64,000 nucleotides of DNA, taken from the NCBI RefSeq assembly GCF_014323725.1, contig NZ_JABVED010000025.1, forward strand, positions 1 to 64,000, read 5' to 3'. The notes under the pieces are model-generated. The model had not been told where the DNA came from. It saw only the letters and a program-made list of their open reading frames with translations, and made no database searches. Positions 1 through 64,000 of this stretch are shown here, piece after piece. This stretch comes from Actinokineospora xionganensis (lineage in GTDB: Bacteria; Actinomycetota; Actinomycetes; Mycobacteriales; Pseudonocardiaceae). A program made the position numbers and the translations under genes. Position 1 is the stretch's first letter. The number at the start of each line of letters is the position of its first letter.

Positions 1-76
1 CAACGAGTGGCTATGACTTCGAAACACGGCCTAGTTAGGTGGATGCCCGGGCCTGTCCACGCTGTGACATGCGACG

Positions 77-2812
77 CTAGTGCGCGGCCTCGTTCCAGGA
101 GCGGCCGAAGCCGACGGAGACGTCGAGGGGGACGCGGAGTTCGTAGGCGCTGCCCATTTCCTTGCGCACCAGAGCTTCCACGGCTTCGTGCTCGCCGGGA
201 GCGACGTCGAGGACCAGTTCGTCGTGGACCTGCAGCAGCATCCGGCTGCGTAGGCCCGTGGCGACCAGTTCTCGCTGGACGTGCAGCATCGCGACCTTGA
301 TGATGTCGGCGGCGCTGCCCTGGATCGGGGCGTTGAGCGCCATCCGCTCGGCCATCTCACGGCGCTGGCGGTTGTCGCTGGTGAGGTCGGGCAGGTAGCG
401 GCGGCGACCGAAGATGGTCTCGGTGTAGCCGTCCTTGCGGGCCAGGCCGACGAGTTCCTGCAGGTAGTCACGCACTCCGCCGAAACCGGCGAAGTAGTCG
501 TCCATCAGCCCGCGCGCCTCCTCTGTGGAGATGCGCAGCTGTTGTGAGAGGCCGTAGGCGGAGAGCCCGTACGCCAGACCGTAGTTCATCGCCTTGATCT
601 TGGCCCGCTGCTCGCCGGTGACCTCCGTCGGCGAGACGGAGAAGACTTTGGCGGCGGTGGCGGCGTGGAAGTCGAAGCCCGAGTTGAACGCCTCGATCAG
701 CGCCTCGTCGCCCGACAGGTGGGCCATGATCCGCATCTCGATCTGGCTGTAGTCGGCGGTGAGCAGCTCGGCGTAGCCGTCGCCGACGATGAACGCGTCG
801 CGGATCGTGCGGCCCGCTTCGGTGCGGATCGGGATGTTCTGCAGGTTCGGCTCGGTGGAGGACAGCCGACCGGTGGCCGCGATGGTCTGGTTGAACGTGG
901 TGTGGATGCGACCGTCGTCGGCGACCGACTTCAGCAGGCCCTCGACGGTGATCTTGAGCCGCATCGCGTCGCGGTGTTCGAGCAGGTGCTCCAGGAACGG
1001 GTGCTGCGTCTGCGTGTAGAGGGTGGTGAGCGCCTCGGCGTCGGTGGTGTAGCCGGTCTTGGTCTTCTTGGTCTTGGGCATCTCCAACTCGTCGAACAGG
1101 ACGACCTGCAGCTGCTTGGGCGAGCCGAGGTTGATCTCCTTGCCGATGACGGCGAACGCGGCCTTCTCGGCGTCGCGCACGCGGGCGGCGAAGTGGGACT
1201 CCAGTTCGCTGAGCTTCTCGGTGTCGACGGCGATGCCCGCCGCCTCCAACTCGGCCAGGACTCGCAGCAGCGGCAGCTCCATGTCGCCGAGGAGCGTGTA
1301 CTGGCCCGCGTCGCGCAGGGCCGTGTCGAGCGCGTCGGCCAACTCGGCGATCGCGCGGGCGCGCAAAATCTCACCGGCGGCGAGCTTGCGGTCGTCGTCG
1401 CCCTCTTCATCCAGGAGGGACAGCTGCTGCTCCCCCGCCGTGTCCTCGACGCGCAGCTCGCGCTTGAGGTAGCGCAGAACCAGGTCGTCGAGGGTGAAGG
1501 TGCGCTGACCCGGACGGACCAGGTACGCGGCCAGGGCGGTGTCGGTGGCCAGGCCTTCGAGGGACCAGCCGCGGTTGCGCAGGGCGTGCAGCGAGCGCTT
1601 CACGTCGTGGGCGAGCTTGGGGACGTCCGGGTCGGCCAGCCAGTCTCGGAAGGCGCGCTCGTCGTCCTCGGTCAGCGAGCTGACGTCGACGTAGACGCCC
1701 TCGCCGCCCGCGGTGGACAGCGCGACCGCCCGCAGCTCGACGGCTTGGCCGGACACGCCGACCTGGTCCTCCCTGAACGACAGCCCGATGCGGGTGCCCT
1801 TCGGCGCGTGCTTGGCCAACCAGCCGGGAAGCTCACCGGCCTCCAGGGCGCCGCCACTGACCTCGAAGCCTTCGTCGGCCTCGGGCTCGGCGCTGGTGAG
1901 GGTGGCGAAGAGCCGGTCACGCAGGACGCGGAACTCCAGCTCGTCGAACAGCCGGTGCACGGCGTCGCGGTCCCATGAGCGCACCGCGAGTTCGCCCGGC
2001 GTGAGCTCCAGCGGGACGTCGCGGACCAACTCGGTGAGCTGGCGGTTCATCATGACCGCCGACAGGTTCGCGCGCAGCGAGTCTCCGACCTTGCCCTTGA
2101 CCTCGTCGACCCGGTCGATCAGGTCGTTGAGCGAGCCGAACTGCTGGATCCACTTGGTGATCGTCTTCTCGCCGACCCCGGGGACCTTCGGCAGGTTGTC
2201 ACTCGGGTCGCCACGCAGGGCCGCGAAATCCGGGTATTGAGCGGGGGTGACGCCGTACTTCGCGAGCACCGCGTCGGGCGTGTAGCGGGCCAGTTCGGAG
2301 ACGCCCTTGACCGGGTAGAGCACGGTGACGTGCTCGTTGACCAACTGCAACGCGTCTCGGTCGCCGGTACAGATGGAGACGTCGAACCCGTCGGCCACGG
2401 CCTGCGTGGTCAGCGTGGCGATGAGGTCGTCGGCCTCGTAGTTCTCCTTGGCCAGCTTCGGGATGCAGAGGGCAGTGAGGACTTCCTCGATGAGGCTGAC
2501 CTGGCCCTTGAACTCGTCCGGGCTGGCACTGCGGTTGGCCTTGTAGTCGGGGAACGACTCGCTGCGGAACGTCTTGCGGGAGACGTCGAAGCACACGGCG
2601 AGGTGCGTGGGGGCTTCGTCGCGCAGGAGGTTGATCAGCATGGAGGTGAAGCCGTAGACGGCGTTGGTGTGCTGGCCCGTGCCCGTGGAGAAGTTCTCCT
2701 TGGGCAGCGCGAAGAACGCCCGGTAGGCCATCGAGTGCCCGTCGATCAGGAGCAATCGGCGGCCTTCGGTGGTGGTGGCGGGGAGCGGTCGGGTTTCGGT
2801 CTGCGCTGGCAC
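77..2812 (-). CDS. polA: DNA polymerase I
   Basis: Cytoplasmic DNA polymerase for excision repair and Okazaki-fragment maturation; 911 aa, normal for actinobacterial PolA. Residues 1 to about 290 are the 5'-3' FEN-type nuclease (LLLIDGHSMAYRAF near the N-terminus, then the SDNLPKVPGVGEKT helix-hairpin-helix). The middle, about 310-500, is the exonuclease-like domain, but the DxE metal pair of Klenow proofreading is missing (RIGLSFRED stands there), so I infer no proofreading. The C-terminal polymerase shows motif A TADYSQIEMRI, motif B RAKIKAMNYGLAYG and motif C LQVHDELVLDV. The GTG start has no Shine-Dalgarno; a TAGACT box ends 6 nt upstream (2819-2824), so a leaderless transcript is plausible. 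It is divergent from the thioesterase gene. Confidence 0.97.
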   Translation of the reverse strand: MPAQTETRPLPATTTEGRRLLLIDGHSMAYRAFFALPKENFSTGTGQHTNAVYGFTSMLINLLRDEAPTHLAVCFDVSRKTFRSESFPDYKANRSASPDEFKGQVSLIEEVLTALCIPKLAKENYEADDLIATLTTQAVADGFDVSICTGDRDALQLVNEHVTVLYPVKGVSELARYTPDAVLAKYGVTPAQYPDFAALRGDPSDNLPKVPGVGEKTITKWIQQFGSLNDLIDRVDEVKGKVGDSLRANLSAVMMNRQLTELVRDVPLELTPGELAVRSWDRDAVHRLFDELEFRVLRDRLFATLTSAEPEADEGFEVSGGALEAGELPGWLAKHAPKGTRIGLSFREDQVGVSGQAVELRAVALSTAGGEGVYVDVSSLTEDDERAFRDWLADPDVPKLAHDVKRSLHALRNRGWSLEGLATDTALAAYLVRPGQRTFTLDDLVLRYLKRELRVEDTAGEQQLSLLDEEGDDDRKLAAGEILRARAIAELADALDTALRDAGQYTLLGDMELPLLRVLAELEAAGIAVDTEKLSELESHFAARVRDAEKAAFAVIGKEINLGSPKQLQVVLFDELEMPKTKKTKTGYTTDAEALTTLYTQTQHPFLEHLLEHRDAMRLKITVEGLLKSVADDGRIHTTFNQTIAATGRLSSTEPNLQNIPIRTEAGRTIRDAFIVGDGYAELLTADYSQIEMRIMAHLSGDEALIEAFNSGFDFHAATAAKVFSVSPTEVTGEQRAKIKAMNYGLAYGLSAYGLSQQLRISTEEARGLMDDYFAGFGGVRDYLQELVGLARKDGYTETIFGRRRYLPDLTSDNRQRREMAERMALNAPIQGSAADIIKVAMLHVQRELVATGLRSRMLLQVHDELVLDVAPGEHEAVEALVRKEMGSAYELRVPLDVSVGFGRSWNEAAH

Positions 2813-2905
2813 GCCGCGAGTCTAGGCTGGGGCACTGACAGCTTTGCCGAGAGTCGGGGTCGGTCGACCCAGCGTCACCCGACGGAGTCACCCACGGAGG
2901 TCCTC

Positions 2906-3340
2906 TTGAGCACGATTGACCCGTCGAAGATCCCCGGTCTGCGCTCGGAAGTGGCCGATCAGCTGCTCGCCGACAAGCTCGGCATCGAGGTGACGGAGTG
3001 GGACAAGAACCGGCTGGTGGCGACCATGCCGGTCAAGGGGAACCTGCAGCCGTACGGGTTGCTGCACGGTGGCGCGAGCGCGGTGCTCGCGGAGACCCTG
3101 GGCTCGATCGCGGCGGCGTTGAACGCGCCCGAGGGGAAGGTGGTCGTCGGGCTGGAGCTGTCGTGCACGCACCACCGCGCGGCCCGGGAGGGTTTGGTGA
3201 CGGCGGTGTGCACGCCGCTGCACGTGGGGCGGTCGACGTCGACTTTCGAGATCGTCATGACCGAGGACAGCGGTAAGCGCACCTGCACGGCCCGGCTGAC
3301 GTGCGTGGCCCTGGACCGCGCACCCGGCGACAAGGGCTAG
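2906..3340 (+). CDS. PaaI-type hotdog thioesterase
   Basis: Acyl-CoA thioesterase of the hotdog fold (PaaI/MenI group), 144 aa, cytoplasmic. The family signature is seen as YGLLHGGASAVLAE followed by a helix, with the HHRAAREG strand later; the substrate cannot be told from sequence. The start is TTG at 2906, chosen because GGAGG (2896-2900) stands 5 nt before it; longer in-frame extensions run over the polA promoter. Divergent from polA (93 bp between the starts), a neighbourhood I recall from other actinobacteria. It is convergent with the DUF397 gene: the two TAG stops share the palindrome CTAG at 3337-3340. Confidence 0.9.
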   Translation: MSTIDPSKIPGLRSEVADQLLADKLGIEVTEWDKNRLVATMPVKGNLQPYGLLHGGASAVLAETLGSIAAALNAPEGKVVVGLELSCTHHRAAREGLVTAVCTPLHVGRSTSTFEIVMTEDSGKRTCTARLTCVALDRAPGDKG

Positions 3341-3558
3341 AGGTCGGCGAGGCGCTGAGGTGACCAGGAGGAATCGGGGAACCTCAGCGTGCCGCCATCA
3401 GGGTTCTTGGAGTCTCGGACGCGGAGATCGGTGGAATAAGCGATCTCGACACAGGCGGCTTCGTTGGCTGCGCTGAAGGTCGACTTCCGCCAGGCCACTT
3501 CAACGCAGTTGGCTTCGTTTGGCTGGCTGAAGCTCGACTTCCGCCACTTCGCGTGCAC
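3337..3558 (-). CDS. DUF397 protein with duplicated N-terminal motif
   Basis: Small DUF397 protein, 73 aa, paired with the upstream XRE/DUF5753 regulator (6 nt gap, same strand). Such pairs are abundant in actinomycetes and act as developmental regulators or toxin-antitoxin-like modules in some studied cases. The family body is W(R)KSSFS..NCVEVA, then VRDSKNPDGGTLRF, then SSW. Here the first half is present twice in tandem: WRKSSFSQPNEANCVEVA followed directly by WRKSTFSAANEAACVEIA, so it is about 18 residues longer than the standard ~60 aa form. The start is GTG. Its stop overlaps the stop of the thioesterase gene. Confidence 0.88.
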   Translation of the reverse strand: MHAKWRKSSFSQPNEANCVEVAWRKSTFSAANEAACVEIAYSTDLRVRDSKNPDGGTLRFPDSSWSPQRLADL

Positions 3559-3564
3559 CCTGTC

Positions 3565-4407
3565 TCAGCTCCGTTCGTAATCGGCCGCCATCCTGGTCAG
3601 GAAGTTCACCGTATCGGCGGACCCCAGCGCGAACCTCATCAGCGTAACAGTCCGATCTTGAAACCTGCTTGTGCCAACTGGGTCATCAATGAACCCCGCC
3701 ACCCCCAGGTGCTCCACGTAGATGATCGGCTCCGCATCGGCGAATCCCATCATCATGAATGGCCCCGGATTCGGATAAATGCCGTGGCGAAACGGGATGA
3801 CATGGATATTGATGTGGGGCAATTGCGCTCGGCCGATCAACCAATTGATCTGCTGAACCATCACCTCTGATCCGCCACACGGTCGCCGCAGTGCGGCCTC
3901 ATCGATAATCGCGGTGTAGCGCGGGCATGCCAGTTTGGCCAGTACCCTCTGGCGGTCGAGCCTCGCTGCGACCTTCGCATCTTGCTCAGGGCCGGTCACA
4001 CCTGCGGCCGAGTGGAGGGCACGCACGTATGCGGGTGTTTGCAGCAGGCCAGGCACGACGGTGTGCTCGAAATCCACCAGCGATCGCGCCTGGGATTCGA
4101 AGGCCGCCAGAAACGGCAGCAGACGGGGAAGCCGTTCGCCGGTTTCCAGCCATTCCTGCGCATCCAAGTTCTGCGCCAACTCGAGGATCCGCTGGCGATC
4201 GGCCCCAGTGACTCCGTATAGCGCCAACAGCCCGGCCACATCTGTGATCGGCGAAATCCGCCGGGCCTTTTCGCTTCGGTTGACCGTCGCAGGCGAACTT
4301 CCGATTCCCTTTGCCGCGTCCCGGGTGTTCAAGCCCATCCGGGCCCGGGCCGCCGCCAGTTCCATCCCCAACGCCCGCATGCGGGCGGGCTGCCGATTGG
4401 TGATCAT
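3565..4407 (-). CDS. XRE-family regulator with DUF5753
   Basis: DNA-binding regulator, 280 aa from the ATG at 4407 (the frame stays open upstream, but that ATG gives the usual family N-terminus). Residues about 8-65 are the helix-turn-helix (RALGMELAAARARMGLNTRD...GSSPATVNRSEK). The rest is the DUF5753 sensor-like domain (FESQARSLVDFEHTVVPGLLQT, later INIHVIPFRHG and FMMMGFADAEPIIYVE). It is transcribed with the DUF397 gene as a two-gene module and is divergent from the I36-like secreted peptide gene, which it may control. I infer target control only from the shared 126-bp intergenic region. Confidence 0.9.
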   Translation of the reverse strand: MITNRQPARMRALGMELAAARARMGLNTRDAAKGIGSSPATVNRSEKARRISPITDVAGLLALYGVTGADRQRILELAQNLDAQEWLETGERLPRLLPFLAAFESQARSLVDFEHTVVPGLLQTPAYVRALHSAAGVTGPEQDAKVAARLDRQRVLAKLACPRYTAIIDEAALRRPCGGSEVMVQQINWLIGRAQLPHINIHVIPFRHGIYPNPGPFMMMGFADAEPIIYVEHLGVAGFIDDPVGTSRFQDRTVTLMRFALGSADTVNFLTRMAADYERS

Positions 4408-4533
4408 GCGGCAATCAGACCGGGACTTCTCACGCTCCGCAACGCGACCGTTCGGCTTAGTGATTCCGGTCCCCGAAACAGCTAGCATCGAGGTTCTTGA
4501 TCAAACTCTACCTGGGGGTAGCGAATATCGATC

Positions 4534-4872
4534 ATGAAAAGAACGCTGGCCGTGGCAGCCATCGCGCTGTCGACCATGGCCTTCTCAGCGGGACCCGCTT
4601 CCGCGGCGACCGGGTACGACCGATGTCCGGCGGGATACTTCTGCCTCTTCAAGTACGACAACGGGCAGGGCGCGATGGCGTACTTCCTCTATAGGTCGCC
4701 GGACCTCTCACAGCAGGGCATGGTCAACCCGCACAGTTGGCGCAACAACAACGCCGGCGCCTTCTGCATGTACTACGAGCGCAACTACGTGAACCGGGGT
4801 GGCATCTTCCCCTCCGGCACGACTGGCAACTTCAACCAGCACCCGTACTACTCGACGAAGAAGTGCGTCTGA
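4534..4872 (+). CDS. secreted peptidase-inhibitor I36-like protein
   Basis: Exported small protein, 112 aa. The N-terminal Sec signal is MKRTLAVAAIALSTMAFSAGPASA with cleavage likely after ASA. The mature part has the I36/beta-gamma-crystallin-like pattern CPAGYFCLFKYDNGQG, a tryptophan-rich middle (NPHSWRNNNAGAFC) and four cysteines that can form two disulfides. Streptomyces proteins of this family inhibit metalloproteases; activity here is not shown. It is followed 8 nt after its stop by a perfect 18-bp hairpin, so it is monocistronic. Divergent from the XRE regulator. Confidence 0.85.
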   Translation: MKRTLAVAAIALSTMAFSAGPASAATGYDRCPAGYFCLFKYDNGQGAMAYFLYRSPDLSQQGMVNPHSWRNNNAGAFCMYYERNYVNRGGIFPSGTTGNFNQHPYYSTKKCV

Positions 4873-4880
4873 GCTGAAGC

Positions 4881-4918
4881 AGCGAGGGCCGCATCCCGTG
4901 CGGGATGCGGCCCTCGCT
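4881..4918. terminator. perfect 18-bp hairpin, bidirectional terminator
   Basis: 4881-4898 and 4901-4918 are perfect reverse complements with only TG between them. It lies between the convergent ends of the I36-like gene (stop 4872) and livF (stop 4934), so it can end transcription from both sides. There is no long T run, as is common in actinobacteria. Confidence 0.88.
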
Positions 4919-4933
4919 CTTAAACGGTGAAAC

Positions 4934-5647
4934 CTAGTCCTCGCCGAGGTAGGCCGCGCGGACGCGGGGGTCGGCCAGCAGGTCGTGACCTGGGCCTTCC
5001 AGCGTCGTGCGTCCCAGGTCGACCACGTAACCGCGGTCGGACTGGGCGAGGGCGGCCAGAGCGTTCTGCTCGACCAGCAGGATTGTGGTGCCCTGCGACT
5101 GCAGTTCCTTGATGGTGTCGAAGATGCGCTGCGTCATGATCGGCGACAGGCCCATCGAGGGCTCGTCGAGCATGAGCAGGCGCGGCTTCGCCATCATGGC
5201 CCGGCCGATGGCGAGCATCTGCTGCTCGCCACCGGAGAACAAGCCCGCCTTCTGCTGGCGGCGCTGACCGAGCACGGGGAACAGCTCGTAGACCCGCGCC
5301 ATGTCCTTCGCGACACCCGCGTCCTTGCGGACGTAGGCGCCCAGGTGCAGGTTCTCCTCGACCGTCATCCGGCCGAAGAGCCTGCGGCCCTCGGGACAGT
5401 GCGCGACGCCCCGCTCCAGGATCTCGTGCGCGTCGGCGTTGGCGATCGACTTCCCGTCGAACCGGATGTCGCCCGCCTTCGGCCGGAGCAACCCCGAAAC
5501 GGTGCGCAGCGTAGTGGTCTTGCCCGCGCCGTTGCTGCCGATGAGGCTGACGATCTGGCCCTCTTCGACGGAGAACGAGACGTCCCGGACGGCTTCGATC
5601 GCGCCGTAGGCGACGCTGAGGTTTTCTACCTCGAGCAGTGCGGTCAC
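4934..5647 (-). CDS. livF: branched-chain amino-acid ABC transporter ATPase LivF
   Basis: ATP-binding subunit of the Liv/HAAT importer, 237 aa, the usual LivF length. Walker A is GSNGAGKTTT, the Q-loop region follows, the signature is LFSGGEQQMLAIGRAMM and Walker B is LLMLDEPSMGLSP, with switch His-equivalent region VEQN typical of LivF. It acts on the inner membrane face with LivG, LivH and LivM. Start is GTG; its first bases overlap the livG stop (GTGA, 5644-5647), indicating translational coupling. Last gene of the livKHMGF operon. Confidence 0.95.
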   Translation of the reverse strand: MTALLEVENLSVAYGAIEAVRDVSFSVEEGQIVSLIGSNGAGKTTTLRTVSGLLRPKAGDIRFDGKSIANADAHEILERGVAHCPEGRRLFGRMTVEENLHLGAYVRKDAGVAKDMARVYELFPVLGQRRQQKAGLFSGGEQQMLAIGRAMMAKPRLLMLDEPSMGLSPIMTQRIFDTIKELQSQGTTILLVEQNALAALAQSDRGYVVDLGRTTLEGPGHDLLADPRVRAAYLGED

Positions 5648-6528
5648 TGCTGTCCTCCCTCGTTGGGACGTCGGTCGCGGATGGGCTCGATGATGGACGT
5701 GCGCTCCGCCGACGATTCCGCCGCGTACGCGTCCACCTCCGCCTGGACCTCCTCCGGGGGCTTGCCCAGGTAGGCCTCGATGACCCGCGGGTCACCTCGG
5801 ACGACCTCGGGCGAGCCTTCCACCAGCAGTTCACCCTGCACGAGCACCGAGACGTGGTCGCACAGCGAGAAGATGAACTTCGTGTCGTGCTCGATGACCA
5901 CGACGGCGATGCCCAGTTCTCGGATCGACAGGATGAGCTGCCGGGCGGCCTCGGTCTCCTGCGGGTTCATACCCGCCGTGGGCTCGTCGAGCAGCAGCAC
6001 CGCCGGATCGGTGGCCAGTGCTCGGGCGATCTCCAGGCGGCGCTGGTCGCCGTAGGGCAGGTTCCGCGCGAGTTCGTCGTCCAAACCGGACAGTCCGACG
6101 AAGTCGAGCAACTCCAGGCACCGGGTGCGCGCGTCCGCCTCGCCCTTCTTGAAGGACGGGCCGTGGAACAGTGACGCGATCGGGCCCTGCTTCATCCGCG
6201 AGTGCCGTCCCACCAGGACGTTCTCCAGCGCGGTCATGCTGGGGAACAGCCGGATGTTCTGGAACGTGCGCGCCACACCGGCGACGGTGACCTGGGCCGG
6301 GTCGCTGGGCAGCGTGCGCCCCTTGAGCCGGACCGAGCCGCGGGTCGGGGTGTAGAGACCCGTGAGGCAGTTGAAGAACGTGGTCTTGCCCGCGCCGTTC
6401 GGACCGATCAGCCCGAGGATCTGGCCCTCGTGCAGCTCGATGTTGACGTCCTTGAGCGCGGTCAGACCGCCGAAGACCATGGTGACATTGGACGCCGCCA
6501 ACACTGGCGCATTACTGGTCGCGGTCAT
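5644..6528 (-). CDS. livG: branched-chain amino-acid ABC transporter ATPase LivG
   Basis: Second ATPase of the Liv importer, 294 aa, somewhat longer than typical LivG (~255) because of a charged C-terminal tail (EEVQAEVDAYAAESSAERTS). Walker A is GPNGAGKTTFF, the LivG-type tract VARTFQNIRLF follows, signature LPYGDQRRLEIARAL, Walker B LLLDEPTAGMNP, and the switch His is in VIEHD. The ATG overlaps the livM stop (ATGA at 6525-6528), and its own stop overlaps the livF GTG, so livM-G-F are coupled. Confidence 0.95.
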   Translation of the reverse strand: MTATSNAPVLAASNVTMVFGGLTALKDVNIELHEGQILGLIGPNGAGKTTFFNCLTGLYTPTRGSVRLKGRTLPSDPAQVTVAGVARTFQNIRLFPSMTALENVLVGRHSRMKQGPIASLFHGPSFKKGEADARTRCLELLDFVGLSGLDDELARNLPYGDQRRLEIARALATDPAVLLLDEPTAGMNPQETEAARQLILSIRELGIAVVVIEHDTKFIFSLCDHVSVLVQGELLVEGSPEVVRGDPRVIEAYLGKPPEEVQAEVDAYAAESSAERTSIIEPIRDRRPNEGGQQ

Positions 6529-8354
6529 CGGGCCACCTGCGCCTTCGCGCCGCCAGGGGTGTCGTCAGGCAAGTTGAGCTCCTCGATCGGCACGCCTTCG
6601 GCGCCCTCATTGGCCAACTCGGCACGTCGATGCTTATCGGGAACCAAGCCTTGCGGGCGGAACCGCATGATCAGGATCAGCGCGAAGCCGAACAAGATCA
6701 GCCGGTAGTCGGCGAACTCTCGCAGCTTCTCCGGCAGCACCAGCAGCAGTGCCGCACCGAGCACGGCGCCCGGGATGGAGCCCATGCCGCCGAGGATGAC
6801 CGCCGCGAGCAGCGTCACCGACTCGATGAACTGGAAGCTGTCGTAAGCCACGGTCGAGGTCTTGTGCGCGAACACCGCACCGGCCACACCGGCCAGCGTG
6901 GCGCCGATGAGGAAGGCGAGGATCTTCGCCTTGCCGGTCTTGATGCCCATGGCGCGCGCGGCGTCCTCGTCCTCTCGGATCGCGATCCAGGACCGGCCGA
7001 TGCGCGAGTTCTTGAGGTTCGCGAACACGACCATGACCAGAGCGACGAGCACGATGATCAGGACGTAGTACATGACACCTGAGGGCAGCTTGACGCCAGC
7101 GATTTCCAGTGGCTTGTCGAACGACAGGCCGAACCAGTTGATCGGGGGAACACCCGGGATCGCGTTCGCACCACCGGTGAGGCCACCGATGTCGTTCTGG
7201 GCGGACTTCTTGAAGATCTCACCGAAGGCCAGCGTCACGATCGCCAGATAGTCACCGCGCACGCGCAGCGTGGGCGAGCCGACGACGGCGCCGAAGACGC
7301 CCGCGACGATGGCCGCGATGATCACCGCCACCAGGAACGGAAGCTCGAAGCCCATCTTGGCCGCCGCCGCCCCGGAGAAGTTCGCCGCCACGAACGCGCC
7401 GATGCCGAGGAACGCGACATATCCGAGGTCGAGCAGACCGGCCAAGCCGACCACGATGTTCAGACCGATCGCGGTCGCGGCGTAGACACCGATGTTGGTC
7501 GCCGTGGTCATCCAGTAGTCGGTGCCCGCCTCGGTGAACGGCAGCCCGAGGGCCACCGCGAGGAGCACTACGATGCTGAACCACTTGTGCTTGTCCGACA
7601 ACCGTGAGATCCAGCCGGTGACGCCGACCGCGTGCAAGGCGCCCAGCACACCGGCGAAAAACGCCAGCAGCGACAGGAAGATCGGACCCGCGTACGGGTT
7701 GCCCACGCCGCCCTGTCCGCCCGCGTTGAGCATCATGGCGACACCCAGCAACAGAGCGGTGAACGAGACGACCAGCACCGCGTAGGCGACAACCCGGGAG
7801 ACGTCGGTGCTCAGGTGCGGGATGGGCTCGACAGGGCCCGCCTTGCCCGAGAACACCAACGCGATACCCGCGACCAGGCCGATGACGGCGCCGAACGCGA
7901 AGGAGCTGCCGTCGGAGGTGATCGCGCCGAAGCCGCCGCCGTTGCCCGCGATGAATGCCGCGTTGATCAGCGCGATGCCGATCAACGACCAGCCGAGCGC
8001 CTTGTGAATCCGGTGCTTGCGGATCGGAGCGAAGACCACCGCGAGCGCCACGAGGCTCAGGAGCAGCGTGTGCAGCCGGAAGCCGCTGACCGCCCATGGG
8101 GAATCGAAGAACTGCAGGGTCGACTTGTCCGGGTACGCGCCCTCGTTCAGCACGAACGTCGCCCACGGCATCAGGGCGGCGACGATGCCCAGCGCCGCCC
8201 CGCCTATGGACAGCGGGCGGGACAGAGTGGGACGAGGCGTTACGTACTCGGTGCCCTTCTTCCAGGCGAACCGGATGAGGACCAGCAGGCCGATGAGGCC
8301 CAACACCGAGGGAATGAAGATGGCAAGGTATTTCCAGCCGATGGGAATGTTCAC
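6525..8354 (-). CDS. livM: branched-chain amino-acid ABC permease LivM, N-terminally extended
   Basis: Membrane permease of the Liv importer. At 609 aa it is far longer than the ~320-420 aa of classical LivM: residues about 1-260 add several extra hydrophobic segments (for example LAIFIPSVLGLIGLLVLI) before the conserved core, which begins near YAATAIGLNIVVGLAGLLDLGYVAF and carries the EAA-like region AREDEDAARAMGI (positions ~470). The extended form is common in actinobacteria as I recall. ATG overlaps the livH stop (ATGA, 8351-8354). Confidence 0.93.
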   Translation of the reverse strand: MNIPIGWKYLAIFIPSVLGLIGLLVLIRFAWKKGTEYVTPRPTLSRPLSIGGAALGIVAALMPWATFVLNEGAYPDKSTLQFFDSPWAVSGFRLHTLLLSLVALAVVFAPIRKHRIHKALGWSLIGIALINAAFIAGNGGGFGAITSDGSSFAFGAVIGLVAGIALVFSGKAGPVEPIPHLSTDVSRVVAYAVLVVSFTALLLGVAMMLNAGGQGGVGNPYAGPIFLSLLAFFAGVLGALHAVGVTGWISRLSDKHKWFSIVVLLAVALGLPFTEAGTDYWMTTATNIGVYAATAIGLNIVVGLAGLLDLGYVAFLGIGAFVAANFSGAAAAKMGFELPFLVAVIIAAIVAGVFGAVVGSPTLRVRGDYLAIVTLAFGEIFKKSAQNDIGGLTGGANAIPGVPPINWFGLSFDKPLEIAGVKLPSGVMYYVLIIVLVALVMVVFANLKNSRIGRSWIAIREDEDAARAMGIKTGKAKILAFLIGATLAGVAGAVFAHKTSTVAYDSFQFIESVTLLAAVILGGMGSIPGAVLGAALLLVLPEKLREFADYRLILFGFALILIMRFRPQGLVPDKHRRAELANEGAEGVPIEELNLPDDTPGGAKAQVAR

Positions 8355-9280
8355 GCGCGCACCCTTTCCGGCTCACCGAACAGGCCCTGCGGCCGGAACA
8401 CCAGCACCACGATCAGCAGGACGAAGATCCACACCAGGTCGTACTGCGTGCCACCGGGGAAGTACTGACCCGCCAGCGACTTGATCAGACCGATGGCGAA
8501 ACCGCCGATCACCGCGCCCTTGATGCTGCCGACTCCGCCGAGCACAGCGGCGGTGAAGGCGAAGATGCCGTAGAGGAAGCCGACCTCGGTGTCCACGTTG
8601 GTGATCTGGATGCCGTAGAGCACGCCCGCGATGCCCGCGAGCGCGGCGCCGATGACGAAGGTCAGGACGATCGTCCGGTTCGGGTTGACACCCATGAGCC
8701 GGGCGGTGTCCGGGTCCTGCGCCGTGGCGCGCATCGCGCGGCCCATGCGGGACTTGGTGATGTAGGTCTGCAGCACGACCGCGCCGATGACCGAGACGGC
8801 GATCATCAGGATCGCGGTGGATCCGATGGTGATCGTGCCGTCGAAGATCTCGAACGTGTACTGCTCGTCGACGAAGACTCGGGGGAAGGGGACCGGGGCG
8901 GTCGCGCCAGGGTAGAACAGGCGGACCGCTTCCTTGAGAACCACCGAGACGCCGAGAGCGGTGATCAACGGCGCCAGGCGCGGCGCGTTGCGCAGCGGCC
9001 GGTAGGCGAACCGTTCCATGATCACCGCGAGGATCACGGCGACAAGCGCACCACCGAGAGCCATCAAGGGAAGGGCGACCCACCAGTCGCTCCGCCAGCT
9101 CTCGGGGATGAAGTACGAATAGGTGGCGAGCGAGGCGAACCCGCCCACCATGAAGACCTCGCCGTGGGCGAAGTTGATCAACTGGATGATGCCGTACACC
9201 ATCGTGTAGCCCAGCGCGATGAGCGCGATCAAGCCGCCCAGCACGAGGCCGTTAATTAGCTGCTGTAGCAGCGTGGCCAC
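8351..9280 (-). CDS. livH: branched-chain amino-acid ABC permease LivH
   Basis: Membrane permease of the Liv importer, 309 aa, usual length. The family N-terminus LLQQLINGLVLGGLIALIALGYTMVYGIIQLINFAHGE is spread over the first 40 residues, and the cytoplasmic coupling loop reads RMGRAMRATAQDPDTARLMG. The start is the GTG at 9280: GGAGG (9286-9290) stands 5 nt upstream, whereas the in-frame TTG at 9292 overlaps that site. Separated from livK by a hairpin at 9296-9329. Confidence 0.94.
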   Translation of the reverse strand: MATLLQQLINGLVLGGLIALIALGYTMVYGIIQLINFAHGEVFMVGGFASLATYSYFIPESWRSDWWVALPLMALGGALVAVILAVIMERFAYRPLRNAPRLAPLITALGVSVVLKEAVRLFYPGATAPVPFPRVFVDEQYTFEIFDGTITIGSTAILMIAVSVIGAVVLQTYITKSRMGRAMRATAQDPDTARLMGVNPNRTIVLTFVIGAALAGIAGVLYGIQITNVDTEVGFLYGIFAFTAAVLGGVGSIKGAVIGGFAIGLIKSLAGQYFPGGTQYDLVWIFVLLIVVLVFRPQGLFGEPERVRA

Positions 9281-9295
9281 GTCTACCTCCAAGAA

Positions 9296-9329
9296 TGGCG
9301 GGGGCAGGCTTCATTGCCCGCCCCCGCCA
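9296..9329 (-). terminator. livK-livH intergenic hairpin (attenuator)
   Basis: 9296-9305 (TGGCGGGGGC) pairs with 9320-9329; one mismatch, then three more pairs close the loop. It lies between the binding-protein gene livK and livH, where partial termination or 3'-end protection commonly raises the binding protein over the permeases. There is no T run, so read-through is expected. Confidence 0.65.
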
Positions 9330-9361
9330 CGTCCGTCTGTTGGGACTTCAGTGCTTCAGGG

Positions 9362-10591
9362 TCAGCCGCCGAACGTGCCGGTCTCGTCGGCCGCCCACTT
9401 GCCCGCGGTCACCTTGTAGACGGTCAGCAGCTTGTTGGTGCTGTCGCCGTACTTGTCGAACTTGACCTCACCGGTCGCACCCTGGGCGGAGTAGTCCTGG
9501 GTGTTCTTGATCAGGTCGGCGCGCTTGTCCTCGCCCCACGTGCCCGCGTCGCCGAGGGTCTTGCCGAGCGAAGCGATGATCACGTTCGCCGCGTCGTACG
9601 AGAACGCACCGTAGGCGCTGTAGTCGTCCTTGAAGCCCTTGGCCTTGTAGGCGTCGATGAACGCCTTCGCGCTGGGCAGGGTCTCCGTCGGAGCGCCGAC
9701 CGAGGTGGCGAGGTCGCCTTCCTTGCCGCCGAGGTCGATGAACTTCTGGTCGAAGATGCCGTCGCCGCCCATGACCGGGACGTTCAGACCGGCGTCCTTC
9801 ATCTGCTTCGAGAGCGGGCCCGCCTGCGGGTACTCGCCGCCGTAGTAGACCGCGTCCGGGTTCGCGCCCTTGATGCTGGTGATGACGGTGGAGAAGTCGG
9901 TGTCACGCTCGCCGACCTTCGCCGTGGCGGCGATCTTGGCGCCGTCCTTCTCGGCCTGCTTCTTGAACTCCGCCGCGAGGCCCTCACCGTAGGTCTTGCC
10001 GTCGGTGATGATGGCGATGTTCTTCTTGCCCGCCTTGCCGACCAGGTACTTGGCCGCGAACGGGCCCTGCAGGTCGTCGGTGGCGCAGACGCGGAAGTAG
10101 TTCTCGAAATCGCGCTTGGGCGCGGTCGCGTACTCGCCGCCGCGGGTCAGCGACGGCGCCGTGTTGGCGGGCGAGACCATGAGAATGTTCTTGCCCTTGA
10201 GGATCGGCTGCACGCTCTGCGCGACCGAGGAGTTCAGTGTGCCGATCACGCCGACAACATTCGCGTTAGAGGAAAGCCTGGTGGCTGCCTGCGCGCCGAC
10301 CTGCGCGGTCGCCTGGTCGTCTTCGGTCTGCACCTGGAGCTTGTAGCCCTTGACAGCGCACTTCTCGTTGGCCTGGTCGGCCGCGAGCTGCGCGGAGTTC
10401 TTGATGCCGAGGCCAAGCGCGGACAGACCACCGGACTGCGGCGCGATGACGCCGATGACCAGGGTGCCCTTGCTCTGGTCGCAGGCCTGGTTGCCTCCGC
10501 CCGCACCGGTCTCTTCCTTATTGGTGCCACAGGCTGCGAGCAACAACGCGCCAGCGACCAGCACCGCGGCCTTCACCGTCTGGTTACGCAC
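9362..10591 (-). CDS. livK: branched-chain amino-acid binding lipoprotein LivK
   Basis: Extracytoplasmic substrate-binding lipoprotein of the Liv importer, 409 aa from the GTG at 10591 (AAGGGA about 6-7 nt upstream; the upstream in-frame codons lack hydrophobic signal character). Signal and lipobox: VKAAVLVAGALLLAAC, acylated Cys near residue 22. The periplasmic-binding type 1 fold follows (LVIGVIAPQSGGLSALG, later VIGTLNSSVAQSV and KNIAIITDGKTYGEG). First gene of livKHMGF; ligand preference among Leu/Ile/Val or other amino acids is not visible. Confidence 0.94.
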   Translation of the reverse strand: MRNQTVKAAVLVAGALLLAACGTNKEETGAGGGNQACDQSKGTLVIGVIAPQSGGLSALGLGIKNSAQLAADQANEKCAVKGYKLQVQTEDDQATAQVGAQAATRLSSNANVVGVIGTLNSSVAQSVQPILKGKNILMVSPANTAPSLTRGGEYATAPKRDFENYFRVCATDDLQGPFAAKYLVGKAGKKNIAIITDGKTYGEGLAAEFKKQAEKDGAKIAATAKVGERDTDFSTVITSIKGANPDAVYYGGEYPQAGPLSKQMKDAGLNVPVMGGDGIFDQKFIDLGGKEGDLATSVGAPTETLPSAKAFIDAYKAKGFKDDYSAYGAFSYDAANVIIASLGKTLGDAGTWGEDKRADLIKNTQDYSAQGATGEVKFDKYGDSTNKLLTVYKVTAGKWAADETGTFGG

Positions 10592-10782
10592 GTGACGTCC
10601 CTTCTCCGCTTCGTCCGACAATGCCGTACAGCATGCCGAACCTCGCCCTCATACCTATTTGAGGGTTGGGGCGGAAAGTAGTGACCTGACGAGGAGTAGT
10701 CACGCCCCTAGGCTGCTCGTGACCAGACTGCAACGAAAGTGAGCGCTGGTGTTCGACACCCGGACACCGACCCCTGATGGGG

Positions 10783-10817
10783 TTCGCATTAGCGAGACGT
10801 GCCAATACGCTGCGGTC
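10783..10817 (+). promoter_or_regulatory. candidate leaderless promoter of the FnIII protein gene
   Basis: TTCGCA (10783-10788) and TACGCT (10806-10811) are spaced 17 bp and the -10 box ends 6 nt before the GTG at 10818. No Shine-Dalgarno precedes that GTG. Seen by eye only. Confidence 0.45.
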
Positions 10818-12722
10818 GTGGTCAGCGGAAAACGAGTGCTCGTCTGGGTGGGAGCGGTCGCCGTGCTCGTAGGGGCCGTTCTGACGCTGCGTACGCCGAG
10901 TGACGACTCACCCCCGCCGGCGCCACCTTCGACCGTCAACCCACCCCCTGAACGGGTGAGTCGGTTCGCTGACGACCGGGTGCTGCTCCCGGAGCCCGGA
11001 AAGCCGCCCGCCGCGCCTCACGACGTGTCCTCGGCGCCCGCGCCCGGCAGGCTGCGGGTGTCCTGGGCCGACGGCGGCGCGCCGGGGTACGAGGTGCGCT
11101 GGGAAGGCGGCGGCGCACCCGCCCGGTCGAAGCTCGTCGCGGCGCCGGACACCCAGCTCGACGGGCTGGTCGACGGCGCCGACTACCGGATAGAGGTGCG
11201 GGCCGTCGACGGCTTCGGCAGGCGGTCCGAGCCCGCCTTCGCCGAGGGCAGGCCCGGCCGCGGCGACGTCGGGTGGCGTGACGGTCTGACCGGGCTGCTC
11301 GACGAGTTCCGCGACGACGCGTCCGTGCGGGCCGACGTGCCCGGGTCGCTGTGGCACCTGTCCGGTTACCGGGGTTGCGTGGACCTGGGCGCGCGGTCGC
11401 CCGGCGAGGTCGGACTGCCGATAGACCTGGGGTGCGGCGCCGACGAGGCGGTCCTGCGCGCCCGGCAGCCGATGCGGCTGGCCGAGTCCGGCGACGGGAT
11501 GCTCGGACGGTTCGTGGTGCTCACCGACGCGGCGGGCCCGGGTGGGCGGCTCACGCTCGACCTGGTGCCGGGACCGGCCGACCGGGTCGGCGCGGTCCGC
11601 AGCACGCCGCACGCGGGCGAGGACCCGACGCTGCCCGCGGGGGCCATCCGGGTGCTGGTGGACGACGCGGGCGTGCGGGTCAACACCGGCGCCGGGCTGG
11701 ACCAGCGGACCGTGACCGCGCAGGTGTCGCCCACCGTGCCCGCCCGTGGGGGCGGCGTGCTGCACCTGTTCGAGGTGCGGGTGACGACGTCCGGCGTGTT
11801 CGTGCTGCAGGACGGGCGCACGGTCGGGGTGTCGGGCGCGGTTCCGCGCTGGTCGGAGGCGTCGGCGCTGATCGGGATGCGCGGGCCGCAGGGGTTGCGT
11901 GCGCGCGTGCATGTCGCCGCCGCGGGGTTCAGTGGACCGCCCGCGGCGGTGCCGTCGGTGGTGGAGCGGTCGGTCAACCTGGCCACCAGGCAGGTGCTCG
12001 CGCCGGACGCGCCCGCCCCGGCCCTGGGGGTCTCGCGACGGCTGCTGGCGGACGCGCTGTCGGCGCGGATCGTGGTCACGATGACCGTGTCCGGCTTGAT
12101 GGACGCGAGCGCGGCGACGATCCAACTGGGCGGCGACGTGCTGCCCGCGCCACCCGCCGTGCCGGGTCCGCCCCGGTCGGCCGGGTCATCGGTAACGGTG
12201 ATCGCCGAGGTCCCGCAGGCGCTGCTCGGCGTCGACGGGGAGGCGCTGAGCCCGTTCGTGGTGCGCGCGCCAGGGGCGGAACCGGACGCGGTGGTCCAGG
12301 AGAGCTACTTGGAGCTGTCCCTGGCAGCTCCCCCACCGGCGGACGCCACTCGCGGAGCCAGCCGCGCCACCCGCGACGCCCTGCCCATCGTGTCGATCGA
12401 ACTGGGCGACTCGGGCGGCGTCCCGATGCCCGCGCCGACCGTGTCGCCCCAGGGCAGGCTCGTGGTCACCGTGCGGCTCGCGGGGGAACGGTCCCAATGG
12501 GACACCGGGGCGGTGGCGGGCGTGCAGGGTTTCCAGCTGTGGGCCGACGGGCGGATGCTCGCCGGACTGCCGACGTCGGACGGCGGCCCGTCACCGGGCG
12601 GGACCTACACGATCCCGTTGTCGCTCAACGGTTTCACGCCGGGGAGGCACGTGCTGGAGGTGCGCGTGATCGGGGTGAACGGGGATCGGACGTCGGGGGT
12701 GGAGGCGTTCACCGTCGTCTAG
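10818..12722 (+). CDS. membrane-anchored or secreted FnIII-containing protein
   Basis: Function unknown. 634 aa from the GTG at 10818. A single hydrophobic segment VLVWVGAVAVLVGAVLTL at residues ~6-23 is an uncleaved anchor or signal peptide; it is followed by a Pro-rich linker and one fibronectin type III-like domain (about 60-140: APHDVSSAPAPGRLRVSW ... YRIEVRAVDGFGRRSEP). The remaining ~480 residues contain beta-rich repeats without a family I know (LWHLSGYRGCVDLG, LTLDLVPGP, LHLFEVRVTTSGVFVLQDG). Two paired Cys could bond. Divergent from livK and convergent with pdtaR, whose TAG shares CTAG with this gene's TAG. Confidence 0.8.
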   Translation: MVSGKRVLVWVGAVAVLVGAVLTLRTPSDDSPPPAPPSTVNPPPERVSRFADDRVLLPEPGKPPAAPHDVSSAPAPGRLRVSWADGGAPGYEVRWEGGGAPARSKLVAAPDTQLDGLVDGADYRIEVRAVDGFGRRSEPAFAEGRPGRGDVGWRDGLTGLLDEFRDDASVRADVPGSLWHLSGYRGCVDLGARSPGEVGLPIDLGCGADEAVLRARQPMRLAESGDGMLGRFVVLTDAAGPGGRLTLDLVPGPADRVGAVRSTPHAGEDPTLPAGAIRVLVDDAGVRVNTGAGLDQRTVTAQVSPTVPARGGGVLHLFEVRVTTSGVFVLQDGRTVGVSGAVPRWSEASALIGMRGPQGLRARVHVAAAGFSGPPAAVPSVVERSVNLATRQVLAPDAPAPALGVSRRLLADALSARIVVTMTVSGLMDASAATIQLGGDVLPAPPAVPGPPRSAGSSVTVIAEVPQALLGVDGEALSPFVVRAPGAEPDAVVQESYLELSLAAPPPADATRGASRATRDALPIVSIELGDSGGVPMPAPTVSPQGRLVVTVRLAGERSQWDTGAVAGVQGFQLWADGRMLAGLPTSDGGPSPGGTYTIPLSLNGFTPGRHVLEVRVIGVNGDRTSGVEAFTVV

Positions 12723-13321
12723 TTGATGTTCTCCACCACGGCTTCGGCGACGGCCTTCATCGTGGTCCGGCGGTCCATCGCGGTGCGCTGGATCCAGCGG
12801 AAAGCCTCCGGCTCGGAAAGGCCCTGCTTGCTCATCAGCAGCCCCTTGGCCCGCTCGATGACCTTGCGCGTCTCCAACCGCTCGGTCAGGCCGGCGACCT
12901 CGGTCTCCAGTGCCTGCAACTCGGAGAACCGGCTGACGGCCAACTCGATCGCGGGCACCAGGTCGTGCTTGGCGAACGGCTTGACGAGATACGCCATCGC
13001 GCCGGCGTCCCGGGCCCGCTCGACCAGGTCTCGCTGGCTGAACGCGGTCAACATGACAACCGGGGCGATCCGCTCACCGGCGATCATGGTGGCGGCCTCG
13101 ATGCCGTCCATCTTGGGCATCTTGACGTCGAGGATCACCAGGTCGGGCTTGAGCTCACCGGCCAGCCGCACGGCCTCCTCGCCGTCCCCAGCCTCACCGG
13201 CGACCTCGTACCCCTCTTCCCGGAGCATCTCGACCAGGTCGAGCCGGATCAACGCCTCATCCTCGGCCACCAGCACCCGACGGGGAGCGGGACCTTGGGC
13301 CTCGGTAGCCACATCGGTCAC
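12719..13321 (-). CDS. pdtaR: ANTAR-domain response regulator (PdtaR-like)
   Basis: Two-component regulator that binds RNA to antiterminate transcription, 200 aa. Receiver domain ~10-125 with the acidic pocket AEDEAL, phospho-acceptor Asp in PDLVILDVKMPKMDG, conserved Thr in VVMLTAF and Lys in YLVKPF. A short coiled coil (LQALETEVAGLTERLETRK) leads to the ANTAR domain ~140-195 (VIERAKGLLMSKQGLSEPEAF). Start is GTG at 13321, with AAGGAGGA 6 nt upstream. The cognate kinase is not in this window. Mycobacterial PdtaR works with PdtaS, by family knowledge. Confidence 0.93.
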   Translation of the reverse strand: MTDVATEAQGPAPRRVLVAEDEALIRLDLVEMLREEGYEVAGEAGDGEEAVRLAGELKPDLVILDVKMPKMDGIEAATMIAGERIAPVVMLTAFSQRDLVERARDAGAMAYLVKPFAKHDLVPAIELAVSRFSELQALETEVAGLTERLETRKVIERAKGLLMSKQGLSEPEAFRWIQRTAMDRRTTMKAVAEAVVENIN

Positions 13322-13476
13322 CGGGGTCCTCCTTGCTACCGGAAACGGGAAGCCTGAAGCGTACCGTCGCGTAACCGGAGTGGACCCCAGGCTGGACGTG
13401 ACGGCGCTGACATCACCCGGTAGCGCCAACCCTCGCGCACGGGTTTGAGGTGATCGCGTAGAGTTCTGCCCCGGAC

Positions 13477-13550
13477 GCCCCCGTAGCCCAACCGGCAGAG
13501 GCAGCGGACTCAAAATCCGTCCAGTGTCAGTTCGACTCTGACCGGGGGCA
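13477..13550 (+). tRNA. tRNA-Leu (anticodon CAA), short variable loop
   Basis: Folds by eye: acceptor stem 13477-13483 with 13543-13549, 3-bp D stem 13486-13488/13500-13502, anticodon stem 13504-13508/13516-13520 with loop CTCAAAA (anticodon CAA at 13511-13513), and T stem 13526-13530/13538-13542 with TTCGA. Discriminator A at 13550; CCA is not encoded. The variable loop is only 5 nt, unlike classical class II tRNA-Leu. I recall similar short CAA-anticodon tRNAs in other actinobacteria beside the same regulator gene. Confidence 0.92.
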
Positions 13551-13599
13551 CGTACCGCATTAACACTGGCGTTGAACTGCAGTTTTGTGCCCGGCGAAT

Positions 13600-14194
13600 C
13601 CACCGTCGGGCCGATGTGGTCGCGCTGCAACGGCGCGGCGGCAGCCGACGGATTCCAGGTCGTGCCGCGGCAGTGTGAGGACCACGGTCGCTTCGCGCGC
13701 CGTGGAGTGAACTCGACTCGGAGTTGTGTGAGTTCGAACAGCCGCCCCAGCAGTTCGCCAGGCGCCCGGGTCAGGTTGAGCGCGAGGTGGGGCATTGCGT
13801 CCATCAGGTCCAACTCCGTACGTTCAAGCGGTCGCGGCGCATCGTCCTGCCGAGTGTCGTGGCCGGCGATTTGGTCAAGGATCTTCTGACGCTCGGACTG
13901 TGGGGCGTTGAATCGTTCACGGAGGCCCTGGGCGAACGGATCAGTCGGATCCGCCTGCTCGGCTTGAGTGAGCAGGTTCTCCTGGCGTCGCCCTAGCTCG
14001 GCGGCCCGGCGGTGCAGACCCGCCAGTTGATCGACACTGTCCTACCTGGCGGCGACACCGGCGTGATCCACCGATCGCGCCAGCACGGATTGCCTCGACG
14101 GGTGGAACAGAAACTCGCTGTACGCGCCCTCGGCAGCGGCGATGACCGCTTCTTCCAGGATGTAAAGGGTGCGCGCGTGATCGGGGTGCTTGTC
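13600..14194 (-). pseudogene. C-terminal remnant of a large serine recombinase
   Basis: Read from 14194 downward, one frame gives DKHPDHARTLYILEEAV and FLFHPSRQSVLAR, hits an in-frame TAG at 14042-14044, then continues DSVDQLAGLHRRAAELGRRQ, ADPTDPFAQGLRERFNA, LDLMDAMPHLALNL and LLGRLFELTQLRVEF. At about 13710 a frameshift moves the family ending to another frame (HSTAREATVVLTLPRHDLESV). This is the end of the zinc-ribbon/coiled-coil half of actinobacterial site-specific serine recombinases. The N-terminal catalytic domain is absent. It lies just after tRNA-Leu, a classic integration target, so I read it as a decayed integrative element. The 3' boundary is approximate. Confidence 0.75.
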
Positions 14195-14223
14195 CGGGAG
14201 GCCGCGGTTGTCGGCTCGGCGAC

Positions 14224-14361
14224 GGCGAACAAGTCGACATCGCACCTTGGGATCACGCCCTCGCACGCAAGCAGCAACACGGTCGCGCTTTGGACACCTG
14301 CGCCGAGGCTCAGGCACCGTAACGGCGGTCGGGAGTCCGAAGTGGGCGTTGGGCTGGTCAT
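14224..14361 (-). pseudogene. N-terminal remnant of a PAPS-reductase/PP-loop-like gene
   Basis: An ATG at 14361 opens a frame whose residues 11-46 read RPPLRCLSLGAGVQSATVLL followed by ACEGVIPRCDVDLFA. This is the start of the phosphoadenosine-phosphosulfate-reductase/alpha-hydrolase-like family (SLGAGVQS is the PP-loop) often carried by actinobacterial phages and integrative elements. After residue 46 the similarity stops and within ~30 bp the neighbouring recombinase remnant begins in another frame, so a deletion joined the two genes. No catalytic remainder is left. Confidence 0.6.
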
Positions 14362-14552
14362 GCCGCGTTCGCCTCCTGCCCGTGGTCGGAGCGCCGCACG
14401 GAGGCGCGATCGGTGTCGCTGCCGAGCCGAGGCGGGTCTGCGACCTGCCGTCCATTAAGACGGAGGGTTCGGCATACCTGCCATGGACGACCGTCGGTGA
14501 CAACGACGACCAGAACTGGACCCGCGGGCCGGAGGCGTACGCCGGTCCGGTC

Positions 14553-14792
14553 CTACTTGTTGTCAGTAAAGGAGTCGGTGATCGAGCCCGTCGCGTCGGT
14601 GACGGCGCCGGAAGCGTCGCCGATCGCACCGGTCGCGGCGTCGACCACGTCCTGGCCTGCTTCGGCGGCCCCGCCGACAGCCTGCTCGATGCCTTCGGCG
14701 GGCGATTCGAATCCGGTCATCTCAGTGACCTTGTCGGTGGCACCGCCCAGCAATTCGGTCGCCTTCTCCTTCAACATGTCGAACAAGCTCAT
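14553..14792 (-). CDS. small low-complexity protein (CsbD/antitoxin-like composition)
   Basis: 79 aa, no family recognised with certainty. It begins MSLFDMLKEKATELLGG and then is Ala/Gly/Asp/Thr-rich with heptad-like spacing, predicting an amphipathic, flexible helix (DKVTEMTGFES, AVGGAAEAGQDVV, GSITDSFTDNK). Such composition is seen in stress proteins and in short actinobacterial proteins annotated as antitoxins; no partner toxin lies beside it. The ATG at 14792 is preceded by AGAGGGA with ~7 nt spacing. Stands alone between the mobile-element remnant and the LVIVD gene. Confidence 0.75.
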   Translation of the reverse strand: MSLFDMLKEKATELLGGATDKVTEMTGFESPAEGIEQAVGGAAEAGQDVVDAATGAIGDASGAVTDATGSITDSFTDNK

Positions 14793-15185
14793 GGCAGTCC
14801 CTCTGGCTCGGTGGTGGCGATCGCGGCTGCGGACGCTACGGTAACCGACGGTAAAATATTGGTTACACGAATGAAGGTACCGCAACCATCGGCCGCTCCC
14901 GCACCGCATCGTGGGAATAGGTGGCGGGCCGCTGCTCATCGAGCGTGCCCCGGTGCGTGCGCCCACCCACCCCCAACGGCACCGGCCGCCGCGCCACCTG
15001 CGAATCGGACGGCGACGTGTTCGACACGGTGCTGACCGTGTCAAGTGGACGGTTGTTCGGGTAGGAATCCGCTGCGCACGAGGTCATTGGTGGGCATGGC
15101 GTCGCCCTGGGCGGATGACTGTCCATTTATTTCAGCGACAGAAGGGAACACCGTGCGCCGCTGGCAGCCCGGCCAGTCGCAGGAG
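14793..15185. other. 393-bp gene-free stretch with an inverted repeat
   Basis: No convincing gene. It holds the promoter side of the small protein gene at 14792. GTAACC (14841-14846) and GGTTAC (14861-14866) form a 6-bp dyad with a 14-bp A/T-rich spacer, the only AT-rich patch here, a possible operator or promoter for the minus-strand gene. The rest, up to the 3' end of the LVIVD gene, shows nothing I can name. Confidence 0.5.
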
Positions 15186-16799
15186 TCACCGACCACCGCG
15201 GCACGCCCGAAACGACGCCACGAGCCGACCGCGCCGACACAGGCCCACCAAGGCGAGCGGGAGGACGGCTACCCCGAGGTGCAGCGAGGACAGCCCTGTG
15301 CGCGCATCCTGGACGCCGGTGCCGGGAAGCCCGGCGTCGGGTAGCTCGGTGTCGAGCAGGGACCGGGGCGCCAGCGGCGGCACGTCACCGATCGTCGAGC
15401 CGTCGTAGCGGTAGACGTCGAAGCCGCGGGTCAGGTCGTTGCCGTAGCCGTAGAACGAGCCATCTTTGTTGATCTTGTTGGTCTTGAACGACCAGGTGTC
15501 GGCGTCCGGCATGACGAAGTTGCCGATCTCCTTCATGCCCACGCCCTCGCCGAAGGCAACGTCGGTGCCCAGGCCCGCATGGTCGGCGATGCCCGAGATG
15601 TCCAGGACTCGCACACCCTGGCCGTACCAGGCGATGGTCAGCAGCTTCTGCGCCGGGTAGATCCGCAGAACGTGCGAGGTGCAGCGGCTCTCCGGCGCGT
15701 TGATCTTGTCGATGAACCAGGCGCCCATCTTGACGGGGGCGAGTTCGTTGGAGCCGGTGACGTCGTAGAGGTGCAGGCCGCCGCCGGGGCATTCGAAGGT
15801 GCCCAGCGCGCCCGCTCGCTCGTCGGTGACGATGAGGACCTCGCGCTTGGTGCCGTCGGCCCTGGTCACCGTGACGGGGTCGGCCTGATGGGACACGTTC
15901 ACCGTGGGGTCGACGATCTTCGAGAGGATCTTCGGCTGCGCCGGGTTGGCGGTGTCCAGCACCAGCGTCTGAGAGATCGCCGCCGAGTACGCCCTGGTGC
16001 CGTCGGTGTTGAAGGTGATGTCGTGCGACTCCGAGCCCAGCGACGTGGGTGTGTACGGCAGGTGCAGGGTGTGGACCTTGGCCGGAGCGGCCGGGTCGGC
16101 CACGTTCCACACCTCGATCGTCGGATCGGTGCTGGTGGCCAGGTCGGAGTTCGAGTTGTACAGGTAGTTCCCGCTGGGGTGGATCGTCATGTTGTGCGAG
16201 CCGCGCGGAATGTGCAGGAACGACACGGTCTTCGGGACACGCGGATCGGTGACGTCGACGATGACGGTGCCGATCGCCTTGTCCGCCGCGATCCCGAGCT
16301 TCGCGAACGTGGGCGCCAGGTCCCTGCCGCACCGCGACGCCGCGCCCGCGGCACCGAACGCCGTGTCCGCCGTATAGCTGGCGTAGACGCGCTTGTTCTT
16401 CTTCCACACCTGGACGTCGCCCTGGTAGATCGGGCAGTCGTAGGTCGCCGCCCGGACCGGCGCGGTCGGCTTGGTGATGTCGATGATGTGCAGGCCGAAG
16501 TCGGTCGTGCCCGCCAGCGCGTACTCCCGGCCCCCGGCCTTGAGGAACTCGATGTCCGAACCGGTCTGGGCAACCGGCTCGGTGCTGTCCGGCGCGGGCG
16601 GCACGTACTGGATGTTCGCCACCCACGACATCGCCCGGCCCGCGCCCACCTCGGCGACCTGAAGGCCACGCGTCGCCGACGGAGTGTCGCCGTCACTGTC
16701 GTGCGCGCCTGCCGGGGTCGCCGACAGGAACGTGAGCAGAACCGCGCCGAAGCAGGCGACGACCGCCTTCGGCAACGGACCGGATCGAGTGGTGGACAT
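15186..16799 (-). CDS. secreted LVIVD-repeat protein with LPxTG-like anchor
   Basis: Exported beta-propeller-type protein, 537 aa. Signal peptide MSTTRSGPLPKAVVACFGAV...SATPAGA, mature start near HDSDGD. The body has LVIVD-type blades (YALAGTTDFGLHIIDITKPT, GTVIVDVTDPRVPKTV, AYSAAISQTLVLDTANP, QGVRVLDISGIADH). The C-terminus has LPGTG, a hydrophobic stretch (LHLGVAVLPLALVGL) and a basic tail (CRRGRL), which resembles a sortase signal. ATG 16799 has AAGGAGA upstream. It follows the S15 peptidase gene after 19 nt, so the two are co-transcribed secreted proteins. No enzymatic motif seen. Confidence 0.85.
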   Translation of the reverse strand: MSTTRSGPLPKAVVACFGAVLLTFLSATPAGAHDSDGDTPSATRGLQVAEVGAGRAMSWVANIQYVPPAPDSTEPVAQTGSDIEFLKAGGREYALAGTTDFGLHIIDITKPTAPVRAATYDCPIYQGDVQVWKKNKRVYASYTADTAFGAAGAASRCGRDLAPTFAKLGIAADKAIGTVIVDVTDPRVPKTVSFLHIPRGSHNMTIHPSGNYLYNSNSDLATSTDPTIEVWNVADPAAPAKVHTLHLPYTPTSLGSESHDITFNTDGTRAYSAAISQTLVLDTANPAQPKILSKIVDPTVNVSHQADPVTVTRADGTKREVLIVTDERAGALGTFECPGGGLHLYDVTGSNELAPVKMGAWFIDKINAPESRCTSHVLRIYPAQKLLTIAWYGQGVRVLDISGIADHAGLGTDVAFGEGVGMKEIGNFVMPDADTWSFKTNKINKDGSFYGYGNDLTRGFDVYRYDGSTIGDVPPLAPRSLLDTELPDAGLPGTGVQDARTGLSSLHLGVAVLPLALVGLCRRGRLVASFRACRGGR

Positions 16800-16818
16800 G
16801 GTGGGTCTCCTTGTGGGA

Positions 16819-18546
16819 TCAGCCCTTGGTGAAGGTCGCCCCGCCGATGGTCGGCAGGACAAGTCGAGATCCCGCGGTCAGCCGCAGGATCTTGCCGTTC
16901 GCCACCTCGACCGTGCCGGGGTTGCCCGGCACAGCCCAGACGGTGTTGGAGCTCTGGACGAAAAGTCCGATCCGGTGGCCGGCGGGAACCGTGACGTCCT
17001 GCGGCAGGAGCGTCACTCTGGCCTGTTGCCATTCGCCCGGCACGGGTTCGGCCCGGTCCAGCCCGTTGCGGTAGTCCACGTGCAGGAAGCCGCGCTGGAT
17101 GGTCCGGCGGCTTCCGTCCGGCGCCACGTCGACCAGCACCGGCGTCAGGTGCATCGTCGCCGATGACGGCTTGACCCAGGCGTCGAGCACGGCGGAGCCG
17201 ACCAGGCGGGTGTCGGAGGCCAACGGAAGTGACAGGTGGTACAGCCCGGTCCGGGCGGCCAGTTCCTCGGTGGACACACCTGCTTCGAGGTAGGCCGACG
17301 TGGGGTCGGCGTCGCCCTTGTTGGGCTTGGCCGACAGCGCGCCGGTCTCGCCCTGGCCGGGCAGTTGGGGCGGGAGGATCAGGCCCGGGAGTTCGTCGCC
17401 GTCGAAGGACGGCCGCAGCCACAGCGTCGTGGGCCGCGTGCCGGGCACGGGATAGTCGGCCTCCGTACGGAAGGCGGTGCTCACGCCGCCGCGGACCCCC
17501 TCGGTGATCACTGGCCCCGCCCGCTCGATCCCGTTGTCGACACCCTTGAGCGTGTGCGCCAGGAACCGCTCCAGCAGGGCCGCCCACTGCGCGCCCGACG
17601 TGCCGCCCGCGTGCGCGCCCTGGGTCAGGTACATCAGCTTGAACGGGACGCCTTCGGCCGTCGCGGTGGCCGGGTCGTCGACCGGAAGCGCGCGATAGAG
17701 CTCGGCGGCTTCCTCCTGCTTGACGTTGTAGTCCTGCCAGCCGTGCGCCAGCAGCACCGGCACCCGGAACCGCGCGGCGTCCTTGCGGTAGTCGCGGTCG
17801 AGCCAGAACCCGTCGTAGTCCGGGTTGCGGCTGTAGCCCTCCTCGGTGTGCTCGACCGCTCCGCATTCCGCGGCCCGGTCCCGCATGGTGTCGGCGAAGT
17901 GCCCGCCCATCGGATCGGCCGCCACGGTCTTGCCGAAGCCGACGTCGAACGCGAGCGGGGTGTCGAACCCCTCGTCGCTGGGCACCTTGGAGTTGAGGAA
18001 GTACCGGACACCGTTGCCGTAGGCGTAGCCGTACCAGCGACTGATCGCGGAGATCGGCACGATCGCGGCGAGCCCCCGGGCGCTCTCCCCGCGGGCGGCC
18101 ACCATGGTCGCGGTCGTGCCGTTGTACGAGCCGCCGATCATCGCGACCTTGCCGTTGGACCAGCCGAGCCCGGCCAGGTACTCGACGACGTCGACGCCCG
18201 ACTGCTGCTCCTTGCGGCCGCCGTAGTCCCAGCACCCGGTCGACCCTCGCGTCCCGAGCACGTCCGCCACAGCCCGCGCGTACCCCTTGGGAACGTAGGT
18301 GTCGCCCAGCGAGTCGCGCGCGGATTCCGGCTCGGAGAGGGAGTTGTACGGCGAGTAGGTGAGGATCACCGGCTGTCTGCCCGCGTCGAACGAGGTGTCG
18401 CGCCACACCTCCACCCGGACCTTCGCCCCGTCGACCGTGTCGACGTAGTGCACCTCGTACACCTCGTCGGTGGGGGCCGCGGACGCGGGCGCCGCGAGGC
18501 CGAGGGCGGTCGCCATCGCGAGCCCGGCGAGGATTGTTCGACGCAT
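16819..18546 (-). CDS. secreted S15/CocE-type X-Pro dipeptidyl-peptidase-like hydrolase
   Basis: Alpha/beta hydrolase exported by a Sec signal (MRRTILAGLAMATALGLAAPASA), 575 aa. Catalytic features: nucleophile elbow GGSYNG, Asp in HGWQDYNVK (the PepX-type Asp region), and a His in LTQGAHAGG; the C-terminal third is the jelly-roll domain of the family (TLLPQDVTVPAGHRIGLFVQ). It probably cleaves X-Pro dipeptides or acts on esters; the substrate is not decidable. ATG 18546 was chosen because the signal starts there. First gene of a pair with the LVIVD protein; divergent from the NTF2-like operon across a dyad operator. Confidence 0.88.
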   Translation of the reverse strand: MRRTILAGLAMATALGLAAPASAAPTDEVYEVHYVDTVDGAKVRVEVWRDTSFDAGRQPVILTYSPYNSLSEPESARDSLGDTYVPKGYARAVADVLGTRGSTGCWDYGGRKEQQSGVDVVEYLAGLGWSNGKVAMIGGSYNGTTATMVAARGESARGLAAIVPISAISRWYGYAYGNGVRYFLNSKVPSDEGFDTPLAFDVGFGKTVAADPMGGHFADTMRDRAAECGAVEHTEEGYSRNPDYDGFWLDRDYRKDAARFRVPVLLAHGWQDYNVKQEEAAELYRALPVDDPATATAEGVPFKLMYLTQGAHAGGTSGAQWAALLERFLAHTLKGVDNGIERAGPVITEGVRGGVSTAFRTEADYPVPGTRPTTLWLRPSFDGDELPGLILPPQLPGQGETGALSAKPNKGDADPTSAYLEAGVSTEELAARTGLYHLSLPLASDTRLVGSAVLDAWVKPSSATMHLTPVLVDVAPDGSRRTIQRGFLHVDYRNGLDRAEPVPGEWQQARVTLLPQDVTVPAGHRIGLFVQSSNTVWAVPGNPGTVEVANGKILRLTAGSRLVLPTIGGATFTKG

Positions 18547-18651
18547 CACGGTCAGACCAACGAGCGAACAGGCCGGAGGTCGCGACCGCGTCTTGAGACC
18601 GCACCCCATTGCCTGCCTTGGCGGACAAGATCAGCGATCCCAACTTCTAAT

Positions 18652-18679
18652 GGTTATACATGTCCATAACCGGTAGAGT
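18652..18679. promoter_or_regulatory. dyad operator overlapping the NTF2-operon promoter
   Basis: GGTTAT (18652-18657) and ATAACC (18666-18671) form a 20-bp dyad; TAGAGT (18674-18679) is a likely -10 box, 6 nt before the ATG at 18686. The dyad sits where a repressor would cover the spacer, between two divergent genes. The CGNR regulator two genes downstream is the obvious candidate. Confidence 0.55.
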
Positions 18680-18685
18680 GGCGGT

Positions 18686-19114
18686 ATGACTCGCCCACCG
18701 ATTCCGCCCTTCACCGCCGAGACCGCCGCGACCAAGGTTCAGGCCGCCGAGGACGCTTGGAACACCCGTGACCCCGACCGGGTCGCGCTCGCCTACACCC
18801 CCGACTCGACGTGGCGAAACCGCGATGAGTTCTTGTCCGGCCGCGACGAGATCCGGGCGTTCCTCACCCGCAAGTGGGCCCGGGAACTCGCCTACGCGCT
18901 GCGCAAACAGCTATGGGCCTTCACCGACGACCGCATCGCGGTGCGCTTCCAGTACGAGTGGCGCGACGCCGACGGCGGCTGGTGGCGCAGCCACGGCAAC
19001 GAGCTCTGGGAGTTCGCCGCCGACGGACTGATGGCCCGACGCGAGGCGAGCATCAACGACCAGCGCATCACCGAGGCCGAGCGCACGATCTTCGGACCGA
19101 GGAGCCAGTCGTGA
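18686..19114 (+). CDS. NTF2-like (DUF1348/SnoaL) protein
   Basis: 142 aa cone-shaped alpha+beta protein of the nuclear transport factor 2-like superfamily, DUF1348 type. Motifs: [20 protein letters not shown] at residues ~15-35, [20 protein letters not shown], and [19 protein letters not shown]. These are usually small-molecule binding or isomerase/hydrolase folds; no chemistry can be assigned. The ATG is only 6 nt after a -10-like box, so the message may be leaderless. First of a three-gene operon; its stop overlaps the next GTG (GTGA at 19111-19114). Confidence 0.88.
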
Positions 19115-19707
19115 CCAGCCGCTTCGCCCAGCTCGCCTTCACCCCGGGCGTGCAGGCCCACCAGCGCGAGCACGGCAGCGACCGCGCCTACCGACGGATG
19201 CTCGACGCGCCCGCGTCCGCCGACCGGCTCGGCGCGGACGAGCGGCGGTTCATCCAGGACCGCGACAGCTTCTACCTCGCCTCGGTCGGCGAGACCGGGT
19301 GGCCCTACATCCAGCACCGGGGCGGCCCGCGAGGGTTCCTGCGGGTGCTCGACGACCACACCATCGGGTTCGCCGACTTCCGCGGCAACCGGCAGTACAT
19401 CAGCGTCGGCAACCTCGACCACGACGACCGGGTCGCGCTGTTCCTGATGGACTACGCCCACCAGGTCCGGATGAAGATCCTCGGCCGTGCCCGGGTCGTG
19501 GAAGGCAACCGCGACCTGGCCGTCGAGGGGTACCCGGCCAAGGTCGAGCGCACGATGCTGATCGAGGTCGAGGCCTTCGACTGGAACTGCCACCAGCACA
19601 TCCCCCAGCTGTGGCATGTCGACGACGTCGAGCGCGCCACCGAGGCCCTGCGCGATCGGGTCGCTACCTTGGAACGGGAGAACGCCAAGCTGCGCGGAGC
19701 CGCCTGA
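19111..19707 (+). CDS. pyridoxamine 5'-phosphate oxidase-family flavoprotein
   Basis: 198 aa split-barrel protein that probably binds FMN or F420 and reduces or oxidises a small molecule. Conserved blocks: [37 protein letters not shown] and [19 protein letters not shown], matching the PNPOx-like FMN-binding family rather than true PdxH. A short C-terminal coiled coil ([16 protein letters not shown]) is added. GTG at 19111 overlaps the preceding stop and has GAGGAG upstream; the next ATG shares one base with its stop. Function with its NTF2-like neighbour is likely. Confidence 0.87.
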
Positions 19708-20270
19708 TGAGCACTGCCCCGGTACTGGGCGAGCCACTGCCGATCGAACTGGCCAACACCACCTACGCCGTCCGCGGCCATCCCCAGGACGGCCTTGCCG
19801 ACGTCGACGCGCTGGTGTGGTGGCTGGACCAGGTGCGCCCGCGCTTGCGCGGCGATGTCGACCTCACCACGGTGGACACCGCGGACTTGCGCGCGGCACG
19901 CGAACTGCGCGACTGCGTCCGGGCGCTGGCGTCTGCGGCGGTGACCTCGGCAAGGCCTGCCACCGCCGACGTCGACACGCTCAACCGGCACGTGCGGGTC
20001 GGACGGCGGTGGCGGGAACTGCGCTGGGACCGCGAGCCCGCGACCGAACCTTGCGGCACCGGCCCATCGGTCGCCGCGATCCTCAGCGCGATCGCGCAGG
20101 AGGCCGTGGACTTGTTCGCCGGACCCGCGGTGGCCGAGTTGCGCGCCTGTCAGGGTCCCGGGTGCGTGCTGTTCTTCGTCAAAGGCCACCACCGCCGCGG
20201 CTGGTGCTCCGCGGGCTGCGGGAACCGAGCCCGGGCCGCGCGGCACTACGACTCGGTGCGAAACCGCTGA
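19707..20270 (+). CDS. ABATE/CGNR zinc-finger regulator
   Basis: 187 aa. N-terminal ~130 residues form the stress-induced ABATE domain (LANTTYAVRGHPQDGLADVDALV). The C-terminal ~45 are the CGNR zinc finger: RACQGPGCVLFFVKGHH followed by GWCSAGCGNRARAARHY, with the four zinc Cys and the name-giving CGNR. The family is a predicted DNA-binding regulator. ATG overlaps the previous stop by one base. It likely controls its own operon through the dyad at 18652-18671; this is inference from position. Confidence 0.9.
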   Translation: MSTAPVLGEPLPIELANTTYAVRGHPQDGLADVDALVWWLDQVRPRLRGDVDLTTVDTADLRAARELRDCVRALASAAVTSARPATADVDTLNRHVRVGRRWRELRWDREPATEPCGTGPSVAAILSAIAQEAVDLFAGPAVAELRACQGPGCVLFFVKGHHRRGWCSAGCGNRARAARHYDSVRNR

Positions 20271-20392
20271 GTCACACTGACCGGCCGATGGCGCGAGATG
20301 ACGCGGCGACACTGGCTTGACCCGCACGGCCTCAGATGTCCGCTGGTCATAAGCTCGACACCGGAAGCCTATGGATCACGCGGGGGCGGCAC

Positions 20393-21523
20393 ATGCTGAA
20401 GGCGACGACGCCAAGGGGGCGCTGCCTCGAAGGGCTGCGCGAGGTGCGGGTCGCGACCATTCGGGAACTGGCCGCGCGCACCGGTTTGTCGCGGCCCACG
20501 GTGGAGGCGCTGATCGCCGACATCGAGGCCGAGGGCCTGGTGGACGGTGACGTCGCTCCCGCGCCGCCGAGTTCGGGTGGGGGTAGGCCCGCGCGGCGGT
20601 ATCGGTTCCGTGCGGAGCGACACCACGTCGTCGGGTTGGATCTGTCCGACGTGCGGCTGCGGGTGGCGGTCGCCAACCTGGCGGGCGACATCGTGCACAC
20701 CGACATCGACGGGCCTGCCAGCCCACGCACCGGGACCGCGGACCTCGCGCCGCTGCGGGCCCACGTCCTGCGGGCGTTCGACGCGGCGCGGTTGCCCCAC
20801 GGCACGTTGGCGGGCGTCACCGTGGCGGTGCCCGGGATCGTCGGCGGCGACGGCAGGCTCTCGCGCTCCCCCGCGGTGCGGGAGTGGCAGGGCGTCGACA
20901 TCGCGGGTCGGCTGACCGAGGTGTTCGGCTGCCGGGTCACGGTGGAGAACGACCTCGTGCTCGCCGCGGGCGCCGAAGCCACCCTCGGCGCCTCCCGGTT
21001 CGCCGACACCAGCCTCTACCTGCTCACCTGGTTCCACGTCTCGGCCCGGCTCGTCCTCGGCGGGCGGGTGCACCTCGGCCGCCACCACCAGGCGGGCGAG
21101 CTGTTGGCGCTGCGGGTCCTCGCCGGGCCGGTGCGCGGTGACGAAGGGCCATGGGAGCACATCGAGGCCACCGACGCGCGGCTCGCCGCAGGCGGCCCGG
21201 AGGGGCTCCGACTCGCCGAGGAGCTGACCGACCGGATGGCGCTCGCTGTCGGCGGCCTGCTCGCCGCCGTCGACCCTGATCTCGTCGTCCTCGGCGGACG
21301 GCTCGGCCGGTACGCCGACCTGCTCGTCCCCATGCTGCGCCCCAAGGTCGCCGCCCAGCTCAACCTGCCCTTCGAGTACCCCATCGTCGGGCACGCGCTC
21401 GGCGAGCTCGACGTCTCACTCGGCGGCGTCCTGCGGTCCTTCGACACCGTCGGCGCGGGGCTGCTGCGCAGCCCGGACGTCAGCACGCCGGTGATCACTC
21501 TGCGGGAGCACGCGCCCGCCTGA
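20393..21523 (+). CDS. ROK-family transcriptional regulator
   Basis: Sugar-responsive repressor, 376 aa from the ATG at 20393 (GGGGG 6 nt upstream); an in-frame ATG at 20336 is possible but has no ribosome site. Residues ~10-55 are the winged helix (TIRELAARTGLSRPTVEALI). The ROK/ASKHA body follows (VVGLDLSDVRLRVAVANLAG, AGVTVAVPGIVG, VTVENDLVLAAGAEATLG). The ROK zinc motif is not intact, so this is a regulator and not a kinase. It directly precedes, in the same direction, the dehydrogenase/ABC sugar operon and probably represses it. Confidence 0.9.
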   Translation: MLKATTPRGRCLEGLREVRVATIRELAARTGLSRPTVEALIADIEAEGLVDGDVAPAPPSSGGGRPARRYRFRAERHHVVGLDLSDVRLRVAVANLAGDIVHTDIDGPASPRTGTADLAPLRAHVLRAFDAARLPHGTLAGVTVAVPGIVGGDGRLSRSPAVREWQGVDIAGRLTEVFGCRVTVENDLVLAAGAEATLGASRFADTSLYLLTWFHVSARLVLGGRVHLGRHHQAGELLALRVLAGPVRGDEGPWEHIEATDARLAAGGPEGLRLAEELTDRMALAVGGLLAAVDPDLVVLGGRLGRYADLLVPMLRPKVAAQLNLPFEYPIVGHALGELDVSLGGVLRSFDTVGAGLLRSPDVSTPVITLREHAPA

Positions 21524-21553
21524 TTGTGAAACCCGGAAGCGCAACTTACATAA

Positions 21554-21567
21554 CAGTTGGGTAACTG
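21554..21567. promoter_or_regulatory. short dyad upstream of the sugar operon
   Basis: CAGTT (21554-21558) and AACTG (21563-21567) flank GGGT in the 146-bp gap before the oxidoreductase gene, inside the only AT-richer part of the gap (cttacataacag...). It is a candidate ROK operator; only position supports this. Confidence 0.35.
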
Positions 21568-21669
21568 GCACGGAAATTCCTTGTCCTAACAGGCATCTCC
21601 GGCAACCCTCGCATCCATCAGTAGGAAAAACCACTTTCACTACTGACCGATGCCCACGGAGATCGCTTG

Positions 21670-22857
21670 ATGAACGACCTGTCCATCGCCGTCATCGGAG
21701 TCGGCGCGCGAGCACCGATCGCCGAGCACGCCGTGGCCGCGGGGGCCACGCTGGTCGGCGCGGTCGACCCCGACGACCGGGCGGCCGAGCGCGCGGCCCG
21801 ATGGTTCGGCGAGGTGCCCCTGCACCGCGACGTCACCGGGCTGCTGCGGGCGTTCCCCGACCTGGACGCCGCGATCGTCACCAGCCCCGACCACACCCAC
21901 GCCGACGTGTGCGAGGAGTTGCTCGCCGCGGGGGTCGCGGTGTACCTGGAGAAGCCGCTGGCGACCACGATCGAGGACGCCGACCGCGTGCTCGCCGCCG
22001 CACACGCCTCGGGCGCGAAGCTCTACGTCGGGCACAACATGCGGCACATGCACGTCGTGCGGCTGATGCGGGAGATCATCGCGCGCGGCGAGATCGGCGA
22101 GGTGACCTCCATCTGGTGCAGGCACTTCGTCGGGCACGGCGGCGACTACTACTTCAAGGACTGGCACGCCGAACGAGCGAAGACGACGTCGCTGCTGCTG
22201 CAGAAGGGCGCGCACGACATCGACGTGATCCACTGGCTGGCCGGTGGCGTCACCCGCGAGGTCGTCGCGATGGGCGACCTGACCGTCTATGGCCGCGTCG
22301 GCTCGCGCCGGGACAACAGCGACCGCACCATGCGCGACTGGTTCTCCCTGGACAACTGGCCGCCGCTGGCCCAGACCGACCTGAACCGCACGATCGACGT
22401 CGAGGACCTGTCCATGGTCCTCATGCGACTCGACAACGGCGTGATGGCGAGCTACCAGCAGTGCCACTACACCCCGGACTACTGGCGCAACTACACCGTC
22501 ATCGGCACCGAGGGCCGCATCGAGAACTTCGGCGACAGCGCGGGCGGCCAGGTGCGGGTGTGGAACCAGCGCACCGGCTACCGGCCCGACGGCGACCGGT
22601 CGTACCCGATCGTCGGCGACGACGTCGGCCACGGCGACGCCGACGAGCTGACGATGACCGAGTTCCTTCGGTTCGTCCGGGAGGGCGAGCCGACCGACAC
22701 CGACCCGGTGTCCGCGCGCGAGGCCATCGCCGCCGGGGTCGCCGCGACCCGGTCACTGCGCACAGGCTCGACGCCGCAGCGCGTTCCCCCTGTCACTCCT
22801 GAGATATCCGCCTACTTCGCCGCGCACCAACCCGCCCGTCCCCTGCCCCACCACTAG
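21670..22857 (+). CDS. Gfo/Idh/MocA-family dehydrogenase
   Basis: NAD(P)-dependent sugar or inositol dehydrogenase, 395 aa. Rossmann start IAVIGVGARAPIAEHAVAAG, cofactor/substrate signature VYLEKPLATT (the EKP Lys), and C-terminal sheet motifs (LLLQKGAHDIDVIHWLAGG with the catalytic-type DxxxH, MVLMRLDNGVMASYQQCHY). Cytoplasmic; sugar unknown. The ATG at 21670 is preferred over a TTG one codon earlier, with GGAG 9 nt upstream. Eight nt before the binding-protein gene, so it most likely processes the sugar imported by the following ABC system. Confidence 0.92.
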   Translation: MNDLSIAVIGVGARAPIAEHAVAAGATLVGAVDPDDRAAERAARWFGEVPLHRDVTGLLRAFPDLDAAIVTSPDHTHADVCEELLAAGVAVYLEKPLATTIEDADRVLAAAHASGAKLYVGHNMRHMHVVRLMREIIARGEIGEVTSIWCRHFVGHGGDYYFKDWHAERAKTTSLLLQKGAHDIDVIHWLAGGVTREVVAMGDLTVYGRVGSRRDNSDRTMRDWFSLDNWPPLAQTDLNRTIDVEDLSMVLMRLDNGVMASYQQCHYTPDYWRNYTVIGTEGRIENFGDSAGGQVRVWNQRTGYRPDGDRSYPIVGDDVGHGDADELTMTEFLRFVREGEPTDTDPVSAREAIAAGVAATRSLRTGSTPQRVPPVTPEISAYFAAHQPARPLPHH

Positions 22858-22865
22858 GAGCACAG

Positions 22866-24161
22866 ATGAAGAAGCACCTCGCCGTGCTGTCCGCCGTCGT
22901 CGCCGCGACCGTCGCCTTAGCCGGGTGTGGCGGCGGCTCCGGCGGCGACAGCGCCGCCGCGCAGCCCGCCAATCCCGCCGACCTCAAGGCGGAGATCTCC
23001 TACGGGGTCTGGGGCGAGAACATCGCCGGGGCCGCGCAGCAGATCGTCGCCGACTTCAATAAGACCTACCCGAACGTCAAGGTCAACGTCCAGGTGACGC
23101 CGTACAAGGAGTACTGGACCAAGCTGCAGACCCAGGCCGGGTCCAAGACCACGCCCGACGTGTTCTGGATGAACGGGCCGAACTTCCAGCTCTACGCCGC
23201 GAACAAGAAGCTGGCCCCGATCACCGGCTTGGTGGACGGCAAGAAGATCGACCCGGCGAACTACCCGAAGGCGCTGGACACGCTCTACACCTACGAGGGC
23301 GTCCGCTACGGCGTGCCGAAGGACTACGACACCATCGCGGTGTTCTACAACAAGAAGCTGTTTGCCGAGGCGGGGGTCGCGGAGCCCAAGTCCGACTGGA
23401 CGGTCGAGCAGTTCGTCCAGGCCGCCAAGGACATCCGCGCGAAGTTGAAGGCGAAGGACGTCTTCGGCGTGACCGCGGCGCTCGTCGACGGCGGGCAGCA
23501 GACCTACTACGACACCATCGCCGCCGCGGGCGGTGAGGTCATCTCCGCCGACGGCAAGAAGTCCGGCTTCGACACCCCGCAAGCCGTTCGCGGCCTGCAG
23601 GTGTGGGCGGACCTGATCGCCGCCGACGCCATGCCGTCGCTGGCGCAGGACGCCGACACCCCGGCGCTGAGCCGGTTCACCAGCGGCCGGGCCGCCATGT
23701 TCTGGACCGGCTCCTGGGACACCAAGCTCCTGGCCGAGAGCCCGATCGCCGCGGACGTGGCGGTCGCGCCGCTGCCGCGCGACAAGCGCCAGGCCACCGT
23801 CATCCACGGGCTGGCGAACGTGATCAGCGCCGACACCAAGAACAAGGCCGCGTCGGAGGCGTTCCTGACCTACCTGGCATCGCAGGAGGCCGCGGTCACG
23901 TTGGCCAAGCTCAGCGGCGTGATCTCGGCGTACGAGGGCACCCAGGAGTCCTTCCTCAAGGTGCTGCCCGGGGCCGACCTGAAGGTGTTCCTCGACGGGG
24001 CCGAGAACTACGCGGTGCCCTACCCGGTGAGCAAGAACTCCGCGGCCTGGGGCAAGTTCGAGGTCGACCTGCTGCCCGACGCGTTCTCCGGCGCCAAGCC
24101 GGTCGGCGAGGTGGCCAAGGCCATGGCGGAGGCGATGAACAAGGCGCTGGAGAAGGAATGA
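22866..24161 (+). CDS. sugar-binding lipoprotein (ABC family 1)
   Basis: Extracytoplasmic solute-binding protein, 431 aa. Lipoprotein signal MKKHLAVLSAVVAATVALAGC with acylated Cys at ~21, then a Gly/Ser linker. Family 1 blocks: ISYGVWGENIAGAAQQIVADF, PDVFWMNGPNFQLYA, YGVPKDYDTIAVFYNKKLF and SGRAAMFWTGSWD. AGGAG overlaps the stop of the upstream dehydrogenase, and the TGA overlaps the next ATG (24158-24161), so the operon is tightly coupled. The sugar ligand is unknown. Confidence 0.93.
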   Translation: MKKHLAVLSAVVAATVALAGCGGGSGGDSAAAQPANPADLKAEISYGVWGENIAGAAQQIVADFNKTYPNVKVNVQVTPYKEYWTKLQTQAGSKTTPDVFWMNGPNFQLYAANKKLAPITGLVDGKKIDPANYPKALDTLYTYEGVRYGVPKDYDTIAVFYNKKLFAEAGVAEPKSDWTVEQFVQAAKDIRAKLKAKDVFGVTAALVDGGQQTYYDTIAAAGGEVISADGKKSGFDTPQAVRGLQVWADLIAADAMPSLAQDADTPALSRFTSGRAAMFWTGSWDTKLLAESPIAADVAVAPLPRDKRQATVIHGLANVISADTKNKAASEAFLTYLASQEAAVTLAKLSGVISAYEGTQESFLKVLPGADLKVFLDGAENYAVPYPVSKNSAAWGKFEVDLLPDAFSGAKPVGEVAKAMAEAMNKALEKE

Positions 24162-25114
24162 CGGCGTCCACGACGGCGCCCGGGGCGGGGATCGCCATCC
24201 CCGCCCCGGGTCGCCCGGCCCGGCCGCGCAGGAAGAAGGCACACACCGGCCACGGCGCGTGGCCGTTGCTGTTCGTCGGGCCGCTGGCGTTCGGCATCGC
24301 GGTCTTCTACCTGTGGCCGATCGTTCGCACCGCCTACTTCAGCTTCACCGAGTGGGGTGTGTTCGGCGGGTCGACCTGGGTCGGGCTCGAGAACTACCAG
24401 CGGCTGCTCGCCGACCCGGAGCTGGGCCGCGCCGCGCTGAACACGCTCATCTACACCGGGGTCGTCGTGCTCGGCGTCCCCATCGGGCTGGTCCTTGCCG
24501 CGTTGCTGAACCGTCCCGGACTGCGCGGCGCGACGCTGTACCGAACGCTGTTCTTCCTGCCGTACGTGGCCATGCCGGTCGCCGTCGCGCAGGTCTGGAA
24601 GATCATCTACAACGGTGACTACGGCGTCCTCAACTGGGCGCTCGGCCTGATCGGGATCGAGGGCACCTACTGGGTGTCGACGCCGGGCTGGTCGCTGATC
24701 GCCACGGCGGTGCTGGGGTTGTGGCTGTCCCTCGGGTTCAACATCATCATCCTGTCGGCCGCGCTGAGGAACGTGCCCCGCGACCTGTACGAGGCGGCCG
24801 CCCTGGACGGCGCGTCACCTATGCGGCAGTTCCGGTCCATCACGATCCCGATGGTCGGCCGGTCGGTGTTCTTCCTGACCGTGGTGACGGTGATCGCCGG
24901 CCTGCAGCTGTTCGACCTGCTCTACACGCTGGTCGGCACGGCGAACCCGGTGATGCGGGACACGAAGTCGCTGGTCTACCTGTTCTGGGAGGCCTCCTTC
25001 CCGGACAACGAGAAGGGCTACGGCGCCGCGATCGCGATCGCCATCCTGGTGATCACCGCCTGCGTCACAGCCGTCCAGTTCCTCCTGCAACGCAAGTGGG
25101 TGCACGATGTCTGA
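24158..25114 (+). CDS. sugar ABC transporter permease (MalF type)
   Basis: Inner-membrane permease with about six helices, 318 aa. A basic N-terminal tail (PARPRRKKAHTGHG) precedes LLFVGPLAFGIAVFYLWPIV. The EAA loop that docks to an ATPase is DLYEAAALDGASPMRQFRSI, with the usual G at spacing. ATG overlaps the binding-protein stop; it overlaps the next permease by 8 nt. Works with the next permease and an ATPase encoded elsewhere. Confidence 0.93.
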   Translation: MTASTTAPGAGIAIPAPGRPARPRRKKAHTGHGAWPLLFVGPLAFGIAVFYLWPIVRTAYFSFTEWGVFGGSTWVGLENYQRLLADPELGRAALNTLIYTGVVVLGVPIGLVLAALLNRPGLRGATLYRTLFFLPYVAMPVAVAQVWKIIYNGDYGVLNWALGLIGIEGTYWVSTPGWSLIATAVLGLWLSLGFNIIILSAALRNVPRDLYEAAALDGASPMRQFRSITIPMVGRSVFFLTVVTVIAGLQLFDLLYTLVGTANPVMRDTKSLVYLFWEASFPDNEKGYGAAIAIAILVITACVTAVQFLLQRKWVHDV

Positions 25115-25937
25115 GCGCGCCGCCATCAACCGCGGCCGAACCTGGCCCACCCACGTGGTCCTGTCGGTCGGCGCGGCGACCATGCTGTTCCCGTTCGCGT
25201 GGCAGATCATCCTGAGCCTGTCCACGCAGAGCGAGGCGACGAGCGCGACCCCGACATTCCCGGCCGCGCCCACCCTGGACAACTACGCGCTCGTCTTCGA
25301 GCGGCTGCCGTTCGTGTCCCAGTTCTGGGTGTCCGTGCTGATCACCGTGCTGCGCACCGCCGCCCAACTCGTCCTGTGCTCGATGGCGGGCTACGCGTTC
25401 GCCCGGATGCGGTTCCGCGGTCGCGACGCGCTGCTCGCGGTCACGCTGTCGGTCCTCATGGTGCCCAGCCAGGTCTACCTGATACCGCAGTACGAGATCG
25501 TCGAGTCGATGCAGTGGCTGAACACGGTGCAGGGCGTGGTCGCTCCCGGCTTGTTCAGCGCGTTCGGCACGTTCCTGATGCGCCAGTTCTTCGCGTCGCT
25601 ACCCATCGAACTCGAGGAGGCCGCCCGCCTCGACGGGTGCAACCCGTTCCAGGTGTTCTGGCGGGTGATGCTGCCGTTGACCCGTCCTGGGCTCGTGGCG
25701 CTGGCGATCATCACGGTGCTGTGGTCGTGGAACGACCTCCTGTGGCCGCTCGTCGTCACCACCGACGGCACGAAGATGCCGCTCGCGGTCGGCCTGGCGA
25801 CGCTGCAAGGCGAGCGCAGCACCCAGATCCCCCTGGTGATGGCGGCCAGCCTCATGGCGATGGCGCCCATCCTGATCCTGTTCATCACCCTCCAGCGCCG
25901 GGTCATCGAGGGAATCGCGCACACCGGCATTAAGTAG
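25107..25937 (+). CDS. sugar ABC transporter permease (MalG type)
   Basis: Second permease of the importer, 276 aa, six predicted helices (for example VVLSVGAATMLFPFAWQIIL at the start). EAA loop: ELEEAARLDGCNPFQVFWRV. It ends the operon; no ATP-binding subunit follows, a pattern known from Streptomyces where one shared MsiK-type ATPase serves many sugar importers. A dyad at 25968-25996 lies just downstream and probably ends the transcript. Confidence 0.93.
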   Translation: MSERAAINRGRTWPTHVVLSVGAATMLFPFAWQIILSLSTQSEATSATPTFPAAPTLDNYALVFERLPFVSQFWVSVLITVLRTAAQLVLCSMAGYAFARMRFRGRDALLAVTLSVLMVPSQVYLIPQYEIVESMQWLNTVQGVVAPGLFSAFGTFLMRQFFASLPIELEEAARLDGCNPFQVFWRVMLPLTRPGLVALAIITVLWSWNDLLWPLVVTTDGTKMPLAVGLATLQGERSTQIPLVMAASLMAMAPILILFITLQRRVIEGIAHTGIK

Positions 25938-25967
25938 CCCCGCGAGCAACTGCCGCGAACCACAAAT

Positions 25968-25996
25968 TGTCCACTGTGGACTGTCCGCAGTGGACA
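25968..25996. terminator. inverted repeat between convergent genes
   Basis: TGTCCACTG (25968-25976) and CAGTGGACA (25988-25996) are perfect complements with an 11-nt loop; alternative smaller hairpins (GTCCACTGTGGAC, CTGTCC/GGACAG) overlap it. It lies between the permease stop at 25937 and the end of the SRPBCC gene at 26093, so terminator is the simplest reading. No T run. Confidence 0.6.
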
Positions 25997-26092
25997 GTCT
26001 CGGAAATCTCACCAGACCTTTGCCGCCACGACACAGCTGCCGCCGATGAAGAGGGCGCGTCCCCTTCCGTCAGCGCGTCGCACCTACCCGCG

Positions 26093-26593
26093 TCATCCCG
26101 CGAGTTCGGCCAGGTGGTGCAGCGAGTTGATGAGGTGTTGCGGGCCGAACGGCGGGAACTGGATGTACTCGCGGATGAACGGCGGCACCGCCGACCAGTC
26201 ATAGGTGAGCGTGACCTCGGTGTCGGACGGGCCGAGTGGCTCGAGGTCGTACCGCCAGATCCAGCCGCCGAACTCCAGTTGGCCGTCGTCCTTCTCCTGC
26301 CCTGTCAGCCAGCCGATGGTGCGTGGGTGGTCGAGCACATGGACTTTGTTGGCCACCTGGTAGTCACCGTTCGGGTGTTTGGCGTGACGCATTTCCATCC
26401 GGAAGAGCTGCCCCACCTCGGTCAGCGTCGCCCGGTCGACCGGTTCCCGCACCCAGCCGGTGCCATCGATCCGGCAATGGGTCGTCGGATCGGCCAGGAC
26501 CGCGAACACCCTCGCGGCGGGCGCGGCGACCGTCAGGGTGGCGCTTACCCGCTCCTGGTCCACCGCGGTGCTCTGGGGAGTGGTGACGGACAT
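26093..26593 (-). CDS. SRPBCC-family protein
   Basis: 166 aa START/Bet v1-like ligand-binding protein (polyketide cyclase/AHSA1 type). Helix-grip elements: ATLTVAAPAARVFAVLADPT at residues ~16-35, then MEMRHAKHPNGDYQVANKVH, TIGWLTGQEKDD and TEVTLTYDWS. No catalytic residue can be assigned. ATG 26593 has GGAGG about 6 nt upstream. Convergent with the sugar operon; a broken rhodanese-CBS gene lies upstream. Confidence 0.87.
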   Translation of the reverse strand: MSVTTPQSTAVDQERVSATLTVAAPAARVFAVLADPTTHCRIDGTGWVREPVDRATLTEVGQLFRMEMRHAKHPNGDYQVANKVHVLDHPRTIGWLTGQEKDDGQLEFGGWIWRYDLEPLGPSDTEVTLTYDWSAVPPFIREYIQFPPFGPQHLINSLHHLAELAG

Positions 26594-26682
26594 CGTGGCC
26601 TCCGGTGCTCGGCGACCGGTTCCTCGCCGGTCTCTCACCTTGACTACGAACGGGCTCGGCGCTTTCCGACATCACCACGAAA

Positions 26683-27490
26683 CTATTCTGCGGACTCGCC
26701 CCGGTGAGTCCCGCGACCGCGGGCCGAGCGGCGGGCAACATCGCCCGGTTCGGCGTGCCGGAGCAGGCCGAGTTCCCGCACGCGCAGCCCCGCACCGCCG
26801 ACTCCCTCGTCGCGACGATCGCGACGCGCGCCGGGGTGCTGCCCGTCGGGACGGGCCACACCGACCAGCGTGCCGTCGAGGTTCGTGACCAGCAGCCACG
26901 GCACCGGTGAGCGCTCCAGCCGCTTCTTCAGCTCCGCGGGAGTCGTGTGCGGTCGGTAGGTGCGTGGCGCTTCCCGCATCACCGCCCTGATCGGACGTGA
27001 CTCCTCCATGGCGCGAGCGCGCGGACCAAGCCGAGGACGATGCCGCTGTCATCGACCACCAGGCAAAGCTCCCAGTCCCCCAGTCGCCCCCTCACTTGGC
27101 CCACTGTCTCGTCCAGCCCGCAGGTCGGCACGGAACCGGTCGGCCGGCGTGGCCAGGTGCGGACCATCCGCGCGGACGCCCTCGAACGGCAGCCCGGCGC
27201 CGATCCAGTCCATCTCGGAGCCCACATAGTCGTAGACGTCGGTGAAACCCAGCGACCCCAGCCGCGCCGCCGCGCGCGCTCATGTCACACAGCGTGTCGT
27301 AGCAGTAGACGACCGCGGCCCGGTCCCGGTTCCGCCTCGACGGCGCCTGCCCGGGCAGTTCGTCGAGCGGGATGTTGACCGCGCCAGGCAGGTGCGCGTC
27401 GTCGAACTCCTTGGCCGCGAGCACTTCGACCGGCTGCGCACCGCGGTCGATCAGCGCCCGGACCTCACGCCGGACCACTTCCCGGACCAT
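26683..27490 (-). pseudogene. rhodanese-CBS protein broken by three frameshifts
   Basis: ATG 27490 with GAGGAGG upstream begins a rhodanese domain (REVRALIDRGAQPVEVLAAK, FDDAHLPGAVNIPLDELPG, active loop VVYCYDTLCDMSAR). At about 27268 the frame shifts: the next frame gives GFTDVYDYVGSEMDWIGAGL and ADGPHLATPADRFRADL. Near 27125 it shifts again to GLDETVGQVRGRLGDWELCL (first CBS), and near 27010 to ESRPIRAVMREAPRTYRPHT and LERSPVPWLLVTNLDGTLVG (second CBS). Each segment reads well, so the decay is recent or the assembly has errors. The intact protein would be a sulfurtransferase-like domain joined to a CBS pair. Confidence 0.78.
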
Positions 27491-27616
27491 CGGACCTCCT
27501 CGGATCGCCTGCTCCTGGGTTCCCCAGCCTGCGGGCGGCCACACACCATCCGCATAATGAGACCCACTGATGGGTACCCACGCCCGACAGCCGACGCGGG
27601 CACCGAAGGGTCATTG

Positions 27617-29287
27617 ATGATCGAGAACACCGGCGGGGACGGGAGCGGCTTCGCCGACCTGGGACTGCGACCCGAACTACGCCAAGCGCTCGTCGGTCTC
27701 GGCTACGAGGAACCCACTCCGATCCAGCGCGCCGCCATCCCACCGCTGCTGCAGGGCCGCGATCTCGTCGGGCAGGCCGCGACCGGGACGGGTAAGACCG
27801 CCGCGTTCGCCCTTCCCCTGCTGCAGCTGATCGCCGACGGCGCCGGGCGGGCCGGGCCCATCGCCCTGGTGCTCGTGCCGACCCGTGAGCTGGCCGTGCA
27901 GGTCTCGGAGGCGATGCACCGCTACGGGCACGACATCGGCGCCCGGGTGCTGCCGATCTACGGTGGTCAGCCCATCGGCCGACAGCTGCGCGCGCTCAGC
28001 CGCGGCGTCGACGTCGTGGTGGCCACGCCCGGGCGCGCGCAGGACCACATCAACCGGGGAACGCTCGACCTGGACGGCATCACGGCCGTCGTGCTCGACG
28101 AGGCCGACGAGATGCTGGACATGGGGTTCGCCGAGGAGATCGAGGCGATCCTCAGCAGCACCCCGGCGGACCGGCAGACCGCCCTGTTCTCCGCGACGAT
28201 GCCGCCGCGGATCGCGGGCATGGTTCGCCGCCACCTGCGCGAGCCGGTGATGGTCCAGCTCGACCGCGAGGCGTCGACCACCGGCGAAAGCCTGCTGGTG
28301 CGGCAGAGCGCCTACGTCGTCCCCCGCGGGCACAAGCCCGCCGCGCTCGGCCGCGTCCTCGACTTGGAGGCGCCCGCGGCGGCGGTCGTGTTCTGCCGCA
28401 CCCGCGACGAGGTCGACCGGCTCACCGAGACCCTCAACGGGCGCGGCCAGAGCGCCGAGGCGCTGCACGGCGGCATGGACCAGCAGCAGCGTGACCGGGT
28501 GATGAACCGGCTGCGCGCGGGCACGATCGACCTGGTCGTGGCCACCGACGTGGCCGCCCGCGGGCTCGACATCGAGCAGCTGACCCACGTGGTGAACTAC
28601 GACGTGCCCAGCGCGGCCGAGTCCTACGTCCACCGCATCGGGCGCGTCGGTCGAGCGGGCCGCGAGGGCACTGCCATCACCCTGGTCGAGCCGCGCGAGC
28701 ACCGGATGCTCAAGTCCATCGAGCGCGCCACCGGCCGGCGGATCACGGTGGAGAAGCTGCCCACCGTCGCCGATCTGCGCGCCAGGCGGCTTGACCTGAC
28801 CCGCGCCGCTCTCCGGGAGAGCCTCCTGGAGGACGACCTCGAGAAGTTCCGCGGCGTCATCGAGCCGCTCTGCGAAGAGTTCGACCTGTTCGACGTGGCG
28901 CTCGCCGCGGTCAAACTGGCCCAGGAGACCAGCGGAACCGTTGACGAGGAAGAACTCCCGGAGGCCGAACCGCCCCCGGCCGACGACCAGGGCCGCCGCC
29001 GCAAGAGCCCGGGACGCCCGAGCACTCGTCGGTCCGGCAGTGGCATGACCCGCCTGTTCGTGGGCAGCGGCCGTTCCTCGGGCGTGCGCCCACAGGACCT
29101 GGTCGGCGCGATCACCGGCGAGTCCACACTGTCCGGCCGCGACATCGGCGCCATCGAAATAGCCGACCGGTTCTCCCTGGTCGAGGTCCCCGAGGCCGCC
29201 GCCGAAGACGTGATCGTCGCGCTGCGGCGGGCCACCATCAAGGGCAGGCGGACCACGGTCCGCCGCGAGCGCCACGTGCCCCGGTAA
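27617..29287 (+). CDS. DEAD-box RNA helicase with DbpA-like RNA-binding tail
   Basis: ATP-dependent RNA helicase, 556 aa. Motifs in order: Q motif GYEEPTPIQRAAIP, I ATGTGKTAAF, Ia PTRELAVQ, II VLDEADEML, III SATMP, IV-VI in VVFCRTRDEVDRL, ATDVAARGLDIEQL and YVHRIGRVGRAG. A linker of acidic then basic residues leads to a C-terminal DbpA-type RNA-binding domain (TRLFVGSGRSSGVRPQDLVG ... IKGRRTTVRRER), as in CsdA/DeaD. Start ATG 27617 with GAAGGG 6 nt before. Likely role in cold adaptation or ribosome assembly. Divergent from the rhodanese-CBS pseudogene. Confidence 0.94.
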   Translation: MIENTGGDGSGFADLGLRPELRQALVGLGYEEPTPIQRAAIPPLLQGRDLVGQAATGTGKTAAFALPLLQLIADGAGRAGPIALVLVPTRELAVQVSEAMHRYGHDIGARVLPIYGGQPIGRQLRALSRGVDVVVATPGRAQDHINRGTLDLDGITAVVLDEADEMLDMGFAEEIEAILSSTPADRQTALFSATMPPRIAGMVRRHLREPVMVQLDREASTTGESLLVRQSAYVVPRGHKPAALGRVLDLEAPAAAVVFCRTRDEVDRLTETLNGRGQSAEALHGGMDQQQRDRVMNRLRAGTIDLVVATDVAARGLDIEQLTHVVNYDVPSAAESYVHRIGRVGRAGREGTAITLVEPREHRMLKSIERATGRRITVEKLPTVADLRARRLDLTRAALRESLLEDDLEKFRGVIEPLCEEFDLFDVALAAVKLAQETSGTVDEEELPEAEPPPADDQGRRRKSPGRPSTRRSGSGMTRLFVGSGRSSGVRPQDLVGAITGESTLSGRDIGAIEIADRFSLVEVPEAAAEDVIVALRRATIKGRRTTVRRERHVPR

Positions 29288-29339
29288 CCCACCGGCATTC
29301 CGCCGCCGCGTGTCAGTCCTCTGTGGCACGATCCGAAGA

Positions 29340-29783
29340 GTGACCAGCAGACCCGACGAGGAACAGCGGCTGAGCGATCTCGTGCGGCTGCGCCGCGTCC
29401 GCGACCGGATGGACCGGGAGTACGCGCAGCCGCTGGACGTCGAGGCGCTCGCCCGGGGCGCGCACATGTCGGCCGGGCACCTGAGCCGGGAGTTCCGCCG
29501 GGCCTACGGCGAGTCGCCGTACGGCTATCTCATGACGCGGCGGATCGAGCGGGCGATGGCGTTGCTGCGGGTCGGCGAACTCAGCGTCACCGAGGTCTGC
29601 TTCGCCGTCGGCTGCTCGTCGCTGGGCACCTTCAGCACCCGCTTCACCGAACTGGTCGGAATGCCACCCAGCGTCTACAAGCGCGAGGCGGCGCGGGCGA
29701 CGGCGGGGCTGCCGTCGTGCGTGGCGAAACAGGTCACCCGACCGGTCAGGAATCGAGAAGCGCCCGCATCGAGCCTCACCTAG
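29340..29783 (+). CDS. AraC-family regulator (HTH only)
   Basis: 147 aa regulator made almost only of the AraC/XylS double helix-turn-helix: LDVEALARGAHMSAGHLSREF (first HTH) and ELSVTEVCFAVGCSSLGTFSTRF (second), ending VGMPPSVYKREA. No ligand-binding domain, as in SoxS/MarA-like proteins. GTG 29340 chosen as the nearest start to the family N-terminus. It sits 10 nt before a VOC-family gene and a UvrA paralog on the same strand, and may activate them. Confidence 0.9.
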   Translation: MTSRPDEEQRLSDLVRLRRVRDRMDREYAQPLDVEALARGAHMSAGHLSREFRRAYGESPYGYLMTRRIERAMALLRVGELSVTEVCFAVGCSSLGTFSTRFTELVGMPPSVYKREAARATAGLPSCVAKQVTRPVRNREAPASSLT

Positions 29784-29793
29784 CGTGGCCGCC

Positions 29794-30204
29794 ATGGACA
29801 TCACCATTCACACCACCGTTCTCCCCCACGACGACCCGGAGGCCTCCGTGGCCTTCTACCGCGACACCCTCGGCTTCGAGGTCCGCACCGATGTCGGGCA
29901 GGGCAAGATGCGCTGGATCACGGTCGGGCCCGCGGGCAGGCCCGACACGTCCATCCTGCTGGCGCCGCCCGCCGCAGACCCGGGCATCACCGAGGACGAA
30001 CGCCGCACCATCGCCGAGATGATGGCCAAGGGCACCTACGGCTGGATCCTGCTGGCCACCAAGGACCTCGACGGCACCTTCGAGCAGTTGCAGTCCGGCG
30101 ACGCCGAGGTCGTCCAGGAGCCGACCGAGCAGCCCTACGGGGTCCGCGACTGCGCCTTCCGCGATCCCGCGGGCAACCTGGTCCGCATCCAAGAACTGCG
30201 CTGA
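29794..30204 (+). CDS. VOC-superfamily (glyoxalase/bleomycin-resistance-like) protein
   Basis: 136 aa with the two beta-alpha-beta-beta-beta modules of the vicinal oxygen chelate fold: ITIHTTVLPHDDPEASVAFY, GWILLATKDLDGTFEQL and VRDCAFRDPAGNLVRIQEL (metal Glu at the end). It may bind or modify a toxic small molecule. ATG 29794 was taken; a GTG three codons upstream is in frame. Between an AraC regulator and a UvrA paralog, suggesting a resistance-type operon. Confidence 0.89.
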   Translation: MDITIHTTVLPHDDPEASVAFYRDTLGFEVRTDVGQGKMRWITVGPAGRPDTSILLAPPAADPGITEDERRTIAEMMAKGTYGWILLATKDLDGTFEQLQSGDAEVVQEPTEQPYGVRDCAFRDPAGNLVRIQELR

Positions 30205-30253
30205 AAACCTAGTCGAAACCGGCGGCGGGCGACCCCGCTTCACAGATGGAGAC

Positions 30254-32647
<2,394 letters not shown>

Positions 32648-32668
32648 CCGAGTCCTATCGCGACACCG

Positions 32669-32704
32669 ACGGCCTGCCCTCCGCTCACCCGGAGGGCAGG
32701 CCGT
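32669..32704 (+). terminator. rho-independent-like terminator after the UvrA paralog
   Basis: 32669-32682 pairs perfectly with 32691-32704 (14 bp, loop GCTCACCC), followed by TTTGG. It lies 22 nt after the stop at 32647. Confidence 0.85.
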
Positions 32705-32991
32705 TTGGCATTACCTGGCCACTGACCGTGAACAGTCACCACACCGGCATTTCGGGTGTTTGAATACCCGCCCAATGGCACTCCCCCACTTGAAAGAAAG
32801 GTTCGCGCCCGACTGAAAGGCTGATCAATTCGGCCGTGGGCGGCCGGTATTCGCCTGCGCGTTCCCGGCCCGCGTGGCCGATTCGTCGGCACGACCGTCC
32901 GACCACGTCCTGCGTCGTGGCCGGTTCGGTGTTCGTCCCCATAGGTGGTTCCCCCTGCATCCGGTGGCTCGACGCCACGGGAAGGATCCCC
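32705..32991 (+). promoter_or_regulatory. upstream region of the secreted HExxH protein
   Basis: 287 bp without a gene. It contains AT-richer patches (ccacttgaaagaaaggttcg near 32788, gactgaaaggctgatcaattcgg near 32812) that may hold a promoter; no defined operator is visible. AAGGA at 32982-32986 is the ribosome site of the next gene. Confidence 0.4.
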
Positions 32992-35127
32992 ATGTCTGCC
33001 AAACCCCTGCGCTATACCGTGGCGGCCTTAGCGGCCACGGCTTTCGTCGCCGTCGTCAGTCCGTTCTCCCCCGCTTCGGCGCAATCGCCGGTCTCGTGTG
33101 AGGCCGGTGGCCACGCCCATCCCGACAGCAGGCGGGCGCCCGGCTGCGTCAGCGCGACCGTGCGCCTCGACCGGCTGCCCGCCAAAGGCGAGTCGGCGAC
33201 CCTGACGATCACGCTGCGGAGCCAGTTGGCGATCGACGCCGCGCGGCTGCAGGTGCGGCTGCCGAGCCACCTGCGACTCGACACCGCGGGCACCTCGATC
33301 TCCGCGCCGCGTCCGGTCGGGCTGGATCAGGTCGCCGAGGAGACGTTCGCTCTCAGCACCGAGGGCCGCACCGTCACACTCGAGGTCACCGCCCTGGGCG
33401 CGGGCCCCGCGCAGATCCAGGCGGATGTGGTCGACACCGCCGACCCCAGCCGCGCACGGTCCGCGCACGGCTCGACCGAGTTCACCGTCGGCGAGCGCCC
33501 CGGCGGTTCCCGTGCCGGTGTCGGAGGCAACGACAGCCCGGCCGTGGACGCGGGCGCGGTGCGGCCGACGCCCAACGGGACCGCCGCGGCCGTCCCGACG
33601 GCGCAGACCGCGTCGGTGTCGGCCGCCGGGCAGATCTGCGCCACCGGCCAGTTCACGTACGCGGATAACACCGGCACCTGGCGCGTCGGCCGCAACATCT
33701 CGGTGGCCGTGTTGGGCCGAACCACGTCCTCGGCGACCACCCAGACCTACGCGACCGGCCTGACCAGCGCCACCGACGGCCGGTACTCGGTGTGCTTCAC
33801 CTCGCCGGTCACCACGATGTATTCGGTGTCGGTGCGGTTCACCTCCGCGTCCAGCGTCTGGCAGGTGACCGACAACCGGGGCGCGATCGCCTACACGGTC
33901 ACCACCAGCGCGAAGACCAACGTGGCGTCGGGGACCAACCCGGCGTTCGGCGTCACCTCGCCGCCGAGCACCCACATGCGGGGCTGGCACGCCTACGACA
34001 CGCTGAACCTGCTGTGGGCGATCCGGTCGTCGGGCACGGGCTGCTGGACCGCGCGCGAGACCTCCAACTGCACGAAGCTCACGCTGCACTGGCAGCCGGG
34101 CAGCACGGACGGCACGTACTTCAACAACAACCTGCCTTATGGGCAGCGGTATGTCGCGCTGATGGACGGCGACCCCAACTCCGAGCACCTCGTGCTGCAC
34201 GAGGCCGGCCACGCGTTCATGGACCTGCTTTACGCAGGCTGGTGGCCGGTGTTCGACTGCCCGGACCCGCACTACCTGCACAAGCGCAGCGGCGCGAGTT
34301 GCGGGTGGACCGAGGGCTTCGCCAACGCGATCGCCGGCCACGCCAAGGGCGACGGCCTGTTCGTCTTCCCCGGGGGCGAGACGGTCGACCTGATGAACAC
34401 CACCCCGTTCGACCCGAGCCAGCCGGTGAGCCGCACCAACCCGGAGAACGGCGACTGGGTGGAACTCCGCGTCGCGGGCGCCCTGATCGACCTGTGGCGC
34501 AAGACGGACGGCGGCCCGGCGGGCACCTTCGACAACATGCGCCGCTACGGCTCGACCACCTTCCGCGAATGGTTCAACGACGACCGGCCACTGACCGGGC
34601 TGGACGTGTCCGCGACCGCCCGGAACCTGGTGTACACGCACACAATCGATTACCGCGACACCACCACCCCGCCGCCCCCCGGCGGCGTGACCAATGGCGG
34701 CTTCGAGAGCGGCACCGCGAACTGGACGATCACCGGCGGAGTGGTGGGCAACTGGACCACGTACCCCGCGCACCAGGGCTCCTGGTACGCGTGGATGGGC
34801 GGCAACGGCACCAACAACACCGACACCCTGTCCCAGCAGATCACCATCCCCGCAGGGACATCGACGCTCGGCTACCACCTCCGAGTCGTCACCGAGGAGA
34901 CCGGTTCGACTGTCTACGACACCGTCAAGGTCCAGGTCGTCGACGGGTCGACCACCACGACCCTGAGCACATGGTCGAACGTCAACGCGGGCACCTCCTA
35001 TGTGTACCGCACGGCGAATCTCTCGCAGTGGCAGGGGAAAACGGTAACCCTGAAGTTCGTCAGCGTCGAGGACTACTCGCTGCGGACCGACTTCCTGATC
35101 GACACCATCGGGATCGCCACGTCCTGA
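32992..35127 (+). CDS. large secreted HExxH protein with C-terminal carbohydrate-binding-like domain
   Basis: 711 aa, exported by MSAKPLRYTVAALAATAFVAVV...PASA. Residues ~30-190 look like an Ig-like adhesive module with a Cys pair; a linker (AAAVPTAQTASVSAAGQIC) leads to a second beta domain; residues ~390-420 carry HLVLHEAGHAFMD, a zincin HExxH motif, with GWTEGFANAIAGHAKGDG following (possible third ligand Glu/His). After a Thr/Pro linker (TTPPPPGG) the last ~150 residues form a jelly roll typical of carbohydrate-binding or MAM-like modules (GGFESGTANWTITGG). Probable metallopeptidase acting outside the cell; substrate unknown. Start ATG with AAGGA 5 nt upstream. Confidence 0.82.
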   Translation: MSAKPLRYTVAALAATAFVAVVSPFSPASAQSPVSCEAGGHAHPDSRRAPGCVSATVRLDRLPAKGESATLTITLRSQLAIDAARLQVRLPSHLRLDTAGTSISAPRPVGLDQVAEETFALSTEGRTVTLEVTALGAGPAQIQADVVDTADPSRARSAHGSTEFTVGERPGGSRAGVGGNDSPAVDAGAVRPTPNGTAAAVPTAQTASVSAAGQICATGQFTYADNTGTWRVGRNISVAVLGRTTSSATTQTYATGLTSATDGRYSVCFTSPVTTMYSVSVRFTSASSVWQVTDNRGAIAYTVTTSAKTNVASGTNPAFGVTSPPSTHMRGWHAYDTLNLLWAIRSSGTGCWTARETSNCTKLTLHWQPGSTDGTYFNNNLPYGQRYVALMDGDPNSEHLVLHEAGHAFMDLLYAGWWPVFDCPDPHYLHKRSGASCGWTEGFANAIAGHAKGDGLFVFPGGETVDLMNTTPFDPSQPVSRTNPENGDWVELRVAGALIDLWRKTDGGPAGTFDNMRRYGSTTFREWFNDDRPLTGLDVSATARNLVYTHTIDYRDTTTPPPPGGVTNGGFESGTANWTITGGVVGNWTTYPAHQGSWYAWMGGNGTNNTDTLSQQITIPAGTSTLGYHLRVVTEETGSTVYDTVKVQVVDGSTTTTLSTWSNVNAGTSYVYRTANLSQWQGKTVTLKFVSVEDYSLRTDFLIDTIGIATS

Positions 35128-35218
35128 GGTGTGCGCGGGTCAGACCGCCGACCAAGGTGACGAACTCCCCGCGGCCCCTGCACCGCGTCGCCACCGGTGG
35201 TTGCGGCTGACTTGGTAT

Positions 35219-35256
35219 GAGGCCGGGGTGGATGCCGTTTCGTCCACCCCGGCCTC
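35219..35256. terminator. perfect 14-bp hairpin
   Basis: 35219-35232 and 35243-35256 are perfect complements with a 10-nt loop (TGCCGTTTCG). It lies 92 bp after the HExxH gene and about 290 bp beyond the convergent phosphotransferase gene, so it can end both transcripts. Confidence 0.75.
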
Positions 35257-35340
35257 GCCCCGGGGAGACAATGTCCTTTGTGGATAGCGCTCCGCCTGCA
35301 CACCTCGGACAGCAACCGCACGAGACGGCTCTCCCCCTGA

Positions 35341-35446
35341 CTCCGGGCGGGTCACCTTCAGGGACGCGTCTGCCCCCAAGCTCCGGACGGGTCACCTTCA
35401 GGGGTTCGTCCCGCCTCCTAGCTTCGATTATGGTCGCCTTCAGGGG
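35341..35446. repeat. three direct repeats, ~40-bp period
   Basis: CTCCGGGCGGGTCACCTTCAGGG (written here as unit 1 from 35341), a near-identical unit from 35381, and a diverged unit ending in GGTCGCCTTCAGGGG (35432-35446). The shared core GGTCACCTTCAGGG recurs at spacings of 40 and 42 bp. No gene is convincing here, and the region lies between convergent genes, so it is intergenic repeat DNA of unknown role. Confidence 0.7.
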
Positions 35447-35546
35447 CCGCACTTCGCCCCCGCGTTTCCCCATCGCCCCACTGTTGGGGTCGACGGCGGG
35501 GACCGGTTCGATCGGCCGGCGCGACGGCCCGCAGTGTCGGGAGTGT

Positions 35547-36529
35547 CTATTGTGGATGCTCATTGCCGGCGCGAGTCAGTGTCAGGACGTGTGCGAGTTG
35601 TCCTGGGGTGGGCAGTATTCGGAGTGCCTCATCGATCTCGCGTTCTGCCCACTCCCGGTGGCGAGGTCGAGCTTGTTGGTCTGTTGCGATTCTCGTTTGG
35701 GTCAACAGGAAGTTCAGTCTGCTGGCGATCAGCATCGAGAAGTCCGCTTGCTCGGTGATGCGGCCCGGGCCGCCCTCCCCCACATACGCCTCATACATCG
35801 CACCCATGGCCACAAAGTCGGGTGTCGGGTCGCTGAACCAATCGAACAAGGCGCGGGCCAGTTCCCTGCCCGGCTCCGCCGGGCCGAGGTTGTCCCAGTC
35901 GACGACCACCAGTTCACCCTCCGGGTCCGCGAGGACGTTCTCCGGGTGTAGGTCGCGGTGACAGATGATCAAGGTGTCGGGGTCGGCAGGTGTGACGGCC
36001 GCACAAACGTCGGGCAGGGTCGGGAGTCGGTCGGCGAGTCGCGTGGCCCAGGCCGCACCCGATTCAGCTGCCGCGGTCCAGCGGCGAAAGGCGGGAACGG
36101 TGTCATACCAGGGATCCGGCGCTCCCCCGCCAGGTTCGGTCGACGCGGCGGAAGAGCACTTGTGCAAGCGTGCGAGCAACGATCCGAGGTCTCGCGGGAC
36201 GGCTTGGGCGGTCAGGTCAAGCGGCTGCAGGTCTATCCAGTCGTAAAGGCGCAGCCACTTCCCGTCAGGGCCGAACAGGTGTCGTCCGAAGCGGTCGGGA
36301 TGGCCCACGGGAAACCGCACGCCCGCCTCCGCCGCCCGCCGGGTGAACTCCAGTTCTGCCTCGATCAGGGCCGCTGACGGCGGCTCGGCGAAGATCTCCT
36401 TGAGCGCGTACCGGGTCGAGCCGACGTCGAGACGCCAGATCTGGCCCAGAGCGCCCCGCGGCCCGGCCGAGATCTCCACCGCATCCCACCCGAAAGCGTC
36501 GCGGACCGTGGTGATCAGCTCCGGTGTCC

Positions 36530-36533
<4 letters not shown>
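35547..36533 (-). CDS. aminoglycoside-phosphotransferase-family kinase
   Basis: Small-molecule kinase (APH/choline-kinase fold), 328 aa. N-lobe FGWDAVEISAGPRGALGQIW with the ATP Lys in YALKEIFAEPP; catalytic loop HRDLHPENVLADPEGE; metal Asp in VVVDWDNLGPAEPGREL. C-terminal helices follow. Substrate unknown: a resistance role is possible but many are housekeeping kinases. The GTG start overlaps the SecDF stop (GTGA at 36530-36533), so it is translationally coupled to that frameshifted gene. Confidence 0.87.
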
Positions 36534-38808
<2,275 letters not shown>

Positions 38809-38854
38809 GGGACAACCCGGCGGGACACGCGGGACAACGCCCGCGCGCGGAGAC

Positions 38855-39229
38855 CTACAGATCCACTCGCCGGGTAGGCGGCGCTCGATCGCCGATCGCG
38901 CCGCGGTGCGCCCACCGTGGCGCGGAGGAAAGGAAGTCGTCGAGAGGGACGGAAGCGACCGGACGCGGCCAGGGCGCCACGGCAGGCGCGGGTGGCACGG
39001 CCGCGGGCTGGGCGTACGCGACCTCTTTGGCCACCCGCCAGGCCGAACGGGACGGCGCCATCACGTCGACGTGCGGCCCGCCGACGGTGGCCCCGGCCTC
39101 GGCGGGCTCCGGCGCGACCGGCGCCGCTCCCGCGATGGGCGCGGCGACGGACACGAGCACGGTCGCGAACAGCGCGAGCAGCAACAGCAGGCAGTGCCGC
39201 AGTCGGCTCGCCACGCTCGCTCGCTCCAT
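38855..39229 (-). CDS. small secreted hypothetical protein
   Basis: 124 aa, no family recognised. The N-terminus is a clear signal peptide (MERASVASRLRHCLLLLLAL, then FATVLVSVAAPIAGA). The mature part is short, Pro/Ala-rich and ends ...APPTRRVDL without repeats. ATG 39229 is preceded by GGGGG. It stands 46 nt before the SecDF gene on the same strand, so it is probably its first cistron; a link to export is only guessed from this. Confidence 0.65.
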   Translation of the reverse strand: MERASVASRLRHCLLLLLALFATVLVSVAAPIAGAAPVAPEPAEAGATVGGPHVDVMAPSRSAWRVAKEVAYAQPAAVPPAPAVAPWPRPVASVPLDDFLSSAPRWAHRGAIGDRAPPTRRVDL

Positions 39230-39294
39230 CACGCCCCCAGGGTCGCCCGCCACCCTACGCGAACTCCTGGGTCGACCAAAGGAAGTCCGAGGGC

Positions 39295-40023
39295 TCAATC
39301 GCGCGCGGGGAAGATCCCGTTGACGCAGATGCTGTAGGTCATGTTGTCGGGCGCGGCGGCCCGGAGGTCGGGCAGCGCGAAGGTCACCCGGCCGTCGCCG
39401 CCATAGGTGGTGCCGATCAGGGCGAACAGGGCCTGGTTCTGGTTGATGGGCAGGAGTTGGCCGTTCGCGGGCACACCGTTCGCGACCGTGCCCGCGTGCA
39501 GGATGATCTCGGAAATCGTGCACTCGCGGCCGCGACCGGAAGCGGCGGTGTTGGTGTTCGTGCCGAAGACCCCGGCGGTCCCGGACGGACCCTGCGGGCC
39601 TTGCGGCCCCTGAGGCCCTTCCGGGCCCGCGGGTCCGGTGGCACCCGTGGCTCCGGTGGGACCGACCGGTCCGGCGGGTCCCGCGGGTCCCGCGGGTCCA
39701 GCAGGCCCCGTGGCCCCGGTGGCACCCGTGGCTCCGGTCGGCCCGGCAGGACCTGCCGGTCCCTCGGGTCCCTGGGGTCCGGCCGGTCCGGCGATGTTCC
39801 ACGAGATCGGTGTCTCCCGGGTCGAGCACTGCTGACCCGCGGCCGCATCGATCACCCGGAGGACCTTGGTGACGTTGTTGACGCACCCGTCGATCCGCGG
39901 CTCCGGCTCCGCCGCGGCCATGCTCGCCGCCGTCACCGAACCCAGCAACGCGACTCCGGCGACGATAAGGGTCGCCCGGCGGGTCGGCGTCGGCCACCCG
40001 ATTCCTGCCATCGTGCTCACCAT
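39295..40023 (-). CDS. secreted collagen-like protein with phage-tail-collar domain
   Basis: 242 aa. A signal-like hydrophobic segment ([20 protein letters not shown]) is followed by a short Cys-containing region ([20 protein letters not shown]), then about 24 uninterrupted Gly-X-Y triplets (residues ~80-151, e.g. [20 protein letters not shown]), then a tail-collar type domain ([59 protein letters not shown]). Tail-collar domains are best known from phage tail fibres and microcystin-dependent proteins; here it trimerises a collagen-like stalk, probably at the surface. Start uncertain: ATG 40023, GTG 40020 or ATG 40011. Confidence 0.85.
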
Positions 40024-40180
40024 CCTTGGTCAAGGCGGAGAGTCCTGTCGCTCAGGTCCGCTACCCACGACCGGGACGCACCACGATGGTTACATGGCCG
40101 ATTCGAGGCCCGCCGTTACGGCCTCGAAGCACCATTGACCGTCCACACCGGTCACATCACTCGTTGTGCACCACGGCGGG

Positions 40181-41830
40181 CTACGGCCCGAAAGCCGTCA
40201 GGAACCTGTCGCGGAAGGAGTCCATCGGCCAGACCGGGGCGCGGGAGCCGGGTTTGAGGCCCGCGTCCCAGTTCCACGGGGCGACGCGGTTCAGCACGGC
40301 CTGGTCGCGGGTGACGATGGTGATCGGGACGTCCCAGGTGGCCTGCTCACCGGTGACGATCTTGGCGGGTTGGTGGTCGCCGAGGAAGACGAGCACCAAG
40401 TCGTCGTCGCCGTAGGTCTCGACATAGGAGACCAGGGTGTTCAGCGAGTACTCGATGGAACGCCGGTAGTCGGCGCGGATCTGGGTGGGGTCGCCGGTGA
40501 AGATGGCCTCCGCGGGGCGGTCGCCGGTGTGCATCGTCTTGAAGATCGAACCGTCGCCGACGTCGGCCCAGTCGATCAGCGCGGGGGTCGGCGTCCACGG
40601 GGCGTGGCTGGAGACCAGCGGGATCACGGCCATCAGCGGCTCGTCGGCCTTCGCGCGCTCGGACCGCTCGAACGCCGCGAGCGTGTACTGATCGGGCATG
40701 GTGGCGTAGCTGAACCGTGGGCCGTGGTATCCGAGGTCGCCCGCGGTCTGGATGCTCCGGTAGCCGAAGAACGCCCCCTCCGGCCACGCGTACGTGATGC
40801 CGGGAACCACGCCGACCGAGCGCCAGTCCGCCCGCTGGAAGGCGCCGCCCAGGGTGAGGCGGTCGCCGGAGACCAGGGTGCGGTAGCGCTGCTGGTTGTC
40901 GATCCACAGCCCGGAGAGCAGCGTGGCCTGCGCCAGCCAGCTGCCGCCTCCCGTGGTCGGCGAGGTGAGAAAGGCGCTGCGGGAGCCGTATCCGGCGGCG
41001 CCGAGCCTGCGGGTTCCGGCATCGAGCGCCGCGCCGACCTGGGGCGCCAGCTCCGGGTCCTCGACGGCGTCGCGGCCGTAGCTCTCGACGAAGGCGACGA
41101 TGACGTCTTTGCCGCGCAGGGCGGTGAGCAGGTCCGCGCCCGGGGTGTCCCGGAAGCGGTCGACCACGGCCTCGGCGGCGAACTTGTCCTGGTCGAGCAG
41201 GCCCGCCCGCACCTGGCGCGCGTGGTCCAGGGCGAAGGCGGCGGCGCTGCCCGAGGCGATGGGCGCGTCGGGGTCGATCCGCACGCCCGGGATGGCCGCG
41301 GTGATCCACACCACGGCGAGGACCGCGACCGCGCGCGCCGCCCCGAGTCGGTGCTGGGTCACCAGCCGGGTCAGGCGCAGGGCGGACAACGTGGTCAGGA
41401 CCAGCAAGGCGAGCGCGAGCACGACCGCCCCGACGACCGCGGCGACCGCGCCGGCCGGACCGGCTGTCGCGTCGAGGTAGCCCACGGCGGGAGCTAGCAA
41501 CGGCCAGTCGAGGACCAGGTCGAACGGGCGGTGCAGCACCGCGTCGAACCCCATGTCCATGATCTTCACGACAGTCAGCAGCCCCAGGGCGACACCCACG
41601 AGCACCGCCATCCCCCGCCGCGCCCGGGTGGGCAGGACGATGAAGAGGACCACGCCGAGCAGCCCCTCCACCGGGACGCGGAGGAAAGCCAAGGGGCTCA
41701 GGCGATCGAGGTCGCTCGGGGCGAGCAGCGCGAACAGCACGAACCCGCAGGCGAGCGCGGTGGCGCCCCAGGTCGCGAGCCGACGAACCCGCCCGCGCCC
41801 GAACCTCCGAAGCGGCGCGAACAACTCCAT
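40181..41830 (-). CDS. LTA-synthase/sulfatase-like membrane protein
   Basis: 549 aa. Residues 1 to ~185 hold about five TM helices; the extracytoplasmic alkaline-phosphatase-fold domain follows. Motifs: VAFVESYGRDAVEDP, TSPTTGGGSWLAQATLLSGL (Thr nucleophile region), LVSSHAPWTPTPALIDWADV and FLGDHQPAKI. It belongs to the sulfatase superfamily used for transferring phosphoglycerol-type or phosphoethanolamine groups to surface polymers. Start ATG with GAGAGG upstream. Divergent from the RibD-like reductase gene and likely the outer-face enzyme of the 40-49.5 kb cluster. Confidence 0.85.
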   Translation of the reverse strand: MELFAPLRRFGRGRVRRLATWGATALACGFVLFALLAPSDLDRLSPLAFLRVPVEGLLGVVLFIVLPTRARRGMAVLVGVALGLLTVVKIMDMGFDAVLHRPFDLVLDWPLLAPAVGYLDATAGPAGAVAAVVGAVVLALALLVLTTLSALRLTRLVTQHRLGAARAVAVLAVVWITAAIPGVRIDPDAPIASGSAAAFALDHARQVRAGLLDQDKFAAEAVVDRFRDTPGADLLTALRGKDVIVAFVESYGRDAVEDPELAPQVGAALDAGTRRLGAAGYGSRSAFLTSPTTGGGSWLAQATLLSGLWIDNQQRYRTLVSGDRLTLGGAFQRADWRSVGVVPGITYAWPEGAFFGYRSIQTAGDLGYHGPRFSYATMPDQYTLAAFERSERAKADEPLMAVIPLVSSHAPWTPTPALIDWADVGDGSIFKTMHTGDRPAEAIFTGDPTQIRADYRRSIEYSLNTLVSYVETYGDDDLVLVFLGDHQPAKIVTGEQATWDVPITIVTRDQAVLNRVAPWNWDAGLKPGSRAPVWPMDSFRDRFLTAFGP

Positions 41831-41922
41831 CGACTGTCCTCTCGTAAGGTGGTGCCGCCAATCGGTACTACGGTCGGCGGACCACTTCCGGTTCAGAATC
41901 GCGGAAACAGAACGGATACACC

Positions 41923-42588
41923 GTGACCCGCCCCCACGTCCTGCTCAGCGTCGCCGTCAGCGTCGACGGCTACATCGATGACCGGAACGGCCAAGGGTTC
42001 CCGCTGTCCAACGAGATCGACTTCGACCGGGTCGACCAGGTGCGGGCCGAGTCCGACGCCATCCTGATCGGTGCCGAGACCGTGCGCCGGGACAACCCCC
42101 GCCTGCTCGTCAACAGCGCCGCGCGGCGGGCCGCGCGGGTGTCCGACGGCCTCCCGGAACACCCCGTGAAAGTCACCGTGACCGGCACCGGCGACCTCGA
42201 CCCGGACCTGCGGTTCTGGCACTGCGGTGGCCGAAAGGTCGTCTACACAACGGATTCCGGCGCGGCCGCGGCGAGGCTGGGCGAGCTGGCCGACGTCGTG
42301 TCGCTGGGTGGCGGGATCGACTTCGCCCGGCTCCTCGACGACCTTGGCGGGCGCGGCGTGCGCAGGCTGATGGTGGAGGGCGGCGGCCGGATCCACACCG
42401 CGTTCCTGGCGGCCGGGCTGGCCGACGAGATCCAGCTCGCGGTCGCCCCGCTGCTGATCGGCCACGCGGGCGCGCCGCGCTTTCTCAATCCGGGCGAGTT
42501 CCCGGGCGGACCCGCGCGCCGCATGCACCTCGAAGACGTCACCAGGGTCGGCGACGTCGCCGTGCTGCGCTACTTCCCCAAAGCCTGA
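41923..42588 (+). CDS. RibD C-terminal (dihydrofolate-reductase-fold) pyrimidine reductase-like
   Basis: 221 aa NADPH-dependent reductase of the RibD/HTP-reductase family. Motifs: LLSVAVSVDGYIDDRNGQG, DAILIGAETVRRDNPRL (the family dinucleotide-binding signature), VRRLMVEGGGRIHTAFL and LADEIQLAVAPLLIG. In riboflavin synthesis such enzymes reduce the ribosylamino group of a diaminopyrimidine. Here it is stand-alone, lacks the deaminase half and sits in a cluster with a GTP cyclohydrolase II paralog, so it probably acts on a pyrimidine derived from GTP. GTG start; its TGA abuts the opposite TGA of the DoxX gene. Confidence 0.87.
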   Translation: MTRPHVLLSVAVSVDGYIDDRNGQGFPLSNEIDFDRVDQVRAESDAILIGAETVRRDNPRLLVNSAARRAARVSDGLPEHPVKVTVTGTGDLDPDLRFWHCGGRKVVYTTDSGAAAARLGELADVVSLGGGIDFARLLDDLGGRGVRRLMVEGGGRIHTAFLAAGLADEIQLAVAPLLIGHAGAPRFLNPGEFPGGPARRMHLEDVTRVGDVAVLRYFPKA

Positions 42589-42981
42589 TCAGCTCCGCGG
42601 CCTGGCGAGCAACGCGAGGATCGTGTCGCGGCGGAACCAGGCCACGACCAGGCTCAGCACCAGCAGGATCGCGGGCAGGACCGGGCCAGGCTTGTCCACC
42701 AGGAACAGCTCCGTGCCGACGGCGCCGACCATGACACCGGCCAGGCCGAGCGCGGCGAGCCCGCACAGGCGCGGGATCAGCAGGCCGATCGCACCGGCGA
42801 TCTCGAGTGCGCCGGTGAGGTAGCGCAGCCACTGGCCGAAGCCGATGTCGTCGAACTTCGCCACGAGTCCGTCACCGAACAGCGTGGTCGCGCTGTAGAT
42901 GAAGTACGCCGCGAGAGCCACTTGCAGGACCCACAGCGCGATGTTGCCCGCCACCCGGGTGGCACTGGCTTGATCAGACAT
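42589..42981 (-). CDS. DoxX-family membrane protein
   Basis: 130 aa, four TM helices (NIALWVLQVALAAYFIYSAT, YLTGALEIAGAIGLLIPRL, LAALGLAGVMVGAVGTELFL, AILLVLSLVVAWF) of the DoxX/DoxD-like family. Often accessory subunits of oxidoreductases at the membrane; no activity can be assigned. ATG 42981 lies inside the end of the CDP-alcohol phosphotransferase gene (8-nt overlap), so the two are coupled. Its stop abuts the RibD-like stop. Confidence 0.85.
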   Translation of the reverse strand: MSDQASATRVAGNIALWVLQVALAAYFIYSATTLFGDGLVAKFDDIGFGQWLRYLTGALEIAGAIGLLIPRLCGLAALGLAGVMVGAVGTELFLVDKPGPVLPAILLVLSLVVAWFRRDTILALLARPRS

Positions 42982-43693
42982 GGCGGCATCCTTGCACCGG
43001 CGCGGGCCTACGACGCCAGAGCCCAACGATGTCGCGGCCGAACGACCACCCAAGCGTGACCAACGCGAGCCCCACCAGGACAGCGGCGTGCGGGACGACC
43101 CCGCTCGCGGCGACGACCAGGACGATCCCCTGCGCCGCGGCGACGGCCTTGCGGGCGAAGCTGGGCGGCAGGTCTCCACGCAGCCAGGCCAGCCGCCAGG
43201 AAGCGGCGACGAACAGATACCGGACGGTGCCGATCGCGAGCACCCACGGGCCGAGCGACCACGCGACGTGGACGCTGAGAACCAGGATCAGGAAGGCGTC
43301 GACCTCCATGTCGAAGCGGGCGCCCAAGGGAGACTCCGTGCCCGTGCGCCGCGCGACGACACCGTCGACGCAGTCGAGGGCGAGCGCCACGGCGGCGAGG
43401 GCCACCACGACCGGGACAGTTCCGTCGGCGCGGTCGGCCACCAGCGCGGTGACCCCGCCGATCAGCAGCTGCCGGGCCAGGGTCACGCGGTCGGCGGGAC
43501 CGGGCGCCGCGGTGTCGGACCGGCGCATCGCCCGGGTCAGCAGCGCCCCGGTGGCCCAGGCGTGGACGAGACCGGCCACGATGCCGAGCGGACCGAGTCC
43601 CATGGTCGCCCAAAGCAGGGCCAGCAGGAGGAGTTGACCGCCCGCCCACACGGCGGGCTCGCGCCAGGCCGTGGTGTGCTGGAGTGTGACCAT
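42974..43693 (-). CDS. CDP-alcohol phosphotransferase
   Basis: 239 aa multi-pass enzyme that transfers a phosphoalcohol from CDP-activated donor to an acceptor in the membrane. The complete family signature D-x2-DG-x2-AR-x8-G-x3-D-x3-D is seen as DCVDGVVARRTGTESPLGAR followed by FDMEVDA. Surrounding TM helices: VWAGGQLLLLALLWATMGLG and others. Acceptor unknown. ATG 43693 with AAGGGG; divergent from the zinc-dehydrogenase-like gene and coupled to the DoxX gene. A membrane-lipid arm of the cluster is suggested. Confidence 0.9.
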   Translation of the reverse strand: MVTLQHTTAWREPAVWAGGQLLLLALLWATMGLGPLGIVAGLVHAWATGALLTRAMRRSDTAAPGPADRVTLARQLLIGGVTALVADRADGTVPVVVALAAVALALDCVDGVVARRTGTESPLGARFDMEVDAFLILVLSVHVAWSLGPWVLAIGTVRYLFVAASWRLAWLRGDLPPSFARKAVAAAQGIVLVVAASGVVPHAAVLVGLALVTLGWSFGRDIVGLWRRRPAPVQGCRHV

Positions 43694-43738
43694 CGCGCCC
43701 CTTGCGGCAGAAAGGCCCCGGATCTCGGAGGATATTGG

Positions 43739-44719
43739 ATGACACGCACGGCAAGGGCCCTTTGGTTCACCTCGTCCGGCAACTGTGAGATCCGACCGGT
43801 CGACCTCCCCACCCCCGGGGCCGGGGAGATCCTGGTCCGCACGCTCTTCTCGGGGGTCAGCCGGGGAACCGAGTCACTTGTCCTCGCAGGCTTGGTGCCC
43901 GAGAACCAGCGTGCGGTGATGCGCGCCCCTTTCCAAGAAGGTGACTTCCCGTGGCCGGTCAAGTACGGGTACCTCAACGTCGGGGTCGTCGAGGACGGAC
44001 CGGCGAACCTGCTCGGCCGCACGGTTTTCTGCCTGTATCCGCACCAGACCCGGTACGTGGTCCCGGCCGACGCCGTGACCCCGCTCCCGGACTCCGTGCC
44101 GGCGGCGCGTGCGGTGCTGGCCGGGACGGTGGAGACGGCGGTGAACGCGGTGTGGGACGCGGCCCCGCTGATCGGCGACCGGATCGCGGTGGTCGGCGGC
44201 GGGATGGTCGGCTGCGCGGTCGCCGCCGTGCTCGCCCGGTTCCCCGGGGCCGGGGTCCAGCTGGTCGACACCGACCCGGCCCGTGCGTCGGTAGCGGCGG
44301 CGCTGGGGATCGGGTTCGCGTCGCCTTCGGAAGCCGACGGGGGCTTGGACCTCGTGGTGCACGCCAGCGCGACCGAAAGCGGTCTCGCCCGGTCTTTGGA
44401 GCTGCTCGCGCCGGAGGGCAGGGTCATCGAGCTGAGCTGGTACGGCGACCAGCGGATCTCGCTGCCGCTGGGCGAGTTCTTCCACTCCCGCAGGCTCACC
44501 GTGCGCGCCAGCCAGGTCGGGACGGTGGCCCGCGCAGATCGGACCTATGCCGAGCGGATGGCGCTGGCGCTCGACTTGCTCGCCGACCCGGTGTTCGACA
44601 CGCTCATCACCGGCGAGAGCGACTTCGACGACCTGCCCGAGGTGCTGCCGAGGCTGGCGTCCGGCGAGCTCTCGGCCCTGTGTCACCGGATTGACTACGG
44701 TCGCGCACATGACCGGTGA
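43739..44719 (+). CDS. zinc-type alcohol-dehydrogenase-like oxidoreductase
   Basis: 326 aa MDR-superfamily oxidoreductase. GroES-like N-half (GAGEILVRTLFSGVSRGTES) and Rossmann half with IAVVGGGMVGCAVAAVLARF (the GxGxxG-type GGGMVG), followed by VQLVDTDPARASVAAALG. The usual catalytic zinc Cys/His set of classical alcohol dehydrogenases is not evident, so zinc may be absent. ATG 43739 has GGAG about 8 nt upstream. Overlaps the creatininase-family gene by 11 nt, so both act in one pathway. Substrate unknown. Confidence 0.87.
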   Translation: MTRTARALWFTSSGNCEIRPVDLPTPGAGEILVRTLFSGVSRGTESLVLAGLVPENQRAVMRAPFQEGDFPWPVKYGYLNVGVVEDGPANLLGRTVFCLYPHQTRYVVPADAVTPLPDSVPAARAVLAGTVETAVNAVWDAAPLIGDRIAVVGGGMVGCAVAAVLARFPGAGVQLVDTDPARASVAAALGIGFASPSEADGGLDLVVHASATESGLARSLELLAPEGRVIELSWYGDQRISLPLGEFFHSRRLTVRASQVGTVARADRTYAERMALALDLLADPVFDTLITGESDFDDLPEVLPRLASGELSALCHRIDYGRAHDR

Positions 44720-45419
44720 CGCGTACCTGCTTCCGCTGACCACCACCGCCGACGTGCGCCACCGCGCCGCGACGGTGGCCGTGCTTCCGGTAGGGAGCCT
44801 GGAACAGCACGGGCCGTACCTGCCGCTGGTGACCGACACCGTCATCGCGTGCACCATCGCCCGGGAACTCGCCGCCGCGTACCCGGTGCAGTTGCTCCCG
44901 CCGGTGACGATCTCCTGTTCGCACGAGCACGCCGCCTGGCCGGGCACGGTGAGCATCTCGGCGCGGACGCTGCACTCGGTGGTGACCGACATCGCCGACT
45001 CGCTGCGCCGCTCCGGCGTCCCGAACCTGGTGATCGTCAACGGCCACGGCGGGAACTATGTGCTGGCGAACATCGTGCAGGAAGCCTTGGGCGGCATGGC
45101 TTTGTTCCCCGGTACCCAGGACTGGGCCGCCGCGCGCGCCGCCGCTGGGATCGAGACGTCGGCGGGCAGCGACATGCACGCCGGTGAACTGGAGACCTCG
45201 ATCCTGCTCCACGCCCATCCCACGATGGTCAAACCCGGCTACGACACGAGCGACTGGCTCGCCGACGACCGGCGGCACCTGCTGACCCTCGGGATGGCGG
45301 CGTACACAAAGTCCGGTGTGGTCGGTCGGCCGTCGCTGGCCTCAGCGCGCAAGGGCGAGGACCTGCTCGCCGGGCTGGTGGCCGCGTTCGCGGACTACCT
45401 CGCCGTTCTTCCGGAATAG
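44709..45419 (+). CDS. creatininase-family amidohydrolase (ArfB-like?)
   Basis: 236 aa metal-dependent amide hydrolase. Ligand-type residues: Glu32, His34 and Asp43 in VGSLEQHGPYLPLVTD, His113 in VNGHGGN, and His157/Glu160 in SDMHAGELETS. The family includes creatinine amidohydrolase, mycofactocin MftE and archaeal ArfB, which removes the formyl group from FAPy, the product of the first GTP-hydrolysing step of archaeal flavin synthesis. With a GTP cyclohydrolase II paralog in this cluster, FAPy deformylation is my preferred role. Coupled to the oxidoreductase; its 3' end overlaps the convergent flippase-like gene by 78 nt. Confidence 0.85.
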   Translation: MTGDAYLLPLTTTADVRHRAATVAVLPVGSLEQHGPYLPLVTDTVIACTIARELAAAYPVQLLPPVTISCSHEHAAWPGTVSISARTLHSVVTDIADSLRRSGVPNLVIVNGHGGNYVLANIVQEALGGMALFPGTQDWAAARAAAGIETSAGSDMHAGELETSILLHAHPTMVKPGYDTSDWLADDRRHLLTLGMAAYTKSGVVGRPSLASARKGEDLLAGLVAAFADYLAVLPE

Positions 45420-46358
45420 GAACAGGGCGCCGGGCAGGCTCGCCACCAGCGCGAGCACGCCGTAGACCACCGCCGTGGTGAGCCCGTGGGCCGCACCCAG
45501 GCCCGCGGCGCCGAACGCGGCGGCGAGGAAGGCCTCCCGCGGGCCCCAGCCGCCGACGTTGACCGGGATCGCCATCACCAGCAGGGCCACCACGAACAGC
45601 GGCAGGAGCCTGCCTGCGGGCGCGTCGGTCCCGCTGACCCGTGCGGCGACGAACAACAGGGCGAGGTGCCCGGCCACGGCCACCGTCGACAGGAGCGCCA
45701 CACTCGGGAAGGCACGTCGGGAAAGCAGCCCGGCGCGCGCGTCCGCCCAGACCGTGGCGGCACGCTTGCGCCACAACCCGGCAAACCCGGCGAGACCGAT
45801 CACGATGGCGAGGACGGTGATCGCGGCGGCGGGGTCGAGGGTCAGGTCCAAGGGTGGCTGGGCGAGGATGACGACAAGGGCAATGGCAATCAGGACCACC
45901 TGCCCGGCGAACCGCTCGAAGACCACCGCGCGGATACCCCGCCCGAGGTCGCCCGCCCGCTGCCCATGACTCACCGCGCGATGGACGTCGCCCAGGACCC
46001 CGGCGGGAAGCACGGCGTTGAGCAGCAAGGCCCGATAGTAGTCGGGGACCGCTGTGCCCAGGGACAGTGGAAGCCCTAGCCCCCGCGCCACCACACACCA
46101 GCGGGCGGCGCCGCACAGGGTGGTGACCAGCCCGATCCCCAAGGCCGCGACCAGCGAACCGAGGTCGACGGCACGCAACCCGTCCACAAACGCGCCCGCC
46201 CCCAGCCGCACGAGCAGCGCGAGCAGGATGCCGCAGGCAAGGAGGAGCCGCAGCCAGGGCCAGAGCCGACGGACCATGGCGACGCCGGCAAGGACGGATC
46301 GCCGCTGCCGCAATACATCGCCGCTCGAGAACCCGTGCGTCGCGTCGCCCCGGATCAT
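45342..46358 (-). CDS. flippase-like / LPG-synthase-TM family membrane protein
   Basis: 338 aa, about eight TM helices, of the lysylphosphatidylglycerol-synthase transmembrane (flippase-like) family without the catalytic acyltransferase domain. Signature-type segments: ARWCVVARGLGLPLSLGTAV, YYRALLLNAVLPAGVLGDVHRA (the N-x-hydrophobic-P-G-G-x-G region), VFERFAGQV and VNVGGWGPREAFLAAAFGA. Such proteins are thought to move lipid-linked sugars. ATG 46358 chosen for GGAGG 5 nt upstream. Last of four same-strand genes with methyltransferase, glycosyltransferase and PTPS-like protein. Confidence 0.85.
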   Translation of the reverse strand: MIRGDATHGFSSGDVLRQRRSVLAGVAMVRRLWPWLRLLLACGILLALLVRLGAGAFVDGLRAVDLGSLVAALGIGLVTTLCGAARWCVVARGLGLPLSLGTAVPDYYRALLLNAVLPAGVLGDVHRAVSHGQRAGDLGRGIRAVVFERFAGQVVLIAIALVVILAQPPLDLTLDPAAAITVLAIVIGLAGFAGLWRKRAATVWADARAGLLSRRAFPSVALLSTVAVAGHLALLFVAARVSGTDAPAGRLLPLFVVALLVMAIPVNVGGWGPREAFLAAAFGAAGLGAAHGLTTAVVYGVLALVASLPGALFLFRKNGEVVRERGHQPGEQVLALAR

Positions 46359-46470
46359 GTCGGCCTCCGCACTGCGCAGAGACCAGCGTGCGCGCCCACC
46401 CAATCCGGCGAGACGCGTGCGAAAGCGGATCGCCGCTCCCACACCACCTTTCGACGCGGGAACCCGCGCG

Positions 46471-47259
46471 TCATGTCGACCTCGGCAACGCCAACAGATC
46501 AACGTGCTCGACCACGACCCGCATCCCACCCGTGAGCCGCCGCCTCAGGTAGGCGGGTGCCGCCGCGGCCAGGGCCGGTCGCTGTTCGCAGGCCGCGCCC
46601 ACCCACCCCCGCAGCCACTCCCCCGCCAGCGCGGCCTGGTCCGGTCCCAACCGCCACGGGCTCGGCCGGGTCCACACCATCGCGCCGCGGCGTTCGAACG
46701 AGTCGACGGCCGCGGCGACCGCGTCGGGGCCGAGCAGTCGGCGGCCGTCGACCTCGCGGCGCTGGTGTTCGTTGAAGGCCTCGGTGAACTCGGCGTCCAG
46801 TCGCTCCGGCGGGTCCAGTTCGACCCGGCCCGCGACGGACAGGGTCAGCAGCGCCGGGCAGTCCGCGTCGACGCAGGCGGCAGCCAGGGAGTCGACCTCC
46901 TCGGCGGTGAGCAGGTCCAGCAGGGCCGAGGCGGTGAGCAGCGAAGTGCCCTCGAGGTCCTCGGCTCGCAGTGCGGTGAGGTCGCCCTCGCGGGTCTCTA
47001 CCGTCACGCCCGGGCCGGTCACCGTCGCACCGGCCACGGCGAGCAGCCGGGGGTCGCGGTCGTGCAGCACCCAGTGCTGCCTGCCGCCCAACCGCCCGGA
47101 GAGCCATCGGCCCATCGATCCTGTGCCACACCCGATATCACGCACGAGGAGGGGGTTTCGGTTCAGCGGACTTTCCCGCAGCGGGTCGAGCAAGCCCTCG
47201 GCCCGCGCGTCGGCGTCGGCCTTCTCCCGCAGGGCCAGCCACTCCGGGGCGAAACTCAT
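46471..47259 (-). CDS. SAM-dependent methyltransferase
   Basis: 262 aa class I methyltransferase. Motif I is DIGCGTGSMGRWLSGRLGG, the acidic end of strand 2 is VLHDRDPRLL, and the later block is ETREGDLTALRAEDL with LLTASALLDLL. The target is unknown; in this cluster a ring nitrogen or hydroxyl of a pyrimidine/pterin, or a sugar, is plausible. ATG 47259 overlaps the glycosyltransferase stop (ATGA, 47256-47259), so the products are made together. Confidence 0.88.
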   Translation of the reverse strand: MSFAPEWLALREKADADARAEGLLDPLRESPLNRNPLLVRDIGCGTGSMGRWLSGRLGGRQHWVLHDRDPRLLAVAGATVTGPGVTVETREGDLTALRAEDLEGTSLLTASALLDLLTAEEVDSLAAACVDADCPALLTLSVAGRVELDPPERLDAEFTEAFNEHQRREVDGRRLLGPDAVAAAVDSFERRGAMVWTRPSPWRLGPDQAALAGEWLRGWVGAACEQRPALAAAAPAYLRRRLTGGMRVVVEHVDLLALPRST

Positions 47260-48326
47260 CGGCCGAGCCTAGCCAGCACGCCCGCCAGATCACGGGCGCA
47301 GTCGTCCCAGGTCCGCAGCGCCTTCCCGCGCGCCAGCGCCGACCGCCGCAGGTCGCCACGCAGGTCGGGATCGCCCAGCCAGCGCCGCACCGCCGACGCC
47401 AGCGCGCCTGCGTCGCCGGGCGGCACGAGCAGACCGGGCACGCCGCCGTCCGGGGCCTGGCCGAGGGTGTCGGGGACACCGCTCACCGCGGTCGCCAGCA
47501 CCGGAACTCCCCTGGCCAGGGCCTCGGCGACGACCATGCCGTAGGTCTCGGCTCGTGACGGGAGCACCAGCAGGTCGGCCGAGGTGTACTCCTGGTCCAG
47601 GGACTCGCCGGTGCGCGGACCGTCGAGCGTCACCCGGTCGCCGAGACGGTGCCGCGTGATCAGCAGGCGCAACTCTTCGACGTAGCCCTGGTCCCCCAGT
47701 GGGCCGACGCACGCGCAGGTCCACGGCAGGTCAGCCACCGCGGCGAGGGCTTCGACGAGCACATCGTGGCCCTTGCGTGGCGTCACCGAGGCGACGCAGA
47801 GCAGCCGGGTGCCTGCTTCGGTGCCGGGGGCGGGCGGCGCGGGGTCGGTCCCGGGCGTGACGGTGTGCACCCGTTCGGCGGCGAGCCCGTGGTGCTCGAC
47901 CAGCCTGCGCGTCGCCCACGGGCTGGTGGTGACGACCGCTTCCGCCGCGCGCAGGGTCTGCCGCTCGGCGGCGTCGAGCGCCGACGCCAGTTCGGGTGCG
48001 AGCCCCGTCTCGTCGGCCAGCGGCAGATGCACCAAGACCACGAGACGCAACCGGCCCGCGTGCGGGACGACGACTTCGGGGACGCCACAGGCCACCAGAC
48101 CGTCGAGGAGCACGGCCACCCCGTCGGGGATACCGGCCAGCGCGCCGGCCAGTTCCGCGCGGGCAGCGGTGTCCGGGCGCGGCCACGCTCCGGGGACGGC
48201 GATCTCGTGCACCGCCACCCCCAGTTCGACCAGACCGCGGCACACGCGGCGGTCGTAGACGTTGCCCCCGCTGGGTCTGGCCGCGTCGTCGACGCCATCG
48301 GGCAGGACGACCTGGACAGCGTTCAC
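47256..48326 (-). CDS. GT4-type glycosyltransferase
   Basis: 356 aa retaining nucleotide-sugar glycosyltransferase with GT-B fold. C-lobe markers: [20 protein letters not shown] and [20 protein letters not shown] (the E-x7-E donor region), then [18 protein letters not shown]-lobe begins [20 protein letters not shown]. The GTG start overlaps the PTPS stop (GTGA at 48323-48326). Sugar and acceptor unknown. Between the PTPS-like protein and the methyltransferase in one coupled unit. Confidence 0.9.
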
Positions 48327-48733
48327 AGGGACCGTTCGTAGCTCGCCCACGCGACGTGCGACTCGTGGAGCGTGACCTCGATCCCGGCGAGCCCGCGCGC
48401 GCCTTCACCGAGAGCGCCCGCGTGCACCCGATCGGCGAGCCGGTCGGCGATGACCTTGGCCAGGAACTCCGTCGACGTGTTGACCCCGGCGAAGGCGGGT
48501 TCGTCGTCGAGGTTGCGGTAGTTGAGGTCGGCAAGCACCTTGCCGAGTTCCTCGGTCGCCAGGCCGATGTCGACCACGATGTTGTCCGAATCGAGTTCGG
48601 CGCGGCTGAACCTCGCGTCCACCACGAACGTAGCTCCATGCAAGCGCTGCGCCGGGCCGAAAACCTCGCCGCGGAAGCTGTGGGCGACCATCACGTGATC
48701 ACGAACAGTGATGCTGAACAGGGTGACCTCCAC
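48323..48733 (-). CDS. 6-pyruvoyltetrahydropterin-synthase/QueD homolog lacking catalytic Cys
   Basis: 136 aa from GTG 48733. T-fold protein: [65 protein letters not shown] and IEVTLHES. In QueD the site is CGRLHGH; here it is AQRLHGA, so the catalytic Cys is Ala (residue 28) and the third zinc His is Ala (residue 34). His18 and His32 remain. It therefore should not run the standard reaction. Start alternatives: GTG 48733 has no ribosome site, while CTG 48721 has GGAGG at perfect 5-nt spacing and gives the family N-terminus FSITVRDH. First of four coupled genes, divergent from the GCH II paralog. I recall a structurally studied Streptomyces homolog. Confidence 0.86.
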
Positions 48734-48807
48734 TAATGCACCGGATACCGTACGACCTTCGACCGAGCGTAATGACCGTCCGGCCGGAGCCTGCTGAAGG
48801 GGACGCT

Positions 48808-49455
48808 GTGGACGAGGCAATCAGTCGCGAGGACGTCGCGGAGTCCGACCTCATGACCCGGCGCGGCAAGTTCCGGGCAGTCGCCTTCCGCGACGGCCAC
48901 GAGCACATGGCCCTCGTCTACGGAACGGCGCGGCCGCGGGAGAACGTGCTCGTCCGGGTCCACTCCGAATGCATGACCGGCGACATCTTCGGCGCCATGC
49001 GCTGCGAATGCGGCGACCAACTCGACGCCGCGCTCGACCGGATCGTCAGCGAGGGCAGCGGCGTGTTCGTGTACCTGCGCGGGCACGAGGGGCGCGGGAT
49101 CGGGTTGCTGGCGAAGGTGCGCACCCACGTCCTGCAGGACGAGCAGGGGCTCGACACGCTGGATTCGGCCACCACACTCGGGTTTCCGATCGACACCAGG
49201 GACTACACCCCGGCCGCGAGGATCCTCAAACACCTGCGGGTCCGGTCGGTCCGGCTGATGTCCAACAACCCCGACAAGATCCGCGCCCTGGAGGCGAACG
49301 GCATCGCGGTCGTGGAACGGGTGCCGCTGCTCGTGCCCGCGACCGACCACAACGTCGGATACCTGACGGCGAAACGCGACCGGCTCGGCCACCACCTGCC
49401 GCAAGTGGACACCTTCTCCGGCGACTACTCGTTCGCCGGCGACAACCGCACCTGA
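48808..49455 (+). CDS. GTP cyclohydrolase II paralog with Tyr-to-His substitution
   Basis: 215 aa from GTG 48808 (AAGGGGA at 48797-48803). Opens the imidazole ring of GTP in riboflavin-type pathways. Zinc Cys are present: [20 protein letters not shown] (Cys55, 66, 68). [15 protein letters not shown] and [19 protein letters not shown] match RibA. The catalytic Tyr of E. coli RibA (Tyr105, in KIRAYALQD) is His107 here (KVRTHVLQD). A Streptomyces coelicolor paralog with Met at this place was reported, as I recall, to stop at the formamido intermediate FAPy. The same is likely here. Divergent from the PTPS-like operon. No 3,4-DHBP synthase domain is attached. Confidence 0.88.
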
Positions 49456-49489
49456 CTCGGCCGGAGCCGAGTGCGGTAGGACATGATTG

Positions 49490-49888
49490 ATGGCTGTGGA
49501 GAGCACTCGCGTGGACCGGTGGCTGTGGGCGGTCCGGCTGACCAAGACCCGGCCGGACGCCGCCGCGGCCTGCCGGGGCGGGCACGTGCGGATCAACGAC
49601 CGCCCAGCCAAGCCCGCGACGATGGTGGTCGCGGGCGACGAGGTGCGGGTGCGCGTCGACGGCGTCACGCGGGTGGTGGAGGTGGTGCGAACCATCCAGA
49701 AGCGAGTCGGCGCGGCCGACGCCGCCACCTGCCTGATCGACCGAACACCAGCCCCGACCCCGGAAGCGGCCATCCCCGTCGCACGCCGTGACCGAGGCGC
49801 CGGCCGCCCCACCAAACGAGAGCGCCGAGTCCTCGACCGCCTACGCGGCAGCGCGCCAGACAAACGAGTCGCCCCCTCCGGCAAATGA
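49490..49888 (+). CDS. S4-domain RNA-binding protein (Hsp15-like)
   Basis: 132 aa. Residues ~6-60 form the S4 RNA-binding fold: RVDRWLWAVRLTKTRPDAAA, CRGGHVRINDRPAKPATMVV, GDEVRV. A basic C-terminal tail (GRPTKRERRVLDRLRG) follows, as in Hsp15, which rescues stalled 50S subunits. ATG 49490 preferred over the preceding TTG. 34 nt after the GCH II paralog but probably unrelated to it. A long inverted repeat starts within its last codons. Confidence 0.9.
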   Translation: MAVESTRVDRWLWAVRLTKTRPDAAAACRGGHVRINDRPAKPATMVVAGDEVRVRVDGVTRVVEVVRTIQKRVGAADAATCLIDRTPAPTPEAAIPVARRDRGAGRPTKRERRVLDRLRGSAPDKRVAPSGK

Positions 49889-49943
49889 GTTCGACATCGG
49901 GCGCACTCGAATGTCGAACTCACTTGCCTGGCGGGGCGACTCG
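49865..49943. repeat. 33-bp imperfect inverted repeat (intergenic hairpin element)
   Basis: 49865-49897 is nearly the reverse complement of 49911-49943, with 4 mismatches in 33 and a 13-nt loop. The last 11 bp on each side (GAGTTCGACAT / ATGTCGAACTC) are perfect. It begins inside the last seven codons of the S4 gene and carries its stop. It may act as a terminator, but it is longer than needed. Confidence 0.85.
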
Positions 49944-50047
49944 CGGGTGGGGTTAGGGGTCCGCGACCGACGCCTGCCGTGCCGGGCGCGAGACGTGCGG
50001 CGCACTCTGGACTGGGCGACACTGTGAGTCCAGCCGAAAGGAGCGTC

Positions 50048-50230
50048 ATGGCGGTCGAGTTGGTCAGGTCCCGCAGGAATCGGATGATCGCCGGGGTGTG
50101 CGGCGGGATCGCGGAGCGAGTCGGCCGCAAGCCGAGCACCATCCGGTGGCTGTTCGTGCTGTCCTGCATCCTTCCCGGGCCGCAGTTCCTGATCTACATC
50201 GTGCTCTGGGTGGTGCTGCCCGAGGGCTGA
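50048..50230 (+). CDS. PspC-domain protein
   Basis: 60 aa membrane protein with the PspC fold alone: RSRRNRMIAGVCGGIAERVG then IRWLFVLSCILPGPQFLIYI and VLWVVLP. PspC homologs sense envelope stress. ATG 50048 with AAAGGAG upstream. Its 3' end overlaps the convergent membrane-protein gene by 37 nt. Confidence 0.9.
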   Translation: MAVELVRSRRNRMIAGVCGGIAERVGRKPSTIRWLFVLSCILPGPQFLIYIVLWVVLPEG

Positions 50231-51393
50231 CCGACCCACCGGCCGAGGTAGAGGTGGCGGGCGGACAGGTTCACCGCCATGTGCTCGATCAGCGGGTCGA
50301 AGAAGCTCTGCCGGATCCGGGCGTCGGTGGCCGTGGACGTGGCGAAGTAGAGACCCGAGAAGGCGGCCAGGAAGATCGACACCTGGAGCAGCTCGTTGTG
50401 GAACGGCAAATAGATGCCGTAGATCGTGCCGCTGGTCAGGTCGTGCGTGCTCCACGCCTTCATCACCTCGGGGCGCACGGCGAGGCTGCCGAAGGTCACG
50501 AAGATCGCGAACATCAGCAGCCCGAACGCCACCGCCTGGATCAGCTGGGCCAGCAGCAGCACCAGCACCATGTTCAGCCGCTCCACCCGCCGCAGAGGGT
50601 GGACAGCCGCGGGGTGGTCGTCCAAGAAGAACTCGAACGGGGTGCCGGTCAGCTTCGCCGGATCCGCGCCGCGGGGCCGCGACCTGATCAGATCGTGGAG
50701 TTCGTCGGACAGCACGGCGACCATGAACAGCATCGCCAGCACGGCGAAGAAGCCGACGACCCACCAGATCTGGCTGCCGCGCAGCGCGGTGAAGCTCTGC
50801 CAGATCTCGGCGCTGAGGAAGCCGAACGTGGTGAACAGCAACAACAGCGGAAGCGCTCGGCTGGTCAGGGTGCCGAGCTTGCGCAGCTGCCGCACGGCCA
50901 TCCGCGCCGCCCAGGCGAACACCGAGCCCGCGCCGAGAGCGACCAGCACGATCGCCGCCAGCACGATGAGCGCACCCTGGAACACGACGGGCAGGAAGTA
51001 CACGGCGTCGATCAGGTAGCCGAGGAGGGGAATCCCCAGCACGTAGAGGACGATGGCGACGATCGCGGTCATCCGGCCGCGCGACGTGCCCGCGGCGGTG
51101 CTCCGGCGTACCCACGTCATCGCCAGCCAGGCACTCAACGGGGGCAAGACGAGCAAGCCCACCAACAGCGCCCAGTACCCCACCTCGTACGCGGGGTTCT
51201 CCATGAGCGCTTCCCATTCCTCCTGAGTGGCGCCGTCGACGAGGAAGAGCACGTCGGTGAGCAGCTCGGTCGAACCGAGGTACGCCAAGGCAGGGAGGAT
51301 CCGAACGAGCAGCTGGGTCGGTCGGCCCCGCACCACCGCGGGCAGGCCCCGACGCCGAAACCACTGCTCAGCCGTATGCCGCTGAAGATCCAC
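50194..51393 (-). CDS. multi-pass membrane protein of unknown function
   Basis: 399 aa, no family recognised. About eight hydrophobic segments (GYWALLVGLLVLPPLSAWLA, IVAIVLYVLGIPLLGYLIDA, VVFQGALIVLAAIVLVALGA, IWWVVGFFAVLAMLFMVAVL, MVLVLLLAQLIQAVAFGLLM, LLQVSIFLAAFSGLYFA). An acidic loop near residue 230 (HDLIRSRPRGADPAKLTGTP) lies between them. GTG 51393 with GGAGG 4 nt upstream. Convergent with PspC and upstream-linked to a lipoprotein gene on the same strand (38 nt gap). Confidence 0.75.
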   Translation of the reverse strand: MDLQRHTAEQWFRRRGLPAVVRGRPTQLLVRILPALAYLGSTELLTDVLFLVDGATQEEWEALMENPAYEVGYWALLVGLLVLPPLSAWLAMTWVRRSTAAGTSRGRMTAIVAIVLYVLGIPLLGYLIDAVYFLPVVFQGALIVLAAIVLVALGAGSVFAWAARMAVRQLRKLGTLTSRALPLLLLFTTFGFLSAEIWQSFTALRGSQIWWVVGFFAVLAMLFMVAVLSDELHDLIRSRPRGADPAKLTGTPFEFFLDDHPAAVHPLRRVERLNMVLVLLLAQLIQAVAFGLLMFAIFVTFGSLAVRPEVMKAWSTHDLTSGTIYGIYLPFHNELLQVSIFLAAFSGLYFATSTATDARIRQSFFDPLIEHMAVNLSARHLYLGRWVGQPSGSTTQSTM

Positions 51394-51431
51394 ACAACCT
51401 CCGTCCGATCAGAACATCCACAGTGGACGGA

Positions 51432-52217
51432 CTACTTGACGTGCGGCGCCAGCAGGGATTCCCAGCCGCCGACGAGCTGGGTGTACTCCTCGCCGCAGGA
51501 CTCGGCCCGCTCGGCGGGCAGCGAACCCTCGGCGACCAGCTGCTCGAACCGCTTCTCGTCGGAGCCGTAGAGGTAGCAGAGGAAGTTGACCGACCGCTGC
51601 GGGTCGAGTGAGTGCGTGTCATAGAAGGGCAACTCGTCGAGGTCGGTGACCTCCGCGGCGCTGAGCTGGTAGGACTTCGCGACCGTGAGCAGGATGTCCT
51701 TGAACTCGTCCGCGCTGGTGAGGACGTAGGCGGCGAGTTGGTCGGCGACGTCCTCCTCCCGGCCGGTGATCTTGAGGTCCAGTTCGCCGATCAGCACGTG
51801 GCCCGCCTCGTGGTAGAGCGTGCCCACCGCGCTGTTGTAGACCTCGCCGTCCAGGGCTTCGCCCGCGGTGCCGTCCTTGGCGAACAGCAGGCGCTCGGCG
51901 GCGGAGAGCTCGTAGCAGTAGTGGATCGCGTGCTCGTCGGGAAGGTAGAAGGCGTTGGCCTCACCGCATTCCTTCGCCACCACCCGCACATCGCGAGGGA
52001 TGCGCACGTACTCGGTCATGGACTCGGCGAAGTCTTCCAGGACGCGGTTGTCCCGCAGCACCTTCTCCTCGGCCCGGGTGGCGTCGGTCGTCGCGGGCTC
52101 GTAGGTGGCCACGAACCGGCCGGACGCCGGGGCGGGAGGCGCCGCGTCGTCGGCCCCCGAACATCCCGTCACCAGAGCCAGCGCCGCGACCGTGGCACAC
52201 CACCGGAACCTCGTCAT
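51432..52217 (-). CDS. DUF4344 lipoprotein with HExxH motif
   Basis: 261 aa. Lipoprotein signal FRWCATVAALALVTGC, mature Cys at ~18. A zincin-type motif GTLYHEAGHVLIGELDL sits near residue 136 and a Tyr-rich NAFYLPDEHAIHYCYELSAAE before it; DUF4344 is a putative metallopeptidase family. Four further Cys may bond. ATG 52217 starts the signal. Anchored outside the membrane. Same strand as the membrane protein at 50194-51393. Confidence 0.86.
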   Translation of the reverse strand: MTRFRWCATVAALALVTGCSGADDAAPPAPASGRFVATYEPATTDATRAEEKVLRDNRVLEDFAESMTEYVRIPRDVRVVAKECGEANAFYLPDEHAIHYCYELSAAERLLFAKDGTAGEALDGEVYNSAVGTLYHEAGHVLIGELDLKITGREEDVADQLAAYVLTSADEFKDILLTVAKSYQLSAAEVTDLDELPFYDTHSLDPQRSVNFLCYLYGSDEKRFEQLVAEGSLPAERAESCGEEYTQLVGGWESLLAPHVK

Positions 52218-52299
52218 GGCGCGCAGGCTAAGCATGGCTCGCCCGCGGCCTTCGGCACCACACCCGGCACTCACCCGTGCGGGACACCCGCGTCACCCG

Positions 52300-52496
52300 A
52301 TCGAGCACAGGCGCGATCTTCTCGGCAGAGATCACAGAGCCGCCGTGGCGGAGTTCGCGCGCCGCTGCACCGACGACGACGTGCGGATCCAGATCCTCGT
52401 CGGTGTCGTGGACGGCATGCTGCCGCAGGGTTTGCCGCATGACCGCCCGCCGACGAGTTCGAGGCGGTGCTACGGAGGATTCTCGTCGAGCCGTAG
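52300..52496 (+). pseudogene. C-terminal remnant of a TetR-type regulator
   Basis: One frame from 52300 reads IEHRRDLLGRDHRAAVAEFA then RRCTDDDVRIQILVGVVDGM, LPQGLPHDRP; at about 52447 a frameshift continues with ADEFEAVLRRILVEP and a TAG at 52494-52496. The layout and ending match TetR C-terminal domains by eye; the DNA-binding half is gone. It directly precedes the MFS gene it probably once controlled. Confidence 0.5.
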
Positions 52497-52597
52497 CGGC
52501 AGGCTCGCGGACCACTGTGGACCGAAACCTTGCCTTCGCCGGATCGATGACCGAATATGAATCCGAGTCACGTTCCGTCGTGGCGCCGGAGGTAGCG

Positions 52598-53821
52598 ATG
52601 TCACTGCGGTCCGATAGTCGTCGTCAGGTCTCCGGCTGGCTCGTCATGTCGGCCTATGGGTTGGTCAGCGCGGTTCTGCAACTGGTGTGGCTGACCTACG
52701 CGCCGATCACCACGGCGGCCGCGGGCCACTACGGCGTGTCCGAGGGCGCGATCGGTTGGCTGGCGAACGTGTTCCCGCTGCTCTATGTGGTGCTGGCGCT
52801 GCCTGCGGGCATCGTGCTCGACCGCTGGTTCCGGCCGACCCTGGGCGCGGGCGCGGCACTCGTGGCCGTGGGCGCCGGGCTGCGACTCTTCGACGATTAC
52901 GTGTTCGTCCTCGCCGGGCACCTAGTGGTCGCGGTCGCCCAGCCCCTGGTGCTCAACGCGATCAGCAAACTCGCCGACGGGTGTCTCCCGGACCGACAGC
53001 GGCCCGCCGGCATCGCCGCCGCGGCCGCGGCGAACCTCGTCGGCATGCTGGCCGCCCTGATCCTGGGCGCGGCGATGGGCGCCGACGGCCTGCGTTCCCT
53101 GCTCCTGATCGACTTCGGCGCGGCACTGCTGGCGGGCGCGGCACTCTGGTTCGGGCTGCGCGGCCAGGCGCCACAGGAGATCGACACCCCGGCCCGGGTC
53201 TCGGCGGGCGCGCTGCGGGCACTGTTCACCGACCGGAGGACCCGCTCCCTGGGCGGCCTGGTGTTCGTCGGGTTCGGCGTGTTCATCGCGCTCACCACGT
53301 GGCTGGAGCCGTTGCTGAAACCGGCTGGGGTGACCAACGCCGGGACTCTGCTGGCGGTGTTGGTGCTCTCCGGAATCGTCGGCTCCGCGGTGCTTCCCGC
53401 CCCTGTCGTGCATCGGGGGCTGGAACGGCCGGCCTTGGGTGCGACGTTGCTGATCACGGCGTCGGGGTGTGCGGCGTTGGCGATCGCGCCTGGGATGTTG
53501 GTGGCGACCGTTGTCGTGATCGTGGTGGGGTTCCCGTTGCTTGCCGCGCTGCCGATCGTGCTCGACACGACTGAGCGGGTCGTGGGGGCGGCGGGTGGAA
53601 GCACAGGGGCGGCGTTCATCTATCTGCTTGGCAATGCCGGCGGGTTATTTATCGCGGTGGCAGTGGAGCAGTTGCTGGGACGGCCGGGGTGGGCGTTCTC
53701 GTTGCTGGCTTTGGTGGTCGTGGGCGGGTTTGCTTCGTTGCGGAGCCTGGGTAAGGGGACGGACTGGATCCGGGCGGCTTCACCGATCAGAAATCCTCCG
53801 CCACATCGTCAGTTCTGGTAG
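52598..53821 (+). CDS. MFS transporter
   Basis: 407 aa, about 12 TM helices, of the major facilitator superfamily. The loop 2-3 motif A appears degenerate (LPAGIVLDRWFRPTLGAGAA). Early segment SAYGLVSAVLQLVWLTYAPI, ending LLALVVVGGFASLRSLGKG. It might export a small toxic compound; substrate unknown. ATG 52598 chosen for GGAGG 5 nt upstream. The remnant of a TetR-like regulator lies upstream and an ECF sigma gene 31 nt downstream. Confidence 0.88.
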   Translation: MSLRSDSRRQVSGWLVMSAYGLVSAVLQLVWLTYAPITTAAAGHYGVSEGAIGWLANVFPLLYVVLALPAGIVLDRWFRPTLGAGAALVAVGAGLRLFDDYVFVLAGHLVVAVAQPLVLNAISKLADGCLPDRQRPAGIAAAAAANLVGMLAALILGAAMGADGLRSLLLIDFGAALLAGAALWFGLRGQAPQEIDTPARVSAGALRALFTDRRTRSLGGLVFVGFGVFIALTTWLEPLLKPAGVTNAGTLLAVLVLSGIVGSAVLPAPVVHRGLERPALGATLLITASGCAALAIAPGMLVATVVVIVVGFPLLAALPIVLDTTERVVGAAGGSTGAAFIYLLGNAGGLFIAVAVEQLLGRPGWAFSLLALVVVGGFASLRSLGKGTDWIRAASPIRNPPPHRQFW

Positions 53822-53852
53822 CCCCCTCGCACCGGTGGAAGGATTGACGACC

Positions 53853-54860
53853 ATGACCGACGCCAGACCGCTGGGCGCCGACGAGGCCGCGTTCATCGCG
53901 GCGGCCCGCTCCGGCGATACGGCGCGATTCGCTCTCACGACCGAGCGCCACCGGCGTGAGCTGCAGGTGCACTGCTACCGGATGCTCGCGAACTACGAGG
54001 ACGCCCGGGACATGACGCAGGAGACATTCCTGCGAGCGTGGAACAAGCGGGAGTCGTTCAAGGGCCACGCCGCGCTGCGGACCTGGCTGTACCGGATCGC
54101 GACGAACGCCTGCCTCGACTTCCTGGAGAAGCGCGACGACCGCATACCCGTGCCGTCCGAGCTGTCGGACTCCGGCTCCGAGTTGCTGTACCTGCAGCCG
54201 TACCCCGACCGGATGCTTTCCGAGGACCCACAGGAATCAGTGGTGGCGCGGGAGACGATCGAGCTGGCGTTCATCGTCGCCGTCCAGCACCTGCCGCCGC
54301 GGCAGCGGGCGGTGTTCATCCTGCGCGACGTCCTCGGCTGGCCGGCGTCGAAGGCCGCCGACGCCCTCGAGCTGACCGTCGCATCGGTGACCAGCGCACT
54401 GCAGCGGGCGCGCGTGACGATGCGCGAGCGGCTGCCCGACCGCCGCCTCGACTGGCGGACACCTGCCACCCACGAGCTGTCGAATGACGAGCGCGGCGTG
54501 GTGAAGGCGTACATCGACGCCCACGAGCGCAACGACCTCGACGGGCTGGCGTCCCTGCTGCGCGACGACCTGCGCTTCGCGATGCTGCCCGACTCAGGCA
54601 CCTTGGTCGTGACGGCCAAGGAGGCGGTGGACGGCTGGGTCGCCGGTGGGCTCTTCCAGCGCGGCCACGACGACTGGCGCTGTGCCGCCACGACGGTCAA
54701 CCGCATGCCTGCCGCCGCGCTGTACCTCCGCACCCCCGACGACCCGGAGTACCGGCTATTCGCCATCGCGGTCCTGCACGTTGTCGATGGGAAGATCGCC
54801 GAGCTCACCGGATTCGACGCCACCGACAAACCATGGCTGGACCTGCCCCCAACACTGTGA
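53853..54860 (+). CDS. ECF sigma factor with SnoaL-like C-terminal domain
   Basis: 335 aa. Sigma region 2 (residues ~12-85): FALTTERHRRELQVHCYRML, YEDARDMTQETFLRAWNKRE, WLYRIATNACLDFLE. Region 4 (~135-195): VQHLPPRQRAVFILRDVLGW, ADALELTVASVTSALQRA. After it a SnoaL-like domain of ~120 aa (VVKAYIDAHERNDLDGLASL ... FAIAVLHVVDGKIAEL) replaces the anti-sigma partner and is typical of ECF41/56 or SigG/SigJ types. ATG 53853. No anti-sigma gene is adjacent. Downstream 54861-55012 contains no gene I can support. Confidence 0.92.
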   Translation: MTDARPLGADEAAFIAAARSGDTARFALTTERHRRELQVHCYRMLANYEDARDMTQETFLRAWNKRESFKGHAALRTWLYRIATNACLDFLEKRDDRIPVPSELSDSGSELLYLQPYPDRMLSEDPQESVVARETIELAFIVAVQHLPPRQRAVFILRDVLGWPASKAADALELTVASVTSALQRARVTMRERLPDRRLDWRTPATHELSNDERGVVKAYIDAHERNDLDGLASLLRDDLRFAMLPDSGTLVVTAKEAVDGWVAGGLFQRGHDDWRCAATTVNRMPAAALYLRTPDDPEYRLFAIAVLHVVDGKIAELTGFDATDKPWLDLPPTL

Positions 54861-55012
54861 TCGCACATCGTCACGATCAACGACGCCGTCGTCCTCACCT
54901 CCAGTGAGTCGGTCGACAGCTCGCTCGGAACGCGAGGAAGAGCCGCCGGTCACAGGTGAGCGGGCCAGGAAGGAGTTCGACCTGGCCGCACCGGCCGAGC
55001 ATGTGACCGCGC

Positions 55013-55576
55013 TCATCGCCTCGTCTCGTATCGGGTCAGCACCACGCCGCCGGGAAACGTCCGCGTCTCCACGAGGTTCAGGTTCACCCAGTTGTCCAAC
55101 ACCGTGAAGAACGGCGTGCCGCCGCCCACCAGCACCGGACAAGTGGCCAGGGCATACTCGTCGATCAGCCCGGACCGCATGGCGGCCCCGGCGAGCGTCG
55201 CGCCGCCGATGCCCATCGGACCGCCGTCCTCGGCCTTGAGCCGGGTGATCTCGGCGACCGCGTCGTCGGTGACCAGGCGGGTGTTCCAGTCGACCTTGTC
55301 GATCGTCGAGGAGAACACCACCTTCGGTGTGTCCCGCCAGTTCCGCGCGAACCCGATCTCCGCCTGGGTGGCGTCGGGCTGCTGGTCACCGGTCGGCCAG
55401 TAGGAGCTCATCGTCTCCCAAAGCTTGCGCCCGTACAGCGTCAGCTCGCTCGCTTGCTCCTGGCCGAGCCACCACTGGAACAGCTCGTCGCTCGGCCCGC
55501 CCCAGCCGATGTCGCCGCCTGCCGCTGCGACGTAGCCGTCCAGGGTCACGTTCATGCCGAAGATCAGTTTTCGCAT
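55013..55576 (-). CDS. dihydrofolate-reductase-family protein
   Basis: 187 aa of the RibD C-terminal/YwjB-type reductase family: KLIFGMNVTLDGYVAAAGGD at the start, LTLYGRKLWETMSSYWPTG, KVVFSSTIDKVDWNTRLV, GIGGATLAGAAMRSGLIDEY and ending TFPGGVVLTRYE. The actual substrate is not known; these proteins are scattered singletons in actinomycetes. ATG 55576 with GAGAGG. Same strand as topoisomerase IB upstream (68 bp gap). Confidence 0.9.
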   Translation of the reverse strand: MRKLIFGMNVTLDGYVAAAGGDIGWGGPSDELFQWWLGQEQASELTLYGRKLWETMSSYWPTGDQQPDATQAEIGFARNWRDTPKVVFSSTIDKVDWNTRLVTDDAVAEITRLKAEDGGPMGIGGATLAGAAMRSGLIDEYALATCPVLVGGGTPFFTVLDNWVNLNLVETRTFPGGVVLTRYETRR

Positions 55577-55644
55577 CGTCGCAGCCTCTCGTGAGTCGAT
55601 CTCACACGTACAGACGGGCGCGGCGCGGAAACCTCATCGCGATC

Positions 55645-56658
55645 TCATCGCGATGATCGCAGCAGGCGTAGTACCGCGCGTTCGATACGATCTCGGATCT
55701 GCGGGTTCTCCAGGTCCTGGGTTGCCAGTTTGCGCAGGGTCGCCTCGATGGTCTTCCCCTCCTCGAACAGCTCCGAGACCCTCGGGTCCACATAGGACCT
55801 CCTCGCGACCGCTGGTGTGTTGCCCAACTGTTCCGCCACCGCCCGCATCACCTGGGCCTCTGCCCGCTTGTTTGCCGTCCGGGATTTCGGCGGGTCCTGG
55901 GCCGCGAACTCGGCTGCCGCCAGGACCGTTGCCGTCCAGGTGCGCATGTCCTTGACAGTGAAGCCGTTTCCGGCCAGCTCTCGAAAGCGGTCGTTGACCT
56001 CCGCCGCTCGCACCTCGTGGCGTTCTCTGCCCGCGCGGTAGGCGAACAGGCGGTCGGTGTCGGCTCGGCCTCGGCGTAGGGCGGTCACCAGTCTGGCCAG
56101 GTCCGGGTCGCGGATCACCGCCAGGCGTTCGACGGCGCTCTTCGCGGGGAAGCAGAACCTCACCTCGCCGCGGCGCACCTCCACATGTTCGCGCAACAAC
56201 GTGGCCACGCCGTGGGAGTCGTTCTCCTCGGCGTATTCCTCGCCTCCCGTGCGGAAGACACCGCGGTCGAGGATGCGCAGGGCGCCCGCCAGCACGCGGT
56301 CGCGGCCGAGGCCCGGGGACACCAGGTCATCGTGCACCTTCCCGCGGATCCGGGGCAGGCGCGCGGCCAGTCGCAGGACGCGCTCGTGTTTCTCGTCGTC
56401 GCGGTCGCGGCGCCACTGTTCGTGGTACAGGTACTGCTTGCGGCCCGCGTCGTCGATGCCGACCGCCTGGAGGTGGCCGTTGGGGTGCGGGCAGATCCAT
56501 ACCTCCCGCCACGCGGGCGGGATCACCAGCGTCCGGATGCGGTCGAGGTACTCGGGGTCGGTGACCGGCGCCCCGGTGTGGTCCACGTACCGGAAGCCGC
56601 GGCCGTGGCGCACCCTGCGCGCGCCCGGGCCGTCGGGATCGCCGCGTCGCAGCCGCAT
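55645..56658 (-). CDS. DNA topoisomerase IB
   Basis: 337 aa poxvirus-type (eukaryotic-like) topoisomerase IB, which nicks one strand through a 3'-phosphotyrosine and relaxes supercoils. N-domain: GFRYVDHTGAPVTDPEYLDR, LVIPPAWREVWICPHPNGHL, GIDDAGRKQYLYHEQW. Catalytic domain: FTVKDMRTWTATVLAA (Arg), and nucleophile Tyr in TPAVARRSYVDPRV. Length is typical. ATG 56658. The stop lies in the palindrome TCATCGCGATGA (55645-55656) beside an 11-bp tandem repeat. Confidence 0.93.
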   Translation of the reverse strand: MRLRRGDPDGPGARRVRHGRGFRYVDHTGAPVTDPEYLDRIRTLVIPPAWREVWICPHPNGHLQAVGIDDAGRKQYLYHEQWRRDRDDEKHERVLRLAARLPRIRGKVHDDLVSPGLGRDRVLAGALRILDRGVFRTGGEEYAEENDSHGVATLLREHVEVRRGEVRFCFPAKSAVERLAVIRDPDLARLVTALRRGRADTDRLFAYRAGRERHEVRAAEVNDRFRELAGNGFTVKDMRTWTATVLAAAEFAAQDPPKSRTANKRAEAQVMRAVAEQLGNTPAVARRSYVDPRVSELFEEGKTIEATLRKLATQDLENPQIRDRIERAVLRLLRSSR

Positions 56659-56763
56659 TGCCGATCACCCCTCTCACCAGGGGGAATGCCCTGGCCGATG
56701 GTTTATGAAACGGCCCTCGCGGCATTGGTGTGAAGTCCCCTCGGTCGGGGTACCCGGCTGTCC

Positions 56764-56937
56764 ATGAAGGAAGACCGAGAGTCCAAGGACCCGCTGCCCG
56801 AGGCCGCGGATCCCCTCGAGGACTTCGCCGAGTCGGCCGGCGACGACGTGCGGATCGAGGGTCGCACCGCCCGCGCGACCGACGACCTGGACGAAGATCC
56901 GAAGCCGGACAAGAACGTCCAGGAACCACCCGACTGA
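56764..56937 (+). CDS. small acidic hypothetical protein
   Basis: 57 aa, highly acidic and Pro-rich, with no hydrophobic stretch (starts MKEDRESKDPLPEAADPLED, ends NVQEPPD). No family recognised. The only visible support is a continuous, codon-biased frame with a downstream ribosome site for the next gene 24 nt later. It has no strong ribosome site of its own. It may be intrinsically disordered. Confidence 0.5.
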   Translation: MKEDRESKDPLPEAADPLEDFAESAGDDVRIEGRTARATDDLDEDPKPDKNVQEPPD

Positions 56938-56961
56938 CCCCCGCCCGAGGAGGAGATCTCG

Positions 56962-57201
56962 GTGACCGCCCTGCCCCCTGACCCGGATCCGGATCGCACG
57001 CCCGGCCTGCAACCGGGTGGCGGCGTCCGTCCCGGTGACACCCCGCCGGAGTCCGGCAGCACAACCGAAGGCCTTTCCCGCCGCGAGCGCTGCCCGTCGC
57101 GGACGATGGCCGTGGTCACCACGATCTTCGTGGTGTTGGTGACCATCGCCATCGTCGCCCTGGTGATCGCCCAGCTCACCGGGATCGCGAAGGTGCTCTG
57201 A
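56962..57201 (+). CDS. DUF6480-like small membrane protein
   Basis: 79 aa. Starts GTG 56962 with GAGGAGGAGA ~6 nt upstream. Pro/Gly-rich N-terminal half (PDPDPDRTPGLQPGGGVRPG DTPPESGSTT) then one C-terminal TM helix (AVVTTIFVVLVTIAIVALVI). The layout matches small actinobacterial DUF6480 proteins. Its stop is 3 nt from the stop of the convergent CocE-family gene. Confidence 0.72.
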   Translation: MTALPPDPDPDRTPGLQPGGGVRPGDTPPESGSTTEGLSRRERCPSRTMAVVTTIFVVLVTIAIVALVIAQLTGIAKVL

Positions 57202-57204
57202 GGC

Positions 57205-59226
57205 TCACACCTGGTCGCGCGGGAACGTACGGTCCCAGTTCTCGGAGAACACCCTTCGCTCCCCCTCGAAGCCGTCGATCCGCGCGTGCAGCCGGAACTC
57301 GGTCGGGGTGCAGGTGAGGACCTGCTGGGTCCGCGTGCCGGCCGACCAGTCGCCGCGGCGGAAACTCATCGTCCAGTCGGTCCGCCCCTCGACCGAGGTG
57401 AAGTCGTCCGCGGTCCAGCCGTAGTGCTCCAGGACCCGCTTGCCGACTTCCATCCCCGAGTCGTCGAACCGCACGACCCCGTTGTCCTTCACCACATCCA
57501 GGGCGCCGCGGTAGTCCACCAGGTCGCGGGACACGGTCCACCGGTGCTCACCCGGCAGCAACGCGGTGACCGTCGCGGCGGGCGCGCCTTCCGGCTCGTC
57601 GAACGGGCGCAGCGACACCTCGTCGGACTCGCCGACCGGGCGGACTGGCAGCTCGATCGAACTGGCCCCGGTGTGCACGGTCAGTCGCACCGGCTCCGGG
57701 GGCGGCCAGGCGAGTGGCCAGTACGATGTGGACAGTGACAGCCGAATCCGGTGCCCGGCAGGAAACGCTTGCGCCACACCGTTGAGCTGGATCTCCACGC
57801 TGTAGCGCTCCCCCGGCACGACCGGCGAGGGATCATCGTGCGACTCACGGTGCGTCAGGTTCAGCAGCCCGTAGGACACCCGGGTCGCCCGGCCGTCCGG
57901 TGCGACGTCGGACAGGCGTGCCGCCACCATCGCGACCGGCGCCGTGGCCGACACGTCGAGCCGGACCACCGGCGCGCCAAGGATCTCGCACGGCTCGGTG
58001 AGCAAGTCCGAGTCGAACACCAGCGACCCGCCGTCCTCCTCGCGCTGGTCGTACGGCAGGTCCGGCGGCGCGTTGTAGGAACACCACTTCCCGGCGAACT
58101 GCCCCACGCTCAGCGGCGATTCGATGGTCAGGCCGGTGGACTCGACCCGCTCCCCCTCGGCGGCGATCCGGTGCGGCCCAAGCGGTCTGCGGTCGCGCCG
58201 GACGTGCGGCGACGGCCACGACGGCTCACCGACCCAGCGGCCGGGCCGCTTCTCGTACGCCGTCGACGGCGGCATGCTCTCCTGCATCCACGTGCGCAGC
58301 ACGGGCTCGTCGAACTCGACGTCCTCGTCGCGCAGCCAGCGGTCGAACCAGCGGACCACTTCCTGCAGGTAGCCGATAGCCGGGCCGGGCACGCCGAGAT
58401 GCGGATACTTGTGCGACCACGGACCGATCAGCCCCATCCGCGGCACGTCCAGCTCCGCCATCAGCCGCAGCACGGCGTTGGAGTACCCGTCGGCCCAGCC
58501 GCACGCGGCGAACACCGGCACGCTGACCGCGGAGTAGTCCTCGCACACCGACGCGTGCCGCCAGTAGTCGTCGCGGCGCTGGTGGCTCAGCCACTCGATG
58601 ATCCACGGCCCCGCGGATTCCAGCCGCCGCAACCACATCTCCCGCCACCGCTGCCCCACCAGGGCCGGGTCGGGCGGGCAGGCGCCGTAGGCGAACATGG
58701 TCCCGGACTCCGCCAGGCTGTCCGACAGCAGACAGCCGCCCATGTAGTGCATGTCGTCGGCGTAGCGGTCGTCGGTGAACGACGCGATGCAAATCGCCCC
58801 CAGGCTCGGCGGCTTGCGCGCGGCCACCTGCAGCGCGGCGAACCCGCCCCAGGAGATGCCAAGCATCCCGGTCCGGCCGTCGCACCAGGGCTGGTCGGCC
58901 AGCCACGCCAGCACGTCCTCCGCGTCGGCCTGCTCCCGCTCCAGGTATTCGTCAGTCAGCACCCCGTCGGACTCACCCGTTCCCCGGATGTCCACTCGCA
59001 CGCAGGCGTAGCCGTGCCCGGCCAGGTACGGGTGCGCGATCGAGTCGCGCACCGAGGTCAGATCCCTTTTGCGGTAAGGGATGTACTCCAGGATCGCGGG
59101 TACGGGCTGGTCGTCGGACGACAGCGGACGCCACATCCGCGCGGCCAGCCGGGTGCCGTCGGACACCGGGATCCAGAAGTGCTCCTCTTCCTTGACGGCG
59201 TGCGGAAGGTCGGTCACGGCTCGCAT
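57205..59226 (-). CDS. CocE/NonD-family alpha/beta hydrolase
   Basis: 673 aa hydrolase. Catalytic elements: oxyanion region LEYIPYRKRDLTSVRDSIAH, nucleophile elbow GISWGGFAALQVAA, Asp in FAACGWADGYSNAV, His in LIGPWSHKYPHLG, then the CocE-type jelly roll (LDVSATAPVAMVAARLSD, VSYGLLNLTHRESHDD, LPVRPVGESDEVSL). Cytoplasmic, since no signal peptide. 6 nt after the ATP-grasp gene and probably its partner. It may hydrolyse the amide, ester or peptide that the ATP-grasp enzyme makes. Confidence 0.88.
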   Translation of the reverse strand: MRAVTDLPHAVKEEEHFWIPVSDGTRLAARMWRPLSSDDQPVPAILEYIPYRKRDLTSVRDSIAHPYLAGHGYACVRVDIRGTGESDGVLTDEYLEREQADAEDVLAWLADQPWCDGRTGMLGISWGGFAALQVAARKPPSLGAICIASFTDDRYADDMHYMGGCLLSDSLAESGTMFAYGACPPDPALVGQRWREMWLRRLESAGPWIIEWLSHQRRDDYWRHASVCEDYSAVSVPVFAACGWADGYSNAVLRLMAELDVPRMGLIGPWSHKYPHLGVPGPAIGYLQEVVRWFDRWLRDEDVEFDEPVLRTWMQESMPPSTAYEKRPGRWVGEPSWPSPHVRRDRRPLGPHRIAAEGERVESTGLTIESPLSVGQFAGKWCSYNAPPDLPYDQREEDGGSLVFDSDLLTEPCEILGAPVVRLDVSATAPVAMVAARLSDVAPDGRATRVSYGLLNLTHRESHDDPSPVVPGERYSVEIQLNGVAQAFPAGHRIRLSLSTSYWPLAWPPPEPVRLTVHTGASSIELPVRPVGESDEVSLRPFDEPEGAPAATVTALLPGEHRWTVSRDLVDYRGALDVVKDNGVVRFDDSGMEVGKRVLEHYGWTADDFTSVEGRTDWTMSFRRGDWSAGTRTQQVLTCTPTEFRLHARIDGFEGERRVFSENWDRTFPRDQV

Positions 59227-59232
59227 CGGGTG

Positions 59233-60516
59233 CTATCCCCCCTCGAAGTCGAAGCGCAGCGCGGCGACACACCGGTCGTACTTCTCGCGCAGCTGCGCGG
59301 GTCCGTCCGCGCCCACCACGATCTCCGCGAGCTCATAGCTGTAACTGTCCTGTCCGGACAGCTCCGAGAGCCGAGACCCGTCGGCGGCCCGGCGGTACAC
59401 GCTGACCCCGCCGATCCTGTCCTCAATGGACTTGATCTCCTCGGTCGTCGGCCCCCGCGTCAGCAGCCCGTCGTCGAAGCGACGCAGGTACCAGCGTGCG
59501 GCCAGGTCGTACGGGCCGCCGTCGAGCGGGCGCCGCGGGTCTTCCCCGAGCGCCACCTTGAGCATGTAGTGGTGGTTCGGGAAGCCGTTGACCAGCGCGA
59601 ACATCTCGGCATGGGACTGCGAGTGGCGCGGGTTGATCTCCAGCAGGCTGACCTCGCCGGTCTCGGGATCGCAGAAGTACTCGATGCTGAAGGTTCCCGG
59701 ATCGAACCCGACCCCCTTCATCACCCGCTTGGACACGTCGACGAGCCTGCGCTGAACCTCCTCGGGCAGCTGCGACGGGTACTGGTGCCGCAGGAAGCTC
59801 GACACCTGCGGGTACACCAGGGAATCGAGCACGGCGTAGATCTCGACGTCGCCGTCGAGGCTGTACCCCTCGACCGCGGCCCTCGCCCCGCTCAAGGCGC
59901 GCTCGGCCAACGCGACCTGCCCGCCCGCGTCGGCGATCTCGGGCGGCAGGTCGGCCTGGTCGAGCAGGTAGTCGAACGGTTCGCCCACGCGGCCGATCCC
60001 GTCGGCGATCTCGGCCACGGCCGACCGGAATTCCGCGTCGTCGGTCACCTCGAACGCCAGGTCCGAGGAGAACGACTTGACCGGCTTGAGCCAGAAGGGA
60101 AAGCGCAGCGGAGGCTTGTCATCGTCGAGTTCGACCAGCGCGAACTCGGGGTGCTCGGTGATCACCTTCCGCTGCTCGAGCCTGCTCCAGTACTTGTGCT
60201 CGCACTTGAGCACCGACTCCAGGCTCGCTGCCCGCACGCCGAACTCGCGGCACAGCAGCGGAAGCATGGTGCTCACCGGGAAATCCCAGTAGCCGACGAT
60301 GGCGTCGATCGTGTCGTCGAAGGACGTCAGCACCTTCCTGGCCTTGTCGAGCAGGTCGACGATCGGGATCTCGCCCTTCTGCAGCTCCTCGAGCGTGAGC
60401 AGGCCGTGGAACCGGTAGCGGTCCGCGTCCGGCACCTGGCGTAACAGCGCGTGGTTCACTTCGTCGAGACCGATGACGACAATGTTCTTTGGGGACACCG
60501 TGTTCTTGCGGGACAT
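59233..60516 (-). CDS. ATP-grasp ligase
   Basis: 427 aa carboxylate-amine ligase fold. N-domain KNIVVIGLDEVNHALLRQV; ATP-site and metal blocks FWLKPVKSFSSDLAFEVTDD, AVEGYSLDGDVEIYAVLDSL and VSLLEINPRHSQSHAEMF (Glu/Asn metal ligands). Such enzymes join a carboxylate to an amine or thiol via acyl phosphate; substrates unknown. ATG 60516 with AGGAGA 5 nt upstream. 22 nt after the alcohol dehydrogenase gene and 6 nt before the CocE-family gene. Confidence 0.88.
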   Translation of the reverse strand: MSRKNTVSPKNIVVIGLDEVNHALLRQVPDADRYRFHGLLTLEELQKGEIPIVDLLDKARKVLTSFDDTIDAIVGYWDFPVSTMLPLLCREFGVRAASLESVLKCEHKYWSRLEQRKVITEHPEFALVELDDDKPPLRFPFWLKPVKSFSSDLAFEVTDDAEFRSAVAEIADGIGRVGEPFDYLLDQADLPPEIADAGGQVALAERALSGARAAVEGYSLDGDVEIYAVLDSLVYPQVSSFLRHQYPSQLPEEVQRRLVDVSKRVMKGVGFDPGTFSIEYFCDPETGEVSLLEINPRHSQSHAEMFALVNGFPNHHYMLKVALGEDPRRPLDGGPYDLAARWYLRRFDDGLLTRGPTTEEIKSIEDRIGGVSVYRRAADGSRLSELSGQDSYSYELAEIVVGADGPAQLREKYDRCVAALRFDFEGG

Positions 60517-60538
60517 GGTTCTCCTGGTTCGTCGTCGG

Positions 60539-61723
60539 TCAGGGTCGCAACAGGATCTTCACCGCTCCATCCTGCTTGCGTTGGAACATCTCGTAGGCGT
60601 GCGGCGCCTGCGCCAGCGGGATCTTGTGGGTGGCGAACGACTCCGTGCCCAAGGGGTCTTCGTCGGTGAGCAGCGGCAACAGGTCGCTGACCCAGCGCCA
60701 GACGTTGGCCTGGCCCATCCGCAGCTGGATCTGCTTGTCGAACATGGTCAGCAGCGGCATCGGGTCGGCCATGCCGCCGTAGACGCCGATCACCGAGATG
60801 GTGCCGCCGCGCCGGACGATGTCGATCGCCAGGCGCAGCGCGTGCAGCCGGTCGACCCCGGCCCGGCGCATGAAGGCCGCGGCGACGGTGTCGGGCAGGA
60901 AACCGGTGAGCTGCTGGGCGGTCTTGGCCACGGGAGCGCCATGTGCCTCCATGCCGACCGCGTCGATGACCGAGTCGGCGCCGCGGCCATCGGTGCGGGA
61001 GCGGATCACGTCGGCGAGGTCGCTGCCGTGCTCACGCAGGTCGAGGGTCTCGATGCCGCGTTCCCTGGCCCGCTCCAGCCGTTCGGGCACCAGGTCGACG
61101 CCGATCACTTTGCCCGCGCCGCGGTGTTTGGCGATGCGGGCCGACATGTCACCGATGGGTCCGAGACCGAGCACGACCACGCTGCCCTCCGGCGGAATCG
61201 CGGCGTACTCGACGGCCTGCCAGGAAGTAGGCAGCACGTCGGAGAGGTAGACGAACCGGTCGTCCGGCGGGCCGTGCGGGACCTTGATCGGCAGCGTGTC
61301 GCCGAACGGGACCCGCAGGTACTCGGCCTGACCACCCGGGACCTGGCCGTAGAGCTTGGTGTAGCCGAACAGCGCGGCGCCCATCCCCTGCTCGCGGACC
61401 TGGGTGGTCTCGCACTGCGAGTGCAGGCCGTGCCCGCACATGAAGCAGGTCCCGCAGGAGATGTTGAACGGCACCACCACGCGGTCGCCCGCCTTCAGCG
61501 AGCGCACGTCGGGACCGACCTCCTCGACCACGCCCATCGGTTCGTGGCCGAGGATGTCGCCCTCGTCGAGGAAGGGGCCGAGCAGTTCGTAGAGATGCAG
61601 GTCCGAGCCACAGATGCCGCTGGCGGTGATGCCCACGATGACGTCGGAGGACTCCTTGATCACCGGGTCGGGCACGGACTCCACGCGCACATCGCGCTTG
61701 CCGTGCCAGGTGACGGCCTTCAT
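60539..61723 (-). CDS. zinc-dependent alcohol/formaldehyde dehydrogenase-type
   Basis: 394 aa MDR enzyme. Catalytic zinc site CGSDLHLYELLG and GHEPMGVVEEVG; structural zinc CGTCFMCGHGLHSQC; cofactor loop VVVLGLGPIGDMSARIAKHR. The length and layout match glutathione-independent formaldehyde dehydrogenase-type enzymes; substrate not certain. ATG 61723 with GGAGG 9 nt upstream. First gene of a three-gene operon with ATP-grasp and CocE-family products. Upstream hairpin 61847-61877 ends the SRPBCC gene. Confidence 0.88.
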   Translation of the reverse strand: MKAVTWHGKRDVRVESVPDPVIKESSDVIVGITASGICGSDLHLYELLGPFLDEGDILGHEPMGVVEEVGPDVRSLKAGDRVVVPFNISCGTCFMCGHGLHSQCETTQVREQGMGAALFGYTKLYGQVPGGQAEYLRVPFGDTLPIKVPHGPPDDRFVYLSDVLPTSWQAVEYAAIPPEGSVVVLGLGPIGDMSARIAKHRGAGKVIGVDLVPERLERARERGIETLDLREHGSDLADVIRSRTDGRGADSVIDAVGMEAHGAPVAKTAQQLTGFLPDTVAAAFMRRAGVDRLHALRLAIDIVRRGGTISVIGVYGGMADPMPLLTMFDKQIQLRMGQANVWRWVSDLLPLLTDEDPLGTESFATHKIPLAQAPHAYEMFQRKQDGAVKILLRP

Positions 61724-61846
61724 CTCGCTCAACCTCCAGTGTCCGGGGGTGGAACCTGTCGGGTTCCCCTGAGCGGACACGCTTACACATCCGCGGGCGC
61801 CGAGCCCGGAACCAGTGCCGCTCAACGGGATCGGCCGCGGACACAG

Positions 61847-61877
61847 CCGTCCCCCACGGCGATTCCATGGGGGACGG
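61847..61877 (-). terminator. hairpin after the SRPBCC gene
   Basis: CCGTCCCCCA (61847-61856) pairs perfectly with TGGGGGACGG (61868-61877), 11-nt loop. In the minus direction it follows the SRPBCC stop at 61895 and precedes the dehydrogenase gene. Confidence 0.8.
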
Positions 61878-61894
61878 TGCCTATCGGTATCCGG

Positions 61895-62503
61895 TCACAG
61901 CGGCGGCCGCGGATCGGTCTTAGGGGAAAGACCGCCGGTGTCCGGGTCGTCCGGCAGCAGCCCGCTCACGCCCGGCCCGCCGGGCCGGATGCCCGCGCCC
62001 GGCTTGCCCGCCTGGGTGCTGGAGCCCTGGGCGGTGGACTGCTCCGTCGTGCTCTCCACCGAGCCGCGCCACGCGCCGGTCTCCCGGCCGCCGCGCTCCT
62101 CGATGAACTCCTTGAACCGCTTCAGGTCGCCCTTGACCCGACGGTCCAGCACACCGAGCTTGTCGGCGACGTTCTCGACGAAGCCCTCCGGATCGATGTT
62201 CATCTTCGCGGTGACCCGAGTGGTCCGGGCGTCGACCTTGTCGAAGGTGACCTTCCCGGCGTGGTCCGGTCCCGCGTCAGAGCGCCATGAGACGCACTGG
62301 TCGGGGATCTGCTCGACGATCGTCGCGTCGAACTCGCGGGTCACCCCGCCGACCTTGGTCACCCAGTGCACGTGGGTGTCGTCAAGCTGGCGCACCTGCT
62401 CGACGCCCTCCATGAAGCGCGGGAAGGTCTCGAACTGAGTCCACTGGTTGTAGGCGTCGGTCACCGGAACTCCGACCTCCACGCTCTCGGTGATCGTGCT
62501 CAA
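61895..62503 (-). CDS. SRPBCC (cyclase/dehydrase-type) protein with disordered tail
   Basis: 202 aa. Residues ~1-145 are a START-like polyketide-cyclase/dehydrase fold (SVEVGVPVTDAYNQWTQFET, VHWVTKVGGVTREFDATIVE, GFVENVADKLGVLDRRVKGD). The last ~55 residues are Gly/Pro/Ser-rich and disordered. TTG 62503 is chosen because GGAAGGAG stands 8 nt upstream; it begins TTG AGC ACG ATC like the thioesterase gene. Function is unknown; such proteins are often ligand-binding or stress-related. Confidence 0.85.
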   Translation of the reverse strand: MSTITESVEVGVPVTDAYNQWTQFETFPRFMEGVEQVRQLDDTHVHWVTKVGGVTREFDATIVEQIPDQCVSWRSDAGPDHAGKVTFDKVDARTTRVTAKMNIDPEGFVENVADKLGVLDRRVKGDLKRFKEFIEERGGRETGAWRGSVESTTEQSTAQGSSTQAGKPGAGIRPGGPGVSGLLPDDPDTGGLSPKTDPRPPL

Positions 62504-62570
62504 CGAGATCACTCCTTCCTTGCGTCGTCTGGAACCCACGACATACCCAAGGAAGCGCCGGTCTACACGG

Positions 62571-62915
62571 TCACCCGTGGTGCGGGATGCCGCGCACGGC
62601 GTGGTCGGCGAACTCCATCGCCTCGTTGACCAGCCCCGACAGGTGGCCGCTCACCACGCGGTAAACCATCCGCCTGCCTTCGCGGCGGACACGAACCAGG
62701 CCCGCCAGCCGGAGCCTGCCGAGATGCTGCGACACCGACGACCGCGACGCGCACACCTGCCCCGCGAGGGTGTTGACGTCCTGCTCCCCCGCCGCGAGCA
62801 GCCGCAGCAGGGCGAGTCGGGTCGGGTCGGCCAGCATCGCCAACACCTCGGCGGCAACCCGGTATCGCTCTTCCTGCGAGCCGGTGGCAGTTGCCATGTC
62901 ATTGTGCGCGCGCAT
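62571..62915 (-). CDS. ArsR/SmtB-family metal-sensing repressor
   Basis: 114 aa. Winged helix: LADPTRLALLRLLAAGEQDV, then recognition region ASRSSVSQHLGRLRLAGLV. The C-terminal helix FADHAVRGIPHH has His/Asp residues like zinc- or nickel-sensing alpha5 sites, and a Cys lies in the recognition helix start (VCASRS). It should repress its divergent neighbour, a cation diffusion facilitator. ATG 62915 is used; an internal ATG at 62897 is possible. Dyad at 62926-62937 lies between the two genes. Confidence 0.9.
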   Translation of the reverse strand: MRAHNDMATATGSQEERYRVAAEVLAMLADPTRLALLRLLAAGEQDVNTLAGQVCASRSSVSQHLGRLRLAGLVRVRREGRRMVYRVVSGHLSGLVNEAMEFADHAVRGIPHHG

Positions 62916-62925
62916 GGTTGCATAT

Positions 62926-62937
62926 TGCTCCTGAGCA
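62926..62937. promoter_or_regulatory. dyad between ArsR and CDF genes
   Basis: TGCTC (62926-62930) and GAGCA (62933-62937) form a 12-bp palindrome around CT, flanked by TTGCATAT on the left and CATTCTGCAA on the right. It lies in the 58-bp gap between divergent starts and is the likely ArsR site. Metal and exact operator need binding data. Confidence 0.5.
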
Positions 62938-62973
62938 GGGCATTCTGCAAGCTTAGAGAGCTGAGGAGGCCAG

Positions 62974-63966
62974 ATGAGCCACGGTCACGGACACTCGCAC
63001 AAGCACCGCCTTCGCCACCTGCTGAAACCCCACAGCCACGACAGCGCCGACCGCGTCGACAGCGCCCTGGAGGCGAGCAGGCGCGGCATGCGCACCCTGG
63101 TCTGGTCGTTCGCGGCGCTCCTGGTCACCGCCGTCGCGCAGTTGGCCGTTGTGGTGGTGAGCGGGTCGGTGGCGCTGCTGGGCGACACCGTGCACAACTT
63201 CGCCGACGCCCTGACCGCGGTGCCGATCGGCGTCGCGTTCCTCCTCGGCAGGCGGGTGGCGACGCGGCGCCACACCTATGGGCTCGGCCGGGCGGAGGAC
63301 CTCGCCGGCGTCGTCGTCGTGCTGGTCATCGCCGGGTCGGCGGCCTTCGCGGGCTGGCAGGCGATAGACCGACTGATCGACCCGCAGCCGGTGCGGCACC
63401 TGTGGGTGGTGGCCGCGGCGGGCGTGGTCGGCTTCGCGGGCAACGAAATCGTGGCGCGCTACCGCATCAGGGTCGGCCGTGAGATCGGCTCGGCCGCCCT
63501 CGTCGCGGACGGCCTGCACGCGCGCACGGACGGCTTCACCTCACTGGCCGTCGTCCTCGGCGCGCTCGGCGTCGGTCTCGGATTCCCGTTGGCGGACCCG
63601 ATCATCGGTCTCGCGATCACGGCGGCGATCCTGTTCGTCCTGCGCGACGCGGCGAAGGAAGTGTTCGCCCGGCTGATGGACGCGGTCGACCCGGCGGCCG
63701 TCGAACTGGCCGAACGCACCGCCGCGGACACTCCGGGCGTCAACGCCGTCGGCCAGGTCAGGATGCGCTGGATCGGCCACACCCTGCGCGCGGAACTGTC
63801 AGTCAGTGTCGACGCGGCGTTGACCGTCGAACAGGCCCACCACATCGCCCACGACGTCGAACACCGCCTGGTGCACGCCGTCCCCCGCCTCGGCGCGGCA
63901 ACCGTCCATACCGAGCCCGCCGCCCGTGCGGAAGTCGCCCACCAGGCACTCGCACACCACCACTGA
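62974..63966 (+). CDS. cation diffusion facilitator (metal efflux)
   Basis: 330 aa proton-coupled divalent metal exporter. His-rich N-terminus (MSHGHGHSHKHRLRH), six TM helices, and the HxxxD-type metal sites in TM2 (DTVHNFADALTAVP) and TM5 (DGLHARTDGFTSLA). C-terminal cytoplasmic domain with MDAVDPAAVEL and AHHIAHDVEHRL; His-rich tail at the end. Zinc or cobalt are the likely ions. ATG 62974 with GAGGAGG upstream. Divergent from and probably regulated by the ArsR gene. The last 34 bases of the window hold no gene. Confidence 0.93.
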   Translation: MSHGHGHSHKHRLRHLLKPHSHDSADRVDSALEASRRGMRTLVWSFAALLVTAVAQLAVVVVSGSVALLGDTVHNFADALTAVPIGVAFLLGRRVATRRHTYGLGRAEDLAGVVVVLVIAGSAAFAGWQAIDRLIDPQPVRHLWVVAAAGVVGFAGNEIVARYRIRVGREIGSAALVADGLHARTDGFTSLAVVLGALGVGLGFPLADPIIGLAITAAILFVLRDAAKEVFARLMDAVDPAAVELAERTAADTPGVNAVGQVRMRWIGHTLRAELSVSVDAALTVEQAHHIAHDVEHRLVHAVPRLGAATVHTEPAARAEVAHQALAHHH

Positions 63967-64000
63967 CCAACTACCGGGCGCGGGCGGCTTGTAGGACGCC

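Follow-up and report, generated by a model that had tools for sequence, protein, structure and literature searches.

An eleven-gene cluster of Actinokineospora xionganensis that appears to turn opened GTP into a decorated pterin-like molecule

The SCO6650–SCO6655 locus of Streptomyces coelicolor was reportedly studied by Spoonamore, Bandarian and others between 2006 and 2008, and its Met-type GTP cyclohydrolase II (GCH II), SCO6655, is said to have been shown to stop at FAPy; as far as we are aware, no product of the pathway is known. Among the titles listed in searches of the open-licence PMC literature, none describes the cluster or its product. A creatininase-family FAPy formamidase, BrbF of Sinorhizobium meliloti, has been proven in rhizobia, and in the excerpts of PMC9478397 used here its authors expected a bacterial FAPy-forming partner, then still undiscovered. 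Two further sources, also used in excerpt, touch on the subject: SCO6652 appears in a table of PMC3610822, and the pteridine cluster of PMC5384830 is a different one.

The cluster and its distribution

The window, i.e. the whole stretch of 64,000 nucleotides of A. xionganensis that was analysed, contains an eleven-gene cluster (Table 1), which appears from its sequence to turn opened GTP into a decorated pterin-like molecule. In our view the locus is probably one copy of a widespread orphan pathway that would start from GTP and proceed through the five steps proposed below. Pfam and NCBIfam matches recovered all ten gene types named in the initial annotation, which had missed an eleventh gene, the DoxX-like one. 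The translational coupling it described for the PTPS-like, GT4 and methyltransferase (MT) genes was read in the sequence, as GTGA between PTPS and GT4 and ATGA between GT4 and MT; the MDR and creatininase genes do overlap as it had proposed, but by 11 bases and not by a four-base stop/start. The PTPS-like gene starts with GTG at 48733, the longest open reading frame of the GT4 gene reaches 48350, and that of the flippase-like gene, whose start is uncertain, reaches 46529.

Table 1. Genes of the cluster, with window coordinates, strand and main match or feature
Gene product	Coordinates	Strand	Match or feature
LTA-synthase-like	40181..41830	-	N-terminal helices, then sulfatase/phosphoglycerol-transferase-like domain
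RibD_C-type pyrimidine/pterin reductase	41923..42588	+	PF01872 141.3 bits; TIGR01508 138.8 bits
DoxX-like membrane protein	42589..42981	-	PF13564 60.8 bits
CDP-alcohol phosphotransferase (CDP-OH)	42974..43693	-	PF01066 44 bits
Zinc-less MDR oxidoreductase, weakly BchC-like	43739..44719	+	TIGR01202 44.8 bits
Creatininase-family hydrolase, putative FAPy formamidase	44709..45419	+	PF02633 207.4 bits
Flippase-like membrane protein (LPG_synthase_TM)	45342..~46358	-	PF03706 90.7 bits
Class I SAM methyltransferase (MT)	46471..47259	-	PF13649 34.1 bits
GT4 glycosyltransferase	47256..48326	-	PF00534 99.8 bits
PTPS/T-fold protein, SCO6650 homolog	48323..48733	-	PDB 3d7j E 6.4e-67
GCH II paralog, His131 at switch position	48736..49455	+	PF00925 203.2 bits; TIGR00505 211.5 bits

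The initial annotation had considered that these pathway types rarely occur together, but the genes are found together in many genomes: at least 548 PTPS-like relatives are encoded in one-genome-per-species contigs, the best 80 of which were taken for neighbourhood comparison, and in the synteny check it had proposed across related genomes the genes stay together. In 140 unique actinobacterial loci, fetched via the PTPS-like gene and including some stretches that end at contig ends, PTPS and GT4 lie close and on the same strand in all 136 loci holding both, MDR and PTPS in 118 of 136, and GT4 and MT in 113 of 119. Among the same 140 loci the MDR and GT4 genes are each present in 136, the flippase-like gene in 129, CDP-OH in 125, MT in 121, GCH II in 106, creatininase in 80, RibD in 69, the LTA-synthase-like gene in 53 and the DoxX-like gene in 16. 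The grouping is a conserved biosynthetic locus and not a chance arrangement.

The PTPS-like marker gene is found in 130 of 397 sampled genomes (about one third) of the window's own order. Outside it, the core is carried, whole or in part, on plasmids of Agrobacterium, Rhizobium, Peteryoungia, Palleronia, Methylosinus, Thiodictyon and one Rhodobacteraceae strain. Four haloarchaeal versions of the cluster, including those on three Haloarcula plasmids, have the FAPy-forming GTP cyclohydrolase III (GCH III) in place of GCH II (the GCH III family being confirmed for one of them), and the MDR is also present in haloarchaeal versions. Variant forms of the cluster are thus common to many actinomycetes, some proteobacteria and haloarchaea. 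GCH II was not found in the fetched stretch of 58 of the 193 loci examined. Ten cluster genomes of this kind were searched whole, and five of them have a single GCH II match; in these five the search gave no creatininase match above 41% identity, and three further GCH II-less cluster genomes agree, with creatininase matches of at most 40% identity.

The switch residue of GCH II and the neighbouring creatininase

The window GCH II paralog scores above the cut-offs of both family models (23.3 for PF00925 and 205.85 for TIGR00505). When it is aligned to E. coli GCH II (2bz0), Cys79, Cys90, Cys92 and Arg155 fall on the residues that we take to be the zinc Cys ligands and the catalytic Arg128, and the sole change among the catalytic residues checked is at E. 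coli Tyr105, the switch position, which is His131 in the paralog. The Met of the SCO6655 type, found in the Streptomyces loci scored, is likewise replaced by His here, and in the GCH II tree the His/Gln and Met types form distinct clades. All 79 Met/His/Gln rows retain the zinc Cys and the catalytic Arg. Among 31 GCH IIs taken as non-cluster, 29 have Tyr and one a gap, and the lone Gln row is the cluster gene of locus L022 itself. As the first step of the proposed pathway, the window GCH II would open GTP but go no further than FAPy, owing to the His in place of its switch Tyr.

The type of residue at this position coincides with gene content. We scored 135 cluster GCH IIs (93 with Met, His, Leu or Gln, 41 with Tyr and one with Ser), and a creatininase gene is nearby in 93 of 93 non-Tyr cases, 92 of them within the fetched stretch and one about 13 kb away, versus none of the 41 Tyr cases. 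In the first set the counts were 80/80 for non-Tyr, 0/30 for Tyr and 0/1 for Ser; in a further 35 loci, collected once the rule had emerged, the creatininase is in the stretch of 12 of 13 non-Tyr loci, the thirteenth being the distant case, and of none of 11 Tyr loci. The single Ser-type locus (L027), with no creatininase in its stretch, was set apart from the non-Tyr class because its GCH II has lost two further conserved residues, with His at Arg128 and Glu at Lys154. The switch residue in the first enzyme predicts whether a separate creatininase sits nearby. Only about three independent evolutionary changes underlie the association, which is weak in the independence test: on the core tree there are three independent pairs, with a sign test p of 0.25 (107 rows), or of 0.5 with 130 rows when locus L300 is counted as lacking creatininase. 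With so few independent changes, shared descent could produce it.

In the second step, the neighbouring creatininase-family enzyme, proposed here as a FAPy formamidase, would strip the formyl group and convert FAPy to APy, as do BrbF and archaeal ArfB. Its residues E32, H34, D43, H113 and E162, presumably the family metal ligands, are invariant in 12 of 12 aligned sequences. It scores 38.8 bits against the ArfB model NF033501 (cut-off 180) and is nearer to the MftE model, at 137.3 bits, still below the cut-off of 172. The mycofactocin pathway suggested by the latter score was rejected, since the genes scanned gave no match to another mycofactocin gene.

The distance of the cluster creatininase from the ArfB model would also suit a late deformylation, in which the formyl group is kept as a protecting group and the enzyme acts on a downstream intermediate instead of FAPy. 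This reading predicts the same co-occurrence, and would give a reason for the first enzyme to have given up one-step deformylation. We regard it as unlikely, given that MDR, PTPS and GT4 are also present in Tyr-type clusters, where APy would be expected directly, so that these enzymes probably accept deformylated substrates. The initial annotation's proposal that GTP is opened to FAPy and then deformylated by a separate enzyme is well supported by the switch rule across the 135 loci, by the haloarchaeal GCH III and by the rhizobial formamidase (PMC9478397, in the excerpts used).

The GCH II, creatininase and reductase mirror the archaeal front end of GCH III, ArfB and ArfC, and BrbF is described as serving riboflavin in rhizobia (PMC9478397, in excerpt), which raises the idea that the three enzymes provide an extra supply for riboflavin or F420 and that the other genes are unrelated. 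However, the MDR, PTPS, GT4 and MT travel with this front end across phyla, and the excerpted data of PMC2853524 have SCO6655 expression in S. coelicolor opposing the predicted riboflavin flux (−0.61). No match to a RibB, RibH, RibE or deaminase model was obtained among the cluster genes scanned, and a second GCH II and a RibD lie close to each other on another contig of this genome; a riboflavin duplicate was rejected on these grounds, and the flavin or deazaflavin reading as a whole is very unlikely.

Later enzymes and membrane proteins

In the third step, the RibD_C/ArfC-like enzyme would reduce APy or a later ring. Its best model is the ArfC-type TIGR01508, matched below the cut-off of 186.45, and its solved relatives are 5xux, 6p8c and 2azn. 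RibD is present in 39 of 41 Tyr loci versus 23 of 93 non-Tyr loci; since it is absent from 70 of the 93, this step may not be universal, or other RibD_C genes may serve (there are 15 RibD_C matches in this genome).

The PTPS-like protein matches SCO6650 over 125 residues of PDB 3d7j, in agreement with the initial annotation's mention of a related Streptomyces cluster with studied members. Public annotation names this protein 6-carboxytetrahydropterin synthase, which would make it a QueD of a preQ0/7-deazapurine pathway. It keeps the substrate-anchoring Glu and two of the three zinc His, yet the third zinc His is Ala in every aligned row with a residue there (136 of 141 actinobacterial rows, with five gaps, and 7/7 proteobacterial rows), and at the catalytic Cys position the actinobacterial rows have Ala 134 times, Ser twice and a gap five times, and the proteobacterial ones Ala in 7/7. 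The QueD model gives 33 bits versus a cut-off of 89.25, and the incomplete gene tables of 18 annotated plasmid neighbourhoods show no QueC, QueE or GCH I. The preQ0 pathway was rejected on these grounds, and we consider it extremely unlikely. The protein is better regarded, by inference, as a T-fold protein without PTPS catalysis. In the fourth step it would bind a 2-amino-4-oxo ring through the Glu and take part in a reaction unlike that of PTPS or QueD, with the MDR as its probable partner; the latter scores below the TIGR01202 cut-off of 291.25 and has no Cys at what we take to be the usual zinc positions in 25 of 25 aligned sequences.

For the MT, the AlphaFold2 model (mean pLDDT 88.9) has the methyltransferase 3mgg as its best Foldseek match, and only generic class I methyltransferases are among the 50 matches listed. 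Its profile aligns with the haloarchaeal cluster MT over 260 columns (99.2%), versus 49 columns (25.1%) for one unrelated haloarchaeal MT, a single sequence. In the fifth step, the least certain of all, the MT may methylate and the GT4 glycosylate the product, and CDP-OH, the flippase-like and the LTA-synthase-like proteins may attach a phospho-alcohol, transfer the molecule to the outer side of the membrane and modify it there.

The CDP-alcohol phosphotransferase motif (D-x2-DG-x2-AR-x8-G-x3-D-x3-D) is intact, D107, D110, G111, A114, R115, G124, D128 and D132 being invariant in 22 of 22 aligned sequences, and profile searches match PssA and cholinephosphotransferases. The LTA-synthase-like protein scores 20.6 bits for Pfam Sulfatase, under the cut-off of 25, and a PDB profile search with its alignment gave no match; its AlphaFold2 model (mean pLDDT 85.3) finds LtaP (4uop, E 2.5e-10), then LtaS and GacH, in Foldseek (TMq 0.3–0.4). 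E249, D485 and H486 are invariant in 16 of 16 aligned sequences, and homologs adjoin the cluster in three rhizobia and in Thiodictyon.

From the gene content, the modification, glycosylation and lipid placement foreseen in the initial annotation are plausible, and for the product the likeliest reading is a glycosylated and methylated pterin or diaminopyrimidine that is exported and perhaps linked to a lipid. A soluble secreted glycosylated pterin, with no lipid link and with the membrane genes serving export or an unrelated envelope task, is possible, if somewhat doubtful. Pterin glycosides occur in cyanobacteria (PMC13259868, in excerpt), and of the 140 actinobacterial stretches, some of them cut short at contig ends, 87 showed no LTA-synthase-like gene and 15 no CDP-OH gene; however, CDP-OH and the flippase-like gene are about as frequent as MT, and even two haloarchaeal rows preserve the CDP-OH motif. 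We also considered a wider role for the product, quite unlikely in our view, as a pterin-like cofactor of Bacteria and haloarchaea, anchored to a membrane lipid and flipped to the outer face for redox chemistry, with the DoxX-like, cytochrome b561 and LTA-synthase-like proteins as partners in the outer-face system.

Comparison with known systems

With the switch rule, the first two steps of the pathway can be put directly to the test, and bacterial GCH II enzymes that are candidates for FAPy formation can be picked out. The comparisons also suggest that the automatic names 6-carboxytetrahydropterin synthase, GTP cyclohydrolase II and creatininase mislead for the cluster proteins. With QueD/PTPS the cluster protein shares the T-fold family, the anchoring Glu and two of three zinc His, whereas the catalytic Cys and third zinc His are lost in the bacterial members aligned. 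The archaeal GCH III–ArfB–ArfC route likewise opens GTP in two steps, as would the window cluster, and includes a RibD_C reductase, and the haloarchaeal cluster versions carry GCH III itself; in contrast, the bacterial cluster uses a modified GCH II, and its creatininase and RibD_C do not reach the cut-offs of the ArfB and ArfC models. BrbF, in the excerpts of PMC9478397, resembles the predicted role of the window enzyme as a creatininase-family FAPy formamidase in a bacterium, but it serves riboflavin and its GTP-opening partner was undiscovered, whereas the window cluster pairs the creatininase with a Tyr-less GCH II. Another close system is the SCO6650–SCO6655 locus: the PTPS homolog matches its 3d7j structure, and Streptomyces species place a GCH II paralog by the same core genes. 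The two differ in the switch residue, which is His in the window and Met in the Streptomyces loci scored, and in gene order, and the window adds RibD, DoxX and the LTA-synthase-like protein.

Gene content of the cluster and the switch residue of its GCH II

The initial annotation had named ten genes here, for a RibD_C protein (RibD), a GTP cyclohydrolase II (GCH II) paralog, a creatininase-family protein, a PTPS-like protein, an MDR oxidoreductase (MDR), a GT4 protein, a methyltransferase (MT), a CDP-alcohol phosphotransferase (CDP-OH), a flippase-like protein (FLIP) and an LTA-synthase-like protein (LTAS), and both their types and their place were confirmed, with an eleventh, DoxX-like gene lying among them. 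The stop/start overlaps described for the PTPS-GT4-MT set were read at the junctions as GTGA and ATGA. The MDR and creatininase genes overlap by 11 bases, and the start codons of the PTPS and GCH II genes are divergent and two bases apart.

Contig 18 of a 6.8 Mb genome carries the window. This genome holds a second GCH II (55% identity) in an open frame of 473 residues, with a RibD_C match nearby, which makes the cluster GCH II a paralog. A length of 473 residues is usual for RibBA fusions, for which the second GCH II is only a candidate. The cluster protein is the sole PTPS-family match in this genome, and there are two creatininase matches, including that of the cluster.

When aligned to E. 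coli GCH II (2bz0), the window protein presents His131 at the position of Tyr105, here called the switch, by which we divide cluster GCH IIs into Tyr and non-Tyr (Met, His, Leu, Gln) types, with one Ser type (locus L027) set apart. The S. coelicolor relative SCO6655 reportedly has Met at this position and forms FAPy, and a Met to Tyr change is said to restore APy formation.

Positions of the features discussed
Feature	Position	Strand	Remark
Gene cluster	40181-49455		ten named genes and the DoxX-like gene
ORF with repeat	39295-40023	-	just beyond the cluster; long collagen-like [10 protein letters not shown] repeat, then an end that by eye looks phage tail-collar-type
Small ORF	49490-49888	+	S4 RNA-binding domain; directly 3' of the GCH II gene
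Putative metallopeptidase	51432-52274	-	DUF4344
Further RibD_C-family protein	55013-55576	-	15 RibD_C matches genome-wide
Second GCH II	C6:66417		same genome
RibD_C match	C6:68316		same genome
Remnant-like creatininase pieces	G456:C47:11672-12083		genome of locus L020

Distribution of the cluster

At least 548 relatives of the PTPS-like protein are encoded in genome_contigs, of which the best 80 were kept. At an E-value of 0.001 or better this marker occurs in 19 of 61 sampled whole genomes of near relatives, among them 3 of 16 genomes of the genus, own genome counted; at 1e-15 or better it is found in 130 of 397 genomes sampled from the order and in 57 of 394 sampled from the class. At the phylum level the search matches 83 of 396 genomes at 0.001, and the many weak matches among these are probably ordinary PTPS/QueD proteins.

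We fetched 140 unique actinobacterial loci through the PTPS-like gene, whose presence is thus built in. MDR and GT4 are each found in 136 of them, followed by FLIP (129), CDP-OH (125), MT (121), GCH II (106), creatininase (80), RibD (69) and LTAS (53). Two reduced clusters (L044 and L045, fetched at 20 kb) have CDP-OH, MDR, PTPS and MT only, a set close to the MDR-PTPS-MT of Halobellus limi. One genome (G818) carries two PTPS-like cluster loci, L290 and L306, on separate contigs, the fuller being of Tyr type. An inositol-monophosphatase-like gene, annotated so in Palleronia, lies near the cluster in 17 of the 140 loci and in L211, and is a candidate for a phosphatase step.

Nearly all genes of the set, with a Tyr-type GCH II, occur on plasmids of Agrobacterium, Rhizobium and Peteryoungia, and Palleronia has a Tyr-type GCH II with MDR, PTPS, MT, RibD and GT4. 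GCH II was not found in the fetched stretches of Methylosinus (MDR, PTPS, GT4, MT, RibD), Thiodictyon (the same genes plus CDP-OH and LTAS) and a Rhodobacteraceae strain (MDR, PTPS, MT, RibD). A cytochrome b gene adjoins RibD in the proteobacterial loci L202, L203, L210 and L215, its b561 family being confirmed for L203.

Three Haloarcula plasmids present the order CDP-OH, GTP cyclohydrolase III (GCH III, FAPy-forming, annotated as IIa), MDR, PTPS, MT, and the GCH III family was confirmed in Haloarcula pelagica (PF05165, E 2.2e-82). In Natrarchaeobaculum, MDR adjoins GCH III, and PTPS was not found in the fetched stretch. Five further haloarchaeal plasmids hold MDR, PTPS and MT, four of them also GT4, and are without GCH III. 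The haloarchaeal cluster MT matched the bacterial one over 260 columns at 99.2%, versus 49 columns at 25.1% for one unrelated haloarchaeal MT, a single sequence.

The switch residue and the creatininase

The first set comprised 111 cluster GCH IIs (106 actinobacterial and 5 plasmid). The creatininase, the proposed FAPy formamidase, accompanies all those with Met (47 plus one plasmid), His (31, including L036) or Gln (1), and is absent from the stretch of those with Tyr (26 plus four plasmid) or Ser (1). A later set of 35 loci, drawn from further families in the class, was fetched after the association had been seen. It tests new loci within the same class and no new phylum. There, none of 11 Tyr loci has a creatininase, versus 12 of 13 non-Tyr loci (Leu 6, His 4, Met 2, Gln 1) within the stretch; at the thirteenth, L300, a creatininase 68% identical lies about 13 kb away. 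Both sets together give 93/93 non-Tyr versus 0/41 Tyr loci with creatininase, and one Ser type without, absence being scored over about 10 kb per side, or genome-wide where so stated. Contig ends cut some of the 140 loci; the 118 with at least 7.5 kb on both sides show an unchanged picture of gene content, and a creatininase in 69/69 non-Tyr and 0/22 Tyr loci. Among the 135 loci scored for GCH II, RibD is found in 39/41 Tyr-type versus 23/93 non-Tyr ones. The other checked catalytic and zinc residues of GCH II are kept in the Met, His and Gln rows, the non-Tyr types that this check covered.

The association is complete, yet has few independent origins. On the MDR + PTPS + GT4 tree the creatininase state changes three times, the three independent pairs giving p 0.25, or 0.5 when the later set is added; in the GCH II tree, which of the non-Tyr types covered Met, His and Gln, the Met types group in one clade and the His and Gln types in a second.

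Whole-genome searches of the five first-noticed Tyr/Ser genomes gave, for four, a distant creatininase (37-39%) at most, or none. The fifth, the genome of the Tyr-type locus L020, retains a broken-looking creatininase of the cluster type, in pieces of 59-63% identity of which one has an internal stop, and this would fit a loss following the switch change. Of the 58 clusters lacking GCH II, two contain a creatininase (L066 and the archaeal L205). Ten such genomes were searched entirely: those of L011, L017, L049, L053 and L057 gave one GCH II match each, their creatininase matches, if any, not exceeding 41% identity, and the other five 2 to 5 GCH II matches each. Three further ones have a single GCH II and a creatininase of at most 40% identity.

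Remaining enzymes and the predicted pathway

Scored against E. coli QueD, the cluster PTPS-like proteins keep two zinc His residues, and the anchoring Glu in every aligned row. In place of the third zinc His, every aligned actinobacterial (136) and proteobacterial (7) row shows Ala, and 7 of 8 haloarchaeal rows keep the His (one gap). At the position of the catalytic Cys, actinobacteria have Ala in 134 rows and Ser in 2, the 7 proteobacterial rows have Ala, and haloarchaea have Glu in 7 rows and Arg in 1. The S. coelicolor relative SCO6650 is reported to have no PTPS activity and a pterin-like binding site, with which this residue pattern agrees. The creatininase keeps its metal ligands, MDR lacks zinc ligands, the CDP-OH motif is intact, and the LTAS fold resembles LtaP, LtaS and GacH with modest TM-scores.

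The initial annotation had GTP opened to FAPy, deformylated by a separate enzyme, modified, glycosylated and perhaps placed on a lipid. This front-end chemistry is probably right, and placement on a lipid is a reasonable conjecture. What makes the cluster of interest is that it represents an orphan pathway of wide occurrence, for the first two steps of which there is now a clear, testable prediction.

Among the titles listed in a search of open-licence PMC papers, none concerned this cluster. SCO6655 is listed under riboflavin metabolism (-0.61) with expression opposite to the predicted flux (PMC2853524), SCO6652 is tabulated as a hypothetical protein in a comparison of two mycelium stages (PMC3610822), and cyanobacterial pterin glycosides are mentioned elsewhere (PMC13259868). 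BrbF, treated in a paper that nowhere names Streptomyces in its main text, is a creatininase-family FAPy formamidase proven in Sinorhizobium, and its authors supposed its partner to be an undiscovered bacterial GTP cyclohydrolase III (PMC9478397).
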